NCBI RefSeq assembly: GCF_900166625.1
Contig: NZ_LT800499.1
Location: 2,974,772-3,033,472, forward strand
DNA: 58,701 nt
Source of the DNA: Halobacillus massiliensis
GTDB taxonomy: Bacteria > Bacillota > Bacilli > Bacillales > Halobacillaceae
Reading direction: 5' to 3'
Part shown: positions 1 through 58,701 of the stretch, piece after piece
Numbering within the stretch: the stretch's first letter is position 1
Layout: the number at the start of each line of letters is the position of its first letter
Position numbers and translations under genes: made by a program
Notes under the pieces: model-generated
Told to the model about the DNA's origin: nothing
Seen by the model: only the letters and a program-made list of their open reading frames with translations
Databases searched by the model: none

Positions 1-154
1 TTCTATCGGCGGTTCTCCTCTTTTTCGACGGTTCTTCTCTCGCTTTCGGCGCTTCTCTCCGCTCTTTCAGCCGTGCTTTTCCTTTCTATCGGCGGCTCTC
101 CTTCTTTTCGACTGTTCTTCTCCCGCTTTCGGCGCTTCTCTCCACTCTTTCAGC
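1..154. repeat. degenerate 83-bp tandem repeat
   Basis: Two imperfect copies, 1-71 and 84-154, are offset by 83 bp and differ at only a few positions. Each starts TTCTATCGGCGG and ends CTCTTTCAGC. Inside each copy, shorter blocks of about 20 bp built around TTCTC and CGGCG recur. No gene is visible here. The left edge of the window may cut the array, so its full length is unknown. It is intergenic, downstream of the yheA terminator on the minus strand. Confidence 0.7.
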
Positions 155-180
155 TCTTCCACTTTCACCAGTTTCTTTTC

Positions 181-210
181 AAAAAAAAGCTGCCCCATCA
201 AGGGCAGCTT
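181..210 (-). terminator. intrinsic terminator of yheA
   Basis: The arms AAGCTGCCC (187-195) and GGGCAGCTT (202-210) pair perfectly. On the minus strand a T-tract follows (the A-tract at 181-188). It lies just after the yheA stop. Confidence 0.85.
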
Positions 211-218
211 CAAAGTTA

Positions 219-578
219 TTATTGCTGTGGTTCTTCAGGATTACCGTAAAGCTCTTCAAGAGGCTTCGTGATAATCTTACTGATATCATTAATAACAGTA
301 TTTAAACGCTGTTCAGCTTCCATTAGTGTAGAAATTTGCGGATGCTGCTGAACAAGTTCAACTACCTGGCGAGCTTTTTCCACTTCTTCTTCAGTAATTT
401 CTTGTCCTTGCATTTGTTTTTGCTGAAGGTTGATTTGAGTTTGACGGAAATCTTCAAACATGCCTTTCGCTGCTTCATCATTCATTACAGCTTCATAAGC
501 TTCTTTTAAGCCAGTAAATTCTTCGCTTTCGCGGATTGCTTTTTCGAGATCATAGGCGTGATCATATAAGTTTGCCAT
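219..578 (-). CDS. yheA: YheA, YlbF/YmcA-family protein
   Basis: This small helical protein of 119 aa matches the UPF0342 YheA group of the YlbF/YmcA family. It begins MANLYDHAYDLEKAIRES and is rich in Glu, Gln and Lys throughout, with no membrane segment or signal. YlbF/YmcA relatives act in a complex on RNase Y-dependent mRNA processing and in development. The specific role of YheA is not established, so no activity is asserted. A clear AGGAGGT site precedes the ATG at 578. It lies beside yheB on the same strand, as in B. subtilis, with a gap of 90 bp and a strong terminator after its stop. Confidence 0.85.
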   Translation of the reverse strand: MANLYDHAYDLEKAIRESEEFTGLKEAYEAVMNDEAAKGMFEDFRQTQINLQQKQMQGQEITEEEVEKARQVVELVQQHPQISTLMEAEQRLNTVINDISKIITKPLEELYGNPEEPQQ

Positions 579-668
579 AAATAAAATGTACCTCCTAGGT
601 TTGTTCAGTGTTAAACTCCTTCCCCACTATAACAAACATCACTTATCATGTATAGGCTTATGGTCTTC

Positions 669-1802
669 TTACAGAAACAGGACGAGTATTCCCTGAAACA
701 GCCCGATGATTCCGCCTAATAATGCGCCGAGGTACGTAATCATTTTAAATTCGCGCCTCGAGATGCCAAGAACCATTTCTTCGAGTCGGCCGACATCGAA
801 TGATTCCACTTCCTCCTGCACGATTTCTGATAATTTCATGGACTGCATCATTCGATCGATCCGCTCTGCCAGCATTGCCGTTACTACAGGTATCAAGGCT
901 GGAATAAAATCAGTAATCAGCTTTGATTTAAATGGGGCTGCCCATTCTTTAATTGAAGTATTCAGCCACTGTTCCAGAGGGAGGGCTTTCGAAACGGTCT
1001 GTCTTAAAGCGGAGTGAATATGATCCTTTCCTATTTTTTGTTCATATTCGCCAACTGGCTGATTTAAGGCGGCATGCAATTCGCTTTGAAGCATTCCCTG
1101 GAGCCATTCGGTCGTTTCACGTGCGGTTACATAGCGTATAAGCACCGGGTGAACCCTGTCTATCACTCGCTCAGAGCCCATAAAAGATTGAATCATATTA
1201 CCGAGGAATCCCTGGTTCTCTAAGTAATTGTCAATCAGTGCGCCCACTTTCCATTTTCCTTCCGGACTGTTGAGAAATTCATATACTTTTTCCTGTAGAT
1301 AATAAGCAAGCTCATTTGTGCCTGCCTCTGCTTTTTTCCGCCAGTTTGCCGGCAGTACATCTTCAACTTTCTGATGACGCCATTCGTTCATGAGCTGCTC
1401 ATATCTCTGTTCGACCACTGTGTGTAAAGATTTTTCTAAAGAATCCTTATCTACAGTAAGATTCACTTTTTCAAGTGTGTTTTTTAGGCTTTCTGGAGAT
1501 GATAATAACTTTTCAACTTCTCTTTGGGCGAAGCTGGTTAATTTGTTTTGAAAATTTGTTCCTTCTATGTTTTTCTTAAGCCCTTCAGCTGTCAGTAAGT
1601 GTTCGACAACCGTTCGTCCCATTTGTTTTGCCAGATCGTTCTGACGCTTTGGAATAAGCCCTGGAGTAAAAGGCAAACGGAATTTCCCCATATATATGGC
1701 GCGATATGGACGAAAAAGCATCCGTATGGCTAAGGAATTCGTCAGTCCACCGATCACTGCTCCAATCGCGACCATTAGCGATATTGTTATAAATGTATTC
1801 AT
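669..1802 (-). CDS. yheB: YheB, DUF445 membrane protein
   Basis: A 377-aa protein with an N-terminal membrane segment (about residues 5-25) and a C-terminal hydrophobic hairpin-like segment (about 353-377, with GALLGGIIGLFQG). A long helical middle part, rich in charge, lies between them. This is the layout of the DUF445/UPF0754 family, to which B. subtilis YheB belongs. The early motif KRQNDLAKQMGRTVVEHLLT is typical of the family. The function is unknown, though the B. subtilis relative is linked to sporulation-stage expression. It is upstream of yheA on the same strand, and the pair is conserved in Bacillus. Start at ATG 1802. Confidence 0.85.
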   Translation of the reverse strand: MNTFITISLMVAIGAVIGGLTNSLAIRMLFRPYRAIYMGKFRLPFTPGLIPKRQNDLAKQMGRTVVEHLLTAEGLKKNIEGTNFQNKLTSFAQREVEKLLSSPESLKNTLEKVNLTVDKDSLEKSLHTVVEQRYEQLMNEWRHQKVEDVLPANWRKKAEAGTNELAYYLQEKVYEFLNSPEGKWKVGALIDNYLENQGFLGNMIQSFMGSERVIDRVHPVLIRYVTARETTEWLQGMLQSELHAALNQPVGEYEQKIGKDHIHSALRQTVSKALPLEQWLNTSIKEWAAPFKSKLITDFIPALIPVVTAMLAERIDRMMQSMKLSEIVQEEVESFDVGRLEEMVLGISRREFKMITYLGALLGGIIGLFQGILVLFL

Positions 1803-1957
1803 ATTAACCCCTCATTTCACTACATGCACTGAAATCCATTATAGATGAATCTTTTCCCCTAAGCCAATAGGAAATGCATCCTCTCCATTACCAGCCAATA
1901 ATTGCCTTATTTGTTTAAGGGCTTGTCGAAAATAATAGGAATAAGGAGGTGATTTAT

Positions 1958-2116
1958 ATGGACAAAAAAGATAACAAAGTAGCAGAAGGTAAGGACCGCT
2001 TTGAACTCGATATCGATCGAATGATCAATGAAGGGATGGCAGGCGGCAGACCTGTAGCAACAAGAGGCCGTGAGCAAATTGAGGAAGCACATCCCATTCC
2101 TGAACAGGAAAAATAA
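1958..2116 (+). CDS. small acidic hypothetical protein
   Basis: A 52-codon ORF, MDKKDNKVAEG... ending ...HPIPEQEK. An excellent AAGGAGGTG site (1943-1951) stands 6 nt before the ATG, and a strong hairpin lies straight after the stop. Together these make it a credible gene despite its size. The protein is hydrophilic, with a central RMINEGMAGGRPVATRGR patch and no membrane segment. I do not recognise a named family. Small proteins of this type in Bacillaceae are often sporulation-related, but nothing here proves that. Confidence 0.75.
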   Translation: MDKKDNKVAEGKDRFELDIDRMINEGMAGGRPVATRGREQIEEAHPIPEQEK

Positions 2117-2117
2117 A

Positions 2118-2150
2118 AAATGATGATGCCTCTTAAAGGCATCATCATTT
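2118..2150. terminator. bidirectional terminator
   Basis: A 14-bp perfect stem (2118-2131 with 2137-2150, AAATGATGATGCCT) with a 5-nt loop. It sits between the convergent 52-aa gene and the CsoR-family gene. It has A/T tracts on both sides and overlaps the csoR-like stop codon. Confidence 0.85.
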
Positions 2151-2430
2151 ATCTACTCTTAACAATCATACTAACAGCTTCATTAATTAATTCTTCTGCA
2201 GACTCGCCGTCTTTCTCTGCTTCCTTTATACAGGTTTCGAGGTTTTTTGCGACGATATAACCGATTGCACGATCGATCGCAGAACGAGCTGCTGAAAGCT
2301 GGGTAATGACGTCTTTACATTCTTTATCTTCTTCCATCATCTTCAACACGCCGCGTATTTGACCTTCTACACGCTTCAGTCTATTTTTCGTTTCCGGTGT
2401 GTATTCATATTTATTCTTAACGTCTGCCAC
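2149..2430 (-). CDS. CsoR/RcnR-family sensor, CstR-like
   Basis: A 93-aa all-helical DUF156 repressor: RLKRVEGQIRGVLKMMEE (residues 18-35), then KECKDVITQLSAARSAIDRA. Family members bind DNA as tetramers and release it on metal binding or cysteine modification. Copper-sensing CsoR uses Cys-His-Cys. Here Cys38 and Cys67 have the usual spacing of 29, but the histidine four residues before the second Cys is Asn63. That two-Cys, no-His set is typical of the persulfide-sensing CstR branch (and B. subtilis YrkD) rather than of a copper sensor. No sulfur-oxidation or copper gene lies beside it, so the target is unknown. ATG at 2430. Confidence 0.85.
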   Translation of the reverse strand: MADVKNKYEYTPETKNRLKRVEGQIRGVLKMMEEDKECKDVITQLSAARSAIDRAIGYIVAKNLETCIKEAEKDGESAEELINEAVSMIVKSR

Positions 2431-2542
2431 ATTCTTTCCCCCTAAACGTACTTAATAAAAATCATGTATAATATAGTAACTGTAAAGCTTAATTATATTT
2501 TATCATAATAGAAAATTTAATTGAAAAAAAAGGAGATTTAAT

Positions 2543-3436
2543 ATGTCTCTGCTTAATCAGCTAAGAAAAAATTATCCTTCTTTAATTTTAATTGAGGAAG
2601 ACAAGCCTATCGATGAGGAATCATACGAGTTGTTTCGTACGACGGAAGAAGAGATCGTTGGAATTGCACGAGATGAAATAAACAGCCGGGAACTTGATCT
2701 TTTACATATTATTCTGAAACCGTATAAGGAAGCTGGCCTTAGTTCAAAAGAGAAAGCCTGGCAAAACTTCCTTGAAAGAAAAAAGGAGGAGCTGCGGATA
2801 AAACCGCTGCCTGATAAAGTACGCTTTATTTTCTTCTCAATATCTGACGAAAATATAGAGAGAGAAGCTTTTCAGGAAGCGATGCAGGCACTCTTTCCCA
2901 ATACCATGCCTTTTATATGGAAAAATCATCATGAAGGTGCAGTTATTGAAGAATTTACGGAAGAAGGACAGGATCCCATTGCGTTCGGATCTATTGTGGA
3001 TGTGCTTATGAGTGACTTTTATACGAACATACAGCTTTATATTAGTGAGGATGTATATAATCTTAAGGAAGCTCCAGACCAATTCGCCTGGGCAGAAAAA
3101 TGCTTTTTGCTCGCTAAAAAGTATCAATCCGGTAAAGTTACGTCATTAAAAGAAGTTGTCCCTTATCTTTACATTGATGCTTTATGTAAAGAAGATCGCG
3201 ACCAATTGAAAAAGTCGCTTCTTAAAGATGTTTCGGAGGACACAGAACTACTTCAGACAATTGAAGTTTTTCTGGAATCAGGATCCAATACAACCTTAGC
3301 TGCCAAGCAGCTCTTTATGCACCGCAATAGTCTCCAATACCGTGTGGATAAATTTATTGAGAAGACAGGTGTTGATATAAAACAATTTGACCGGGCAGCG
3401 ATTATTTATTTATTACTTGCCGAACTTAATCATTAA
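2543..3436 (+). CDS. PucR/CdaR-type helix-turn-helix regulator
   Basis: A 297-aa protein whose last 60 residues form the PucR-type C-terminal HTH: LLQTIEVFLESGSNTTLAAK, then LFMHRNSLQYRVDKFIEKTG. The upstream 230 residues have no motif I can name and probably form a sensing domain. A good AAAGGAGAT site lies just before the ATG. The gene is followed by its own terminator and then by the msmX-like ATPase. In B. subtilis, yxkF, a regulator of similar type, lies near msmX, so this may be the equivalent. Whether it controls msmX is not shown by the sequence. Confidence 0.75.
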   Translation: MSLLNQLRKNYPSLILIEEDKPIDEESYELFRTTEEEIVGIARDEINSRELDLLHIILKPYKEAGLSSKEKAWQNFLERKKEELRIKPLPDKVRFIFFSISDENIEREAFQEAMQALFPNTMPFIWKNHHEGAVIEEFTEEGQDPIAFGSIVDVLMSDFYTNIQLYISEDVYNLKEAPDQFAWAEKCFLLAKKYQSGKVTSLKEVVPYLYIDALCKEDRDQLKKSLLKDVSEDTELLQTIEVFLESGSNTTLAAKQLFMHRNSLQYRVDKFIEKTGVDIKQFDRAAIIYLLLAELNH

Positions 3437-3438
3437 TC

Positions 3439-3482
3439 GACAAAGTGCACAAAGATTCTAAAAATTCTTTGTGCACTTTGTC
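3439..3482 (+). terminator. long terminator hairpin
   Basis: The inverted repeat GACAAAGTGCACAAAGA / TCTTTGTGCACTTTGTC has perfect arms of 17 bp and follows the regulator stop directly. Confidence 0.85.
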
Positions 3483-3524
3483 CATTTATTTTACCCCTCT
3501 TGTCCGATAGACTGAAATTAATCA

Positions 3525-3538
3525 AGAAAGCGATTTCA
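3525..3538 (+). promoter_or_regulatory. candidate CcpA cre site
   Basis: AGAAAGCGATTTCA matches the cre consensus TGWNANCGNTNWCA at every defined position except the first. It lies 25 bp upstream of the msmX-like ATG, a sensible place for catabolite control of a sugar-uptake ATPase. It is a pattern match only. Confidence 0.5.
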
Positions 3539-3563
3539 CACTTTCACACAGGGGGTTTCACTA

Positions 3564-4661
3564 ATGGCAGAGTTAAAATTAAAAAGCATTGATAAGATTT
3601 ATGATAAAAAAGTAAAAGCGGTAGATGATTTTAATCTACATATTGGCGATAAAGAATTTGTTGTATTTGTAGGACCATCAGGTTGTGGTAAATCTACAAC
3701 CTTACGTATGATTGCCGGTCTTGAAGAAATTAGCTCCGGAGATTTCTTAATTGATGACAAACGAATGAATGATGTAGCTCCAAAAGACCGCGATATCGCA
3801 ATGGTATTCCAAAACTATGCTCTTTACCCGCACATGAATGTATACGATAACATGGCCTTTGGTCTTAAGCTGCGTAAAATGGACAAGAAAGAAATCGAAC
3901 AGCGTGTTAACAATGCAGCTAAAATCCTAGGGCTTGAAGCTCTTTTAGATCGTAAACCGAAAGCGCTATCTGGCGGTCAGCGTCAGCGTGTTGCTCTTGG
4001 ACGTGCCATCGTACGTGATGCTAAAGTGTTCCTAATGGATGAGCCTTTATCAAACCTTGATGCAAAGCTTCGTGTTCAGATGCGTGCCGAAATTCAAAAA
4101 CTTCACCAGCGTCTGCAGACGACTACTATTTATGTAACACACGACCAAACAGAAGCGATGACAATGGCTACGCGACTTGTTGTAATGAAGGATGGAATTA
4201 TCCAGCAGGTCGGTGCGCCTAAAGAAGTATATGATAAGCCCGAAAATGTCTTCGTTGGAGGATTTATCGGGTCACCTGCCATGAACTTCTTCCACGGTAC
4301 ACTTGAGGAAGGACTTGTCAATCTTGCTGGTACTACTCTAGCCGTTCCAGAAGGAAAAATGAAAACACTTCGCGAACAAGGCTATATTGGTAAAGAAATT
4401 GTTTTAGGTGTGCGCCCTGAGGATATGCATGATGAACAGCTGTTTATCGATGCAAACTCTGATAAAACAATCAACGCAGACATTGAGGTTGCCGAATTAA
4501 TGGGAGCAGAATCCTATTTATACTCTCGCGTCGGTGATCAGGAATTTGTCGCTCGAGTAGACTCGCGTTCTGATATTCATGGCGGTGATAAAATTCAACT
4601 GGCGTTTGATATGAACAAAGCACACTTCTTCGATGCGGAAACTGAAGACCGAATTCGCTAA
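3564..4661 (+). CDS. msmX: MsmX/UgpC-type sugar ABC ATPase
   Basis: This 365-aa ATPase energises carbohydrate ABC importers from the cytoplasm. It has Walker A GPSGCGKST (37-45), signature LSGGQ (135-139), Walker B VFLMDEP (155-161), an H-loop YVTHDQTEA and the C-terminal TOBE-like regulatory domain of the MalK/MsmX group. GVRPEDMHDE, about residue 280, is typical of that domain. The gene is alone, with no permease or binding protein near it. This fits MsmX, a shared ATPase that serves several sugar importers encoded elsewhere. A GGGGG ribosome site precedes the ATG, a candidate cre site lies upstream, and a terminator follows. Confidence 0.9.
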   Translation: MAELKLKSIDKIYDKKVKAVDDFNLHIGDKEFVVFVGPSGCGKSTTLRMIAGLEEISSGDFLIDDKRMNDVAPKDRDIAMVFQNYALYPHMNVYDNMAFGLKLRKMDKKEIEQRVNNAAKILGLEALLDRKPKALSGGQRQRVALGRAIVRDAKVFLMDEPLSNLDAKLRVQMRAEIQKLHQRLQTTTIYVTHDQTEAMTMATRLVVMKDGIIQQVGAPKEVYDKPENVFVGGFIGSPAMNFFHGTLEEGLVNLAGTTLAVPEGKMKTLREQGYIGKEIVLGVRPEDMHDEQLFIDANSDKTINADIEVAELMGAESYLYSRVGDQEFVARVDSRSDIHGGDKIQLAFDMNKAHFFDAETEDRIR

Positions 4662-4670
4662 AATATGACA

Positions 4671-4702
4671 AAAAACAGCTTCCACCAGGAGGCTGTTTTT
4701 TA
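4671..4702 (+). terminator. terminator of msmX
   Basis: AAAAACAGCTTCC pairs with GGAGGCTGTTTTT through one wobble pair, with a 4-nt loop and a T-tract. Confidence 0.8.
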
Positions 4703-4750
4703 GTTTCTCTTCTATATAAGATGATAAGAACTTTTTAATAGGAAATAAAT

Positions 4751-4780
4751 AAGGAGAAAGGGCGCACCCTTTCTCCTCCT
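4751..4780 (-). terminator. terminator of the SASP gene
   Basis: GGAGAAAGGG (4753-4762) pairs with CCCTTTCTCC (4767-4776) around a 4-nt loop. It lies just past the stop of the minus-strand SASP gene, with a T-rich stretch following on that strand. Confidence 0.8.
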
Positions 4781-4790
4781 TCAAAAATTA

Positions 4791-4991
4791 TTAACGTTGT
4801 TGTCCACCGAACTGTTGTTCAGCCATTTGTACAAGACGTTTAGTGATTTCTCCACCTACAGAACCGTTAGCACGGGAAGTAGAATCAGCACCAAGTTGTA
4901 CTCCGAATTCCTGAGCGATTTCGTATTTCATTTGGTCTAAAGCTTGTTGTACACCAGGTACAAGTAGCTCGTTAGATCTGTTGTTAGCCAT
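4791..4991 (-). CDS. alpha/beta-type small acid-soluble spore protein
   Basis: A 66-aa SASP that coats and protects spore DNA and is degraded by the GPR protease on germination. The family signatures are clear: [18 protein letters not shown] (GPR cleavage region around YEIA) and [18 protein letters not shown] near the C terminus. The start at 4991 (MANNRSNE) is chosen because AGGAGGTGAGACAAAA stands directly before it. An in-frame extension 13 codons upstream would place that ribosome site inside the coding sequence. Monocistronic, with a terminator. Expression in the forespore under sigma-G is expected from the family. Confidence 0.95.
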
Positions 4992-5109
4992 TTTTGTCTC
5001 ACCTCCTGTGTGTAATTCTAGTATGATCACAGACCAATTTTTTTATCACAAAAAAACATTGGTAAATACAGGTATTTTTTTACTGAGACAAAAATGGCGT
5101 AATTAATGC

Positions 5110-6498
5110 TTAGGCATTAGGCTTGGTCATTGCTTTTGGATCTACATACTTTTCGAATTCCTCTTCTGAAAGAAGATCAAGTTCTACGGCAGTTTGTTTT
5201 AATGTCTGATTCTTTTCAAAAGCCGTTTTGGCGATTTTCGCTGCATTTTCATATCCAATGTGAGGGTTTAGTGCTGTCACAAGCATAAGGGAATCGCGCA
5301 GATACTTTTCAATCTGCTCATGGTCTGGCTCAAGCCCTGTAACACAACGTTCGTCAAAGGATACCATGCTGTCAGCTAAAAGCTGGGCAGATTGAAGGAA
5401 ATTAAAAGCAATTACCGGCTTAAATACATTCAGCTCAAAATTCCCCTGACTTGCAGCAAATCCAATCGCTGCGTCATTTCCCATAACCTGTGCCGCCACC
5501 ATTGTAATGGCTTCACTTTGTGTTGGATTTACTTTTCCAGGCATAATAGAGCTTCCAGGCTCATTTGCTGGAATAATAATTTCACCAATTCCACAGCGCG
5601 GTCCGCTTGCAAGCCAGCGTACGTCATTAGCAATTTTCATAACATCGGCTGCCAGCGCTTTTAATGCTCCATGGGTATGAACAAGTTCATCATGAGAGGT
5701 TAAAGCATGGAATTTGTTTGGTGCGGAAACAAATGAATTGCCTGTTTCCTTATTAATCTGTGCTACAACTTTCTCAGAAAAATCGACATGGGCATTCAAG
5801 CCAGTACCGACAGCTGTACCGCCAATAGCCAGTTCTTTGACGTATTGACTGCTTTCTTTAATCATATTCTCCGTTTTTTCAAGCATACGATGCCAGCCGC
5901 TGATCTCCTGGCCTAAAGTAAGTGGAGTAGCATCCTGCAAGTGTGTACGGCCGATTTTCACGATATCTTGAAACGCTTCCATTTTCTCTTTTAATGTATT
6001 CTTCAGCTGGGCAAGTGCCGGCAGCAGAACTTCTTCAACTTTACGGACAGACGCAATATGCATAGCTGTCGGATAAGTATCATTCGAACTTTGTGATTTA
6101 TTCACATCATCATTTGGATGAAGGCGAAGATCACTATTTTTTGAAGTTAAGTATTCATTACCGACATATGCGATCACTTCATTTACATTCATATTTGACT
6201 GTGTGCCGCTTCCTGTCTGCCAGACAACTAATGGGAAATGTTCATCAAGCTCTCCCTTAAGAATCTGGTCAGCTGCATGGGCAATCGCCTCAGCTTTTTC
6301 GTTTTCAAGCAGGCCAAGTTCTGCATTGGCCAAAGCTGCGCTTTTCTTTAAAACGGCAAAGCCTTCAATAACTTCTTTAGGCATTTTTTCCTTGCCGATT
6401 GGAAAGTTTTCTTTACTACGCTGGGTTTGTGCTGCCCAGTACTTATCACCAGGGACTTTTATTTCACCTAGTGTGTCCTTTTCGATACGATAACTCAT
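5110..6498 (-). CDS. fumC: class II fumarate hydratase
   Basis: A 462-aa iron-independent fumarase that interconverts fumarate and malate in the TCA cycle as a cytoplasmic homotetramer. The superfamily signature [13 protein letters not shown] is at residues 315-327 and carries the catalytic serine loop. [12 protein letters not shown] (183-194) holds the catalytic histidine, and [13 protein letters not shown] lies near residue 95. Length is standard. The ATG at 6498 follows GGGAGGATCCTC. It is a single-gene unit (called citG in B. subtilis). Confidence 0.95.
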
Positions 6499-6813
6499 GA
6501 GGATCCTCCCTTTGTAAGTAAGCTACAGCCTAATTGTATCAATATTCTTACAAAGATTCATTACTGATTCAATGGAAACTGTCGAAAAAACTCATTTTAA
6601 AATAATCAGACTATTTAAATTTTTCTAATTATAATGTATGATAAGGACAACTTAAAGAAAGGAGGCAGAAACAGTCCGTACTACATACGCCATCTAAGGA
6701 GGGATAGTAAGTAACAGCTGTTTTTGCTTGATCTTTTCCGAAATGGGTAAATGGTTAAAAAAAGAGCCTATGGGTAGGCTCTTTTTTATGGAGAGATTTA
6801 AGGAGGGAGTTTC
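6499..6813 (+). promoter_or_regulatory. leader region with attenuator-like hairpin
   Basis: This 315-bp gap contains no convincing gene. A TATAAT box (6630-6635) is followed on the plus strand by two Shine-Dalgarno-like tracts (AAAGGAGG near 6658 and AAGGAGGG near 6696) with no start codon at a usable distance. A 13-bp perfect hairpin with a T-tract then follows (6758-6787), only 26 bp before the next ATG. Read-through of the hairpin would be needed to express the downstream phospholipase-like gene. Confidence 0.45.
6758..6787 (+). terminator. terminator hairpin inside a leader
   Basis: AAAAAAGAGCCTA (6758-6770) pairs perfectly with TAGGCTCTTTTTT (6775-6787) around TGGG. No plus-strand gene ends upstream of it, so attenuation of the gene at 6814 is the simplest reading. 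Confidence 0.65.
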
Positions 6814-7725
6814 ATGCCGAATATTTGGACACATATCATTTTTGCTGAAGACCTGTGCAGGAATTTGGGAAGAGACGATATCATCGATACTTCCAGCCGT
6901 TTTTTTTATATGGGAGCACAAGGACCCGATCCTTTGTTTTATTATAACTTCTGGCCGAAGTTATCAGACAAGGGAGTACCTGAACTCGGTACGAGAATGC
7001 ATACCGAAAACTGCGGTGCGTTTCTCCTTCAACTAATTATGGAAGGAAAGACACTAAAAAACCAATCACAAGCTTACATTCTGGGCTTTGTGAGTCATCA
7101 TATACTCGATCGAAACACACATCCTTACGTTCATTACAGGGCGGGATATAAAGATAATGACCATCAGAAGCTTGAAGTAGCTATAGATACACTTATGCTT
7201 GAGAAATACCGTAATATAGAACCATGGTCAGAACAGGTTCATTTAAAAATTCGTTTAACCAAGCCGGAAAGGAAACATATCTCAAGCTGGCTGCTGCCTC
7301 TGATCGCCAATCATTATCCTGTAAATGAACTTCCTAAAGAATACCTGTCTGGATCTTTCCGTGACATTACCATTGCCCAGAGCATCTTTTACGATCCTTA
7401 CGGCTGGAAAAAAAACTTGATCGGTGCTTATATATCTCCTTATTCCCACAGACCTATTGAAGACCCTGTTGATTATCTAAATGAAAACAAAACGGAATGG
7501 CGGCACCCTGCTACTAATGAACCTCACTATACTTCTTTCCAGGAACTTTATAAAGATTCATTAAAAGAGGCTGCCCCGCTCATGGAAGAAATTCTTTCGT
7601 ACTGGAGTTCACCGAGTACGGATGGCTGGGAAAAAATTAAATGTCTTGTAAAAAACGATTCATATGATACCGGAAAACCGCTGGCATTGAAGCTGAAAAA
7701 TGTGTATGCAGACCCTATTTTTTAA
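6814..7725 (+). CDS. zinc-dependent phospholipase C-like protein
   Basis: A 303-aa protein of the Zn_dep_PLPC family (PF00882 type). The N-terminal MPNIWTHIIFAED carries the first metal-ligand His. The FMGAQGPDP-like segment (residues 32-40, YMGAQGPDPLF) and ILGFVSHHILDRNTHPYVHY (about 90-109) carry clustered His and Asp residues expected to bind zinc. There is no signal peptide, so it is probably cytoplasmic, and the physiological substrate is unknown. AAGGAGGGAGTTTC precedes the ATG. It converges on the MFS gene, with a 2-bp gap between the stops. Confidence 0.8.
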   Translation: MPNIWTHIIFAEDLCRNLGRDDIIDTSSRFFYMGAQGPDPLFYYNFWPKLSDKGVPELGTRMHTENCGAFLLQLIMEGKTLKNQSQAYILGFVSHHILDRNTHPYVHYRAGYKDNDHQKLEVAIDTLMLEKYRNIEPWSEQVHLKIRLTKPERKHISSWLLPLIANHYPVNELPKEYLSGSFRDITIAQSIFYDPYGWKKNLIGAYISPYSHRPIEDPVDYLNENKTEWRHPATNEPHYTSFQELYKDSLKEAAPLMEEILSYWSSPSTDGWEKIKCLVKNDSYDTGKPLALKLKNVYADPIF

Positions 7726-7727
7726 CA

Positions 7728-9023
7728 TTATGTTTCAATAACAGTTTCATGAAGGTGATTGGTCTGCTCCACAGCCTGCCTTTCTCCTTCTTCCACATTT
7801 ACAATTTTCAAAAGAATAATCCCGACAATAAAGAAAAAAATGAGGGAAAGAATTCCAATCCGGCTCGATCCTGTCAATTGACCAACGAGGGCAAAAACAA
7901 AAGGACCAAATACGGCTGAGAATTTTGCCGATATGTTGTAAAAGCCAAAATACTCCGCATGTCTGTCATTCGGGACCATTTTCCCAAATATTGATCGGCT
8001 GAGTGACTGAGCCCCGCCTTGAACCATTCCTACACAAATAGCAAGCAAATAGAAGTGAAGAGCTGAAGTCATAAAGTAACCAAGACCGACGATAACTAAA
8101 TAAACATATAAAGATAGGGTTAAAGCTTTTTTAGCAGATATTCTTTCTGCTAAAAATCCAAAGAAAAAGGTAAACGGAATTCCAACAAACTGAGTAATTA
8201 ACAGAGCTATGATTAAAGATGAGCTGTCAATACCGATATCGCGGCCATAAATTGTGGCCATTTTTATAATGGTGGAGATTCCATCATTAAACAGCCAGAA
8301 CGCTAATAGAAATACCAGCAGGTGTTTAAATTGACGTATCTCTTTAAACGTTTGTTTTACTCTTCTAAAGCCGATCACCGGGTAAGACTTTGTTCTGATT
8401 ACTTTTTGTTTTCTACTTTCTTTTATGTTTGTAAACAATGGAATAGAGAATACCAGCCACCATATACCGACTGAAATAAAAGCAAGCCGGGTTCCCGCCA
8501 ACGTATCCGGCAGGCCAAACCATTCATATTTCATGATCATCAGCAGGTTTATAGCAAGAAGGATGCCTCCTCCGATATATCCAAATGCAAAGCCCCATGA
8601 AGAAACTTTATCTATGGATTGACGGTCAGAAACTTCCGGCAGGAAAGCGTCGTAGAAAACATTCCCCCCAGAAAAACCAATGGTTCCTATGATAAGCAGA
8701 AGAGAAGCTAAAAGATAATCCCCTTCTCCCACTAAAGCGAGCATTGAACTTGCTATCATGCCAAGAAAAGCAAAAAACATGAGGAATTTTTTCTTCGAAG
8801 AAGTATAATCACTAATAGCTCCGAGCAACGGCGCTAATACAGCAACTAACAGCACAGCGATTGATTGGGAGTAGCCCCAGTAACTGGCGGCCAGTGACTG
8901 ATTTACCCCTTTCGCTGCTACATCATAGTAAAATATGGGGAGAACAGCAGCCATAATAGTAGTGGCAAATGCAGAATTACCAAAGTCATACATTACCCAG
9001 CTCATTACCGGTTTCTTTTTCAT
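7728..9023 (-). CDS. UMF1-type MFS transporter
   Basis: A 431-aa integral membrane protein with about 12 hydrophobic segments. It opens with the UMF1/Atg22-like signature SWVMYDFGNSAFATT and has the family's YSQSIAVLLVAVLAPLLGAISD loop. These permeases belong to the major facilitator superfamily and are related to the yeast vacuolar amino acid effluxer Atg22. The bacterial substrate is not known. It is monocistronic and convergent with the phospholipase-like gene; no terminator fits between the two stops. Confidence 0.85.
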   Translation of the reverse strand: MKKKPVMSWVMYDFGNSAFATTIMAAVLPIFYYDVAAKGVNQSLAASYWGYSQSIAVLLVAVLAPLLGAISDYTSSKKKFLMFFAFLGMIASSMLALVGEGDYLLASLLLIIGTIGFSGGNVFYDAFLPEVSDRQSIDKVSSWGFAFGYIGGGILLAINLLMIMKYEWFGLPDTLAGTRLAFISVGIWWLVFSIPLFTNIKESRKQKVIRTKSYPVIGFRRVKQTFKEIRQFKHLLVFLLAFWLFNDGISTIIKMATIYGRDIGIDSSSLIIALLITQFVGIPFTFFFGFLAERISAKKALTLSLYVYLVIVGLGYFMTSALHFYLLAICVGMVQGGAQSLSRSIFGKMVPNDRHAEYFGFYNISAKFSAVFGPFVFALVGQLTGSSRIGILSLIFFFIVGIILLKIVNVEEGERQAVEQTNHLHETVIET

Positions 9024-9130
9024 AAGCTTCCCCCATCCTCAAAGTATCATTTCTTATGTTAAGCTTAGCAAAAGAACAAGTATAATAGTTTGAATTTTTA
9101 TAATATTTTTATGAGACAAGGAGTTATTTT

Positions 9131-9751
9131 ATGAGAATTGCTGTTTTTGGAGCTACAGGGAGAGTTGGTTCCCGTGTCACTCAACTAGCTTTGAAGGAGG
9201 GCCATGAAGTCCAGGCGCTTGTAAGAGATCTAAATAAAGCTCATTCATTGATCCCAGGCGCTCGGCTTATTGAAGGAGATGCTATAGATTCTAAATCCGT
9301 TGAGAAAACATTAGAAGGCTGTGACTTGGTTTTTAGCGGGTTAAGCACTGATAAAGCTTATACATTAACAAAAGCAATCCCTCTCATCATTGCCAGTATG
9401 CATGAATTTGAGATCTCAAGGATTATAACGATCGGTACAGCAGGTATTTTAAACAGCCGTTACGAAGAAGGCAAATTTCGTTTTCAGACAAGCGAGTCTA
9501 AAAGGAGATCAACTTTTGCAGCCGAAGAGCATGCAAAGGTGTATGAAGCCCTTACAAAAAGTTCTCTCGATTGGACCATTCTCTGTCCAACTTATTTACC
9601 AACTGGAGACTCAGAAGGGACCGTCCGGTTTGAAGAAAATTTACTGCCCGAGGGTGGAAAAAAGATCACCGTTGAAGACACCGCTCAATTCGCCTATCAA
9701 GAACTAATCAATCAGAAATTTCATAATACAAGAATTGGCCTCAGCTATTAG
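9131..9751 (+). CDS. NAD(P)-binding atypical SDR
   Basis: A 206-aa Rossmann protein: MRIAVFGATGRVGSRV holds the GxxGxxG dinucleotide loop at residues 7-13. It is the compact NmrA/HSCARG-like class (NAD(P)H-binding, PF13460 type) without the YxxxK motif of classical SDRs. LEGCDLVFSGLS and the WTILCPTYL segment (about residue 153) fit this class. These proteins act as flavin or quinone reductases or as redox sensors; which applies here cannot be told. AAGGAGTT lies before the ATG, and a shared terminator follows. Confidence 0.8.
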   Translation: MRIAVFGATGRVGSRVTQLALKEGHEVQALVRDLNKAHSLIPGARLIEGDAIDSKSVEKTLEGCDLVFSGLSTDKAYTLTKAIPLIIASMHEFEISRIITIGTAGILNSRYEEGKFRFQTSESKRRSTFAAEEHAKVYEALTKSSLDWTILCPTYLPTGDSEGTVRFEENLLPEGGKKITVEDTAQFAYQELINQKFHNTRIGLSY

Positions 9752-9804
9752 AAGAGGCTCTTTGATCTATAAAAAAAGAAGCCTCTTTTTTAAGAGACTT
9801 CTTT
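9752..9804. terminator. overlapping bidirectional terminators
   Basis: On the plus strand, AGAGGC near 9754 can pair with GCCTCTTTTTT (9781-9791). On the minus strand, AAGAAGCCTCTT pairs with AAGAGACTTCTT around 9776-9803. The two structures share one arm and serve the convergent genes. Confidence 0.65.
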
Positions 9805-10636
9805 ATTCTTCGTAAAAACCGAAAAACTCTTCTAAAGTACTGCCAGATTCATGGATTTCAGTCGATATATCTTTCCCCACATATCGTAAATGCCACGGCT
9901 CATATTCATATCCGGTTATATTTCTTGTACCTTTTAAGTAACGAATAATAAATCCATATTCATGGGCGTGTTCTTCAAGCCACTTTCCTTCTTCTGTCTC
10001 AATAAAATCCTGTTCAAGTTTAAAAGCCATCTCTGGAGATGTTACGTCCATAGCAAGCCCTGTCTGGTGCTCACTTGTACCGGGTCGAGCAGAAAACTTA
10101 TCGGCCTCTTCCTGTCCACGCTGATTCACATTACTTTCATAAATAGCTTCCTGCCTGTCATAAGAACGATAACCGGAAGCAGCATATAATTCCAGCCCTT
10201 CCACCTCTGCCCCTTTAAATAATTCTTCTAAGGCATTGGCAGCTTCAGGCTGCATATATTTTTTGGGCTGATCGCCATCAAAAGGAAAAGGAACATCAGG
10301 AATGATTAATTCTTCGGGCTCGTAATCTTCGGGTAATTTCCTTTGTTTGTTTACAACAACCTCTTTAATATCAGGCTCTGAAACAATCGTCAATCCATCT
10401 TCATCTACTTCTTCATCTAAATTTTCGGCATAAGCATAACTTGCTTCTTTTTCCTTTGATTCCTGAGTATTTTCTTCTTTAGTCTCTTCTTTTTGCTGGC
10501 TCTCTTCTGATGAATTATTATTTTGCTCTGCTGACTGGTTTTCTTCTGAATTTTCCTGCTGATTGGACATTGAACAGGCTGTAAACAGCAGGGACAGGCT
10601 AAACAAAACCAGTAAGGTGATTACTCTTGATCGCAT
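9803..10636 (-). CDS. VanY/LdcB-type carboxypeptidase lipoprotein
   Basis: A 277-aa extracellular lipoprotein. A signal peptide ends in the lipobox LFTAC (Cys21). A Glu/Gln/Ser-rich linker (22-80) would span the wall. A D-alanyl-D-alanine (or LD-) carboxypeptidase domain of peptidase family M15B follows. Zinc-site motifs are SEHQTGLAMD (188-197, His190 and Asp197) and EPWH (His249), with SGYRSYDRQ earlier. It would trim peptidoglycan stem peptides. The start at 10636 is chosen because GAGGAAGGT abuts an upstream ATG (10645) and is correctly spaced only for this one. Monocistronic. Confidence 0.9.
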   Translation of the reverse strand: MRSRVITLLVLFSLSLLFTACSMSNQQENSEENQSAEQNNNSSEESQQKEETKEENTQESKEKEASYAYAENLDEEVDEDGLTIVSEPDIKEVVVNKQRKLPEDYEPEELIIPDVPFPFDGDQPKKYMQPEAANALEELFKGAEVEGLELYAASGYRSYDRQEAIYESNVNQRGQEEADKFSARPGTSEHQTGLAMDVTSPEMAFKLEQDFIETEEGKWLEEHAHEYGFIIRYLKGTRNITGYEYEPWHLRYVGKDISTEIHESGSTLEEFFGFYEE

Positions 10637-10705
10637 GCCATACATACCTTCCTCATTGTAATACTTATTGTATTACTATAACACTGATTAATTTTAATTG
10701 TACAT

Positions 10706-10736
10706 AAAAAAAGCGCCATTTTATAAATGGCACTTT
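10706..10736 (-). terminator. terminator of the IDEAL-domain gene
   Basis: The near-perfect hairpin GCGCCATTT / AAATGGCAC, flanked by A and T runs, lies directly after the minus-strand stop at 10744. Confidence 0.8.
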
Positions 10737-10743
10737 TGCTTTA

Positions 10744-10986
10744 TTATTCCCAAGTAAAAGGCTGATACTTTTCACTTAATCGCTGGAACTCTTTGCGATC
10801 ATTATTAGCAATTGCAATGTTAATTTCTTTATCTAAACGTTCCTTGTTAAACTGAAAACTTATTTCATCCATAAACAACCTTGAGGCTAACTTAATACCA
10901 TAGGACAATTCTCTCTTAGCAGTAATTTCACGATTCCTAAAGCCAGGATCTCTACGCAGCACATATATGAGTTTTTGCTTTCTCAT
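10744..10986 (-). CDS. IDEAL-domain protein
   Basis: An 80-aa soluble protein. The C-terminal half, DEISFQFNKERLDKEINIAI then ANNDRKEFQRLSEKY, matches the IDEAL domain, a short helical pair found in Firmicutes. IDEAL domains occur alone or attached to ComK-type and UPF0302 proteins, and probably mediate protein contacts. The start (MRKQKLIYVLRRDPG) is set at 10986 because AGGGGG lies 8 nt upstream of that ATG. A longer frame to 11031 would run across the ribosome site. Function unknown. Confidence 0.75.
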   Translation of the reverse strand: MRKQKLIYVLRRDPGFRNREITAKRELSYGIKLASRLFMDEISFQFNKERLDKEINIAIANNDRKEFQRLSEKYQPFTWE

Positions 10987-11182
10987 GAGAATACCCCCTA
11001 ATTGCTTTTTTCTATTATGCAGGATTTCCAAGTATTAAGCAACAATATTCTGAATATTTAGTTATATAATACCCCATAAACAGGTTTTTAAACCTTGATA
11101 TGACTGGGTTTGCGTAGAGAAAAAATTTTAAAAGGAATTTGTTTTATCTATATCATTCTCTATCTTTTGAGAAGGATTTTAT

Positions 11183-11791
11183 TTACCCATTCACCATTTT
11201 TTCAGCCACTTGAAGTGTACGGTTCACCTGATGACGTACCGCTCCTTCGATATCTTCTTTCATATTTCCCTCTCCATCAACCGTCACACTCGTTCCATAA
11301 GGATTTCCGCCTCCTGAAAAGATAGAGTTATCCGAGTAGCCTGGTGAAACAACAATGGCTCCCCAGTGGAACATTGTAGTGTACAGGCTAAGTATAGTAG
11401 CTTCCTGTCCACCGTGCGGGTTCTGAGCAGAAGTCATGGCACTGACCACTTTATTCACGAGTTTCCCCTGAGCCCATAGACCTCCTGCCTGATCAAGGAA
11501 CTGTTTAGTCTGAGCCGGCAGGGTTCCAAATCTTGTAGGAGAACTGAATATATACGCATCTGCCCACTCCAAATCTTCAACTTGTGCTTCAGGCACTTGA
11601 TCTTTTGTAGCCAGGTAGTGTTCTTTCCAGGCTGAATTCTGCTCAATAGCAGACATTGGGGCAAGCTCCGGTACACGGACGAGCTTTACGTCAGCTCCCC
11701 ATTTGTTCGCAGCGTCTTCTGCCCACTGCGCCATTTTATAGTTAGTGCCAGTGGAACTGTAATAAATGACAGCCAATTTTACATTTGCCAA
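11183..11791 (-). CDS. wrbA: WrbA-type NAD(P)H:quinone oxidoreductase
   Basis: A 202-aa flavodoxin-fold protein. AVIYYSSTGTNYKMAQW (residues 8-24) is the FMN phosphate loop. FSSPTRFGTLPAQTKQFLDQ (about 84-103) and NPHGGQEATILSLYTTMFHWG are the WrbA-family signatures. It carries out two-electron reduction of quinones, protecting against oxidative stress. Translation starts at a TTG (11791): GGAGG is 9 nt upstream and no in-frame ATG gives a full flavin loop. Single-gene unit. B. subtilis has no close well-studied copy, so the symbol follows E. coli usage. Confidence 0.85.
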   Translation of the reverse strand: MANVKLAVIYYSSTGTNYKMAQWAEDAANKWGADVKLVRVPELAPMSAIEQNSAWKEHYLATKDQVPEAQVEDLEWADAYIFSSPTRFGTLPAQTKQFLDQAGGLWAQGKLVNKVVSAMTSAQNPHGGQEATILSLYTTMFHWGAIVVSPGYSDNSIFSGGGNPYGTSVTVDGEGNMKEDIEGAVRHQVNRTLQVAEKMVNG

Positions 11792-11914
11792 TTGTAAACA
11801 ACCTCCTAATTTATTTTAAATTTTTTTACTGATGGAGTTATACAAATATTTACCCTGACACCTTATATTTCAAACTAAAGAATCTTCTATTCAAGATAGT
11901 TAGCAATAGATTAA

Positions 11915-12130
11915 CTACCCTGTTAAATCCATGGGATCGGTGTAGGTCCAGTAGCATTCCTGCCACCTTTGTTCAATGGCCAGTTCTTCAAAAGTATGAG
12001 CCCCGCTGTTATAAAAGCTCAGTAAAGCCTCTTCTACACTTTCTTTGCCAGGATCATATTTCACAGGTACTGTTTTGAAAAATTTCAACCCTTGAATGGT
12101 TCCTTCAATTACAATTTTCTCTTCAATCAT
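11915..12130 (-). CDS. small hypothetical protein
   Basis: A 71-aa soluble acidic protein, MIEEKIVIEGTIQGLKFFKT..., ending TYTDPMDLTG. GAGAGGGGAA precedes the ATG. The composition (beta-rich start, aromatic C-terminal end with WQECYWTYTD) suggests a compact globular domain, but I recognise no family. It lies divergently upstream of the CDF transporter, 210 bp away. It could be regulated together with that gene, but nothing in the sequence shows it. Confidence 0.6.
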   Translation of the reverse strand: MIEEKIVIEGTIQGLKFFKTVPVKYDPGKESVEEALLSFYNSGAHTFEELAIEQRWQECYWTYTDPMDLTG

Positions 12131-12212
12131 AATTATTTCCCCTCTCTGGTCAATAATAATGAAGACATTTTGGTAACTTTTCCCCCTGTCAGGTCATAAG
12201 TAACCCTTTGAA

Positions 12213-12274
12213 AGTTGAGTAAACTCAACTAAGCTACCCATCTGCAAGGGATATGTATAAGGGTAGCTTTTTTT
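12213..12274 (+). promoter_or_regulatory. palindrome plus terminator before CDF gene
   Basis: An 8-2-8 inverted repeat, AGTTGAGTAAACTCAACT (12213-12230), is followed at once by a terminator-like hairpin. Its arms AAGCTACCC (12231-12239) and GGGTAGCTT (12261-12269) end in a run of T. No plus-strand gene ends here, so this is probably a regulatory leader of the CDF gene: an operator plus attenuator, or an RNA switch. It does not match the yybP-ykoY, NiCo or M-box motifs as I know them. Confidence 0.5.
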
Positions 12275-12340
12275 CTCTAGACCCACTCCCACAAAGTTTG
12301 GTAAGCTATACCCTGCTATTAAAAGAGCGGAGGAGATTGT

Positions 12341-13210
12341 ATGAGCGAGATTGAAAAATTAAAACAGGGAGAGCGAGGTGCCTGGGTAAGCATTATTGCC
12401 TATCTGATTTTAGCTTCAGCTAAACTAACCATAGCCTCTGTTGGGAGTTCTGAAGCTCTACGTGCAGATGGACTGAATAATGCAACCGATATAGTAGCTT
12501 CTATTGCTGTATTAATTGGGCTTAAAATTTCCCGGAAACCGCCTGATAAAGATCACCCCTACGGTCACTTTCGGGCCGAAATTATTGCTTCATTAGTTGC
12601 TGCCTTCATTATGGTCGTAATCGGTTTAGAGGTGCTATCGGGAACTTTTGTTAATATTATACGTCAGGAAGCAATTGAGCCTTCGTCACTGACAGGCTGG
12701 ACAGCCTTGGTGGCGGCTATCTTTATGTATGGGGTTTATCGGTATAATTTAAATTTATCAAAAAAAGTGAGCAGCAAAGCTTTAAATGCAGCGGCCCAGG
12801 ACAATCGTTCCGACGCTTTAGTCAGTATTGGCGCAGCTATTGGTATTTTTGGAGCGCAATTCGGTATTTATTGGCTTGATCCTCTTGCTGGGTTTATTGT
12901 CGGTTTAATTATTTGCAAAACGGCATGGGATATTTTTGAAGATGCCACACACCACTTGACGGATGGTTATGATGAAAAAGATTTAATGGAAATTAGAGAA
13001 CTCATTGAAGCACATCCTAAAGTTACGGCTGTAAAAGATGTGAAGGGACGTCAGCAGGGGAATCGGGCAATTATTGAAGCAACCATTCACGTAAGTCCAA
13101 CGATCACTATTGAAGCAGGTCATAACATAACAGATGAGGTTGAAATCATTCTGGAGAATCAACTAAATATTCGGTATGCTCATATTCATGTAGAGCCTTC
13201 TGATATTTAA
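12341..13210 (+). CDS. cation diffusion facilitator exporter, Mn-type motifs
   Basis: A 289-aa CDF transporter with six hydrophobic segments and a C-terminal cytoplasmic ferredoxin-like metal-sensing domain. The metal site in TM2 is N46-x3-D50 within DGLNNATDIVAS, and in TM5 it is D154-x3-D158 (DNRSD). HPYGHFRAE (72-80) is the TM2-TM3 loop signature. Zn-type CDFs have HxxxD in both helices. The Asn/Asp sets here fit the manganese (or iron) efflux group, such as B. subtilis MneP/MneS. CDFs exchange metal for protons and work as dimers. It has GGAGGAG before the ATG, an unusual leader, and a terminator after it. Confidence 0.85.
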   Translation: MSEIEKLKQGERGAWVSIIAYLILASAKLTIASVGSSEALRADGLNNATDIVASIAVLIGLKISRKPPDKDHPYGHFRAEIIASLVAAFIMVVIGLEVLSGTFVNIIRQEAIEPSSLTGWTALVAAIFMYGVYRYNLNLSKKVSSKALNAAAQDNRSDALVSIGAAIGIFGAQFGIYWLDPLAGFIVGLIICKTAWDIFEDATHHLTDGYDEKDLMEIRELIEAHPKVTAVKDVKGRQQGNRAIIEATIHVSPTITIEAGHNITDEVEIILENQLNIRYAHIHVEPSDI

Positions 13211-13255
13211 AAAAACGGCGTCAGGGGATGGCCTTCTCCCCCGGCGCCGTTTTTT
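13209..13255. terminator. bidirectional terminator
   Basis: AAAAACGGCG (13211-13220) pairs with CGCCGTTTTT (13245-13254) around a GC-rich inner part. It is shared by the convergent CDF and GNAT genes and overlaps the GNAT stop. Confidence 0.8.
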
Positions 13256-13793
13256 AACTAATTTTAAATTGTGATACAAGTTCAGAGAGGTTTTCCCATC
13301 CATAAGCTGTTTCTTCATAGGTTCCCTGACCGATCGTAACTTCTTCCGCTTCCACAGGGGCTGCTCCAAACTTTCTGTAAAAATCTGCAGATGGGTTTCT
13401 CGTTAAAATCCAGACGAGCAGTGAATGATATTCATGCTTATGCATTTCTTCAGCAAATCTCTGAAGAAGCCGGCTTCCGTATCCCTTTCTTTGATAGCGG
13501 TCGAGCAGATAAACTGCATAAATTTCTCCGTCATAATTATATTTTTTCGTCCGTTCCTTTCCTCCTGAAATAAACCCAACAAGTTCACTATGCTCATTTT
13601 CAATAACGAGAGCTATTTGTCCGTTTACTGGAGCCTTCAGAATTGTTTCCCATAAGGCAATTCTATTTTCTAACGTAATGTTGCTTAAATCCTGTTCGTC
13701 TATTAAATCCTTATATGTAGATTTCCAGCTTTCAATATGAATATTTGCAATTTGTTCAGCATCTTCAAATTTAGCTTTTCTTACCTGCATCAT
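13254..13793 (-). CDS. GNAT-family N-acetyltransferase
   Basis: A 179-aa acetyltransferase. The N terminus MMQVRKAKFEDAEQIANIHIESWKS is a standard beta1-alpha1. YAVYLLDRYQRKGYGSRLLQ carries the acetyl-CoA loop (R/Q-x-x-G-x-G/A, here QRKGYGS). The C-terminal NPSADFYRKFGAAPVEAEEV strand is also typical. The acceptor substrate is unknown. The start is set at 13793, where GGGAG stands 8 nt upstream. The frame stays open upstream, but that stretch overlaps the terminator of the preceding gene. Confidence 0.85.
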   Translation of the reverse strand: MMQVRKAKFEDAEQIANIHIESWKSTYKDLIDEQDLSNITLENRIALWETILKAPVNGQIALVIENEHSELVGFISGGKERTKKYNYDGEIYAVYLLDRYQRKGYGSRLLQRFAEEMHKHEYHSLLVWILTRNPSADFYRKFGAAPVEAEEVTIGQGTYEETAYGWENLSELVSQFKIS

Positions 13794-13835
13794 GTCGTTC
13801 TCTCCCTTTCTCCAAGTGGATAATCCTATTTTATC

Positions 13836-13869
13836 AAAAAAAGCGATACCACGCTTGTGGTACCGCTTT
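13836..13869 (-). terminator. terminator of the Gly/Pro-rich gene
   Basis: AAAGCGATACCA pairs with TGGTACCGCTTT (one wobble) between the minus-strand coat-like gene and the GNAT gene, with a T-tract on the minus strand. Confidence 0.8.
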
Positions 13870-13888
13870 AAATGTCTATGTGAATATT

Positions 13889-14335
13889 TTACATGCACTG
13901 AAAGCTTGCAATCCGGTTTGTATCAATTCCAAAGTAAACCCAGCGCTGTTGGTTTGGACGCCATCTAAATCCTGCCACTGATGTTCTTCCAATAAAGGTA
14001 GGATAAAACCAGAATCGATTGCCATTATTAAGTCTTATCCACGTGTATCTGTAAAGACATCCCCACAGAGACCCGGGATCAACGGCATACAGCTGGGGAG
14101 ATCCCACAGCTTCTGCTGGAGGACTGCTGGGAGGAGGAGGGAGCTGTCCCGGCGAGATTTGGCCTCCTGGGACTCCTCCAGAGCCTCCAGGAAATCCTCC
14201 AGGACCACCAGGAAACCCACCTCCAGGCGGCGGTCCTCCTGGAACTCCTCCAGGGCCGCCCGGGCCAAACCCTGGATAACCCCCAGGCGGTCCTCCCGGT
14301 CCCCCGGGAATTCCCGGTACAAACTGTCTATACAT
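13889..14335 (-). CDS. Gly/Pro-rich coat-like protein
   Basis: A 148-aa two-part protein. Residues about 8-70 are a low-complexity region of PGGPGG, GGFPGG and similar blocks. It is collagen-like in composition but not a strict Gly-X-Y triplet array. The last 70 residues, with LWGCLYRYTWIRLNNGNRFWFYP and later VGRTSVAGFRW-like segments (here IGRTSVAGFRWR), form a compact aromatic domain seen in Bacillus proteins often mislabelled transporters. There is no signal peptide, which suits a spore coat or other spore-associated protein made in the mother cell; this is inference. The start at 14335 is chosen because GAAGGG is correctly spaced only for this ATG. Confidence 0.65.
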   Translation of the reverse strand: MYRQFVPGIPGGPGGPPGGYPGFGPGGPGGVPGGPPPGGGFPGGPGGFPGGSGGVPGGQISPGQLPPPPSSPPAEAVGSPQLYAVDPGSLWGCLYRYTWIRLNNGNRFWFYPTFIGRTSVAGFRWRPNQQRWVYFGIDTNRIASFQCM

Positions 14336-14397
14336 AACGTCCATTCCCTTCTATATGAAGATTCCTTATACGTTATGCTTTTTCTTAATTTTGAGTG

Positions 14398-14691
14398 CTA
14401 AAAAGTCAAGAGATAAATCGTAACAATGGCCCCTGCTACAACAATAATAACGTTTAACCTCAACCATGCAAGCAGACCAGCTATAAGCGCAGCAATGATA
14501 CCAATTTGAGGAGCATCAGGCTTTACTGTAAGAACTCCTGGAAAAATCAATGCGCCTAAAGCTGCATAAGGGATTGCATTCAGCCAACGGTCCACCCATA
14601 GAGGGAAATTAATTTTGTCAACAATAAAAGCAGGCAAAAAACGCGGCACAGCTGTTACGACAGCCATTCCAATAATCATCCAGATAATCAT
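14398..14691 (-). CDS. azlD: AzlD branched-chain amino acid transport subunit
   Basis: A 97-aa membrane protein with four hydrophobic segments, the small partner of AzlC. AVPRFLPAF and LNAIPYAALGALIFPGVL are family hallmarks. AzlCD exports branched-chain amino acids (and analogues such as azaleucine). Its ATG overlaps the azlC stop in ATGA (14688-14691), proof of a translationally coupled operon. A longer frame upstream lies wholly inside azlC and is rejected. Confidence 0.9.
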   Translation of the reverse strand: MIIWMIIGMAVVTAVPRFLPAFIVDKINFPLWVDRWLNAIPYAALGALIFPGVLTVKPDAPQIGIIAALIAGLLAWLRLNVIIVVAGAIVTIYLLTF

Positions 14692-15422
14692 CTGTCTTCC
14701 TCCTCGTCCTCTATGATCCATATTCCACACAAACCGCCCAGCAGGGTCCCAGCTACAATGGACCACCCCTGGCTCATGCCTATTAGCTGACAAAGATAAT
14801 TAATCATCATCGCTGTTAATGCGATCCAGATGATACGGTTGTATTTTCTAATAGACGGGACGAGCAGCCCAATAAACATAGCATAAAGAGCTATCCCCAT
14901 ACTTTCACTTAAACGTGGAGGAATAATGTCTCCAAGAAAACCGCCAATAAAAGATCCGCCTACCCAGGAAATATAAGCCGTAAGCATTAAAGAAGCATAA
15001 AAGTAGGCCCCAAACTTTTGTTTTGCTTCCGAGTTATGTAATGAGGACATTGTAAAGGTTTCATCCGTAAGCCCAAACGATAGAGGGATTCTTGCCCTTA
15101 TAGCGATTTGTCTCAATCGATTCATAAAGGAGAGACTCATTACAAAGTGGCGAAAATTAAGAACAAACGTTGCGATTATAATCTCAATCGCACCCGTACC
15201 AACGGCCACCATACTGACAGCAAGGAACTGAGCGGCTCCCGCAAAGACCAGCACACTCATTAAGGTAAGCTCCACGAGAGTAAGGCCTGACTGGCTTGCC
15301 AGAACTCCATAAGTCAAAGCTACCGGAATATATCCTATCATGATAGGAAAGCCAGCGGCTGCTCCTTTCCTTACCATCTCCAGACGATTAAAAGATTCCT
15401 GTTGAAGACTGCTTGGCTGCAT
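14688..15422 (-). CDS. azlC: AzlC branched-chain amino acid exporter
   Basis: A 244-aa integral membrane protein. GFPIMIGYIPVALTYGVLAS near the start, FAGAAQFLAVSMVA and NFRHFVMSLS are diagnostic of AzlC (PF03591). It is the large subunit of the AzlCD exporter for branched-chain amino acids. The start at 15422 (MQPSSLQQESF) follows GGAAAGGAAAAATAAAT; an upstream extension has no ribosome site. It is divergent from the T-box-controlled NhaC-family gene. Confidence 0.9.
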   Translation of the reverse strand: MQPSSLQQESFNRLEMVRKGAAAGFPIMIGYIPVALTYGVLASQSGLTLVELTLMSVLVFAGAAQFLAVSMVAVGTGAIEIIIATFVLNFRHFVMSLSFMNRLRQIAIRARIPLSFGLTDETFTMSSLHNSEAKQKFGAYFYASLMLTAYISWVGGSFIGGFLGDIIPPRLSESMGIALYAMFIGLLVPSIRKYNRIIWIALTAMMINYLCQLIGMSQGWSIVAGTLLGGLCGIWIIEDEEEDR

Positions 15423-15561
15423 ATTTATTTTTCCTTTCCCAATGACAAATTTTCCACTATTATACACAATCAAATTATGAAAGAAAATCCATTGACACCA
15501 CGAGGAATGTCGATTAAAATACTTGTGTATCTTTAGTACTTAAAAGCGTTCAAGTAATATA

Positions 15562-15767
15562 TATAATATCGTGAACCTCAAAGTAGAATTCAGTTGCGAC
15601 AAACACTATAGAGACTGGATGGGTGGTGAAAATCCAGGTCCTTTGAATTTGAATTACAAGGTTCGAAGCAAGCGATAAAAAACACGAGTGGGTGATGAAA
15701 CGTCATCAACTAGGGTGGTACCGCGGAGTAAACTTCGTCCCTATTTTTTAGGAGACGAAGTTTTTTT
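15562..15767 (+). promoter_or_regulatory. T-box leader with tyrosine specifier
   Basis: The -10 box TATAAT is at 15562-15567, and the leader runs from about 15572. The AGTA of the specifier-loop turn is at 15582-15585. GAACCT (15573-15578) pairs with AGGTTC at the base of stem I. The opposite side of the loop reads GAAT-TAC-A, giving specifier TAC (15655-15657), a tyrosine codon. The T-box AGGGTGGTACCGCG is at 15712-15725. The terminator AAACTTCGTC / GACGAAGTTT (15730-15763) ends in T7. Uncharged tRNA-Tyr should therefore switch on the transporter gene. Confidence 0.9.
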
Positions 15768-15788
15768 AATTATAGGGGGAATTTTATT

Positions 15789-17168
15789 ATGTTAAAACTA
15801 CAGCCGGCCAAACTTCCACGAGCTTCAGAAGCATCTGTCATTATATTAATAGTGCTGGCCGTAATCAGCTACTGCATTATCGGGCTTGAACTTGTTCCTC
15901 ACATTCCGATTTTAATGAGTATATTTTTAGTGTCAGCTTATGGATTACTAAAGAGAATTCCTTTTCAAACTCTTCAGAACGGAATGATAAAAGGGGCAGA
16001 GACTGGCTTAGGAGCTGTCCTGCTGTTTTTCCTTATCGGTATTTTAATTTCAAGCTGGATGGCCAGTGGAACAATTCCTGTTCTCATGAATACAGCCTTT
16101 GCATTGGCTGGAAGTCCTTGGTTTTATGCGATTACTTTTACGATCACTGCCATCATTGGAGTCTCCTTAGGAAGCTCATTTACCACGGCAGCAACTGTCG
16201 GGGTAGCTATGCTTGGTGTCGCTGAATCAGCCGACTTCTCACTAGCAATCACAGCTGGTGCGGTCGTATCAGGGGCCTTTTTTGGAGACAAAATGTCCCC
16301 ATTATCAGATACGACTAACCTGGCTTCTACTGTTGTTAAAGTGGACTTATTTGATCATATAAAAAATATGATGTGGACGACTATTCCTGCTTTCGTTCTC
16401 AGCTTTATACTATTTGCCCTTCTATCGCCTTCTGGGGCTGCAAACACTGCTGGGCTTGCTTCCTTCCAGGAAGGACTTAAAGCTTCAGGATTAATGCACT
16501 GGTCCTCGTGGATCCCTTTTATTATTTTAATAATTTTTACGTTAAGCAAGCAGCCGGCTTTCTTATCACTAGCCGTTACAAGTATAGCTGCTACACTAAT
16601 TGCAGGCCTGCACTCCGTTATCCCATGGAGTGAATTGTGGTCTGTATGGTTTGACGGTTTTTCCATTGAAACTGGCAATGAAGCTGTAACAGAAATGTTA
16701 GCTATGGGTGGAATGAATGGAATGTTATTTACAGTCAGCCTTGTAATTTTAGCGCTGGCGTTAGGAGGGCTCTTTTTTACAACGGGCATCATCCCTTCGA
16801 TCCTTGCAAAAGTTCAACATGCGCTGTCCTCTGCTCGTTCAGTCATCCTTTCTACGGCATTAACGGCGATTGGAATCAATGTCTCTATTGGAGAACAATA
16901 CCTTTCCATTTTGCTTACAGGAGAAGCATATCAGGATTTATATGATAAGAATGGGCTGGCTCGTAAAAACTTATCCAGGACTTTGGAGGATGCAGGTACA
17001 GTCATTAATCCGTTGATTCCATGGAGTGTTTGCGGGGTGTTCCTTGCCGATGTTCTAGGGGTTTCTGTACTGAGTTACCTTCCATTTGCATTTTTCTGTC
17101 TGTTTTCTCCTATTTTAACTATATTAGTGGGACTGACAGGCAAAACATTAACTTACAAAAACAGTTAG
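15789..17168 (+). CDS. NhaC-family transporter, probable tyrosine uptake
   Basis: A 459-aa polytopic protein with about 11-12 membrane segments. LGSSFTTAATVGVAMLG and SGAFFGDKMSPLSDTTNLAS (around residue 160) are the NhaC signature, and a second GMNGMLFTVSL segment lies in the C-terminal half. NhaC proteins exchange Na+ for H+ or malate-lactate. The Tyr T-box immediately upstream argues that this paralogue imports tyrosine with sodium or protons, as has been proposed for T-box-linked NhaC proteins in Firmicutes. Substrate is an inference. TAGGGGGA precedes the ATG at 15789. It is followed by a repeat island, not by a clear terminator. Confidence 0.85.
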   Translation: MLKLQPAKLPRASEASVIILIVLAVISYCIIGLELVPHIPILMSIFLVSAYGLLKRIPFQTLQNGMIKGAETGLGAVLLFFLIGILISSWMASGTIPVLMNTAFALAGSPWFYAITFTITAIIGVSLGSSFTTAATVGVAMLGVAESADFSLAITAGAVVSGAFFGDKMSPLSDTTNLASTVVKVDLFDHIKNMMWTTIPAFVLSFILFALLSPSGAANTAGLASFQEGLKASGLMHWSSWIPFIILIIFTLSKQPAFLSLAVTSIAATLIAGLHSVIPWSELWSVWFDGFSIETGNEAVTEMLAMGGMNGMLFTVSLVILALALGGLFFTTGIIPSILAKVQHALSSARSVILSTALTAIGINVSIGEQYLSILLTGEAYQDLYDKNGLARKNLSRTLEDAGTVINPLIPWSVCGVFLADVLGVSVLSYLPFAFFCLFSPILTILVGLTGKTLTYKNS

Positions 17169-17244
17169 TCTTAAAGAGGCATACTTCCATATTTGAATCT
17201 CCCTTTTGTTATGGCTGTTTTTTTACTTATGAAGAAAATGGGCT

Positions 17245-17407
17245 GTTCCGTTTATTTCGTTGGAGAAAAGCGGCTGGGAAATAGCTCGCTTTCCGCGGGG
17301 AGCCAATGAGCTAGCTCGTTACACTCGCGGATCTCACCTTGGCTCTATCTCCCTGCTGGAGTCTCGCCATTTCCCCCCCTCTTTACCATTGTTGGAATAA
17401 ACGGAAC
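17245..17407 (+). repeat. palindromic repeat element, half a (copy 1)
   Basis: A 163-bp element bounded by a perfect 12-bp inverted repeat, GTTCCGTTTATT / AATAAACGGAAC. The inside folds: GGAGCCAA pairs with TTGGCTC, and a GAGCTAGCTC hairpin is present. It is followed by a 50-bp spacer and by half b. It is 38411-38574 repeated. Homology to that copy runs about 20 bp further left (AATGGGCTGTTCC). No coding sequence. Confidence 0.85.
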
Positions 17408-17457
17408 GCTGTAGTTTCATTAACCGCTCTAAAGGAAATAGTCCTCTCTAACTCAAT

Positions 17458-17628
17458 GTTCCGTTACGCCAATAAACATAAAGGGCCAGGGGAAACGGCG
17501 AGACTCCTATGGGAGAAAAGAACAGGGTGAGATCCCGGAGGGCTAAAAGCCCGAGGAAGCTCACCGTTCGCCCATGGAAAGCGAGTTGTTTCCCCAGGCC
17601 CGATTCTCCTTATTCAGGCAAACGGAAC
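17458..17628 (+). repeat. palindromic repeat element, half b (copy 1)
   Basis: A 171-bp element between GTTCCGTT and AACGGAAC. Internal fold: outer stem GGGCCAGGGGAAAC (17483-17496) with GTTTCCCCAGGCCC (17588-17601); side hairpin CTCCTATGGGAG; arm GGTGAG (17526-17531) with CTCACC (17560-17565), tipped by GGGCT/AGCCC. The reverse complement of half a resembles half b, so the pair is an inverted duplication. Together they fill most of the 596-bp gap between the transporter and the MBL gene. Confidence 0.85.
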
Positions 17629-17764
17629 AATAATCCCTAAAACAAAATAGTGTCATAACAAAGCTGCTCTCTAATCTAAAGCCAGGAATTATCCTGGCTT
17701 TTTTGTTTCCAGTGAATAGAACATTTAGTCGTGCTTAAACTAAGTGGTAAAAGGAGGGACTCTC

Positions 17765-18592
17765 ATGGAAGAAAAACCATATGAACCGCTGCAAGACGAA
17801 CACTGGGATATGGAACAGGCAATAGCTGAAGACGTGCTTGAGGACGTCGCTTATTACCGCACATTAATGGTCAATGTAATATTTATCGGTAAACCATATG
17901 AAGAAAAATGGGTCCTCATAGACTGTGGGATCGGCCACTATGCCCAAAGAATAATAGAAGCTGCTAAAAAACGTTACGGAGATGTTCCACCCTCTGCCAT
18001 TATCCTTACTCATGGACATTTTGACCATGTAGGATCAGCAAAGAAGCTGGCCAAATACTGGGATGTTCCCATTTATGCACATGAAAAAGAAATGGATTAC
18101 CTGATTGGTGAAAGATCTTATCCAGTTGGTAATTCGACCATTGGCGGCGGATTAATATCTGTTCTTTCTCCCTTCTTCCCAACTACACCTCCAAACTTAA
18201 AAAAGTGGGTAGAGCCTTTACCAGCGGATGGTTCTGTGCCTTTTTTAGAAAAATGGCGGTATATTCATACACCAGGACATACGCCGGGCCATATTTCACT
18301 CTTTAGAGACAGTGATCGAACGATGGTTAGCGGAGATGCCTTCATTACAGTGAAACAGGAATCCAGCCTGGCCGTATTTATTCAGCATCAGCACGTCCAC
18401 GGGCCTCCTGCATATTTCACTCACAACTGGCCGGAAGCCGAGCAGTCTGTTAAAAAACTGGCAGCATTAAACCCAACAACGGCTATAACCGGCCATGGGC
18501 TGCCTATGAGTGGGGAAGACCTGCAGAATCAGCTGAGCGACTTAGCTCATAATTTTAAAGAACTTGCCATTCCCAAAGATCACTACCATTAA
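17765..18592 (+). CDS. metallo-beta-lactamase-fold hydrolase
   Basis: A 275-aa MBL-fold protein. LTHGHFDHVGSAKKLA has the HxHxDH motif (83-88). HTPGHTPGHISLF gives the third histidine. SGDAF gives the bridging aspartate, and ITGHGLPMSG the last histidine. The set is a complete binuclear zinc site of the glyoxalase II/lactonase type. The substrate is not predictable. The start at 17765 is chosen because AAAGGAGGG lies 7 nt upstream; a GTG at 17744 sits before this ribosome site. It is monocistronic, and its terminator was split by the IS element. Confidence 0.85.
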   Translation: MEEKPYEPLQDEHWDMEQAIAEDVLEDVAYYRTLMVNVIFIGKPYEEKWVLIDCGIGHYAQRIIEAAKKRYGDVPPSAIILTHGHFDHVGSAKKLAKYWDVPIYAHEKEMDYLIGERSYPVGNSTIGGGLISVLSPFFPTTPPNLKKWVEPLPADGSVPFLEKWRYIHTPGHTPGHISLFRDSDRTMVSGDAFITVKQESSLAVFIQHQHVHGPPAYFTHNWPEAEQSVKKLAALNPTTAITGHGLPMSGEDLQNQLSDLAHNFKELAIPKDHYH

Positions 18593-18594
18593 TG

Positions 18595-18603
18595 AAAGCA
18601 GGC
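18595..18603. terminator. left arm of terminator split by IS
   Basis: AAAGCAGGC (18595-18603) is the exact reverse complement of GCCTGCTTT at 20090-20098. Without the IS and one TTA duplicate, the two would form a 9-bp hairpin with a 5-nt loop, TTTAC, and a T8 tail. It originally separated the convergent MBL and BtuF-like genes. Confidence 0.75.
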
Positions 18604-18614
18604 TTTAGGTAGTG

Positions 18615-18659
18615 CACCCCGGAAGTTAGAGTTAAAAATCTAACTTCCGGGGTGTTTTT
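18615..18659 (+). terminator. terminator hairpin inside IS left end
   Basis: A 16-bp perfect stem, CACCCCGGAAGTTAGA with TCTAACTTCCGGGGTG (ending 18654), has loop GTTAAAAA and is followed by TTTTT. Its left arm is the IS inverted repeat itself. It lies just before the transposase start and would block transcription entering from outside. Confidence 0.8.
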
Positions 18660-18661
18660 GT

Positions 18662-19225
18662 ATGACAAAATATAGTGAGAAATTTAAATTACAGGTAGTA
18701 ACGGAGTATCTTCAAGGTCATCTAGGGTACGCTTTATTAGCTAAGAAGCACTCAATCCCTAGTGATGTGCAAATTTTACGATGGGTTCGAGCTTATCAAG
18801 CATTCGGAGAAGAAGGTTTAAAAAGGAAGCGTTCGAAACAAGTCTACCCTGTCCAATTCAAGCTGAATGTATTAAACTTTATGAAACAGACAGGCGCTTC
18901 TCATCAGGAGACTGCGATTGCCTTCCAATTGAACAACCCGACGTTAATTGCGAACTGGTCCAATACATTTCGGAAGGAAGGGATCGAAGGCCTCCAAGAA
19001 AAAGCGAAAGGACGGCCTTCTATGTCAAAAAAACCTAAGAAAAAGTTAACCCAATCAGATAAGGGATTCACTCGTGAAGAACAATTAGAACGTGAAAATG
19101 AACTTCTACGTTTAGAGAATTCCTATCTAAAAAAGTTAAAAGCTTTTCAGGAGAATCCAAATGCCTATCTCGAAAAGCACAAACAGCACTGGTATTCGAA
19201 CTCAAAAAAGAAGGATTCAAATTAA
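18662..19225 (+). CDS. IS150-like transposase OrfA
   Basis: A 187-aa DNA-binding half of the transposase. It has two helix-turn-helix repeats: KYSEKFKLQVVTEYLQGH..., and a second from about residue 60 (VQFKLNVLNFMKQTGASHQE). A leucine-zipper-like C-terminal part follows (EEQLERENELLRLENSYLKKL). It starts 2 nt after the terminator hairpin of the IS left end. No strong ribosome site is visible before the ATG at 18662, in line with low transposase expression. Confidence 0.9.
   Translation: MTKYSEKFKLQVVTEYLQGHLGYALLAKKHSIPSDVQILRWVRAYQAFGEEGLKRKRSKQVYPVQFKLNVLNFMKQTGASHQETAIAFQLNNPTLIANWSNTFRKEGIEGLQEKAKGRPSMSKKPKKKLTQSDKGFTREEQLERENELLRLENSYLKKLKAFQENPNAYLEKHKQHWYSNSKKKDSN
19204..19210 (+). 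other. -1 ribosomal frameshift site
   Basis: The heptamer A-AAA-AAG lies in the orfA frame (AAA at 19205-19207, AAG at 19208-19210). A -1 slip enters the orfB frame, which is open here and reads ELKKEGFKLKDALRRV before the conserved core. This gives the OrfAB transposase. Confidence 0.85.
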
Positions 19226-19242
19226 AAGATGCCTTACGAAGA

Positions 19243-20055
19243 GTGGACATCCCTGAAGCCACTTATCATTACCAGAGAAAGCAGTTCAAAAAGGAAGATC
19301 CAAATAAAGAGTGGAAAGAAAGGATTACGAACCTCTTCCATAAGCACAACGGAACGTATGGCTATCGCCGCATTTCCTTCGAACTCAGAAACCAAGGGTA
19401 TATGATCAACCATAAAAAAGTTCAACGGATAATGAGTGAACTCGAATTGAAATGTGAAAAATTCACCCGTAAATCCAGATATAAATCGTACAAAGGTACG
19501 GTCGGAAAAGTGGCTGGTAATCGATTAAAACGCAGGTTCCATACCCCAATCCGTCTCCAAAAATTAGTCACCGATGTGACTGAATTTAAATGTACAGGAA
19601 ATGAGAAACTTTATTTAAGCCCAATTATGGACTTATTTAATAAAGAAGTTGTCTCTTTTGGCATTTCCAAACGGCCAACCCTGAACTTTGTTTTAAAGCC
19701 GTTGAAGGAAGCATTGGAAACCATTCAAAAGGAAGCCGAATACCGGACAACCATCCACTCTGATCAAGGCTGGCATTATCAACACAACACATGGGTGAAA
19801 ACATTAAAGAAACATCACATCTTTCAAAGTATGTCCAGGAAAGCAAACTGCGCAGATAATGCGGCCATGGAGAATTTTTTTGGGATTCTCAAACAAGAAA
19901 TGTATTACGGAGAAGAACTGATTTCTTATGAAGCACTTAAAAAAAGAAAACTCGAGGTCTATGTGGACTACTATAATCATGAACGCGTCAAAGAAAAATT
20001 GGCTGGGTTAAGTCCCATACAATACCGAACTCAAACCAGCCAACCAGCTGCATAA
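19243..20055 (+). CDS. IS150-like transposase OrfB (DDE)
   Basis: The catalytic part, 270 aa from a GTG at 19243; the true product is the OrfAB fusion entering this frame at 19204. An HTH_21-type segment, HNGTYGYRRISFELRNQGY, precedes the rve core. Catalytic residues are Asp in TDVTEF, Asp in HSDQG and Glu in NAAMENFFG, all present. The end, YYNHERVKEKLAGLSPIQYR, is the usual IS3 C terminus. The frame is complete and undamaged. Confidence 0.9.
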   Translation: MDIPEATYHYQRKQFKKEDPNKEWKERITNLFHKHNGTYGYRRISFELRNQGYMINHKKVQRIMSELELKCEKFTRKSRYKSYKGTVGKVAGNRLKRRFHTPIRLQKLVTDVTEFKCTGNEKLYLSPIMDLFNKEVVSFGISKRPTLNFVLKPLKEALETIQKEAEYRTTIHSDQGWHYQHNTWVKTLKKHHIFQSMSRKANCADNAAMENFFGILKQEMYYGEELISYEALKKRKLEVYVDYYNHERVKEKLAGLSPIQYRTQTSQPAA

Positions 20056-20101
20056 TAAAAACTCTAACTTTTAGGGGTCACTACCTTACGCCTGCTTTTT
20101 T

Positions 20102-20920
20102 TTATTTTAAATTCAATAAAGTGTCGAGCTTTTCCAGCCCTTGAAGAAGTCTTGGGCTGGGCCGGCAGTATAGGGATTCTTCCAGAACATGAATTTTCCC
20201 CTTTTGGATCGCTTTCATTTCATTCCAGCCCGGACGCTTTTTAAGTAGTTCCGGCCTCATTTTATCTTCCTTTACTCCAACCCATACCATACATATATGA
20301 TCAGGGTCGGCTTTTCGAACATCCTCCCATTCCATTTGGAGGCTGGCCTCCCGCCTGTCGGCAAAGATATTCTGTCCTCCTGCTAGAGCGGTGATTTCGG
20401 TTAGCCAATTCCCGCCGCCAGGAGTAAATATCGGCTTTGGCCACCATTCCCAATACAGAGAAGGTGCTGCTCCTTCCCCCCTGTTTTTTTCTTTATATTT
20501 TTCAAGTTCTTTTAGAAAAAGATCAGCTTTTAGTTTTCCCAGCTCTTTATAACCTAATGCTTCCCCTGTTTTTATAATGTCTTCTGCAATTTCATTTAAC
20601 GTACCAGGGTTTAAAATGATATAAGGAATTCCCCGCTCCTCAAGCCCCTTAATGTTTGCTTCCATTCCCGGCACAGATAAAGAAGCAAGCACCAGGTCTG
20701 GTTGAAGCTCCTCTACTTTTTCTATATCAATTGACAGGTCCGGCCCAAGCTGTGGGAGTTCCTTAACTGTCTCCGGATAATCAGAATAATTGTCGACACC
20801 AATCAACAACTCATCAAGCTCAAGATAGGCCACAATCTCAGTGTTACTCGGGCAAATCGACACTATTCGAATAAGACCACCCCTTTTTTCAGAATCCTCT
20901 GATGTTTCAATTTTAATCAT
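20102..20920 (-). CDS. BtuF-like periplasmic-binding-fold protein
   Basis: A protein of up to 272 aa with the Fe3+/cobalamin substrate-binding fold (PF01497 type): RIVSICPSNTEIVAYL, QPDLVLASLS, then a long central helix and EITALAGGQNIFA. No signal peptide or lipobox is present and no ABC partner genes are near, so it is probably cytoplasmic and of unknown ligand. The start is doubtful. A TATAAT box overlaps the ATG at 20920, and AAAAAAGGGG lies inside the first 15 codons, 7 nt before an ATT codon at 20872. That ATT start would give the usual family N terminus (IRIVSICPSN). Confidence 0.75.
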   Translation of the reverse strand: MIKIETSEDSEKRGGLIRIVSICPSNTEIVAYLELDELLIGVDNYSDYPETVKELPQLGPDLSIDIEKVEELQPDLVLASLSVPGMEANIKGLEERGIPYIILNPGTLNEIAEDIIKTGEALGYKELGKLKADLFLKELEKYKEKNRGEGAAPSLYWEWWPKPIFTPGGGNWLTEITALAGGQNIFADRREASLQMEWEDVRKADPDHICMVWVGVKEDKMRPELLKKRPGWNEMKAIQKGKIHVLEESLYCRPSPRLLQGLEKLDTLLNLK

Positions 20921-20966
20921 TATAGCTTATATTTAGATTAGGAAAAAGATAGAAAGGGTGAACCGT

Positions 20967-21791
20967 GTGCCATCCGTATTATACAGCTCTTCTAGAGGTT
21001 TAGTTGAATACTCTTATGAAGGAAAAGGCCCTGTAATTTTATTATTAAAGGGCGGTCACTCCAGCCGCCGTACTGATTTCTCACATAGCAGTTTAATCTT
21101 TGAAGGATATACCCTTCTAACCATCTCACGCCCTGGTTATGATCAAACAGAAGTTTCTGCCGGAAGAAGTGCAGAAGAGTTCTCTGATACGGTTATTGAG
21201 ATTTTAGATCACTTAAATATTGATAAAGTCAGTGTTATTGCCATTTCTGCTGCAGGTCCTACGGGGATTGCTCTATCGGTATGTCACCCTGACCGTGTAG
21301 AAAAATTAATTATGGAAGCAGCCTTGACTACTACGTGGGATGATCAGTTAAAAAGAACCGCCAAAAGATTGTTTGGTCGAAATGAGAAAATGGTATGGGC
21401 AAGCTTGCGGCTTCTTTTAAAACTCTCGCCTAATTATGCTATTAAACAGCTGATTCAATGGCTTTCAACTGACTCAGCTGATGATTTTATAGCTGGACTT
21501 ACACCTAATGATCGCCGGTTTATTTCTGATATAATCATGACTTCAAGTTCGGGTAAGGGCTTTCTTTTAGATTTAGAGCATCGAGTTCCGGATCTTCGTG
21601 AAGTAAAAGTGCCGGTCCTTGGAATGTATGCTCAAAAAGATAAAAGTGTTGCCTACTCAAACGCTACATTTTTGCAGTCTAATGTGCCGCAGTGTGAGAT
21701 TTACGATGTACCTTCCAACAGCCATCTTATTTGGATAGGGACACAGGCCCCGCAAGTGTGGAATAAACGTCTTGAATTTTTAAATCAATAA
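20967..21791 (+). CDS. alpha/beta hydrolase
   Basis: A 274-aa alpha/beta-hydrolase-fold protein. The nucleophile elbow is IAISAAG (Ser94), with Ala in place of the usual first Gly. The acid is probably Asp in YAQKDKSV and the base His in SNSHLIW. An oxyanion region around LLKGGHSS precedes a TISRPGYDQ segment typical of peroxidase/epoxide-hydrolase-like members. No lid insertion of note. The start is a GTG at 20967: AGAAAGG is 9 nt before it, whereas the GTG at 20958 abuts the ribosome site. It is followed within 25 bp by the next gene, so the two probably form an operon. Confidence 0.8.
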   Translation: MPSVLYSSSRGLVEYSYEGKGPVILLLKGGHSSRRTDFSHSSLIFEGYTLLTISRPGYDQTEVSAGRSAEEFSDTVIEILDHLNIDKVSVIAISAAGPTGIALSVCHPDRVEKLIMEAALTTTWDDQLKRTAKRLFGRNEKMVWASLRLLLKLSPNYAIKQLIQWLSTDSADDFIAGLTPNDRRFISDIIMTSSSGKGFLLDLEHRVPDLREVKVPVLGMYAQKDKSVAYSNATFLQSNVPQCEIYDVPSNSHLIWIGTQAPQVWNKRLEFLNQ

Positions 21792-21813
21792 TACTGATAG
21801 AGGAGGAAAGGAC

Positions 21814-22671
21814 TTGAATGTCATCCAGATCTCTCACTATAAAAGTGAATTTCTTGCGTTTTACCGTTTCGCCCAACACCTTGATTCAGAAGATCAGGAG
21901 CTTTTCAACTTGTGGAAAACACATTATGGATTTAACCCGTATTTAAAAGAGGATCCGAAGAACCAGCTGGCAAAAGAGATGATCAAGCGGGCTTTCCCGA
22001 AATACTCAACGATTCTTTCACAAATAGAAAGTTTTGAACCTGATTTTGGAATGGTGAGACGCTATGTGTCTTTAGTCCAGGATGAATTAAAGAGTTATGA
22101 GCCTCTGCATTTATCCGTTGTCTTTTTTATTGGTGATTTTGATACCGATGCATTTATAGAAAAAGCGACAAGTGAATCATATATTCTATATTTTCCGATT
22201 GAAAAACCGTGGCAGGATGTCCACCTTGTCCAGGAATTGGCAAAAGTGGTTTATTTAAATCAGACGAAAGCGAATCCATATCCACCCAAAAACATTGCAC
22301 ACGCCATCTTTATTGAAGGGTTGTCCCTACATACAGCTGTTAAGACAACTGCAGCTGAATTTAAGACAATGGCCCTGTATCCATGGATGTCTTCGTGTAA
22401 TAAAGAGCCTAATCGGATTATGATCAACCTTCTCCCTCATATGAGACGGACTGATTATAAAGCTCTTTATTCCTTTACAAAAGGAACCGGTGCTTCAGGT
22501 TATTTAAATGAAGCAAGCTTTGCGGGCTGGAATGTCATTCACCATTTATTAAATAATGAGGACACCTTATCAGAGCTTGTTAAGACACCCGAAGAAAACA
22601 TTACTGGATTAGTGGAAAGAACCCTTCATCGGGTGATTGAAGAATCAACTTATATTTCTTCAAAAGAGTAG
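21814..22671 (+). CDS. DUF2268-like protein lacking HExxH
   Basis: A 285-aa soluble protein with the general layout of the DUF2268 (YjaZ) putative metallopeptidases: an N-terminal helical half, then VQELAKVVYLNQ and IFIEGLSLHTA where active relatives have HExxH and an EGLAE-type motif. Neither metal-ligand histidine is present in the first motif, so peptidase activity is unlikely. Family placement is tentative. The start is TTG at 21814, placed by GAGGAGGAAAGGAC. It follows the hydrolase gene by 22 bp, probably co-transcribed. Confidence 0.55.
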   Translation: MNVIQISHYKSEFLAFYRFAQHLDSEDQELFNLWKTHYGFNPYLKEDPKNQLAKEMIKRAFPKYSTILSQIESFEPDFGMVRRYVSLVQDELKSYEPLHLSVVFFIGDFDTDAFIEKATSESYILYFPIEKPWQDVHLVQELAKVVYLNQTKANPYPPKNIAHAIFIEGLSLHTAVKTTAAEFKTMALYPWMSSCNKEPNRIMINLLPHMRRTDYKALYSFTKGTGASGYLNEASFAGWNVIHHLLNNEDTLSELVKTPEENITGLVERTLHRVIEESTYISSKE

Positions 22672-22673
22672 GT

Positions 22674-22701
22674 TTGCATTTTATATTATTTCTGATATAA
22701 T
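22674..22701 (+). promoter_or_regulatory. sigma-A promoter of first csp gene
   Basis: TTGCAT (22674-22679), a 16-bp spacer and TATAAT (22696-22701). The start site would fall at about 22708, just at the conserved TTATTGTTGTTCG element. Confidence 0.75.
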
Positions 22702-22709
22702 AAAGTTAA

Positions 22710-22828
22710 TTATTGTTGTTCGTTAAGATTCATAACAGAGAAGGTAGCGTTATGTGAGTTCGTCTTGATTGAATATGAAGAGCAAGAATAGTAATACAAT
22801 GTGGGGAAAGTCCCACGCAGGAGGTATT
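22710..22828 (+). promoter_or_regulatory. csp leader 1, cold-shock type 5' UTR
   Basis: A long untranslated leader with two blocks shared with the second csp gene: TTATTGTTGTTCG at the transcript start (22710-22722) and a 53-nt block (22776-22828). The latter holds GAAGAGCAAGAATAGTAATA, a small hairpin GTGGG-n5-TCCCAC and the AGGAGGT ribosome site. Bases between the blocks differ, so the blocks appear selected. Confidence 0.75.
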
Positions 22829-22832
22829 CTAC

Positions 22833-23033
22833 ATGGTAGAAGGTACAGTTAAATGGTTTAATGCAGAAAAAGGTTTCGGTTTCATCGAGGTTGAAGGTCA
22901 AGACGACGTATTCGTTCACTTCTCTGCTATCCAAGAAGAAGGTTTCAAAAGCCTTGAAGAAGGTCAAGCAGTAAACTTCGAAATTCAAGAAGGTCAACGC
23001 GGACCTCAAGCTGCTAACGTTACAAAAGCATAA
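22833..23033 (+). CDS. csp: cold-shock protein, first copy
   Basis: A 66-aa CspA-family single-stranded nucleic-acid-binding protein, one OB fold. RNP1 is KGFGFIEV and RNP2 is VFVHFSA. It is an RNA chaperone, induced on cold shock and in stationary phase in B. subtilis relatives. AGGAGGTATTCTAC precedes the ATG. It differs from the second copy at only two residues (QAVNFE here, QVVSFE there), which indicates a recent tandem duplication or gene conversion. It has its own promoter and terminator. Confidence 0.95.
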
Positions 23034-23046
23034 TTGATGTCTCTTT

Positions 23047-23080
23047 AAAAGGGCTCCCCTAGTGGGAGCTCTTTTATTTT
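23047..23080 (+). terminator. terminator of csp copy 1
   Basis: AAAAGGGCTCCC pairs with GGGAGCTCTTTT with one wobble, with a short loop and a T-rich tail. Confidence 0.8.
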
Positions 23081-23180
23081 ATATATAGTAAGTAGATTAT
23101 TCGATGTAAAACGACAAAACTTTCAAGCTTTTTGAGCCAATTTATTGGTAAAAGACGTATCAATTTAAAATCTGATCTGT

Positions 23181-23311
23181 TATACTAAGAATTAGTTATT
23201 GTTGTTCGGATCGATTCAAAGAAAGAATTGCTTCATAGTAATTTTCATCTTTATCATGTGAAGAGCAAGAATAGTAATACAATGTGGGGCAAATCCCACG
23301 CAGGAGGTATT
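23181..23311 (+). promoter_or_regulatory. promoter and leader of second csp gene
   Basis: The -10 box TATACT (23181-23186) has a weak -35. It is followed by TTATTGTTGTTCG (23196-23208) and by the 53-nt block 23259-23311, nearly identical to that of copy 1. The hairpin is GTGGG-GCAAA-TCCCAC, so the stem is kept while the loop differs. Confidence 0.75.
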
Positions 23312-23314
23312 TTC

Positions 23315-23515
23315 ATGGTAGAAGGTACAGTTAAATGGTTTAACGCAGAAAAAGGTTTCGGTTTCATCGAAGTTGAAGGTCAAGACGACGTATTTGTTCA
23401 CTTCTCTGCTATCCAAGAAGAAGGATTCAAGAGCCTTGAAGAAGGACAAGTAGTAAGCTTCGAAATTCAAGAAGGTCAACGCGGACCTCAAGCTGCTAAC
23501 GTTACAAAAGCATAA
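23315..23515 (+). CDS. csp: cold-shock protein, second copy
   Basis: A 66-aa CspA-family protein with RNP1 KGFGFIEV and RNP2 VFVHFSA, 97% identical by eye to the gene 480 bp upstream. The ATG at 23315 follows AGGAGGTATTTTC. A frame open further upstream runs through the leader and is not coding. The hairpin terminator after the stop is shared with the convergent map gene. Confidence 0.95.
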
Positions 23516-23518
23516 TAT

Positions 23519-23549
23519 AAAAAAAAGCTCCCATACTGGGAGCTTTTTT
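23519..23549. terminator. bidirectional terminator
   Basis: AAAAAAGCTCCCA pairs with TGGGAGCTTTTTT around a short loop, between the second csp and the minus-strand map gene. Confidence 0.9.
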
Positions 23550-23551
23550 AT

Positions 23552-24307
23552 TTATTCTTCTTCCTGGTCCGTTAAAATAAGGGGACCATCTTTTGTAATG
23601 GCAATCGTATGTTCATACTGAGCAGATAGAGAACCATCCAGAGTCCGTGCTGTCCAGTTATTCTCATCCATCTTATTGCCAAATGTACCAATATTGATCA
23701 TCGGCTCAATGGTAATAACCATCCCCTCTTTTAAACGAGCTCCTTTGCCAGCCTGACCGAAGTGAGGAATATATGGATCTTCATGAATCGTTTCCCCGAT
23801 TCCATGTCCAGTAAAATCTCTGACTACAGAATATCCTTCCCCTTCTGCATAAGACTGAATGGCATGACCAAGATCACCAATACGGTTTCCAACTTGAGCT
23901 TTTTCAATAGCCTTGTATAGAGAGGTTTTTGTAACATCGAGAAGTTTTTTCGCCTCATCACTAATTTCTCCTACTGGATGTGTCCAAGCAGAATCAGCTA
24001 ATGCCCCATTTAGATTGACTACCATATCAACGGTAACAATGTCGCCTTCGTTTAATTTTTCATCTCTAGGAAAGCCATGGCAGATCTCATCGTTAATGGA
24101 GGCACATGTTGTGTATTCATATCCTTGATAACCTTTCTGTTCCCCTGTAGCACCGTGTTTCTCCAAGTAGTCTTCTACAAATTTTTCAATCTCCATCGTA
24201 GTGACACCCGGCTTTATAAAAGTCCTTAATTCTTTATGGACATTAGCTAGAAGCTTACCAGCCTCATGCATCAACTCTATTTCTCGTTTACTTTTTCTTT
24301 TAATCAT
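23552..24307 (-). CDS. map: type I methionine aminopeptidase
   Basis: A 251-aa enzyme that removes the initiator methionine from new proteins. The five metal ligands are Asp94, Asp105, His168 (FTGHGIG), Glu201 (TIEPM) and Glu232 (YEHT). CHGFP has the conserved His77. Length and sequence fit the stand-alone Map of the B. subtilis MapB (YflG) class rather than the ribosomal-operon MapA, which would sit by adk and infA. Monocistronic, with an ATG at 24307. Confidence 0.9.
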   Translation of the reverse strand: MIKRKSKREIELMHEAGKLLANVHKELRTFIKPGVTTMEIEKFVEDYLEKHGATGEQKGYQGYEYTTCASINDEICHGFPRDEKLNEGDIVTVDMVVNLNGALADSAWTHPVGEISDEAKKLLDVTKTSLYKAIEKAQVGNRIGDLGHAIQSYAEGEGYSVVRDFTGHGIGETIHEDPYIPHFGQAGKGARLKEGMVITIEPMINIGTFGNKMDENNWTARTLDGSLSAQYEHTIAITKDGPLILTDQEEE

Positions 24308-24380
24308 TATCCGATCCCTCTTTCAAACATAATCCCTTAGTATCATAACGAAAAAACTGCCAGAAAACTAGCAGGGCCAC

Positions 24381-24932
24381 TTATAACTCCTTAATTATTT
24401 TGGCCGGGTTCCCTCCTGCAAAGACACCTGCTGGAATATCTTTTGTTACTACAGCTCCTGAACCGATAACAGCCCCTTCTCCGATAGTAACTCCGGGGTT
24501 TATGACCGCACTTCCTCCGATCCATACATCATCTTCAATGGTAATTGGCTTCCCTGATTCTAACCCGCTTGCGCGGACTTCTTTATCTAAAGGATGAGTT
24601 GCTGTATAGAGATGTACACCAGGACCCATCAGTACACGATGGCCAATATTAATTTTGCAGACATCCAGCATAACACAGTTGTAATTCGCGAAGAAATTTT
24701 CTCCTACATGAATATTATAGCCATAATCACATTGAAAAGACGGTTCAATGTATGCCCCTTTTCCTGCAGATCCAAAAATATCTGATAGTAATTGCTCTCT
24801 TGGATAATCATCAGTTTCTTTTGTTAAATTATATGTATAAAGCAATTGACTTGCCCGCTTTCTTTCCAATACTAATTCTTGATCCCATGCTTTATATAGC
24901 TCGCCTGCCAGCATTTTTTCTTTTTCAGTCAT
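24381..24932 (-). CDS. maa: maltose/galactoside O-acetyltransferase
   Basis: A 183-aa left-handed beta-helix acetyltransferase of the Maa/LacA/NodL group. The N-terminal MAC domain is [16 protein letters not shown]. Hexapeptide repeats run from about residue 70 to the end ([20 protein letters not shown], then [20 protein letters not shown]). The catalytic His lies in TATHPLD (residues about 110-116). It transfers acetyl from acetyl-CoA to a sugar. AAAGGAGTAACTT precedes the ATG. Single gene. Confidence 0.9.
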
Positions 24933-25014
24933 AAGTTACTCCTTTACACGTTTTTTTATAATTTACTTTATTATAAGGATTAGATAATATTATTACAATC
25001 AAGGGGGAATCCAA

Positions 25015-25518
25015 ATGAAATTTAGAATATTGACAGGTGAGGATGCTAAAACCTACCGGGAACTTCGGCTTGAAGCCCTTCTTAACAGTCCTGACGCTTT
25101 TTTAACAGCTTACGAACAGGAGAAACAACGAGCTAATCCTATTCAAGCAACAGCTGAACGGCTCGACAGCAGTCATGCCCTTACAATCGGCTGTTTCAAT
25201 AAGGACCAGCTTGTTGGAAATGCAACTTTAACCTTTCAAATGCACCCCAAGTGTAAACATAAAGCCTCAATTGTTGGTGTTTATGTCTCCCCTTCTCATC
25301 GACGGCACAATGTTGCCCGGCAGCTAATAAACGAATGTATCAAAGAAGCAAAAGCCCGGGAAATCGAAGTCATACAGCTGGCCGTTGTGACGACGAATCA
25401 GCCGGCACTTAAACTTTACAAAACAGCCGGTTTTTCCATTTTCGGAACTGAGCGTCACGCTGTCAAAGTTTCAGACCGTTATATGGATGAGTACTGGATG
25501 GATTACCATATAGACTAG
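25015..25518 (+). CDS. GNAT-family N-acetyltransferase
   Basis: A 167-aa acetyltransferase. The N terminus MKFRILTGEDAKTYRELRLEAL is common in the YhhY/RimI-like group. The acetyl-CoA loop is SPSHRRHNVARQL, in which the usual Gly-x-Gly/Ala is replaced by HNVA, a slight deviation. QPALKLYKTAGF is the C-terminal motif. The substrate is unknown. AAGGGGGAATCCAA precedes the ATG. The ABC genes follow 57 bp later on the same strand and may be co-transcribed. Confidence 0.85.
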   Translation: MKFRILTGEDAKTYRELRLEALLNSPDAFLTAYEQEKQRANPIQATAERLDSSHALTIGCFNKDQLVGNATLTFQMHPKCKHKASIVGVYVSPSHRRHNVARQLINECIKEAKAREIEVIQLAVVTTNQPALKLYKTAGFSIFGTERHAVKVSDRYMDEYWMDYHID

Positions 25519-25575
25519 TTTTGAAACGAATCTCCAGCTTAGACGTAAGTAATGGAGAAAGGAAGGTAACTACAT

Positions 25576-26298
25576 ATGATTAAAATTGACCGCATTACCA
25601 AAGAATTCTCTGGAAAAAAAGTAATCCACGACTTATCACTTAAAGTAGAGGACGGAAAAATTTTTGGCTTTCTCGGTCCTAATGGTGCTGGTAAGTCTAC
25701 GACTATTAAAATGATGACCGGTATTCTCCCTGTTGAAACCGGATCAATTACTCTCAATAAGTTTGATATAATGGCAACACCTTTACAAGCCAAACAAATC
25801 ATTGGGTACGTTCCTGATCGCTCTGATGTCTTTCTGCGTTTAAAAGGAATTGAGTATTTAAACTTTATAGCAGATGTTTATAAGGTTCCTAATGATATTC
25901 GCCGAGAGCGAATCGAGCGTTTCACGAAAAAATTTGACATCTATGAGGCATTAAACGATTATATGCAGACATACTCCCATGGCATGCGTCAAAAAATCGT
26001 GGTCAGCGGTGTCCTATTACATGATCCTGATATTTGGATACTGGATGAGCCGCTGACGGGACTGGATCCAAAATCAGCTTATACTTTGAAAGAATTAATG
26101 CGTGAACATGCAAATAAAGGAAAAGTTGTTTTCTTCTCTACCCATGTGCTTGAAGTTGTAGAACAGCTTTGTGATGAAGTGGCGATCATTAATCGCGGTC
26201 AAATTGAATTTCACGGGCACATGGCCGAACTGAAACAGCAGTTTAAAAATGATGAAAACCTGGAAAAGGTTTTCCTGGAGCTAACGAAGAATGAATAA
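25576..26298 (+). CDS. ABC transporter ATPase
   Basis: A 240-aa ATPase with Walker A GPNGAGKST (34-42), signature in YSHGMRQK (LSGGQ replaced by SHGMRQ, usual in this branch) and Walker B WILDEPLTGLD. It belongs to the YhaQ/EcsA/CcmA-like group of export or drug/antimicrobial-peptide ATPases. It overlaps the permease start by 8 bp, so the two genes form one transporter. GAGAAAGGAAGGT precedes the ATG. Confidence 0.9.
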   Translation: MIKIDRITKEFSGKKVIHDLSLKVEDGKIFGFLGPNGAGKSTTIKMMTGILPVETGSITLNKFDIMATPLQAKQIIGYVPDRSDVFLRLKGIEYLNFIADVYKVPNDIRRERIERFTKKFDIYEALNDYMQTYSHGMRQKIVVSGVLLHDPDIWILDEPLTGLDPKSAYTLKELMREHANKGKVVFFSTHVLEVVEQLCDEVAIINRGQIEFHGHMAELKQQFKNDENLEKVFLELTKNE

Positions 26299-27940
26299 AA
26301 CTTTTCGTTTAATTCAGCTAATGTTAAAGATGCAATTCTCCTTATCAGGCAAAAGCACTATGGAAATTGGATCTTATGTGTTATTGCTGGTGTTTGCATT
26401 TCCCTTTTCTGCTGTTTTATTTTATTCGCTGGACAGCATTATAGGAGCTTTGTATGAAACCTTGGCTCCCACAGGAAACGAAACATTTATTCTTAGCCTG
26501 TTGTTTATTCTTATGTTTGTGTTATTTATTTTTTTAAGTATCAGTTCGATATTAAGTTCATTTTATTTTGCGGAAGATATAGAATCTTTTATCCCACTGC
26601 CTTTTCAACCTTACCAGCTCATGGCCGCTAAATCAGCTGCTCCACTTGTTACACTATATATCGCTAACTTGATTATTCTAGCTCCCGCATTGGTAATCTT
26701 TAATCTTTACCATAACTCCGGCTTCCTTTACTACATTTATGCTTTTGCGGCATGGCTGAGTGCACCTGTTCTGCCATTTGTGCTTACTGCCATTGTTATT
26801 ATGTTTGTTATGCGGTTTCTTAATATCGCTAAAAACAAAGATCGAATGAAAATAATTGCCGGTCTACTTATGTTTGTTTTTATCATCGGAATAAATGTTT
26901 TATTACGACTGAATTTGTCAGCTGATGAAACAGGAGAAAGCATGGCACAGCTGATTCATGAAAAAAACGGCCTATTACAGGCGGCCGATGTGCTATTTCC
27001 TACAGCTTATTTTAATTCTGCAGGCCTTGGCTCCCCGAATTCAATATCTGCGATTGGCTATATTTTTCTATCCTTAGCTATTACAGCTGCTGCCTTTGGA
27101 GTTTTCCTGACCGCAGGACAGCGGCTTTATTTTAAAGGAGTACTCGGCTTATCGGGAAGTTCTAAGAAATCTTTTAATAACGAAAGCATACGGAAACAAG
27201 TAAAGCAACGTCCTGTTCTCTGGGTAAGCTGGCTGCGGGAGATGCGCGTTATTTTCCGTACTCCTGCATATTTTACTCAAATCATTGTACAATCTCTTTT
27301 ATTGCCTGTTTTATTTGTCGTCATCTTTTTCTTCGACCGAGGAACCAGCTTAGGGACAATGTCAGAACAAGCAGATGAAAAAAACCTGATACTGATGATA
27401 ACAGGTTTTACAGTTTTTATACTCGGAATTAGTCCTGCATCCATCTCTTCAATATCACGAGACGGAAAAAACTGGTTTAATCATTTATATATGCCTATTT
27501 CTGCAAGAACCTTAATAACAAGTAAGTTACTTGCAGCCTTTGTCATTCATCTCCTTTCCTTAATAATTGTAGGTGTAGTCGGATGGTTCTTTATGGACCT
27601 TCCTTTAGCTATTATTTTCATCTGGATGGTTTTATCTCTTTTTATCAATTGGATAACAGCTGTAATCGGAACAGCCACTGATTTATATATTCCTCGATTA
27701 AACTGGACAGATGAGCGGGAGGTCTTTAAGGGCCGGCTGACTGGTTTCCTCTCTTTCTTTATCGAAGCAGCTTTATTAGGACCAATTTTCCTGATCATTT
27801 GGAGAATTGATGCTATTCAGGGGCGATTGGATACCTCCCTGGCTCTGTTGGCTGCCTTAATCACTATTACAGTTTTCAGTCAGGTCATCTTAGATTTTCT
27901 TACAAAGAAATACTTTTACCGCCTGCTTGACAGGGAATAA
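26291..27940 (+). CDS. ABC transporter permease
   Basis: A 549-aa membrane protein with about 12 hydrophobic segments in two sets separated by a charged loop (about residues 285-320, FNNESIRKQVKQRPVLWVSW). Size and layout fit the putative ABC exporter permeases of the PF16949 type. The substrate is unknown. The N-terminal segment TMEIGSYVLLLVFAFPFSAV and SSFYFAEDIESFIPLPFQP match this group. It follows the ATPase with an 8-bp overlap. Confidence 0.85.
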   Translation: MNKTFRLIQLMLKMQFSLSGKSTMEIGSYVLLLVFAFPFSAVLFYSLDSIIGALYETLAPTGNETFILSLLFILMFVLFIFLSISSILSSFYFAEDIESFIPLPFQPYQLMAAKSAAPLVTLYIANLIILAPALVIFNLYHNSGFLYYIYAFAAWLSAPVLPFVLTAIVIMFVMRFLNIAKNKDRMKIIAGLLMFVFIIGINVLLRLNLSADETGESMAQLIHEKNGLLQAADVLFPTAYFNSAGLGSPNSISAIGYIFLSLAITAAAFGVFLTAGQRLYFKGVLGLSGSSKKSFNNESIRKQVKQRPVLWVSWLREMRVIFRTPAYFTQIIVQSLLLPVLFVVIFFFDRGTSLGTMSEQADEKNLILMITGFTVFILGISPASISSISRDGKNWFNHLYMPISARTLITSKLLAAFVIHLLSLIIVGVVGWFFMDLPLAIIFIWMVLSLFINWITAVIGTATDLYIPRLNWTDEREVFKGRLTGFLSFFIEAALLGPIFLIIWRIDAIQGRLDTSLALLAALITITVFSQVILDFLTKKYFYRLLDRE

Positions 27941-28063
27941 TCAGTCCGAAATCTGGACTGATTTTTTCATTAATTAAAAACGGCGGATGTCGGCGTATCA
28001 AAAAAATATTGCAGACATAAGGTATATCATACTGTTTTTGTGAGGTAAAGGAGTGTTTATTCA

Positions 28064-30037
28064 ATGAGGAAGTTGGTCCTCTTTGTGAAGCCTGGTTTAG
28101 ATAATTTTCTAGACCCAGTGATTGAGCAGTTTACCAAAACTTTTGAAACTAAAAAAATTATTGTTAAAGATAATCGGGAAATTGATGAAGGTATGAAATG
28201 GGCTGATATCTGCTGGTTTGAATGGTGTGATGACCTCGCTATTTATGGAACCAAACTTTCTCTATCTTATGAAAAAAAGATAATTATAAGACTTCATAGT
28301 TATGAAGCCTTCACCTATAATATCCACAGGATTAATTGGCACAGTGTGGATCGCATCATTTTTGTAGGCCAGCCCATTAAAGATTATGTTCTCTCACAAA
28401 TTCCCCATGTAAATCAAAATAAAGCTGTGGTCATTGAAAATGGCGTAAACTTAGAGAAATTCACCTATAAACAAAGAGAGAAAGGCTTTAATCTCGCATT
28501 CGTTGGTTATATCAATTATAAAAAAGGCCCTATGCTTCTTCTTCATGCCTTTAAGGCCTTGCATGACCGTGATCCTCGTTATAAACTCTTTATAGCTGGA
28601 GCGAACCAGGATAAAAGATATACTTTATATTTCAATCAAATGCTTGAAGAATTCGGATTAACAGACGCGGTAATAATAGAACCATGGCAGAACGATGTGA
28701 ATCAATATTTAGAAAACAAACATTACATCATTTCGTCCAGCCTGTTTGAATCCCAACACATGTCTGTTATGGAAGGTATGGCGAAAGGTCTTAAACCTCT
28801 TGTTCATAATTTTTATGGAGCAAAGCTGATTTATGATCCTTCTTTCGTCTGGAGTTCCATTGATGAATTCGTCGAAATGGTTTTGAGTAATGAATATTCC
28901 CCCGTCACCTATCGTAATTACATCGAACAAAATTATTCACTAGACTCCAAGGTAAATAAATTAAACAATCTTATGGGGAATATATCCAACGAGATCTCAC
29001 TTTCTGTTACAAATGAAAACCTCCCAAAAGTTACTGTCGGGATAATTAACTGTAATTACAACGAATATCTTGATCAATCTCTTCAATCTGTATTAAATCA
29101 AAATTACCCTAATATCGAAATCATCATTATTGATGATTCCTCTACAGACAATTCTAAAAACATTATAGAAAAGTACAAGAGAGACTACCCAAATATTAGA
29201 GCCATTTACCATGAAACAAAAACGGGTTCTCCTGATCTTGTTATTAACGAGATCTTTGAACAAGCCACAGGTGATTATGTTCTTCACTTAAGTGGTGATG
29301 ACTACCTTCTACATTCAAATATTTTGATGAATTTCGTTAAATGTTTTCTCAAAGATGAAAGTCTCGACTATGTATACGGAAACCTAATGCTTGTAGATAC
29401 AAACGGAAAACATTTAAATACATGGAATTACAGGCATTATAGTGATAATGAATTAGTTCAGACAATTTTCCATCGGTTCGGTTCAGGCGTTATTCCAATG
29501 ACTGGCTTATTTAAACGGTCCCTGTTCGAAAAATATAATTGGGTAAAAGATGAAGCTAAACCAATGGCTGGTGATACACTGAACTGTCTTATTAATACAA
29601 AGGTTGGATGGAATCGCCTTTACTTAAATGAACCTTTCTATTGTCACCGAAATTATAATCGCAACCCTCTTAACAGCAAGAGCACCAGTGTAGAGAACAG
29701 AGTAAAATCAATGATTTATTTACTCGAATATATTATTAAAGAATTTAATGAAGAAATTTACTTTCCCCATCTAAACTGGTCCGAATTAGCAGAAAGTGAG
29801 CGTCTTTCATTAAAAAATTTCGTGCTTGGCCAGACCTATTGGAAAATGGCTGAAGACTACTTAACTAATGGGTTCACAAAGCATTTAAGTGAAGAAAAGA
29901 AGAAGGAGTGTGTGCATCCTATTATATTTAAAGCCGAGGAATATTTAAATAAAAGCCTTACATTTGGAGAAGCATATAAAAATCAAGTGGATGCATTAAA
30001 GAGAGAAATCGAGAAGATAAAAAAACACGAATTTTAG
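28064..30037 (+). CDS. bifunctional GT4-GT2 glycosyltransferase
   Basis: A 657-aa fusion. Residues 1-310 are GT-B fold, GT4 family: AFVGYINYKKGP (about 146) and the E-x7-E motif SLFESQHMSVMEG (E229, E237). Residues 323 to about 560 are GT-A fold, GT2 family: TVGIINCNYNEYLDQSLQSV, IIDDSSTDNS (356-364) and LSGDDY (409-414) for nucleotide-sugar and metal binding. No membrane segment. It probably adds two sugars in succession to a surface glycan or glycoprotein. It stands alone, with no polysaccharide cluster near it, and is AT-rich with many AAT/ATT codons, a possible sign of transfer. Confidence 0.85.
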   Translation: MRKLVLFVKPGLDNFLDPVIEQFTKTFETKKIIVKDNREIDEGMKWADICWFEWCDDLAIYGTKLSLSYEKKIIIRLHSYEAFTYNIHRINWHSVDRIIFVGQPIKDYVLSQIPHVNQNKAVVIENGVNLEKFTYKQREKGFNLAFVGYINYKKGPMLLLHAFKALHDRDPRYKLFIAGANQDKRYTLYFNQMLEEFGLTDAVIIEPWQNDVNQYLENKHYIISSSLFESQHMSVMEGMAKGLKPLVHNFYGAKLIYDPSFVWSSIDEFVEMVLSNEYSPVTYRNYIEQNYSLDSKVNKLNNLMGNISNEISLSVTNENLPKVTVGIINCNYNEYLDQSLQSVLNQNYPNIEIIIIDDSSTDNSKNIIEKYKRDYPNIRAIYHETKTGSPDLVINEIFEQATGDYVLHLSGDDYLLHSNILMNFVKCFLKDESLDYVYGNLMLVDTNGKHLNTWNYRHYSDNELVQTIFHRFGSGVIPMTGLFKRSLFEKYNWVKDEAKPMAGDTLNCLINTKVGWNRLYLNEPFYCHRNYNRNPLNSKSTSVENRVKSMIYLLEYIIKEFNEEIYFPHLNWSELAESERLSLKNFVLGQTYWKMAEDYLTNGFTKHLSEEKKKECVHPIIFKAEEYLNKSLTFGEAYKNQVDALKREIEKIKKHEF

Positions 30038-30062
30038 TGGAATGACTAAGATTCGTGGTTTT
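30023..30062 (+). terminator. terminator of the glycosyltransferase gene
   Basis: CACGAAT near 30027 pairs with ATTCGTG at 30048-30054, with inner AGT/ACT pairing and a TTTTTT tail. The left arm overlaps the end of the gene. Confidence 0.65.
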
Positions 30063-30155
30063 TTAACTCCCCTATAACTATTTCTATATTTCATTTTGTT
30101 CTCCAGATCTTCTTGTTATTCTTTAGAAGCTTATCCTTCTTAAAGGTTTTAATTA

Positions 30156-30189
30156 AAAAGCCGGCCTTCTTCAATAAAGGCCGGCTTTT
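30156..30189 (-). terminator. terminator of the 92-aa gene
   Basis: AAAAGCCGGCCTT pairs with AAGGCCGGCTTTT around a short loop. It abuts the minus-strand stop at 30188. Confidence 0.85.
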
Positions 30190-30466
30190 ATTTAATTTGA
30201 ATTTTTTTAAATTCTGATATCCATACATTTGGTGAATCTTTTACACGATAAGAAAATACACCCCTGATCGTATGCAGATAGAAAAAACCTAAAGTATTCG
30301 ACAGCGAACGATAGGAAGCATCGTGGACCTCGTGCAGAGGAAATCTTTCAGAAGGGGTAATAACTACATCTTCGTGAAGTTCAATAACTGACTCTTTTTC
30401 AATATACTTCTGCTGATTGCTTTCGATTTTCCGGATCGTCCATACAATCGGCTGGGAGCAGATCAT
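30188..30466 (-). CDS. PH-like hypothetical protein
   Basis: A 92-aa soluble protein: MICSQPIVWTIRKIES... The alternating hydrophobic strands, HEVHDASYRSLSNTLGFFYL then GVFSYRVKDSPNVWISEFKK, look like part of a bacterial PH-type domain (fold resemblance judged by eye). GAGGTGAGAAA precedes the ATG at 30466. No function is known. Single gene with its own strong terminator. Confidence 0.65.
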   Translation of the reverse strand: MICSQPIVWTIRKIESNQQKYIEKESVIELHEDVVITPSERFPLHEVHDASYRSLSNTLGFFYLHTIRGVFSYRVKDSPNVWISEFKKIQIK

Positions 30467-30607
30467 TTTCTCACCTCATTTTCCTTTAAGCTTAAAGAAT
30501 AAAGGGAACCCCGTCAATTCTAAGGGCTTTTTCTTTCATCTTTCTAGCTTTTGTATTAGGATAGTACAGTGATTTTGCAAAAGATAATCTTTATTGGAGG
30601 AAGTATT

Positions 30608-31471
30608 GTGAGCAACCGTAATAAAGGAATCATTCTGTTATTATTATCTGCGTTTGGCTTCTCTCTGATGGCTGCACTTGTCAAGCTGTCAGGCGATGTC
30701 CCAACCATTCAAAAAACTTTCTTTCGCAATGTCGTATCCGCGGCTATTGCCTTTATATTAGTTCTCTATCATAAAGAACGACTATTTGGAAAAAAAGAAA
30801 ACCAGGGTTTGCTTCTTGCACGCTCTGCCCTTGGCACAGTCGGAATCGTGCTGTTTTTTTATGCCATCGATCACCTTGTGCTGTCTGATGCTGATATGCT
30901 GAACAAGCTCAGTCCATTTTTATTAATTATCTTTTCCGCGATATTTTTAAAGGAGAAAGCTCGGCCTTATCAGGTCATTGCTATTATTATTGCCTTTATT
31001 GGAACCTTATTTATTATAAAACCACAATTTTCTATAGATCTGGTCCCGTATCTGGCTGGATTCTTTTCAGCTGTGTTCGCTGCCGGTGCTTATACACTGC
31101 TTCGGGTTTTAGGGGATAAGGAAAAATTTTATACTGTTGTCTTTTACTTTTCCTTTTTCACAACCGTTTCCCTTCTCCCCTTTACTATTGCTTTTTACGA
31201 GCCAATGACAGCACAACAATGGGTTTATCTCCTTGGAGCCGGTGTATTTGCTACGGTCGGTCAATTTGGACTGACGATAGCTTATAAGTTTGCTCCTGCT
31301 CGTGAAATATCTATTTTCTTTTATTCAACAGTTGTATATTCCGCTATAATCAGCATCCTCTTGTTCGGGCAGGTGCCGGACTGGCTTAGTATTCTGGGGT
31401 ACATCACTATTTTTGGGGCCTCTCTTTATATGTTCTTAAGAAATAATAAGGAAGCGAAAGTGGAAGCGTAA
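30608..31471 (+). CDS. EamA/DMT-family transporter
   Basis: A 287-aa drug/metabolite-superfamily permease with 10 hydrophobic segments in two EamA repeats. NKGIILLLLSAFGFSLMAALVKL opens the first, and VPYLAGFFSAVFAAGAYTLLRVL opens the second. Such proteins export amino acids, nucleotides or solutes; the substrate is unknown. The start is a GTG at 30608 after ATTGGAGGAAGTATT; the ATT or ATG further upstream lacks a ribosome site. A hairpin terminator follows. Confidence 0.85.
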   Translation: MSNRNKGIILLLLSAFGFSLMAALVKLSGDVPTIQKTFFRNVVSAAIAFILVLYHKERLFGKKENQGLLLARSALGTVGIVLFFYAIDHLVLSDADMLNKLSPFLLIIFSAIFLKEKARPYQVIAIIIAFIGTLFIIKPQFSIDLVPYLAGFFSAVFAAGAYTLLRVLGDKEKFYTVVFYFSFFTTVSLLPFTIAFYEPMTAQQWVYLLGAGVFATVGQFGLTIAYKFAPAREISIFFYSTVVYSAIISILLFGQVPDWLSILGYITIFGASLYMFLRNNKEAKVEA

Positions 31472-31491
31472 AAAATTCAGACCATATATGG

Positions 31492-31526
31492 TAGAAGAGG
31501 GCAGCTTTTTTAGCTCCCTCTTCTTA
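31492..31526. terminator. terminator after EamA gene
   Basis: AGAAGAGGG-CA-GC pairs with GC-T-CCCTCTTCT around T6, with a T-rich tail on the plus strand. Confidence 0.7.
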
Positions 31527-31570
31527 TTTTATAATAAAGCTGTATGGAGAAAAAATTCTTAAAAAGATGC

Positions 31571-32617
31571 TTATGATTTCCATGTTTCATTTAAAACACG
31601 TATCCAATTATCTTGTGCGATCATTTTTAGTTCCTTAGTTGAGAATCCCTCCTGTTTTAGCAGCTCAAAAACTTGTGGAACCCCTGTAACGTCTTTCATC
31701 TGATCAGGAATTGTCGTTCCATCAAAGTCAGAGCCAAGCGCCACATGTTCAATACCGATGGTGTCTGCAATATAGCGGATATGTGCAATGATTTCATCAC
31801 TGGTGGTGGTGTGGTTCATCTTACCGTCTTTCCGGAGCATATTGACACTGAATGTAACGCCGACCAGTCCATTTGTATCTCTTACAGCCGCGAGCTGCTT
31901 ATCCGTTAGATTGCGGGAAATTGGACACAATGCATGTGCATTGGAATGGGTGGCTACGATGGGAGCGTTCGAATACTTAACCACATCCCAGAATCCTTGT
32001 TCATTTAAGTGAGATGTATCAAGCATAATTCCAAGTTCGTTGCACTTTTTAACGAGATGAATGCCAGCCTCGCTTAAACCTGGTCCAATATCAGGGGTTG
32101 AAGGAAATCGATAAGGAACTCCCTGACCGAAATCATTTGGACGGCTCCATACTAACCCTAAAGAACGAAGCCCTTTCTTGTGAAAGCTTTCAAGATTAGA
32201 CAAGTCTTTCTTAATAGCTTCTGCTCCTTCAAAATGAAGGATAGAAACCATCTTACCCTTCTTTACAGCCTTCTTAAGTTGTTTGCGATCTTTCACAATA
32301 ATAAAGTCCCCATTAGCTCGTTCCTCTAAATGGTAGAGAAGATTAACCATTTCGTTCGTCACTTTTAAACAGGCTCCATGATCGGCTGCTTCTGCTAATG
32401 GTGCATCATAGCCTTCTTCTGTTAGATAATCTTCAGGATTTGGAACCGATAAACCCTTATGAGGAGGCGGGAAAACAGCAAAGAAGCCCCCTGCAAAACC
32501 CGCCCGTCTCGCCCTTACTATATCTAAATGACCTTCGCAGGACTCTGAGAAAAAATCGATATTTTTATTCATATAAAGTTTTAATATTGTATCATTGTGT
32601 CCATCAAAGAATTGCAA
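31571..32617 (-). CDS. membrane-dipeptidase-family zinc peptidase
   Basis: A 348-aa renal-dipeptidase homologue (peptidase family M19). FDGHNDT (4-10) provides the HxD zinc ligands. EGAEAI provides the bridging acid, and HSNAHAL and GSDFDG are further ligand motifs. It hydrolyses dipeptides, including D-amino acid-containing ones. There is no signal peptide, so it is cytoplasmic. Translation begins at a TTG (32617) directly after AAAGGAGATGTTTTT. Single gene. Confidence 0.9.
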   Translation of the reverse strand: MQFFDGHNDTILKLYMNKNIDFFSESCEGHLDIVRARRAGFAGGFFAVFPPPHKGLSVPNPEDYLTEEGYDAPLAEAADHGACLKVTNEMVNLLYHLEERANGDFIIVKDRKQLKKAVKKGKMVSILHFEGAEAIKKDLSNLESFHKKGLRSLGLVWSRPNDFGQGVPYRFPSTPDIGPGLSEAGIHLVKKCNELGIMLDTSHLNEQGFWDVVKYSNAPIVATHSNAHALCPISRNLTDKQLAAVRDTNGLVGVTFSVNMLRKDGKMNHTTTSDEIIAHIRYIADTIGIEHVALGSDFDGTTIPDQMKDVTGVPQVFELLKQEGFSTKELKMIAQDNWIRVLNETWKS

Positions 32618-32703
32618 AAAAACATCTCCTTTCTGCTCTTTTATACCTTCTCGACTGTCTCACAATATTCCTCCTTTAACATCTGGTAAACAAAAAAATA
32701 AAC

Positions 32704-32724
32704 CCTCTCTGATATTGAGAGGGC
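32704..32724 (-). terminator. terminator of the SDR gene
   Basis: CCCTCTC (32704-32710) pairs with GAGAGGG (32718-32724), followed on the minus strand by a run of T. Confidence 0.8.
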
Positions 32725-32730
32725 TCACAA

Positions 32731-33495
32731 TTACTCTTCTATTAAGTCATACAGCTTGTGAACATGTCCATTTTGAATTTTTTCAGGAGATGCAAGGAGT
32801 TTCATCAAAACTTGAGCCACCGTTTGGGGTGACCTCAGCTTTCCTTCTTCTTTCAGCTTTTTAAAATTTTCTACCTCAGCAAAATCTTCTTCACTCGATG
32901 TCCTGATTTCACCTTGCATATCGGTGTCCACAACTCCCGGACTAAAAGCTAAAATGATATGCTGGCAGCCAGCTTTCTCCTGTTCAAAAGCTGCTGTTTC
33001 TGTAAACCTGTTAATCGCTGCTTTTGCACTGCTGTAAACACTCCAGCCGTGAATCGTTTTCTCGGCCGCACCTGAGGTAATGTTTACTATAGTTGTGGAT
33101 GTCTGTTGAGTATTGGCTTTTTTTAAAAATTTATTTACAAACAGGATCGGTGCACTAATGTTAATCTGAAAGTGGCGAGAAACAGCCGCTTCATCCAGGC
33201 TTCCTACAGGGTTGATTGGTTCAATAACTCCTGCATTATTGACTAAATATACGTGCTCTGTATCATCTTTAAAAACGAGTTCACAGATTTGTTCAATACC
33301 ATCACTCAGTTCGTTCGGTTTACTAAGATCTAAACGGATATGTGTATAGGATACTTGATGGGTTTCTGCCACCTGTTTTAAATCGGGATTACTGTTTCTC
33401 GATACTCCAATCACATGGGTTCCTTGCTTGAGATACTCTTCTGCAATGGCTTCTCCGATTCCACGAGAGTCTCCCGTTACGACAGCGTATTTCAT
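32731..33495 (-). CDS. SDR oxidoreductase, benzil-reductase-like
   Basis: A 254-aa classical short-chain dehydrogenase. VTGDSRGIGEAIAEEY (7-22) has the TGxxxGIG cofactor loop. LVNNAGVIEP has NNAG, and YSSAKAAINRF has the YxxxK catalytic pair with an upstream Ser (ITSGAAE). It is closest in feel to B. subtilis YueD, a sepiapterin/benzil reductase-like enzyme. NADPH is probable because of the Arg after the loop region (VSRN). Single gene. Confidence 0.85.
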   Translation of the reverse strand: MKYAVVTGDSRGIGEAIAEEYLKQGTHVIGVSRNSNPDLKQVAETHQVSYTHIRLDLSKPNELSDGIEQICELVFKDDTEHVYLVNNAGVIEPINPVGSLDEAAVSRHFQINISAPILFVNKFLKKANTQQTSTTIVNITSGAAEKTIHGWSVYSSAKAAINRFTETAAFEQEKAGCQHIILAFSPGVVDTDMQGEIRTSSEEDFAEVENFKKLKEEGKLRSPQTVAQVLMKLLASPEKIQNGHVHKLYDLIEE

Positions 33496-33648
33496 AGTAG
33501 AACATACTCCTCTATAATGAGATTATTTTTATATTTCCCTTTATAAATTATACAGAAACATTTCCGCCTATTGAACCTCACAACCTTTACATTAAAAAAG
33601 TGAACGTATATGATTGTGGTTATAGCCATTGTCATGAAGGAGTTAATC

Positions 33649-34281
33649 ATGAAGTATCTTTTTTTGTTTTTAATATTTACTTTCGGACTTATCCTTTCAA
33701 GCCTTGGGATTGCCTTAGTTATTAGATCCGGCCTGGGAGTCGGTCCTGGGGACAGCGTGGCCGTAGGTATTTCCATGCATACCCCGTTAACTGTCGGCAC
33801 CATTTTAATTATTGCTTTTATCCTGCTCCTTTTACTAAATGCCAGACTTGAACATAAAAGGCCGCAGTATGAATCACTTATCCCGATTATCCTCCGGGGA
33901 GTAACCGTGGATTTCTTCCTCTATAATATGCTTGGGAACGCCCAGTATGATGCCTGGTATGCTCAGTGGGGAATCTTTTCGCTTGGTTTAATTACAATGG
34001 CAGTAGGGATTGCTCTGTATCTGCGCACTCCTTTTCCAAGAATTCCGCTTGATCACTTTATGATGATTATGAATAAACGGTCGAAGCAGTCTAAAAGCAG
34101 TGTCCGTATTTTCACAGAGTCATTTCTTGCCTTGATCGGGTATCTGCTTGGTGCACCTGTCGGTATTGGCACATTAATTGTCGCCCTGGGACTTGGTCCG
34201 TTTATCCAAATAACCTACCATTGGGCAAGCCCCATCGCCCATTTATGGCATGAATCGGCTCAACAAAAAAGTAAAGCGTGA
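33649..34281 (+). CDS. YczE/YyaS/YitT-family membrane protein
   Basis: A 210-aa membrane protein with five or six hydrophobic segments. LGIALVIRSGLGVGPGDSVAVG (about residues 20-41) is typical of the YczE family, in which a glycine-rich loop joins the first helices. YczE of B. subtilis influences surfactin production, but a general function is not known. The start at 33649 is chosen because ATGAAGGAGTTAATC places GAAGGAG 6 nt ahead. A terminator follows. Confidence 0.8.
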   Translation: MKYLFLFLIFTFGLILSSLGIALVIRSGLGVGPGDSVAVGISMHTPLTVGTILIIAFILLLLLNARLEHKRPQYESLIPIILRGVTVDFFLYNMLGNAQYDAWYAQWGIFSLGLITMAVGIALYLRTPFPRIPLDHFMMIMNKRSKQSKSSVRIFTESFLALIGYLLGAPVGIGTLIVALGLGPFIQITYHWASPIAHLWHESAQQKSKA

Positions 34282-34307
34282 TCCAACTTTGGATCACGCT
34301 TTTTTCA
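34278..34307. terminator. bidirectional terminator
   Basis: GCGTGATCC pairs with GGATCACGC around AACTTT, followed by T6, between the convergent YczE-like and TRAP permease genes. Confidence 0.9.
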
Positions 34308-34309
34308 TT

Positions 34310-36424
34310 TTAAGCTTTGGCAGATGTTCCTCTCTCTGCCTTATAGACCGGAACTCCGATTTTATCTCTCTTAAATAGAAATTGCATTCCTAATAAGATA
34401 ATAAAAATAGCAACTCCTACTATATCACTCATGGTTGTAGGGTAGATTAATGAAAGGCCGCCTAAAATGGCAGGAATCCTTTCATACCATTCCACTTTTC
34501 TATACCAATAACCAATGATCCCTGCGCCAATGGCAATCATACCGGATATCGCCGTAATCAAAATCCAGCTTAATTCTAGAATGCTTACATCTATCATGAG
34601 AAGCTGAGGCTCCAGTACAAACATATAAGGAATGATAAAGGCCGCTATGGCAAGCTTAGCCGCATTCAAACCCGTTCGTATGGGTTCAGAAGACGCAACT
34701 CCAGAAGCGGCAAATGCAGCTAAAGCTACAGGCGGAGTGATATCTGCAATAATACCAAAGTAAAACACAAATAAGTGGGCACCTAAATCAGGAACACCTA
34801 GTAAAATAACTGCCGGTGCCGCAATAGTTGATGTAATAACATAGTTCGCAGTTGTCGGTGAACCCATACCTAAAATAATGGCAGCAATCATAGTAAAGAA
34901 GAGAGTCAGCAGGATATGGCCGTTAGCTAAATCCACTAAGCTGTTCGCCAATTTCAACCCAAGCCCTGTAGTAGTAACGACCCCAACGATAATACCGGCA
35001 GCTGCCGTGGCTGCAACTACTCCAAGCGCTGTTCTGGCTCCATCTACTAAAGCCTCAATGGACTCTGCAAAATTTCCGTCGAATAAATAGCTAACGACAA
35101 TGGTTGCCATAGTAGCAAAAATAATAGAAGAAACGAGATTGAATCCTCCCGTTGCAAAACCATAAACCGCATAGATCAGAAACCCACCTGCAAAAACGAA
35201 GACATAGAGCTTGCGAAATTTTTCCTTACGTAGTAGTCCTACGAGAATCGTTGTAAGAATTCCATAAAGAGCGGCTCGCATTACACTTATACCACTGCTT
35301 AAGAAAAAGATAATAGCTATGATCGGCAGAAGCAGATATATCTTCTTTAATACTTTTTTACGATCAGGCATTTCTTCATCACTTAAGCCGCTTAAGCCTG
35401 TTCGTTTAGCTTCAAAGTGTGTCATAATCCATATGCCTGTAAAGTAAAGAAGTGCAGGGATAGCAGCAGCTTTTGCAATGGACCAGTAATCTATTCCAAT
35501 GAATTCAATCATTAAAAAAGCGGCAGCACCCATAATTGGAGGCATTAACTGTCCACCTGTAGAAGCGGCTGCTTCCACACCACCGGCAAATTCCCGTCGA
35601 TATCCCAGTTTCTTCATCATTGGAATTGTAAAAGCACCTGAGGTTACTACGTTCGCAACAGAGCTTCCGCTGATCGTCCCTTGAAGCGCACTGGAAAAAA
35701 TAGCAACTTTTGCAGGACCGCCGGTAAGTTTACCGGCAAAAGAAACGGCCAGGTCGTTAAAGTACTGCCCGACTCCTGTCTTAACGAGAAAAGCTCCGAA
35801 GAGTAAAAAAAGGAAAATAAATGTTGAGGATACGGCAATCGGCGTACCTAATATACCTTCTGTCGTAAAATACATAGACTGCACAAGGTTATCAATATCT
35901 ACACCCCGGTGAACAAGAAATCCCGGCATCTGCCTTCCCCAGTAAGCATAGGCTAAAAACGCAGCAGCAATTACCGTAATTGGCAGACCTACCGCTCGCC
36001 TGGTTGCTTCAATGACAAGAAGCACGGCTAATACCCCTACATAAAAATCAATTGTAGTTAACCGGCCGCCGCTCGTGACAATCTGCTCGTAAAAAATTAC
36101 CCAATACGATCCAACAACGGCGCTTAACGCCATTAAAATAAAATCATACCAGGCTACTTTGCCTTTTTGTCTATTTTTCTTAGTTGCTGGATAAAGAAGA
36201 AATATCAATACAAGACCAAACCCAACGTGTACGGAACGAAGGATTTGAGCCGGAGGATTAGAAATAGTAGAAGAATATAGCTGAAATAATGAGAATAATA
36301 AAAGACCAATAAAAGCCATTCTTCCTATCCATCCTGTCAGCTGCCTGCCTCCAGCATCTGGATCATATTTTTCCATAATTTCTTGTTGCTTCTCAATGGA
36401 GATGTTGTGCTTCTCCTCACTCAT
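34310..36424 (-). CDS. TRAP transporter fused permease (4TM/12TM)
   Basis: A 704-aa fused DctQ-DctM permease of the TAXI type. The N-terminal 4-helix part (about 25-180) is followed by the 12-helix DctM-like part. Signatures include GTISGSSVANVVTSGAFTIP (about 250) and GGQLMPPIMGAAAFLM, and later GMGSPTTANYVITSTIAAPA. It imports organic acids with sodium, taking substrate from the TAXI binding protein encoded upstream. Its start overlaps the DUF1850 gene by 8 bp. The substrate is unknown. Confidence 0.9.
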   Translation of the reverse strand: MSEEKHNISIEKQQEIMEKYDPDAGGRQLTGWIGRMAFIGLLLFSLFQLYSSTISNPPAQILRSVHVGFGLVLIFLLYPATKKNRQKGKVAWYDFILMALSAVVGSYWVIFYEQIVTSGGRLTTIDFYVGVLAVLLVIEATRRAVGLPITVIAAAFLAYAYWGRQMPGFLVHRGVDIDNLVQSMYFTTEGILGTPIAVSSTFIFLFLLFGAFLVKTGVGQYFNDLAVSFAGKLTGGPAKVAIFSSALQGTISGSSVANVVTSGAFTIPMMKKLGYRREFAGGVEAAASTGGQLMPPIMGAAAFLMIEFIGIDYWSIAKAAAIPALLYFTGIWIMTHFEAKRTGLSGLSDEEMPDRKKVLKKIYLLLPIIAIIFFLSSGISVMRAALYGILTTILVGLLRKEKFRKLYVFVFAGGFLIYAVYGFATGGFNLVSSIIFATMATIVVSYLFDGNFAESIEALVDGARTALGVVAATAAAGIIVGVVTTTGLGLKLANSLVDLANGHILLTLFFTMIAAIILGMGSPTTANYVITSTIAAPAVILLGVPDLGAHLFVFYFGIIADITPPVALAAFAASGVASSEPIRTGLNAAKLAIAAFIIPYMFVLEPQLLMIDVSILELSWILITAISGMIAIGAGIIGYWYRKVEWYERIPAILGGLSLIYPTTMSDIVGVAIFIILLGMQFLFKRDKIGVPVYKAERGTSAKA

Positions 36425-36926
36425 TAAACGTCACTCCCCTTACCAGGTTCCACATGGATTCACGGCCAGGTTTTATTTTAACCACTGAACCCGCCCCCAG
36501 AAAATCTTTTAATAAATAAGAATTCTCCTTATATAAAAGGGTATGTTCTGCCCTGACTTTTCCTATAGATAAAGTAATGTCCTCATGATAGCCCTTTAAC
36601 CCTGTAATGTAATACTTTCCATCCTTCATTTCGAAGGTCTCACCTTCTTGAGCATTGGACGGCATGCCGACAGCTGTATCTTCGTAAATAAGCTGCACGG
36701 GGTAAATACGATTATTTCTTACTTCATACTCTTCGATCACATCAGACAGGTGGACAGAATGGGTGTATTTGATCCGAAAATGTCCGCCTTCCTCTATTTT
36801 TAAGTACACTACCTTGTTTTTCTCTTCCAAAACGTCAAACTCAAGGACAGACTGAACAGGATAAAAATATCCCCATAAAAGCAAGCCAGCTAATATAGCG
36901 GCAGCTAAGAAAAAAACTACTTTCAT
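36417..36926 (-). CDS. DUF1850 protein of TAXI-TRAP operon
   Basis: A 169-aa protein with one N-terminal membrane anchor (MKVVFFLAAAILAGLLLWGYF) and an extracellular beta-rich DUF1850 domain. FRIKYTHSVHLSDVIEEYEV carries the family's conserved HS motif. DUF1850 proteins are found with fused TRAP permeases and TAXI binding proteins, and probably belong to the transport complex. The start at 36926 is preferred because AGGATGG precedes it; an ATG 11 codons earlier lacks a site. It overlaps the permease gene by 8 bp. Confidence 0.8.
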   Translation of the reverse strand: MKVVFFLAAAILAGLLLWGYFYPVQSVLEFDVLEEKNKVVYLKIEEGGHFRIKYTHSVHLSDVIEEYEVRNNRIYPVQLIYEDTAVGMPSNAQEGETFEMKDGKYYITGLKGYHEDITLSIGKVRAEHTLLYKENSYLLKDFLGAGSVVKIKPGRESMWNLVRGVTFNE

Positions 36927-36965
36927 ATTAACCATCCTAATTGCCATCTTAAGCGGCATATTAAA

Positions 36966-37021
36966 AGGGCTCTACCGGTATTTCTATTCACTGCATAGTG
37001 AAAATCATCCCCGGGAGAGCC
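36966..37021 (-). promoter_or_regulatory. intercistronic hairpin in TRAP operon
   Basis: GGGCTCT(AC)CGG pairs with CCGG(G)AGAGCCC across a loop that holds TTCACTGCATAGTGAA. On the minus strand it ends in CCCTTTTAA, a weak terminator. It separates the binding-protein gene from DUF1850 and the permease. Confidence 0.7.
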
Positions 37022-37045
37022 CCGTATGCCACTAATTAAGTTGCA

Positions 37046-38044
37046 TTAATCAGCGCTGATTCCTGCTTCATCAAAGTATTTCTGTGCACCTGGATGCATA
37101 TCAACACCGACTCCCTCAAGGGCAGTTTCAGCTGAAATTTCTTCTCCTTTAGCATGGGAGATTTTATCTGTATTTTCGAAAATAGCTTTCGTCATTTCAT
37201 ATACCATGTCTTCACTCAAATCCTTGTGAGCTACAAGCATTGCTTGTACAGCAACTGTAGGAACAGCAGATTCTAAACCATAAGTTCCTTCAGGCACTTC
37301 ATCTTCGGAATAGTAGCTGTACTTGTCCATCAATTCCTTGGCTTTATCCGCCTCAATAGGAACGATGTTTACATCTACTGTAGCAGCAAGGCTTTCTACA
37401 GCTCCTGTTGGTGTACCAGAAGTAATAAATGCGGCATCAATCGTACCATCCTGGATGCCTGTAGTAGAGTCACCAAAATCTAAGTCGCGCGCATTAATAT
37501 CTTCACTTATATCCAACCCGTGGATTTCAAGGATGTTGTCTGCGTTTGCATTCGTACCTGATCCGGGAGCACCTACTGAAACGGTTTTACCCTTCAAGTC
37601 TTCAATGCTTTCAATGCCACTGTCTTTCGTTGTTACAATTTGGATAGTTTCAGGATATAAAGTCCCAATAGCTCCGAAATTTTCATTAGGTTCATCGAAC
37701 ATAACTTCTCCATTGGCAGCATATGAAGCAATATCAGTTTGGGTAAAGGCAATCTCGCCATCTCCATCGTTAATCGCATTCATATTCTCCACAGAAGCTC
37801 CAGTAGAAGTAGCATTGGCTTCTACATTATCTAAGTTATCGTTTAGTACTTGAGCAAAAGTTCCTCCTAAAGGATAGTATGTTCCTTCCGTACCGCCCGT
37901 TAGGATCTGGACAAACTGCTGTCCGTCTCCTTCTCCTTCTGCTTCATCGCCTTCACCACCACCTGTTCCGCCTCCGCAGGCCATCAGCACAAGCGAAAGA
38001 GTTAACAAAAGAGCGAAGAGTAGAAATCCTTTCTTTTTTAACAT
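37046..38044 (-). CDS. TAXI-family TRAP binding lipoprotein
   Basis: A 332-aa extracellular solute-binding lipoprotein. The signal peptide ends in LVLMAC (Cys23), followed by a Gly/Glu linker. The mature part shows TAXI hallmarks: LTGGTEGTYYPLGGTFAQVL, ATSTGASVENMNAI and SVGAPGSGTNANADNILEIHG. It captures a small organic acid for the fused permease; the substrate is not predictable. It is the first gene of the three-gene operon. GGGAGGAATATCT precedes the ATG. Confidence 0.9.
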   Translation of the reverse strand: MLKKKGFLLFALLLTLSLVLMACGGGTGGGEGDEAEGEGDGQQFVQILTGGTEGTYYPLGGTFAQVLNDNLDNVEANATSTGASVENMNAINDGDGEIAFTQTDIASYAANGEVMFDEPNENFGAIGTLYPETIQIVTTKDSGIESIEDLKGKTVSVGAPGSGTNANADNILEIHGLDISEDINARDLDFGDSTTGIQDGTIDAAFITSGTPTGAVESLAATVDVNIVPIEADKAKELMDKYSYYSEDEVPEGTYGLESAVPTVAVQAMLVAHKDLSEDMVYEMTKAIFENTDKISHAKGEEISAETALEGVGVDMHPGAQKYFDEAGISAD

Positions 38045-38076
38045 AGATATTCCTCCCTTTTTTTCTTTATAAGAAT

Positions 38077-38099
38077 CGTTTGATTTATATAACCAAACG
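38077..38099. promoter_or_regulatory. candidate operator before TAXI gene
   Basis: A 23-bp near-palindrome with outer arms CGTTTG / CAAACG and inner TT/AA pairs. On the minus strand it contains TATAAA, a possible -10 box, 33 bp before the gene start. It could be the binding site of an unknown regulator of the TRAP operon. Confidence 0.35.
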
Positions 38100-38308
38100 G
38101 ACTTCCCATTCCTATATTAACCAATAATACACAAATAATCCCATGTTACATAAACAGGAAAAAATACTCATATATTTATCATAATTTTCACACATAAAAA
38201 AGTCAATATAATAAAAGAGTGTACGAAATGCATAAACTCCTTTCAAAGAATAGAGGAAGTCTTCTGTTTTTAATAAATTCAAGCGTTTCTGCATTAAGCC
38301 AAGTGTTT

Positions 38309-38376
38309 ATGAGCTAGCTCCTTGCACTCCCGGATCTCACCATGGCTCTACCTCCCTGGGAGTCTCGCCATTTCCC
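38309..38376 (+). repeat. truncated remnant of repeat half a
   Basis: TGAGCTAGCTC, then GGATCTCACC, GGCTCTA, CTCCCT and GAGTCTCGCCATTTCCC align with the internal part of half a (17308-17375). The left GTTCCGTT end is missing. Confidence 0.8.
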
Positions 38377-38410
38377 TTGGTTGACCCCCCTTCTATGAAG
38401 GAGAATGGCT

Positions 38411-38574
38411 GTTCCGTTCACTGGGGCAGGAAAAAAGCGGCTGGGAAATAGCTCGCTTTCCGCGGGGAGCCGATGAGCTAGCTCGTTACACTCGCGGATC
38501 TCATCCTGGCTCCATCTCCCTGCAGGAGTCTCGCCATTTCCCAGCCTCTTTAACGTTGATGGTGTAAACGGAAC
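38411..38574 (+). repeat. palindromic repeat element, half a (copy 2)
   Basis: A 164-bp second copy of half a between GTTCCGTT and AAACGGAAC. Here the outer stem GGCTGGGAAAT / ATTTCCCAGCC is a perfect 11 bp and GGAGCC pairs with GGCTCC. A 46-bp spacer follows that is unrelated in sequence to that of copy 1 but of almost equal length. Confidence 0.85.
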
Positions 38575-38620
38575 ACTATATTTGGAGGAAGAACTTCTAC
38601 CTTTGACCTCTTAATTTAAT

Positions 38621-38790
38621 GTTCCGTTACACTAAAAAACATAAAGGGCCAGGGGAAACGGCGAGACTCCTATGGGAGGATAGAACAGGGTGAGATCCCG
38701 GAAGGCTTTAGCCTGAGGAAACTCACCGTTCGCCCATAGAAAGCTAGTTGTTTCCCCTGGCCCGATTCTTTTTATCAAGGTAAACGGAAC
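38621..38790 (+). repeat. palindromic repeat element, half b (copy 2)
   Basis: A 170-bp second copy of half b. The outer stem GGGCCAGGGGAAAC / GTTTCCCCTGGCCC is perfect here. The tip stem is AGGCT (38703-38707) with AGCCT (38710-38714), where copy 1 has GGGCT with AGCCC, a compensatory change. The 915-bp gap 38045-38959 is mainly filled by these repeats; nothing coding is seen. Confidence 0.85.
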
Positions 38791-38851
38791 ATCGGTATTT
38801 CCTCCAACTTTCTATCGAAATTATTATCACTTTTCCATATTTCTTTACTTT

Positions 38852-38891
38852 AATAAACGCAAAGGGCCGAGGGAAACGACGATTTTCCTAT
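38852..38891 (+). repeat. truncated remnant of repeat half b
   Basis: AATAAACGCAAAGGGCCGAG then GGAAACGACGATTTTCCTAT aligns with the start of half b (17471-17510) with several substitutions. The remainder is lost. Confidence 0.7.
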
Positions 38892-38925
38892 TTAAGCGAG
38901 AATAAAAGAACCTAAAAAAATTACA

Positions 38926-38955
38926 AAAGAGTGTACGTTAGCCGTACACTCTTTT
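38926..38955 (-). terminator. terminator of the 146-aa gene
   Basis: AAAAGAGTGTACG pairs with CGTACACTCTTTT around TTAGC, directly after the minus-strand stop at 38960. Confidence 0.85.
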
Positions 38956-38959
38956 GCAT

Positions 38960-39400
38960 TTATTTCTTATTAAAATCCAAGCGTGTGATTCCATTTTCCT
39001 CTACTTCCTGAGCAATTTGTTCCTCAAGATGCAGTCTCCGCTCAACCATATCATCTGATAACGGAGTAGAAATTTCTCCATACTCTTCTTTCAGCTGCTT
39101 CTCAGACATTTTTTCGATAAGCATATCCCAGAAGCTGTGCTCTTCGTATTCATCAATATACTTCTGAAACAGCTGTTCTTCATATTCTCTATTTAATTCA
39201 TGAATATCAAAGGCTTGCTGATAAGAAACCTTATCTTCTAGTCCGGCTTCTTTATATTTAGAGAGAATGAGCTCTCTTATTTCTTCAAAATTTTCATCGA
39301 GCTCAAGTTTTGTGGAATTGACCATCCAAGTACCTAGAAAAACGGCTTCTACAAGCTTTTGATACTGTTCTTGATCCATTTCCAATTGTACTTTTCCCAT
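38960..39400 (-). CDS. conserved hypothetical acidic protein
   Basis: A 146-aa soluble, strongly acidic helical protein: MGKVQLEMDQEQYQKLVEAVFLGTWMVNST then many Glu/Lys stretches, SFWDMLIEKMSEKQLKEEYG and a short disordered tail. No motif that I can tie to a function. It has a ribosome site GGAGGGCTGTT before the ATG at 39400 and its own terminator. It lies 58 bp downstream of dat on the same strand, so the two may be co-transcribed. Confidence 0.7.
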   Translation of the reverse strand: MGKVQLEMDQEQYQKLVEAVFLGTWMVNSTKLELDENFEEIRELILSKYKEAGLEDKVSYQQAFDIHELNREYEEQLFQKYIDEYEEHSFWDMLIEKMSEKQLKEEYGEISTPLSDDMVERRLHLEEQIAQEVEENGITRLDFNKK

Positions 39401-39458
39401 AACAGCCCTCCTGTTCTATTGAAACAGGGCCATTATATCACATAAAGAGCAGCTTGCT

Positions 39459-40328
39459 CTACTTGGCGAAGATAGTGCCTTTGACGCCGGCATCCATTTC
39501 GTATTTCTCCTGCATTCTTCGGGTTATACGACCGGGATGACTATCTCCCACCTTAATACCATCCACTTCTATGACAGGCATTACTTCAGCTGTACTGCTT
39601 GAAAGGAAAAGCTCATCAGCGTACTGAATATCTTCTAATTGAAATGACTCTTCGATAAACGAAATGCCTTCCTCTTTGCAAAACTGCTCGATTCTCATTC
39701 TTACACACCCATGGAGAATATTTTTCTTAGGCGGGTGAGTATAGATATCTCCATTTTTTACAAGATAAATATTTGAAGAACTACACTCCGTTACTTCTCC
39801 ATCTTTATGGAGAATAGCTTCAAAGCATCCTGCTTCACTTGCTTCCTGCTTTGCCATAACATTTGGCAGCAGGTTCAAGCTTTTAATGTAGCACCATTCC
39901 CACCGGACATCCGCCTTCGACACGGCTTTTACTCCTGTCTTCATCTGCTCTGTTTTACGAGATAGGTCCTGAGCATATGCATAAAGATTAGCTTGCGTTC
40001 CTGTAGGAAAAGCATGGTCTCTTGGCGCAGATCCACGTGTAATCTGTAGATACACTTTAGCATCTGTCTGTATATCATTCTTCGTGATTAGTTCATCCAG
40101 ACGGTTGTACAATTCGTCTTTTGTAAACGGCACTTTGATTTTCACTGCTTCTGCCGAACGAAACAGCCGATCTACGTGCTCTTTGATTAAATAATACTTT
40201 CCTTCATACACACGGATCACTTCGTAAATCCCGTCACCAAATTGAAGCCCGCGTTCCTCAAAAGGATACGTTAAATCATCTTTATGCACAAAACCTTCTT
40301 GAGTTAGCAAATAGTTATAGACACTCAT
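39459..40328 (-). CDS. dat: D-amino acid aminotransferase
   Basis: A 289-aa class IV PLP enzyme that makes D-glutamate and D-alanine for peptidoglycan from alpha-keto acids. The PLP lysine is Lys149 in CYIKSLNLLPN. FEERGLQFGDGIYEVIR (24-40) and TECSSSNIYLV are diagnostic. The start at 40328 is taken because GAGGAGGA is properly spaced for this ATG, while the ATG 9 nt upstream overlaps the ribosome site. It corresponds to B. subtilis Dat (YheM). Confidence 0.93.
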   Translation of the reverse strand: MSVYNYLLTQEGFVHKDDLTYPFEERGLQFGDGIYEVIRVYEGKYYLIKEHVDRLFRSAEAVKIKVPFTKDELYNRLDELITKNDIQTDAKVYLQITRGSAPRDHAFPTGTQANLYAYAQDLSRKTEQMKTGVKAVSKADVRWEWCYIKSLNLLPNVMAKQEASEAGCFEAILHKDGEVTECSSSNIYLVKNGDIYTHPPKKNILHGCVRMRIEQFCKEEGISFIEESFQLEDIQYADELFLSSSTAEVMPVIEVDGIKVGDSHPGRITRRMQEKYEMDAGVKGTIFAK

Positions 40329-40424
40329 TATGAACATCCTCCTCTGGGTTACTCTGTATTACGACTAGTTTACCAAAAAATAAACATACATAATAGAAGT
40401 CTCGTCTTCCCAGAGGAATATTTT

Positions 40425-41828
40425 CTACAAGTATTTTTTCTGGATTTTTTTACCTGTATAGGTGAAAGCCACGTCTCTCTCCTCTACCCTTGTTTCTATG
40501 TGAATGGGGCGTCCCCACAGCTGATAAACATAAGGTAGTGTCTTTTCTAAATATTTTAAATCGAGTTCTACGTCTTCAAAGTGATGTTTTAAATAAAGCT
40601 CCCCACTCTTCATATAATCGCCATCTTCAACAGTAATGTATGGAAAACCGCCGTTTACTCTCATAGTTACGAGTTGATCTCGCACAGCCTCATGATCTTT
40701 ATCGGTGATTTTATATTTATTCCCTTGTTTTTGGAATAAATATAGATCCTCGCGCCTTACAAGTTCTTTTGTTAAATAGTTTCTGATAAAACTTTGGTCA
40801 GATTCTACTTCGCGGACTTCAAACATCTTTTCACGACCAGAACCGGGATTCACTCCATGACGGATCATTTCTTCTGTGGGATTATCATACCGTTCTTCAA
40901 TATCTTCAAAAATTTTCAATCCTAAATAATAAGGGTTTAGCTGTGTTTTTGACGGCTGGACAACACTGGCATTTAACTTGGCAAAATCAATAACTTCATC
41001 ACTCGTTAAATCTAATTCCCTGATTATGCGGGCATGCCAGTAAGAAGCCCATCCTTCGTTCATAATTTTCGTTTCAAGCTGCGGCCAGAAATACAGCATC
41101 TCTTCCCGCATCATTGTTAAAATATCGCACTGCCAGTCTTCAAGCTCACGGCTGAACTGTTCGATGAAAAGAAGTAAATCTTTTTCAGGATGTGGCGGTA
41201 TCTTTCTCGTCTTTTTAAACTCTATTTCTTCAGGCGATTCGCCAATGGACCAAAGATCATCATACGGAGTTCTTCGCTTCTTAGTGGTATCTTCCGGCTG
41301 ATCTGGCTGCCAGGAAAGCTTTGGTCTTACAAGTGAAGGATCAATATGCTCTTGAATAGCCAACACAGCATCAAGAAATGATTCAACCTCTGCTTTGCCG
41401 TATTTCTTTTCATACTTTGCAATTCGCTCGGCTGTTGCCGCCATGCTCTCTACCATATCGCGCTTCGTATTTTGAAAACGCGCATTATTTTTAAAAAAGT
41501 CACAGTGGGCCAATACGTGAGCAACGATCAATTTATTCTGTATTAAGCTGTTCGAGTTAAGAAGAAATGCGTAACAAGGATTTGAATTAATGACCAGTTC
41601 ATAAATTTTGCTTAATCCTAAATCATACTGTAGTTTCATTTTGTAATATTGCTTTCCAAAGCTCCAATGAGAAAATCTTGTCGGCATCCCATAAGCACCA
41701 AAAGTATATATTATGTCATCCGGACAAACTTCATAATGCATCGGGTAAAAGTCCAGTCCAAATCCTTCAGCGATCTCTGTGATCTCTTCAATAGCCTTCT
41801 GCAATTTAGTGTGATCCTGTGCCCTCAA
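40425..41828 (-). CDS. spoVR: SpoVR family sporulation protein
   Basis: A 467-aa protein of the SpoVR family, needed for normal spore cortex formation and made in the mother cell under sigma-E in B. subtilis. Family markers are [21 protein letters not shown] near the N terminus, [14 protein letters not shown], and [13 protein letters not shown] (about residue 270). Length matches the 468-aa B. subtilis protein when the TTG at 41828 is taken as start; AAAGGAGGGGGCAAC stands just before it. The open frame upstream (to 41912) has no ribosome site. Confidence 0.93.
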
Positions 41829-41916
41829 GTTGCCCCCTCCTTTAAATTCATAATTATTTATATGAGGTATAAAGGAGTAAAATGAACTTGTTTCATAAAT
41901 CAAATAGAACAAATAA

Positions 41917-41951
41917 AGCCAGGAAGCCCTTTTAAAAGGTTCCTGGCTTTG
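41917..41951 (-). terminator. terminator of the YhcN/YlaJ gene
   Basis: AAAGCCAGGAA pairs with TTCCTGGCTTT around CCCTTTTAAAAGG. It lies between the lipoprotein stop and spoVR. Confidence 0.8.
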
Positions 41952-41953
41952 TA

Positions 41954-42499
41954 TTATCCTTGGTGTCCCGGAAAAATTCGATCTGCCATTTTACCGAATT
42001 GACGAAAGAATCCCTGGACAGGTCTGCCTTCCTGAACATCATTTACATAGTTATTTGTCAAATCTACAAAATCAGGGTTTGTAGAGATATATACATTATT
42101 GATATCCTGATCTGTACCTTTTACAACTTTTGTAATTTGATCTTCTACTTCATTCGGAAGTTCTTCAGCTTGACCATTTTTGTTCTTTAAAGATGCAGCC
42201 ACATAAGCGTTGTCACGTGTCTTTAAGACATAAGCATTATCAATGCCCTTCACCTGGTCTTCAATTTTATTCGCAGCTTCTTTAGCCACTTCATAGTTGG
42301 TATTGTGCTGCATGCCCCGGTCGTTATCATACTGATTGTTTTGTGGAGCTTCGCTATTATCCTGTTCGCTTGTACGCTCGAAACGGGTATTCTCTACACC
42401 ATCATAATTGGCATTATTATCACGAGTACCCTGCTCAGCCTGACATGCCGTAAGAGATATTGCAGCCAGCAAACTTGCTGTGATTAGTTTCCATTTCAT
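41954..42499 (-). CDS. YhcN/YlaJ-family sporulation lipoprotein
   Basis: A 181-aa lipoprotein. The signal peptide ends in ISLTAC (Cys19), then a disordered N/Q-rich stretch. The YhcN/YlaJ domain is [20 protein letters not shown], then DNAYVAASL and [15 protein letters not shown]. Family members lie in the spore inner membrane or cortex region and support germination and outgrowth. Next to spoVR, which suits its role. AAGGAGGGAATTAAACA precedes the ATG. Confidence 0.85.
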
Positions 42500-42649
42500 T
42501 GTTTAATTCCCTCCTTACTTTTTTGTAACCGTAGTATGTGTAAGGGGGTATAAAATATACAAGAGCGAAAAACCAATAATCTGCAGATACATTTTGGGGA
42601 AACTGAAAAAAAGAACCCCAAATTAAAGGAGTTCTAATATAGATCCCGC

Positions 42650-43102
42650 TCACCAACGAGGAAGCAGCCACCACACATTTAAAGCAGCCATGTATAGCAA
42701 TAACATTGAATTAAAATATATAAAAAAGACCGGAAATAATTTATAAAGACCCTGTATTCTTGGGTAGCTTTTTTTCATAAATATAAATGAAGCAATCATA
42801 ACCGCATAAAATAAAACAAACCATATACCATATAGATTCGTACTCATAGTAATTCCAATCTCATAACCGATGGAATAGATCAGCCAAGGTATTAAGAAAG
42901 CGGCTGTTGCAATCAGCAGCCACTTTTTTTTATTTCTTATGTAATAAATGGCTGTACCTGTATAAATGAGAGTAAGTATACCGATAATTTCTGCTAAAGT
43001 AATAATGACCCTATTGCCAAAAGTGATAAAGCTAAGCAGCAAAAAGGCTGCAAATAAACAAAGACTTCCTATACTCCCCATCATCCAATGTCTCTCTGAC
43101 AT
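42650..43102 (-). CDS. hypothetical five-helix membrane protein
   Basis: A 150-aa protein with about five hydrophobic segments (IGSLCLFAAFLLLSFITFG, LAEIIGILTLIYTGTAIYYI and three more) separated by short basic loops. No family recognised. AAGGGGAATTTTTAGAC precedes the ATG at 43102. Single gene; no clear terminator seen before the lipoprotein gene, 150 bp downstream. Confidence 0.65.
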   Translation of the reverse strand: MSERHWMMGSIGSLCLFAAFLLLSFITFGNRVIITLAEIIGILTLIYTGTAIYYIRNKKKWLLIATAAFLIPWLIYSIGYEIGITMSTNLYGIWFVLFYAVMIASFIFMKKSYPRIQGLYKLFPVFFIYFNSMLLLYMAALNVWWLLPRW

Positions 43103-43276
43103 GTCTAAAAATTCCCCTTCCCTTACCTGACAGCATGTTTAAGGCACTAATGCCCGGACGGCAAAAATAGCAGTAGAGCTGTTTGTCGATTTTTCCATTA
43201 TTGTGAGGAACTCTCTGTTTTTTGTTACCCCCACGGGAGATAATAAAAACACTCCTTGTTTAAAGGAAGTGAATGT

Positions 43277-43510
43277 ATGAACCCAGATGATTACGAAAAA
43301 GCACTCCATTTTATGATATGGGGACAGTGGGACGATCTTCTCGTTCTTATGGTGAGAACTAAAGATCAGTTTCTGGCTAAGAAAATTGAATCTTTTCTCC
43401 ATGCTTATCATTACTCTACAATAGAGTCCGAGCTGTATCTAAGCCACGAAAACTTATTACACTATATAGACCATGCTCATGCTACGACAGCCGCTGAGAT
43501 GTATTATTAA
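43277..43510 (+). CDS. yhdB: YhdB-like small protein
   Basis: A 77-aa protein: MNPDDYEKALHFMIWGQWDD, LLVLMVRTKDQFLAKKIESF, LHAYHYST. From memory this matches the YhdB family of Bacillus, which lies near spoVR in B. subtilis as well. Function unknown. The start at 43277 follows AAAGGAAGTGAATGT; a frame open 7 codons upstream would contain that site. A terminator follows the stop. Confidence 0.7.
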   Translation: MNPDDYEKALHFMIWGQWDDLLVLMVRTKDQFLAKKIESFLHAYHYSTIESELYLSHENLLHYIDHAHATTAAEMYY

Positions 43511-43519
43511 ATAAGAAAT

Positions 43520-43547
43520 CACCCGTATTGATAAACACGGGTGATTT
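43520..43547. terminator. bidirectional terminator
   Basis: ATCACCCGT pairs with ACGGGTGAT around a short loop, between the convergent yhdB-like and yhcX-like genes. Confidence 0.8.
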
Positions 43548-43549
43548 CT

Positions 43550-45112
43550 TTACGTCCGTTCCGGTTTGTATTCCGTGTTTACTTTATAATTCAACTCAAA
43601 TAAATCTCGTCTTCGGTCACGCAGCTGCCTCACCGTCCCTGATTTACGCTGCCTCCGGAGAATTTCCAGATCCACATCTCCTACCACAACAGTTTCTACA
43701 TTGGCATTACATTCGCCTATAATACCATCCCGAGCGAATTCAAAATCAGACGGTGTAAAAATACCGGACTGAGCATATTGGATGTCCATATTTTCCACTT
43801 GCGTTAAGTTCCCAACGGTGCCAGCAATGACCGTATACACTTGATTTTCTACTGCACGTGCCTGAGCACAGTAGCGTACTCTTAAATATCCTTGACGGTC
43901 ATCTGTACAGAAAGGAACGAAAATAATGTTCGCACCCTGATCCACAGCATAGCGAGCTAATTCCGGGAACTGAATATCATAGCAAATTTGGATGGCGATT
44001 TTTCCACAATCCGTATCAAAAACTTTAACTGCATCTCCCGGCTGAATTCCCCACCAAGTCCGTTCATTTGGTGTAACATGAATTTTATACTGCTTTTCAA
44101 TCGTGCCATCCCTTCTGAACAAATAGGAGATATTGTAGATTTTCTCATTTTCTTCGACAAAATGAGAACCTCCGACAATGTTTACATTGTATTTTACTGC
44201 TAGGTGTGTAAACATCTCAATATATTCTTCCGTATACTCCGATAAACGGCGAACAGCTTTCGAAGGTACTTTCTCCTCAAGGAACGACATTAACTGCGTA
44301 GTGAATATTTCTGGGAAAACCGCGAAATCCGACCCGTAGTCTGCGGCTACATCAACGTAATACTCACACTGACGACTGAATTCTTCAAAGGAATTAATAT
44401 TCTTCATCATATATTGAATGACCATAATTCTGACAGGGTGGCTTGTTTTAAAATGCCGTTTTGTACGGGCACGATAGTCGATGTTATTCCATTCCATAAG
44501 CGTTGCGTATTTTGAAGACATTTTATCGTCTGGCAGATAATTTGGGTTAATTCTCATTACGGAAAAACCGTTCATAATTTGAAAGGTCAGCACCGGATCA
44601 TAAATGTTCTGACTTCTTACTTCTTCTACATACTCTCTTGGCGACATTTCATTTTCGTATTTATGATAGTTAGGAATTCTCCCACCGATAATTACACTTT
44701 TGAGATTATATTCCCGAGCCAGGTCTTTACGCGCTTCATAAAGACGGCGGCCAATCTTCATACCCCTGTATTCTGGATGTACCATCACTTCAATCCCATA
44801 CAAATTGTAGCCGTCAGGGTCATGGTTTGTAATGTATCCTTCGTCCGTAATATCATCCCAAGTATGCTTATCATCATATTCATCAAAATTGACAATTAAA
44901 CTCGAGCAGCTGCCGATAATTTTACCATCGAATTCTACCACGAACTGGCCTTCCGGGAAATGGCGGAGATGGCTTTCTAAATGCTCTCGCTTCCACGGTT
45001 CCATATTGGGAAAGCACGCTTCCTGAAGTTTAAAAATTTGTTCAATGTCCTGATCCTGAGTATTTCTAACAATCATTTTTTTTTCAAATTGAGACAAATC
45101 AAGCTTAGACAT
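43550..45112 (-). CDS. yhcX: GNAT-nitrilase fusion, YhcX-like
   Basis: A 520-aa two-domain protein. Residues about 12-210 are a GNAT acetyltransferase: YGIEVMVHPEYRGMKIGRRL has the acetyl-CoA loop. Residues about 230-500 are a carbon-nitrogen hydrolase with the catalytic triad Glu in FPEIF, Lys in YKIHVTPNE and Cys in IQICYDIQFPE. Similar to B. subtilis YhcX (513 aa). The linked activities suggest an acylated amide as substrate, but this is unproven. Single gene with an upstream gap of 200 bp showing no other feature. Confidence 0.9.
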   Translation of the reverse strand: MSKLDLSQFEKKMIVRNTQDQDIEQIFKLQEACFPNMEPWKREHLESHLRHFPEGQFVVEFDGKIIGSCSSLIVNFDEYDDKHTWDDITDEGYITNHDPDGYNLYGIEVMVHPEYRGMKIGRRLYEARKDLAREYNLKSVIIGGRIPNYHKYENEMSPREYVEEVRSQNIYDPVLTFQIMNGFSVMRINPNYLPDDKMSSKYATLMEWNNIDYRARTKRHFKTSHPVRIMVIQYMMKNINSFEEFSRQCEYYVDVAADYGSDFAVFPEIFTTQLMSFLEEKVPSKAVRRLSEYTEEYIEMFTHLAVKYNVNIVGGSHFVEENEKIYNISYLFRRDGTIEKQYKIHVTPNERTWWGIQPGDAVKVFDTDCGKIAIQICYDIQFPELARYAVDQGANIIFVPFCTDDRQGYLRVRYCAQARAVENQVYTVIAGTVGNLTQVENMDIQYAQSGIFTPSDFEFARDGIIGECNANVETVVVGDVDLEILRRQRKSGTVRQLRDRRRDLFELNYKVNTEYKPERT

Positions 45113-45296
45113 AATACAAGTCCTTTCTATATGGTTCTAAACTCTTCGTTGATCTTATCGTACTCAATAGTTCAAGTTTTTGTCTACTTTTATACGATTT
45201 TGTTTAAAAATAACTTCAATATAATTACTTAAGTTCTAGTCTAAATTACCCATTAATATTTATCCTTACTTTATATATTCACTATTTTGCCATTAA

Positions 45297-45332
45297 AAAA
45301 ACACCCTGATAAGATTATGGCTTATTCGGGTG
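45297..45332 (-). terminator. terminator of sigI-rsgI
   Basis: CACCC pairs with GGGTG and ATAAG with CTTAT, with two mismatches between, followed on the minus strand by a T7 run. The rsgI stop lies in the loop. Confidence 0.7.
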
Positions 45333-46553
45333 CTTCTCCTGCTTATTTGATTTACCATGAGAACTTTTAGCGTTTTTTGAAGAAGGATTTTTTTCCTTAT
45401 CCTTTTTGCCTTTTCTTTGTGAAGATTCATTCCCGCGATTTTCCTTCTTTCCTTTCGAATCCTCTTTCTTACCTTTAGGATTCTCTTTACCTTTAGGTTT
45501 CTCTTTCTTTTCTTTATGAGACTTTTCTTTGGGAGCTTTCTTTTGTTTATTCTCAGCTGATTTTTGTTTATCTTTTTTTTCCGGATTATCTTTAGGCTGT
45601 GAATCAGCATGAGAAGGAGGCTTAGTAGCCTTTTCCTTCTTGTCTGAGTTATTTGGATGTTTCTTTTTCTGAGAAGGTTTTGCTTCTTTTCCTTCTTTAC
45701 TTGCAGTTTTGGGAGGAGAGGGAATGGGAACTGCCGTCGGCTCTTCCAGACGACTTGTATCAGCAGGAATTTCCACTTCTTCTTCATCTTGTTCTTCTGT
45801 ATCTTTAGTCGAGTCATTTTCATTATAAAACGATTGAATAATTTCTTTATCATCTTCTTCTAAAGATACAGACGGCTGATCACTTTGGTTATTATCCAGA
45901 TCACCTTCATTTTCTATTTTGCGTGCCATAATTTCATTTACAGAGAACCCTTCTTCCTCTGCCTGTACTCTAACCGTATCAGGCACCGTATAAGAAGCTA
46001 ACAAAATATCCTGCATTCTTTCGTCTAAGTAACTTTCAATCTGGTCAGAGAAATCTAAGTCACTCGTTCCCTCCAAGTAGCTGACACCTATAAGCACTTG
46101 ATGCTCACTATTCAACAAGCCTTCTGCCCTGCTGAATTTAATCATTTGAAGAGCTACTTTTGATACAGAGCTCTTTTTCCAATCTTCCAGGCTTGCGATC
46201 ATTTCCTCGGCATCTTCATTTAAAGCTTGAATATCAATAACTTTCATTTTTTCATTTACTTTCATTTCCACGCTAGGATTGATATCCATGTTCACTAAGG
46301 CATAAGCTTTATTGCCTTCATGCCAGAGATAAGTTGGAAACATTGACAGCAAAAGAGCCAAAACTGCTGTAGCAATTTTCAAACGGTGGATGAGCATAAA
46401 TTTACCTATCATTGAACCTGGTTCATAAGCCTGGAAGTAAACTTCCATTCCAATCTCGGCATTTTTTAACCGCTTGGCTTTAAGAAAAGAACCTTCAGAG
46501 GTCATAACGATAGTGAATTTTTTTGACTGCTCCATTACAATACCTTTTCTCAC
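45315..46553 (-). CDS. rsgI: RsgI-type anti-sigma factor
   Basis: A 412-aa membrane anti-sigma factor. The RsgI N-terminal cytoplasmic domain (about 10-55, FTIVMTSEGSFLKAKRL) would bind SigI. One membrane segment lies at 58-77. Then comes the extracellular juxtamembrane domain with MDINPSVEMKVN (N92-P93), the position of the Asn-Pro self-cleavage reported for RsgI proteins. From about 230 the protein is a Lys/Glu/Pro/Ser-rich disordered tail, with no carbohydrate-binding module. The start is a GTG (46553) overlapping the sigI stop, with AGGGGTGG upstream. Confidence 0.9.
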   Translation of the reverse strand: MRKGIVMEQSKKFTIVMTSEGSFLKAKRLKNAEIGMEVYFQAYEPGSMIGKFMLIHRLKIATAVLALLLSMFPTYLWHEGNKAYALVNMDINPSVEMKVNEKMKVIDIQALNEDAEEMIASLEDWKKSSVSKVALQMIKFSRAEGLLNSEHQVLIGVSYLEGTSDLDFSDQIESYLDERMQDILLASYTVPDTVRVQAEEEGFSVNEIMARKIENEGDLDNNQSDQPSVSLEEDDKEIIQSFYNENDSTKDTEEQDEEEVEIPADTSRLEEPTAVPIPSPPKTASKEGKEAKPSQKKKHPNNSDKKEKATKPPSHADSQPKDNPEKKDKQKSAENKQKKAPKEKSHKEKKEKPKGKENPKGKKEDSKGKKENRGNESSQRKGKKDKEKNPSSKNAKSSHGKSNKQEKHPNKP

Positions 46554-47284
46554 ATACCCACCCCTTTTAAGTACTCTTTGAGGTAAACATAGTCTCCAGA
46601 CAAAATGAGAACCATGGCGATGATGAATTTACGGTTTCTTTCAAGAGTTTTCTTACTGACGTTTACACGGCTGACTAAATCCTTCATAGGAAGCCGGCCT
46701 TTTTCAAGTACCTGCTGTCTCAGTGCATTGTCATTATAAACCGTCCGGGCTACCTCAATAGCGGACTCTCTTGCGTCTACATGCTTGGGTGAAGATTCCG
46801 TTAATTCGTGAAAGGTGAGATTATATTTTTGAAGTTCCCTTTGAAATTCAATAATTTCTTCTTTTCTGTACCAGGATTCTGTTTCCAGAGCATATCGGTC
46901 TTTGGCTGCTTGAATTTCCAACGGATTCTCCATTTGTTCATCATCGGAATATTCATCATCCAGTGAAATAACCTTAAGACTCTTCTGCTCATTTCGGATA
47001 TAATCAATCACCTTACGTTTTATGACAAGCTTTGCAAACGACAAAAACGAGCTTCCTTTATCACACGAATAAGCGTGAATAGCTTCGTTAAAAGCAAGCA
47101 GTCCAATACTGAACTCATCATCTCTCTCAGGATCTATATAGCGTTTACACACTTCAGAAACACTTTTGGCGATAAAAGGTTGATACTGTTTTAAAATTTC
47201 ATTTTTAATATTATCGTCTCCCTGCTTGGCAGCAGCGACTTGATCGTCAAGGGAGGTGTTTCTATTTTTTAACAGACGATTCAT
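46550..47284 (-). CDS. sigI: RNA polymerase sigma factor SigI
   Basis: A 244-aa alternative sigma factor of the sigma-70 family, class SigI, which responds to heat and to cell-wall stress. Region 2 is in YIDPERDDEFSIGLLAFNEAIHAYS and ASFLSFAKLVIKRKVIDYIRNE-type sequence (here GSSFLSFAKLVIKRKVIDYI). The C-terminal DNA-binding part is MKDLVSRVNVSKKTLERNRKFI. It is coupled to rsgI by a 4-bp overlap (GTGA). The start is set at ATG 47284, with GAGGTGG 9 nt before it; a TTG lies one codon earlier. Confidence 0.92.
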   Translation of the reverse strand: MNRLLKNRNTSLDDQVAAAKQGDDNIKNEILKQYQPFIAKSVSEVCKRYIDPERDDEFSIGLLAFNEAIHAYSCDKGSSFLSFAKLVIKRKVIDYIRNEQKSLKVISLDDEYSDDEQMENPLEIQAAKDRYALETESWYRKEEIIEFQRELQKYNLTFHELTESSPKHVDARESAIEVARTVYNDNALRQQVLEKGRLPMKDLVSRVNVSKKTLERNRKFIIAMVLILSGDYVYLKEYLKGVGM

Positions 47285-47313
47285 CAACCTTTACCACCTC
47301 AGCCCTCATATTG

Positions 47314-47343
47314 TTTCGATTTAAAAACTTTTTCTTTGGGTGT
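47314..47343 (-). promoter_or_regulatory. candidate SigI-type promoter of sigI
   Basis: On the minus strand ACACCC (47338-47343) and CGAAA (47314-47318) are separated by about 19 nt, like the C-rich -35 and CGAA -10 elements of SigI promoters. It lies 30 bp before the sigI start, so it may be autoregulatory. The rest of the 395-bp gap 47285-47679 is AT-rich and holds nothing else that I can name. Confidence 0.45.
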
Positions 47344-47679
47344 TTTTTAATAAATTATTTCATTTTGATTACAAAGAAGTATCAACCTCTAAAAACTGAA
47401 GCTATAAACCCAACTATATAAATAGGTAAGTGTTTGTATTGTATCGAGCCATGATAAGTTTACTTAATTACCCTAATAAATACCACCACACAGTATTTAC
47501 ATTTTGTTAAATAATGATTTCAAAAAGTAGTTCTTTTTACCTAATAAATAGTTATTATCTCTAGACTTATAACTAACGGTCTTTAACTAGGTCTAAAGAA
47601 TCATAAATATAGAAAGTGTTTATTTTTTTCAGAAAAGGTTAAACCTCTTTTAGATCCGAATTTTGGGAGGTGAAAAGAG

Positions 47680-48261
47680 ATGAAGGCCTTATTGCTTAAT
47701 TGCAGTCTTGAAAAAGGGTGCCAGGAGAACGAAACGGAGAACCTTATAAATCAGGCTGCTTCGGTGTTCCAGCAGGAGAAAATTGACGTTGAACGCATTC
47801 ACTTAAGGGATTTCCAGATCACGTTCGGCATAACGAACAGTCTTGACGGAGATGATGACTGGCCTTTTATATTTGACCGTATTCTTGAAACAGATATTAT
47901 TTTAGTTGCCACTCCGATTGCTTTAGGTGAGCAAAGCAGTATCGCTACATTAATTATCGAAAGACTGCAAGGGTATTATGATATAAAAGATAAAAAGGGC
48001 CGGCAGCTCTTCTATAATAAAGTGGCCGGTGTTCTTGTTGCTGACCATGGAGATGGTGGTGCACGATCAGCAGCAGAATCTATCTTATATTCCCTAAGTA
48101 TGCTTGGCTTTACCATCCCTCCTCAACCGAGTGCGATATGTCTACCCGACGAATCACCTTCCGATAAAATTCTGCAAACGAGCACAAGCCTCGTTAATCT
48201 TGCTGAAATCTTATCCTTTCATCCTATTCCGGTTCTGGATGACGAGCCTTTTGAAGCATAA
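47680..48261 (+). CDS. flavodoxin-like NAD(P)H-dependent reductase
   Basis: A 193-aa protein of the NADPH-dependent FMN reductase fold: MKALLLNCSLEKGCQENETE (flavin phosphate loop), ETDIILVATPIALGEQSSIATLIIERL and VADHGDGGARSAAESILYSL, where a GxxGG-type loop is expected. It probably reduces flavins, quinones or azo compounds. GGGAGGTGAAAAGAG precedes the ATG. A shared terminator follows. Confidence 0.8.
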   Translation: MKALLLNCSLEKGCQENETENLINQAASVFQQEKIDVERIHLRDFQITFGITNSLDGDDDWPFIFDRILETDIILVATPIALGEQSSIATLIIERLQGYYDIKDKKGRQLFYNKVAGVLVADHGDGGARSAAESILYSLSMLGFTIPPQPSAICLPDESPSDKILQTSTSLVNLAEILSFHPIPVLDDEPFEA

Positions 48262-48306
48262 AAAAGCTCCATTTTCGTAGCAGATTACGGAAATGGAGCT
48301 TTTTTT
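48261..48306. terminator. bidirectional terminator
   Basis: AAAAAGCTCCATTT pairs with AAATGGAGCTTTTT, and a further GTA/TAC pairing tightens the loop. It overlaps the stop of the protease gene. Confidence 0.85.
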
Positions 48307-49114
48307 ATTTATTTTTGTGATAATAATCAATTGGCACAGCTAAACCGACGCGCCCCTCCTCATCATCATGAAGAGTAGCAAATACCACCCCAATTACCTG
48401 GCCCTCTTTATTAATAACCGGGCTTCCTGAGTTTCCCCGGTAAATTGGCGCATCCAACATTAGAACCGGCTGATCCCAGCTGTTAAGGTTGGTATATTTT
48501 AAGATTTCTCCTTTGTTTGCAATGCCATTAAAATTTAACGGACTGCCTATAAAAAAGAATTCTTCCCCTTTTTCAAAACTTGTTTCCTCGGCTAGCTGAA
48601 GATGCGGAAGGTTTTTGCCATCTACCTTGAGAACAGCTAAATCGATAGATGGGTAAGTTTCTTCCACTTCCGCTTGAAACAGTCCTTTCTCTGGAAAAGC
48701 GACAGTAATCCGACTTTCTCCTTCAATGACATGGTAATTGGTAAGGATCGTCCCTTTTTCATTAATTGAAAAACCCGTACCGCTGCTTTGCCCAGTCTCA
48801 ATGGTTACCACCGCTTTTTTATACGCTTTAATTTCTTCATTTGCAGACAGTTTCGCAGAGGTTACGAGAAAGTCGACAGCCGGAATGGAAAACGTGCCGG
48901 GAAGAACAGCAATCACGTTCAGTGCCATCATAAAAGCAATCAAATAGAAAATCCAGCGGGGAAATGGGCGTCTAGGTTTAGGGTTTTCTCTTTCAACCTG
49001 TGCCTGTTCCCACGCTTTTCTTCTTTCTTCCTGCACGATTTCATTCATTTCTTCCTCATCAATGTCCTCATATAAATCTTCATCAATGATATCCTTTTTA
49101 TTCCGATCCGTCAT
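48305..49114 (-). CDS. membrane-anchored HtrA-like serine protease without PDZ
   Basis: A 269-aa trypsin-fold (S1C) protease. An acidic cytoplasmic N terminus (1-50) and one membrane anchor (54-74) place the catalytic part outside the cell. The triad is His128 (TNYHVIEG), Asp158 (SIDLAVLKV) and Ser229 (YRGNSGSPV). Unlike HtrA/DegP it ends soon after the protease domain, with no PDZ domain. Its target is unknown; envelope quality control is likely. The downstream gene of the bmrD end is 13 bp away, on the same strand, so read-through from bmrCD is possible. Confidence 0.85.
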   Translation of the reverse strand: MTDRNKKDIIDEDLYEDIDEEEMNEIVQEERRKAWEQAQVERENPKPRRPFPRWIFYLIAFMMALNVIAVLPGTFSIPAVDFLVTSAKLSANEEIKAYKKAVVTIETGQSSGTGFSINEKGTILTNYHVIEGESRITVAFPEKGLFQAEVEETYPSIDLAVLKVDGKNLPHLQLAEETSFEKGEEFFFIGSPLNFNGIANKGEILKYTNLNSWDQPVLMLDAPIYRGNSGSPVINKEGQVIGVVFATLHDDEEGRVGLAVPIDYYHKNK

Positions 49115-49127
49115 GTAAAGCCGCCCC

Positions 49128-51161
49128 TTAAACAGCAGTCTGCTTAACAGCTCCCTGCTGCAATTGATACATTTGATGATACTTTCCTTTTAACTGCATA
49201 AGGTCGCTGTGGTTCCCTTTTTCTATCATTGTACCATGATCGAGAACCATGATTTGATCAGCCTGCTGAATAGTTGACAGACGGTGGGCGATTACGAGAG
49301 TGGTCCTCCCTTTTTTTAATACTTCGAGTGCCTTCTGAATAAGTTGTTCGGTTTCTGTATCGATGTTCGCGGTTGCTTCATCTAGTATTAAGATAGCCGG
49401 ATTAAATGCTAAGGCTCTCGCAAATGAAATGAGTTGTCTTTCCCCCATCGACAGTGAGCTTCCTTTTTCCTTTAATGGAGAGTCATATGTTTCAGGCAGC
49501 TTTTCAATAAAACGATCCGCTCCTACAGCCTTTAAGGCTTCTATTGCCTTTTCCCGGGAAATATTTGAATCATTCATGGTAACATTTGATAAAATTGTTC
49601 CCGAGAAAATAAACGGATCCTGTAATACAATTCCCATATGACTGCGAACCTGCTGTCTTGATAAGTTACTAATAGACGCGTCATCAATCTTAATTTTTCC
49701 TTTTTGTGGATCATAAAATCGAAACAGTAAATTCATAATGGAACTTTTTCCAGAGCCAGTATGGCCAACAAATGCAGCTGTTTCTCCAGCCTTTACTTCA
49801 AAGTTTAAATTCTTTAAGATATAATCTTTGTCATCGTACGCAAATGAGACATCTTCAAATTTAATATGACCCTGGTAGCGGGGGAGTTTTTCACCATTTA
49901 CTTTTTCCCCTTTTTCATCGAGCAGTTCAAAAACACGGCCTGCCGATACTCTTGCTTGTTCCAGTTGAGGCAGCTGGTTAACGAGATCCGTTACAGGCTG
50001 GAATAATCGGTTTAAATAATCAACGAATGCATAAAGCACACCTGCTGTTACTAGTCCTTCCGTCCCTATCGATCCTGATCCAAAATACCAAATAAAAGCG
50101 ACAAATGCCAAATTCCTAAGCACATTGACCAGGTTGAAGGAAGTTAACGCACTCAGTCTTACAAGCTTCCGTTGAAAAACAAAGTGTTTTTCATTCAGCT
50201 GTTCAAAGTCAGTCGATACCTGCTGTTCCTGACGAAATGCTTGAATAATAGACATTCCCTGTATAGATTCATTGATATTGCCGTTCATATCACTAACAGC
50301 CGCTCTTACAACTTTATTATATCTTCCGCCCCAGTGCTTATATGCCTTCATCCATAACCAGATGACAGGAAGAAGAAGTAAACAGAACAGCGCAAGTCGT
50401 ATATCAAGCAGAAACAATGCTGTATAAATCCCCGCCATATAAAAGCTGCTCGTCACAAAAGTAGTGAGTACTTTAACATATAGCTCGCGAATTGCTTCTG
50501 TATCGTTTGTCACTCTTGCGACAACTTTTCCAGCTGGCTGGTCTACAAAATAACTAATCGGAAGTCTTTGGAGATGGGCAAACAAGTCATCTCTCATTTG
50601 ACGGATAATCCGGTTTGATGTTTTCTGCAGGACGAATGTATGAATATATTTAAATAAAGCAGCAAAAATCAGCAACCCGGCATATATCGCCAGCAGCCAA
50701 TAGATTGCCCGTTGTTCAGGAGCAAAGAAGCGGTAAAGCTCCTCTAACTTTAACTTCACAGCCTGGACGCTAATTTCCCCATTCGAGGATTTAATCGTCA
50801 TTATACCTTCATTGACTGAGCGGCTGCCGCTGATGGGTACTTTCTCAGATATAAAATAATAATCCCTTCCTGCCTGAAGAATGGTCGCTTCTGCCAATAC
50901 TTGCTTATCCAGATTCTCCAGCCTGTCTGAACGAACATAAAGGGCACCGTTATAAGAAACAGTGTGATCTGATTTTTCGTTCACTTCGTACCATTGATTT
51001 TCAATTCCTACGATATGTTCATCGATCAGCCTCTTTGCGATAAAAGGACCGGTGAGTTCAAGTGATACGGCAAATAAAACACAAATAAGCCCAATGATAA
51101 TCTGCTTTTTAAATAAAAGGGCATAATTCATTAATCTTTTTTCTGTAGAAGGAGTCCTCAT
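49128..51161 (-). CDS. bmrD: BmrD, ABC multidrug exporter subunit
   Basis: A 677-aa ABC half-transporter with a six-helix domain and an ATPase domain: Walker A GHTGSGKSS, Walker B ILILDEATANID with catalytic Glu, signature LSMGERQ. An extracellular insert of about 115 residues (about 33-150) separates TM1 and TM2. This is a hallmark of BmrD of B. subtilis (YheH). It forms a heterodimer with BmrC that pumps out drugs. It overlaps bmrC by 4 bp (ATGA). Confidence 0.93.
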   Translation of the reverse strand: MRTPSTEKRLMNYALLFKKQIIIGLICVLFAVSLELTGPFIAKRLIDEHIVGIENQWYEVNEKSDHTVSYNGALYVRSDRLENLDKQVLAEATILQAGRDYYFISEKVPISGSRSVNEGIMTIKSSNGEISVQAVKLKLEELYRFFAPEQRAIYWLLAIYAGLLIFAALFKYIHTFVLQKTSNRIIRQMRDDLFAHLQRLPISYFVDQPAGKVVARVTNDTEAIRELYVKVLTTFVTSSFYMAGIYTALFLLDIRLALFCLLLLPVIWLWMKAYKHWGGRYNKVVRAAVSDMNGNINESIQGMSIIQAFRQEQQVSTDFEQLNEKHFVFQRKLVRLSALTSFNLVNVLRNLAFVAFIWYFGSGSIGTEGLVTAGVLYAFVDYLNRLFQPVTDLVNQLPQLEQARVSAGRVFELLDEKGEKVNGEKLPRYQGHIKFEDVSFAYDDKDYILKNLNFEVKAGETAAFVGHTGSGKSSIMNLLFRFYDPQKGKIKIDDASISNLSRQQVRSHMGIVLQDPFIFSGTILSNVTMNDSNISREKAIEALKAVGADRFIEKLPETYDSPLKEKGSSLSMGERQLISFARALAFNPAILILDEATANIDTETEQLIQKALEVLKKGRTTLVIAHRLSTIQQADQIMVLDHGTMIEKGNHSDLMQLKGKYHQMYQLQQGAVKQTAV

Positions 51162-52906
51162 TTTCCTGCCTCCTCTGCTTCCAGCTGCTGATGCTCGTAT
51201 TGATCTTTGTACCAGCCATTCAACTGAATTAATTCTTCATGTGTTCCTTCTTCAATTATCTGTCCCTCATCAAGAACGATAATATGATCTGCATGTTTGA
51301 CCGCTGATAATCGGTGAGCTGCTATGAAAGTAGTTTTTCCTTTTCTCTCTTTTCGCAATTGTTCTAAAATACTAGCTTCCGTTTTTCCGTCTACAGCCGA
51401 CATAGCATCATCAAGCAACAGGATTTGCGGATTCATAATAAAGGCTCTTGCTATAGCTACTCTTTGTTTTTGACCTCCTGAAAGTGTCACACCACTCTCC
51501 CCAACAAGAGTATCAAGCCCGCCTGGCAAGTTTTTAATATCATCAAGAAAACAGGACAATTCCATTACCCGGTAAATCTCTTCGTCTGATGCCGTATTTT
51601 TTCCAAACTGTATATTTTCTCTAATCGTTTTTGAAAACAAAACCTGATCTTGTGGTACATATCCGATCCAGCCTCTTGTCACATCAAGTGCCATTTCATT
51701 TAGGGGCATACCATTGATTAGTACAGTACCTTTAAAACTTGGATACTCTCTTAACAACTGTCGAAGAATTGTCGTCTTCCCAGCTCCCGTTTTCCCGACA
51801 ATTCCTATCGTCTGTCCCTGTCTGACTGTAAGGCTTATATTAACTAAGGCTTCTCCATCAGCTTCAGGGTACTTAAAAGTGACATTTTGGAACTCTATTG
51901 TTTCTGGATGCACTACAATTTTGGGCACTTTAGGTGAGACTATATCCGGCTTTTCATTCAATGTTTCATTGACACGGTCAAGAGAAGCATTCCCCCGCTG
52001 CATAACATTGATCAGTTCGCCAACCGCAAACATCGGCCATATCAGCATGCCTAAGTAAACATTAAAGGACACAAGTTCACCTAAAGTAATTACATTTTGG
52101 AAAACTAATGCCGTACCATATCCAAGTCCAATCGTATAGGAAATACCTACAAGAATTGTGATCGTCGGTTCAAACAACGCATCCACCTTAGCCACTTTAA
52201 CGTTTTTGTCGTATACATCCTGGGTCATATGGTTAAAAGTCTTCTCATCATGACTTTCCTGCACATAAGCCCTGATCACCCTTACACCTCTTACAGATTC
52301 TAAGACACTATTATTCATTTCACCGAAGGCATTCTGAGCCTCCATGAACCGGCTGTGAATAACTTTGCCGTAACGATTCATTACATATGCCATAATTGGC
52401 AGCGGCAATAAGGCGGCGATGGTAAGCTTAAAGTTGATCGTAAAACCCATCATAGCGATGATCATAATCATAAAAATTGTGGAATCCACTAAAGTTAGAA
52501 TTCCAAAGCCAGCTGTCATCGTCAGTGCCTTTAGGTCATTGGTACTTCTGGCCATTAAATCCCCTGTTTTGTTGCGGTTAAAGAACCCTGGGGTCATTTT
52601 TAAAAAATGGTTCATTAAATTTGAACGCATCCTTCTTTCAAGCGTTGCAGCCCCGCTAAATAGCGTGTAATCCCATAAGTAAGATAGAGTGTAGCTTAAG
52701 ATGATAATGCCTCCGTAAATGAGCAGAAGCTCTCCAATCCTCTCATACGTTAAGGTATTGAACTGCATCTCATCAATGGCCATTCCCACCAGCTTAGGAG
52801 GAATCAGATCTATCGCACTTACCACAATAAGAGCGGCGATAGCAAACGTGTAACTTTTTCGATATTCTTTAAAAAACCAGCTTAACTTCCATAAAACATT
52901 AAACAA
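51158..52906 (-). CDS. bmrC: BmrC, ABC multidrug exporter subunit
   Basis: A 582-aa ABC half-transporter. Walker A is GKTGAGKTT and the signature LSGGQKQR is complete. Walker B is LLLDDAMSAVDG, with Asp in place of the catalytic Glu. This degenerate site paired with the good Glu of BmrD is the known BmrCD asymmetry. It starts at TTG 52906, with GAGAGGATGATGG upstream, so translation start may be weak. Transcription passes first through a leader with two short ORFs and an attenuator. Confidence 0.93.
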   Translation of the reverse strand: MFNVLWKLSWFFKEYRKSYTFAIAALIVVSAIDLIPPKLVGMAIDEMQFNTLTYERIGELLLIYGGIIILSYTLSYLWDYTLFSGAATLERRMRSNLMNHFLKMTPGFFNRNKTGDLMARSTNDLKALTMTAGFGILTLVDSTIFMIMIIAMMGFTINFKLTIAALLPLPIMAYVMNRYGKVIHSRFMEAQNAFGEMNNSVLESVRGVRVIRAYVQESHDEKTFNHMTQDVYDKNVKVAKVDALFEPTITILVGISYTIGLGYGTALVFQNVITLGELVSFNVYLGMLIWPMFAVGELINVMQRGNASLDRVNETLNEKPDIVSPKVPKIVVHPETIEFQNVTFKYPEADGEALVNISLTVRQGQTIGIVGKTGAGKTTILRQLLREYPSFKGTVLINGMPLNEMALDVTRGWIGYVPQDQVLFSKTIRENIQFGKNTASDEEIYRVMELSCFLDDIKNLPGGLDTLVGESGVTLSGGQKQRVAIARAFIMNPQILLLDDAMSAVDGKTEASILEQLRKERKGKTTFIAAHRLSAVKHADHIIVLDEGQIIEEGTHEELIQLNGWYKDQYEHQQLEAEEAGK

Positions 52907-52937
52907 ATTCCATCATCCTCTCTACATACAAGTACAG

Positions 52938-52994
52938 CTATCCACTTTCTTTCCAGTCTTCTTCTTTTGTCCTTTTAAAAATTTCCATCATCAT
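52938..52994 (-). CDS. short leader ORF next to bmrC
   Basis: An 18-codon ORF, MMMEIFKRTKEEDWKESG, with a strong AGGAGGAGAGAAA site. Its stop is 31 nt before the bmrC start. It lies after the attenuator terminator. It could couple translation into bmrC, which has a TTG start, or encode a small peptide. That it is translated is inferred from the ribosome site. Confidence 0.6.
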   Translation of the reverse strand: MMMEIFKRTKEEDWKESG

Positions 52995-53050
52995 TTTCTC
53001 TCCTCCTGGCCAATTAATTTTATGTGAAGCGGTTTCCCGCAAAACACCAA

Positions 53051-53093
53051 AAAAGCATACGTACTCGCCGTATGCTTTAGAACACAAAGATAC
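53051..53093 (-). promoter_or_regulatory. bmrCD attenuator: terminator/antiterminator
   Basis: On the minus strand AAAGCATACG (53078-53069) pairs with CGTATGCTTT (53061-53052) around a 7-nt loop and ends in T6: a strong terminator upstream of bmrC. The left arm can instead pair with GTATCTTT (53093-53086) to form an antiterminator hairpin, with loop GTGTTCT. The two structures are mutually exclusive. Confidence 0.75.
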
Positions 53094-53135
53094 ATATAGA
53101 GTCACGAACAGACGCAACCCTTTTTTAATACACTT

Positions 53136-53201
53136 TTAACGGACTACCGGGCCACGACACACTATTAAATTGCGCTTTGGAACCATTTTAACTTTTTTCA
53201 T
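53136..53201 (-). CDS. bmrB: bmrCD leader peptide
   Basis: A 21-codon upstream ORF starting MKKVKMVPKRN and ending CRGPVVR, with AAAGGAGGTCACGACG as a near-ideal ribosome site. It begins about 25 nt after the transcription start and ends 43 nt before the antiterminator arm. This is the place of BmrB in B. subtilis, whose translation controls transcription of bmrCD by ribosome-mediated attenuation. It is much shorter than the 54-aa BmrB, so the symbol is by position, not by sequence. Confidence 0.65.
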   Translation of the reverse strand: MKKVKMVPKRNLIVCRGPVVR

Positions 53202-53232
53202 CGTCGTGACCTCCTTTGCTTAATGATTATAT

Positions 53233-53261
53233 ATTATATAGTTATCGGAAAATTTTATCAA
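53233..53261 (-). promoter_or_regulatory. sigma-A promoter of bmr leader
   Basis: TTGATA (53256-53261) and TATAAT (53233-53238) with a 17-bp spacer, read on the minus strand, near consensus. It overlaps the end region of the DUF389 gene by 13 bp distance only. Confidence 0.8.
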
Positions 53262-53273
53262 TTGTTTTTTTCT

Positions 53274-54278
53274 TCACAAATTAAATTCACCCCCGCTAAT
53301 AACAATTAATACGGCCAAAATTAAAATAATCGTAAATACAAAAATAAATGATAGTGGCCGCGAGACATTTGCTTTTTGTACTTCTTTCCAGAGTACAGGT
53401 CGAATCCCTGTCACAGAAAAAATAATGACGGCAGCCAGCAGAATTGACATGATATTAACTGTTACCAGCAAAAAAGCACCGTAGGCGAAATTCCAATCAC
53501 CGTTTCCCATAGAAAACCCTAACGCAACACTCGGGGGGAGCAGAGCTACAGCTACCATAACGCCTACCAAATTTCCGGATAAGCGATTTAAAAAAGCCAG
53601 GGAACCCGCCGCACCCGAAGCAACTCCAAGGATAATATCAGCTACTTCTACTTTTGTCCGGCTTAAATATTGGTTGGTTTCCAGTTCCATATGTGTAAAA
53701 GCAGCAAAAAATACGGAAATCATTACAACCCCTCCTACTCCCCCCAGTAAAGTTAAGGCTGATTTACTGAGCAGCTTATAATCCCCCAAGACAGAAGTAA
53801 AGGCAATAGATATTACCGGTCCAATCATAGGAGCAATAACCATAGCTCCAATAACAACAGCTTCACTATCCTTTATAAATCCGACCGTTGCGACAATAGC
53901 TGACAAAACAATTAATAAGGAATAATTCCACGTAATCCTGCTGTTTGTTTTTACTGTAGTTAATAGTTCGTGACGGCTTGCTCGTTTAACTTTAGCCGAT
54001 TCCTGTTTTTTTTCCCTTTCACTTTTAACGGATTCTTTTGAAAAATAAGCATGCACGGGAATAAGAATCGTCTCAAATCCATCGACAATATTTGAAATTT
54101 CTTCTAAATCATTTAAAATTTCTTCGACTTTATCGTTTTTAAATAATATCCTAAACAAAGTTCTTCCATCCGCTTCTTTCTCTATCCAATACGATTGAAA
54201 TGAAAAGTCTTCCAACTGTTTCTGGAATTCTTTAATGTGAGAAGGAGGGACATGTACTTCCACTAGTCGCAAGCTCAT
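53274..54278 (-). CDS. DUF389/TIGR00341 membrane protein
   Basis: A 334-aa protein with an N-terminal cytoplasmic domain (1-110, MSLRLVEVHVPPSHIKEFQK) and six or seven membrane segments in the DUF389 domain. KDSEAVVIGAMVIAPMIGPV is the family mark, and NLVGVMVAVALLPPSVALG follows. Function unknown. The start at 54278 follows GGGGGAGATTCA; a frame open upstream by 12 codons lacks a site. It lies 79 bp after gerC, on the same strand, so the two may be co-transcribed. Confidence 0.85.
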   Translation of the reverse strand: MSLRLVEVHVPPSHIKEFQKQLEDFSFQSYWIEKEADGRTLFRILFKNDKVEEILNDLEEISNIVDGFETILIPVHAYFSKESVKSEREKKQESAKVKRASRHELLTTVKTNSRITWNYSLLIVLSAIVATVGFIKDSEAVVIGAMVIAPMIGPVISIAFTSVLGDYKLLSKSALTLLGGVGGVVMISVFFAAFTHMELETNQYLSRTKVEVADIILGVASGAAGSLAFLNRLSGNLVGVMVAVALLPPSVALGFSMGNGDWNFAYGAFLLVTVNIMSILLAAVIIFSVTGIRPVLWKEVQKANVSRPLSFIFVFTIILILAVLIVISGGEFNL

Positions 54279-54357
54279 TGAATCTCCCCCATTCAAGGGT
54301 TTTACCAATAGCATGCCCTTTCATAATAGAGTAATTCTCTGTGCAGGTTAGGATTGA

Positions 54358-55446
54358 TTAATAAGAAATCCCTGTTCCGTTTAGTTCAATATCTACATCA
54401 ATGGCTATTGGAACACTTGAATATTTCCTTTCCCACTTTTTCATGTCAGACCCTTTCATCCGATTTTGATATAAGGCTCCCAGTCCTAACGGATCTGTTT
54501 CGTTCTCTTTAAATTGGGTGATAAGATGGTTCATTTTGTTTTCGAAATGTTTTTCTAGTTTTTTCTCTACATCACTAACCAGCTTAGGTGTTTTATCACT
54601 GGCAATATCAAGCCTTTTCATCTCATTAAGAAAGGCCTCCGCTTTTACGGTAACATTAAATTCCGGATTTTCCGGACTGCCATTTAATTTGTATTTAACT
54701 TTTGAATCCGTAATTATAAAACCCACTTTTCCATCTTTATAGTTAATATTTTCCCTGCCCTCTTTCACTCTTTCTCGGAGAAGTTTAAAAGTTAAAGCTT
54801 CTGATTCCGGAATAATTTGTACTAGCCTCCCCCGCTTAAGAACAGCTATGCCTGAATAAAGCACAGATCCATTCTCTTTGGAAAGATAAGGAAGAAATCC
54901 ATCAATCCCTTCTCCGTAATAGGCATAAAGGTAATTATGCAGGTTCGTTTCCGGAAAATTTCGGGTGGAGTTATTTTCGATGACTCCTTTAATATAACGA
55001 GCAGTCGTTATATTTTGACTGTATTTTTCTTCCAATATTTCTTTTGTGCTGTCCTCTGTTATGGCTAAATAGATGTTTCTACCTATACGCGGGTCTCTGC
55101 TTAATACATCCATGAATTCCCTCATATTATTTTTTTCTACCAGCTCTTTATTAAATAAAGTAACGGCTAGCTTTCCCATTGATAAAGGCTTGGACGATTC
55201 TCTCTCTATTTTTGTATCAAATTCATTTAATGAACCTGCCTCTACTGAGAGCATAACTTCTTCAATTTTGCTGCTTCCGTCCATTCCATATTGAGGTATG
55301 GCAACAGTTCCTATAATGTTTTCTTCATTCTTATAATCATAACCGGAGATCTGGACAATGGCCCGATCTTCAACACTTTTCACTTCCGTGCAGCCTGCTA
55401 ATATAATTATTGATCCTATGAAGGTTACTAATATTCGCTTATGCAT
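54358..55446 (-). CDS. GerC-type germinant receptor lipoprotein
   Basis: A 362-aa Ger(x)C lipoprotein. The signal peptide ends in IILAGC (about Cys18). VEDRAIVQISGYDYKNEENI and LSRDPRIGRNIYLAIT are family motifs. It is the C subunit of a spore germinant receptor in the inner membrane of the spore. The start at 55446 follows GGAGGAAGAAGAATC; the frame upstream overlaps gerB further without a site. It overlaps the gerB end by 8 bp. Confidence 0.9.
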   Translation of the reverse strand: MHKRILVTFIGSIIILAGCTEVKSVEDRAIVQISGYDYKNEENIIGTVAIPQYGMDGSSKIEEVMLSVEAGSLNEFDTKIERESSKPLSMGKLAVTLFNKELVEKNNMREFMDVLSRDPRIGRNIYLAITEDSTKEILEEKYSQNITTARYIKGVIENNSTRNFPETNLHNYLYAYYGEGIDGFLPYLSKENGSVLYSGIAVLKRGRLVQIIPESEALTFKLLRERVKEGRENINYKDGKVGFIITDSKVKYKLNGSPENPEFNVTVKAEAFLNEMKRLDIASDKTPKLVSDVEKKLEKHFENKMNHLITQFKENETDPLGLGALYQNRMKGSDMKKWERKYSSVPIAIDVDIELNGTGISY

Positions 55447-56557
55447 GATTCTTCTTCCTCCATTTCCCAACCGTTTTCATTAAAATAAACAATAGAGGAA
55501 TATAGAGAAGCACGTAAAATCCAATCAAATTCGCCATATCGTTCAGCTTCTCGACTCCCTGTCTGCTGTCAATAATCACTGTAAATATATAGAGGAGGAA
55601 ACAAAACAGCCAAATAAAAGCCTTCTGGCTGGATACAAACATCCTTTTAGGGATACGACTGGCTCCCCATAATGCCAGGCAAATATTTGGGACAATCACG
55701 TACACCCATAATGCAATACCAATATATTCAAATCGTTCTATGAATGGAAAATGTACAATTTTCCATAAAGAGATGGTTCCCCAAGTAACGTGTTTTAACT
55801 GCTCTTCACTATAGTAAAGAAAGGAGACAAGAGCAGTCACTAAATAAATAAGTACCGTATAAAACACCGCAAAATGAGCCCATTTTTTGGATTCGTCCGG
55901 CTTTTTGATAAACGGGTAAAATATAAAGAGCAGTTCTATTCCTAAAAAGCCTAGAATAGAGGCTTTCGCAGATTTGAGCAAATCGAGAATGCTCGCATCA
56001 ATAACTGGGTAAAGATAGTCTGTTACTCCCACCTCTATTGGGAAGAATTTCAGCAGCAGGAGAGGAAGAGTCAAAATTGTGCTTATTAAACATAAACCTG
56101 TAACGAGTCGAAAACCGCCGATGACCATATAATAAACGAGCAAAATAAAAGCAAGTGCGAAAATCTCTATTTGTATACTTGGGAATACCCACACTTGAAT
56201 AACTTCAATAAAAGTACGTAATACCGTAAGAGCGAGGAAAAGATAATACACACTAAACAACAGGCTGAAAACAGCGCCGATATATTTGCCAAAAACTATA
56301 CGGTGGACAGAAACAATGTCTCCTTCGCTATCCTGGAGAATTTGATAAATCATCCATAACATCAGATGGAGGAAAGCTCCTGCAATTAATATAGAAATCC
56401 AGGAATTGAATCCTGCATATTTTGCAATATAGCCTTCAAATCCCAGAATTCCTACTCCCACCTGCATCGAATGAATAATAAAAAACACAAACATTGGCGT
56501 AATGAGGAGCCTCTCTGATACAGGAAGTTCAGCCTTTGCACGGGAAATTTTATTCAT
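55439..56557 (-). CDS. GerB-type germination permease
   Basis: A 372-aa membrane protein with 10 hydrophobic segments, of the amino acid permease-like GerAB family (PF03845): SERLLITPMFVFFIIHSMQVGVG at the start. It is the ligand-binding B subunit of a germinant receptor. It begins inside the gerA end (overlap 8 bp), which ties the three genes into one operon. AAGAGGGATGTTG precedes the ATG. Confidence 0.92.
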   Translation of the reverse strand: MNKISRAKAELPVSERLLITPMFVFFIIHSMQVGVGILGFEGYIAKYAGFNSWISILIAGAFLHLMLWMIYQILQDSEGDIVSVHRIVFGKYIGAVFSLLFSVYYLFLALTVLRTFIEVIQVWVFPSIQIEIFALAFILLVYYMVIGGFRLVTGLCLISTILTLPLLLLKFFPIEVGVTDYLYPVIDASILDLLKSAKASILGFLGIELLFIFYPFIKKPDESKKWAHFAVFYTVLIYLVTALVSFLYYSEEQLKHVTWGTISLWKIVHFPFIERFEYIGIALWVYVIVPNICLALWGASRIPKRMFVSSQKAFIWLFCFLLYIFTVIIDSRQGVEKLNDMANLIGFYVLLYIPLLFILMKTVGKWRKKNHA

Positions 56558-58061
56558 CAACATCCCTCTTCTTTATGGCCTTATTTTGGTCAAACCGCTT
56601 AACCTGCTCAGGGCTTGTCTGAACTGGTCTTTCTGACTGTCTGCTGAAAGGAAGGCGGATAAATGCATCACGCAGATCCCTGAATCTTAAAGGATAGATC
56701 GGGGCAAAAAACGGACGTCCTAACGATTTAAGCTTTATTAAATGGCCGATGTAAAAAGCCATTACCATAGATACTCCTATTAGTCCCCATAATTGTGCCC
56801 CTACCAAATAGGGAAAGCGAATTAACCGAATCGTATTGCCAATCTGATAAACAGGCGTTGTAAAGGAAGCGAGTGCTGCAAGAGCAACAATAATAAGCAG
56901 GACGTTACTCGTAAGTCCTGCATCAACGGCAGCTGTTCCAATTACAATACCTCCTACAATACCGATGGTCTGACCAATCTTTGTAGGAAGACGGGCTCCT
57001 GCTTCTCTTAACAGTTCAATAGCTATTTCCAGAATAATTACTTCAAGAATCGGCGGAAATGGAATATCAGCCCGTGAAGCAACAATTGTTGTCATTAGTT
57101 CTTCTGGAATCATCTCATGGTGATACGTAAGAATGGCTACATAAAGCGGTGTGCTCAATACGGAAAACAAAACCGCAAAAAGGCGGATCAATCGAAAAAC
57201 AGAAGCTAAATGCCAGGGTAAAAAGTAGTCATCGGACGCTGAGAAAAATTCGACAATTGTTGTTGGACAAGTAAGAACATGGGGCGAGCCATCGACTAAG
57301 ATGCCAATCTTTCCTTCAACTAAACCTTCCACCACTCTATCCGGCCGCTCTGTGTCAAGAAACTGGGGAAAAGGAGAATGAGAATTATCTGCAATCATTT
57401 GAGTGATAAAGGAACTGTCAATGATCTGGTCATATTCGATATTATTAAGACGCTGAACCACTGTATTTACATTTTCCTGATTTGCGATTCCATCTATATA
57501 AATTATCCCTACCCTCGTTTGAGTCAGTGTACCGATCGTTAACTCTTTAACCATGAGGGATGATATTGGAAGTCTTTTTCTAATCAGACGTGTATTTTCA
57601 TTAATAGATTCTACAAAGGCTTCTTTAGGACCAACCACACTGAATTCTACTTCTGGAATAGATACATCTCTCGTTTGGTTATTGGCAGCAAAAATAATTA
57701 GAACATGGAAATTTGACTCGGAAGATTTCACCAGTACGTGGCCTGTCATTACTTTCTTTTTTATCTCCTGTACATCTTGACTAATTGTCAGCTCCTGAAC
57801 AGGTATACTTGCTTTAGCATCTGACAAGGAAGGAGAAGTGCTCATTTTAAGAATGGGCAGGATCAGCTGGTTAACGACGTGATCATCAATCAGTGTATTA
57901 AAATAAGCAATCTGGTAACCAGTACTTCCCACCTGGTAGCATTTAAAGTCACTTGATTTTTTCAAGTTTTTATATAGCTCTTCAAGGCTTTCCTCTGACT
58001 TCATTTCTGCCTTTTTTATAAATTCACTTTGTTTCTCCTTTTTTCTGTTCCTCCACATCAT
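56550..58061 (-). CDS. GerA-type spore germination protein
   Basis: A 503-aa A subunit of a germinant receptor: a soluble N-terminal part (1-240), then a membrane domain of five or six helices. VEGKIGILVDGSPHVLTCPT, FFSASDDYFLPW, VEIL-type LEVIILEIAIELLREAGARLP and GQTIGIVGGIVIG are highly conserved in GerAA/GerBA/GerKA. First gene of the operon. The start is set at ATG 58061, with GAGGAG upstream. Normally expressed in the forespore under sigma-G; no promoter was identified. Confidence 0.93.
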   Translation of the reverse strand: MMWRNRKKEKQSEFIKKAEMKSEESLEELYKNLKKSSDFKCYQVGSTGYQIAYFNTLIDDHVVNQLILPILKMSTSPSLSDAKASIPVQELTISQDVQEIKKKVMTGHVLVKSSESNFHVLIIFAANNQTRDVSIPEVEFSVVGPKEAFVESINENTRLIRKRLPISSLMVKELTIGTLTQTRVGIIYIDGIANQENVNTVVQRLNNIEYDQIIDSSFITQMIADNSHSPFPQFLDTERPDRVVEGLVEGKIGILVDGSPHVLTCPTTIVEFFSASDDYFLPWHLASVFRLIRLFAVLFSVLSTPLYVAILTYHHEMIPEELMTTIVASRADIPFPPILEVIILEIAIELLREAGARLPTKIGQTIGIVGGIVIGTAAVDAGLTSNVLLIIVALAALASFTTPVYQIGNTIRLIRFPYLVGAQLWGLIGVSMVMAFYIGHLIKLKSLGRPFFAPIYPLRFRDLRDAFIRLPFSRQSERPVQTSPEQVKRFDQNKAIKKRDVDE

Positions 58062-58165
58062 TAACACTCCTCAGCCGCTCTCTCCCTTTAGAACTTTTTC
58101 TTATTCTTGACCAGCACATTTATTTTATGCGATAGGAAATGCTATCAAAGAAAGGAGATGAACGA

Positions 58166-58351
58166 ATGTTCTACGCATATTTAACTCCATTGCTATTATT
58201 ACTTTTCTTTTTCTTATCGATATATTTTTTATTTGATGTCCTGGCTAAGATCATTTTAGTTGTCTATATTATTGTCGTTGTCTTCCTTCCTTTTGTGTTG
58301 ATCCTGAAAGAAGAAAACAGAGATTCTTCAAAACCTGGACAAAAAAATTAG
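58166..58351 (+). CDS. small two-helix membrane protein
   Basis: A 61-aa protein with two hydrophobic segments (LTPLLLLLFFFLSIYFLFDV and IILVVYIIVVVFLPFVLIL) and a charged tail. AAAGGAGATGAACGA precedes the ATG, and a hairpin terminator follows. It is divergent from gerA, 105 bp away. No family recognised. Given the neighbours it might be a spore membrane protein, but this is guesswork. Confidence 0.65.
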   Translation: MFYAYLTPLLLLLFFFLSIYFLFDVLAKIILVVYIIVVVFLPFVLILKEENRDSSKPGQKN

Positions 58352-58383
58352 AAAGCACCCAGTCAGTAGGCTGGATGCTTTTC
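58352..58383 (+). terminator. terminator of small membrane gene
   Basis: AAAGCA-C-CCAG pairs with CTGG-A-TGCTTT with one mismatch, followed by TT. Directly after the stop. Confidence 0.65.
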
Positions 58384-58487
58384 CACAAAGGGTTCACTTG
58401 CTATTACAGTGAGCTTATACTTTTCGGAACCATACCCTTGCTCTATGCTCCGATAAGGACTTCTTTCATTCACAGAAATATGAGAAT

Positions 58488-58528
58488 TCCGTTCCATTTG
58501 CCTGAATAAAGAGAAACATAAGTAACCT
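58488..58528 (-). repeat. partial tandem duplicate of repeat end
   Basis: TCCGTT-CCA-TTTGCCTGAATAAAGAG (from 58489) resembles the end of the adjacent half b copy, GCTCCGTTTGCCTGAATATAGAG (58529-58551), 42 bp further on. Confidence 0.6.
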
Positions 58529-58698
58529 GCTCCGTTTGCCTGAATATAGAGAACCGGGCCTGGGGAAAGACTCGCTTTCCATGGGCGAACGGTGAGCTTC
58601 CTCGGGCTTTTAGCCCTCCGGGATCTCACCCTGTTCTATCCTCCCATAGGAGTCTCGCCGTTTCCCCTGGCCCTTTATGTTTTTTTGAGTAACGGAAC
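58529..58698 (-). repeat. palindromic repeat element, half b (copy 3, inverted)
   Basis: A 170-bp reverse-complement copy of half b, ending AACGGAAC at 58698. The arms GGTGAG/CTCACC, the GGGCT/AGCCC tip and the GGGCC...GGCCC outer stem are all kept. The window ends 3 bp later, so a spacer and half a may lie beyond. The gap 58384-58701 has nothing else. Confidence 0.85.
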
Positions 58699-58701
58699 AT
58701 T

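Follow-up and report, generated by a model that had tools for sequence, protein, structure and literature searches.

Between a promoter and the gene for one half of a multidrug ABC exporter in Halobacillus massiliensis, a salt-loving bacterium, lie two short ORFs, several hairpins and a terminator, and the question raised by this locus is whether they constitute a genuine regulatory leader and, if so, what each of the ORFs contributes to it. We addressed this within a window of 58,701 nucleotides, the whole stretch of DNA analysed, and by comparison with the regions upstream of bmrC in related genomes. The features under discussion, all on the (-) strand, are as follows.

53233..53261 (-): promoter, TTGATA (53261-53256), 17-nt spacer and TATAAT (53238-53233); 11/12 matches in a consensus scan
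53202..53217 (-): ORF1 ribosome site AAAGGAGG (53217-53210) and element A, GGTCACGACG (53211-53202); A:B duplex -16.8 kcal/mol
53136..53201 (-): ORF1, a 21-codon leader ORF, MKKVKMVPKRNLIVCRGPVVR, from the ORF list; counterpart in 136/146 upstream regions
53149..53159 (-): element B, TGTCGTGGCCC, inside ORF1, pairing with A or C by duplex energies; its frame varies in relatives
53098..53121 (-): hairpin C:D, C core GGGTTGCG (53120-53113) and D core CGTGACTC (53106-53099), -9.5 kcal/mol, then ATATGTATC
53049..53078 (-): terminator T2, AAAGCATACG-GCGAGTA-CGTATGCTTT plus TTT, -12.4 kcal/mol; T2 by motif in 36/36 family leaders
53018..53047 (-): small hairpin H3 (53047-53024; core GCGGGAAACCGC, 53040-53029) and CACATAAAA (53026-53018); motif in 26/33 family members
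53000..53007 (-): ORF2 ribosome site AGGAGGAG, from the sequence
52938..52994 (-): ORF2, 18 codons, MMMEIFKRTKEEDWKESG, stop UAG then C, from the ORF list; positional counterpart of B. subtilis ORF2
52917..52922 (-): bmrC ribosome site GAGAGG, from the sequence
51158..52906 (-): bmrC, starting at TTG and encoding one half of a multidrug ABC exporter; top PDB hits go under the name YheI (BmrC)
49128..51161 (-): bmrD, partner half-transporter, named by its position beside bmrC

The leader and its relatives

The near-consensus promoter, both ORFs with their ribosome sites, and the terminator stem (53078-53052; 10 pairs, a 7-nt loop and six U in a row, three of them within the stem) 58 nt past the ORF1 stop are all present where the original prediction had placed them, and bmrC begins, as assigned there, at the TTG at 52906, its first residues lining up with those of relatives that mostly have an ATG start. 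The leader adjoins a bmrC ortholog on its upstream side and has what a bmrCD attenuator calls for: a leader ORF with a ribosome site, a promoter ahead of that ORF, and an intrinsic terminator between the leader start and bmrC. The gene upstream of the leader encodes a TIGR00341 family protein. Neither bmrC nor bmrD reached the cut-off of an NCBIfam model among the 25 listed for each, and an Rfam scan of the window returned no match at gathering score. An RNA fold of 53230-52900, suggested earlier as a check, is unexceptional as a whole (z -1.07, with 17/100 shuffles equally good), and the single terminator-like site in the leader is about what chance would give (0.8 expected from shuffles).

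It is conservation that distinguishes this leader from a chance arrangement. BmrC orthologs, accepted at E-values up to 1e-150, occur in all 11 genomes of the genus (the source genome included), 35/44 genomes of the family and 256/299 sampled from the order; in the genus containing B. subtilis they occur in 43/44 (E up to 1e-200). We compared 146 upstream regions, from which L132, which runs into a contig end, L168, which was misplaced, and L151, from the genome that also supplies L133, had been left out. These regions are related by descent, some being near-identical, and the counts given here are of sequences rather than independent events. A search of the zone 150-575 nt before bmrC found ORF1 in 144/146 regions; removal of eight with poor ribosome sites left 136, starting 192-575 nt before bmrC (median 344), among which some assignments (L069, L075) look false. 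ORF2 was found in 125/146, and in 107/136 leaders the antisense pairing described below ranked among the best 5% of their own shuffles. Conservation in relatives, the decisive check proposed with the original prediction, thus came out in its favour: as judged from sequence, this is a genuine bmrCD leader, and the same layout is met again before bmrC across the order. One member of the same genus, L028, has other sequence where ORF1 would lie: the 600 nt upstream of bmrC contain no ORF1 with a good ribosome site, but ORF2 is kept.

To look beyond the order, 151 genomes were sampled from the class, of which 61 gave a BmrC match. Of the best 30 class loci, 23 from other orders were compared; an ORF2-like ORF ending EGD-UAG was present in two of the three loci of family f49, and the remaining 20 had no ORF2-like ORF by the criterion used, one of them lacking a located start. 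That the leader, or the ORF2 end, might recur elsewhere in a genome was also considered, and rejected on a scan of 41 genomes: the family leader pattern, which diverged copies would escape, was present a single time in 14 genomes, and the ORF2-end pattern, which misses the ORF2 of the source genome (GAC codon) and would miss diverged copies, a single time in 12, each hit lying at bmrC by its coordinates. The reversed control of the family leader pattern gave one occurrence in the 41 genomes.

Antisense pairing in ORF1 and the hairpins beyond it

In most relatives the 3' part of ORF1 is complementary to the ribosome site of the same ORF, and often to its start codon as well. Pairing of A with the ORF1 3' half averaged -16.5 kcal/mol in native leaders, -9.6 in dinucleotide shuffles and -11.7 with partners taken from other leaders; against such partner swaps, 50/136 leaders were within the best 5%. 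The two sides covary, as GGTCACG/CGTGACC, GGCCACG/CGTGGCC, GGTTACG/CGTAACC and GGGTTTGC/GCAAACC. Relative to ORF1, element B occupies all three frames (24, 9 and 3 of the 36 family leaders), and it is therefore the RNA rather than the peptide that is conserved. ORF1 looks like a ribosome-sensing leader ORF, the switch itself being one of RNA that ribosomes probably read.

Element C lies in the left arm of the hairpin that comes first after ORF1, and is similar to A. In the window the competing pairings amount to -16.8 kcal/mol for A:B, -12.2 for B:C (the eight pairs of CGTGGCCC:GGGTTGCG, an alternative already seen in the original prediction) and -7.9 for C:D (-9.5 with one extra pair). The antiterminator drawn there between 53093-53086 and 53078-53070 fared less well: it can be drawn, at -2.7 kcal/mol versus -12.4 for the terminator, and the folds show no mean switch effect on T2. 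Downstream of ORF1, the site that pairs best with B overlaps the left arm of a terminator in 99/136 leaders, a right arm in 6 and no such arm in 31, assignments that are rough since several terminators called in the family merge adjacent hairpins. For the family alone these figures are 20/36, 4/36 and 12/36, the last of them due in part to hairpins of the T1 kind (below) that lack a U run and so escaped terminator detection. Only 51/136 best partners fall within the best 5% of shuffles. The best duplex partner of B in the window is not C; it is the H3 region (-16.4 kcal/mol; 32/200 shuffles equally good), and that of B. subtilis B lies outside the T1 arm (-14.4; 62/200).

Folding of 133 leaders with a ribosome placed on the ORF1 start gave a mean B:C pairing of 0.61, a value inflated by the choice, in each leader, of the hairpin with the highest masked value; the mean was 0.35 for the free leader and 0.10 with the ribosome at the ORF1 stop. 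Equilibrium formation of T2 averaged 0.96 with A free and 0.93 with A covered over 33 leaders, a comparison in which T2 of L046 was missed and that of L058 misplaced (0.0 in both states); in the window it was 1.0 and 1.0, and a clear drop on covering A appeared in only L026 (0.8 to 0.29) and L027 (1.0 to 0.58). Occupancy of the T2 left arm before the right arm is made was likewise similar, at means of 0.56 free and 0.57 masked (33 leaders), the window giving 0.63 free and 0.75 masked with a ribosome on the ORF1 start. B:C can compete with C:D, but folds of the window showed T2 unaffected. A hairpin of the C:D type is present in 36/36 family leaders, by a best-of-region search with no shuffled control, and in many relatives it is followed by a U run, forming terminator T1; in the window it has no U run, and the working terminator there is T2.

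Several further features of this region were observed. Several Halobacillus leaders (e.g. L025-L027, L032, L034) keep the C:D hairpin with no clear U run behind it, as if it served a role other than termination. H3, between T2 and ORF2, is followed by an ACATAAA-like motif in 26/33 family members versus 1.6 expected from shuffles, a motif picked post hoc, and the H3 stem sequences vary between species. A palindromic repeat, CGCCATAAT..GGCGAT, is inserted between T2 and ORF2 in L010 and L012 (Sediminibacillus), repeated in both, and L046 has a similar single palindromic element between the C:D hairpin and T2.

These pairings would allow transcription attenuation at ORF1, with either A:B and C:D formed or else B:C. 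With the ribosome absent or already past, A:B and C:D would form and transcription would end; a ribosome held on the first ORF1 codons, as by 50S-binding drugs, would cover A and leave B to pair with C, so that C:D would be broken and transcription would continue. The ORF1 peptide would carry little weight and the RNA pairing would decide. The stall near CRGPVVR envisaged by the original prediction would have the opposite outcome, since a ribosome there would cover B and favour C:D, while a stall on the first codons would free B. For Halobacillus, we infer both the drug response and the action of such a switch on T2.

The B. subtilis leader (L149, whose BmrC is identical to PDB chain 8t1p_C, YheI, over 581 residues) bears on this proposal. 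The available text of Reilman 2014 (PMC4191407) describes bmrB as a 53-codon GTG ORF ending 119 nt before bmrC. That ORF is found in L149 (1220-1381), with no evident ribosome site; 16 nt upstream of the GTG, in another frame, an ATG ORF of 23 codons, MPRNLRVYQTVSYWRGKPFVLFS (1204-1275), is preceded by GGAAGGAGGG, an ideal ribosome site, and its end is antisense to its own start (-23.5 kcal/mol, 0/100 shuffles equally good). L149 carries A:B, a terminator and ORF2, the last of 26 codons and ending EGG-UGA. The comparison points to a wrong frame in the B. subtilis annotation, the leader ORF being instead the 23-codon one with the ribosome site; the expectation that the Halobacillus peptide would be shorter than its B. 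subtilis counterpart rests on the 53-codon BmrB and would lose its basis with it. Against the correction counts a result in PMC4191407: fused to GFP in the annotated frame, BmrB gave fluorescence when carried on a plasmid, but none when expressed from the chromosome. A literature search, in which subscription papers were thinly covered, found no published correction of the frame.

Induction data in the same source, as far as its available text extends, agree with the switch proposed for ORF1: leader translation is required for induction in B. subtilis, chloramphenicol, erythromycin and lincomycin induce, and recoding of the leader reduces output with lincomycin control retained. The data also bear on the nature of the signal. 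It is quite conceivable, if somewhat short of an even chance, that the leader senses any slow early translation, as from a shortage of charged tRNA or from ribosome defects, with drugs being one cause only. The presence of B in any ORF1 frame accords with this, as does the rise of B. subtilis bmrCD mRNA on tRNA-maturase depletion reported in the available part of PMC10100781; the failure of kanamycin and gentamicin to induce in B. subtilis (PMC4191407, available text) speaks against it.

ORF2 and a possible Rae1 connection

ORF2 was chosen by ribosome site, length and place only; for B. subtilis the automatic choice was an overlapping 17-codon ORF instead of the 26-codon one. Although 21/146 regions have no ORF2, the 125 found share a distinctive end: the last residue is Gly in 115, the penultimate Gly, Ser or Asp in 113 and the third from the end Glu or Asp in 105, such that 98 end in [E/D][S/G]G, 69 of these with UAG. 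UAG is the stop in 86/125 (65/87 distinct ends), compared with 6/109 long ORFs in related loci and 7/50 in the window. Among the 36 family members, the last codons differ by synonymous changes, and it is therefore the peptide end that is kept. The length is 18 codons in 64/125. A ribosome reading through T2 into ORF2 along the open frame 53117-52938 was considered and judged a matter of chance: upstream of ORF2 its frame stays open across the last terminator hairpin in 18/106 leaders (11/33 in the family alone, with no separate control), compared with an average of 15.0 for the other two frames. L069 and L075 have a second ORF2-like ORF, ending EKRLEGG, 325-393 nt before bmrC, as if ORF2 had been duplicated.

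ORF2 is not new in kind, as B. subtilis has one at the same place, which we take to be bmrX, of 26 codons; what appears new is the conserved [E/D][S/G]G end with its preference for UAG. Another target of Rae1, S1025, reportedly has 17 codons and is cleaved after Glu13, before Lys14. In the yrzI region of B. subtilis (L171), a 17-codon ORF, MLRMELLMHYTMEKDQV-UAG, is presumably S1025, and all four yrzI loci examined (L171-L174) contain short ORFs ending EKDQV-UAG, 165-176 nt past the locus centre, that are putative S1025 as well. The putative S1025 shares UAG with most ORF2s and does not end in Gly. A Glu-Lys pair, whose requirement for the cut is not established, is present in B. subtilis ORF2 and in putative S1025, and absent from ORF2 of the window. 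To our knowledge, the substrate rules of Rae1 are open. A Rae1 family gene (PF05991) is present in 41/41 genomes, including that of H. massiliensis (G000:C2:4215960-4216448), and the window has, between attenuator and bmrC, an ORF with a ribosome site, as a Rae1 target of this type would need.

Rae1 is reported to cleave B. subtilis bmrCD mRNA within a newly described cryptic ORF (Deves 2023), and the seven reported candidates for direct decay by Rae1 include bmrC and bmrD. The second ORF, which the original prediction did not know from B. subtilis, was thus already in print for that organism. The cryptic ORF has the same position before bmrC; it differs from ORF2 of the window, which has 18 codons rather than 26, ends ESG-UAG rather than EGG-UGA and has no Glu-Lys pair. 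The most likely role of ORF2 is accordingly to gate mRNA survival via Rae1, whose recognition of the conserved end we infer. ORF2 would be translated on each transcript that escapes attenuation, and its end, [E/D][S/G]G usually before UAG, would make of the terminating ribosome a Rae1 cut site, so that mRNA leaked without drug would be removed.

Translational coupling, in which ribosomes finishing ORF2 would re-start at bmrC about 30 nt on, is a less probable role. The spacing suits it, the distance from ORF2 stop to bmrC start being 28-35 nt in 63/125, ORF2 ribosome sites are good, and an intergenic ORF, mgtQ, promotes translation of the next gene according to the available part of PMC8092293. 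Yet the frame and exact distance between ORF2 and bmrC vary, 90/125 bmrC genes have a ribosome site of their own with at least five matching bases, and RNA structure hiding that site, for which we searched, was rejected as an explanation: no conserved structure was found between ORF2 and bmrC (mean z 0.16; 0/60 sampled below -2). Coupling alone, moreover, needs neither a conserved C-terminus nor UAG. Shut-off is the better-founded role, given the published report of a cryptic ORF in the B. subtilis transcript that Rae1 cleaves. It is improbable that ORF2 encodes a small peptide acting by itself, for example on the pump, with the conserved end as its functional part: third-position changes that preserve the last residues and a maintained short length would fit, but the N-terminal half looks hardly conserved (by eye, unscored) and the preference for UAG would have no reason.

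A probable two-step leader for a multidrug pump

On balance we favour, as the probable if by no means assured reading, a two-step bmrCD leader in which ribosome-controlled attenuation at ORF1 would be followed by ORF2-dependent removal of mRNA. The ORFs, the A:B and B:C complementarity and their conservation are evident in the sequences compared. Against the model stand the formation of T2 whether A is free or covered, the lack of a U run after C:D in the window, the modest number of significant B partners (51/136) with H3 as the best one in the window, the regions without ORF2, and the absence from the window ORF2 of the Glu-Lys pair. That T2 is a plain constitutive leader terminator, the upstream pairings being chance or remnants, agrees with its prediction in either state and with the ordinary fold of the whole leader, and is nevertheless unlikely in view of A:B and B:C complementarity across diverged sequences and of the C:D-type hairpin in every family leader, uncontrolled by shuffles as that search was.

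The design is largely known from B. subtilis, as the original prediction held; what is new is its order-wide conservation and the suggested correction of the BmrB frame. With the bmrBCD leader as described in the available text of Reilman 2014 (PMC4191407) the window shares the operon, a leader ORF, an intrinsic terminator and predicted alternative stems; what sets it apart is an additional terminator, T2, a C:D hairpin that no U run follows, and an ORF1 that ends before the terminator, through which the annotated BmrB (53 codons, GTG) runs. The logic proposed here for ORF1 is the one published for the B. subtilis vmlR leader (PMC9226507, available part), where stalling of a ribosome on a short ORF decides between an anti-antiterminator, an antiterminator and a terminator; the gene and sequence are different, and no second ORF is mentioned for vmlR in that part. 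Salmonella mgtQ is likewise a tiny ORF directly before a transporter gene; as far as the available part of PMC8092293 goes, it acts via structure over the next ribosome site, whereas no such structure was found at bmrC.

Should this reading hold, a one-species observation would turn out to reflect a conserved circuit that gates a multidrug pump twice. Tentatively, and with rather less assurance than for the two-step leader itself, ORF2 may be a peptide-encoded mRNA self-destruct signal kept across the order, in which slow termination at [E/D][S/G]G-UAG would recruit Rae1; the operon would then have a drug-gated entry at ORF1 and a translation-gated exit at ORF2, the BmrB peptide of 2014 would not be the real leader product, and the sensor would be independent of peptide and frame. 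The frame correction is concrete and testable, and the last codons of ORF2 are a likely determinant of Rae1 action. In place of a drug-specific peptide, the sensor would be RNA complementary to its own start, an arrangement that would suit a pump answering many drugs.
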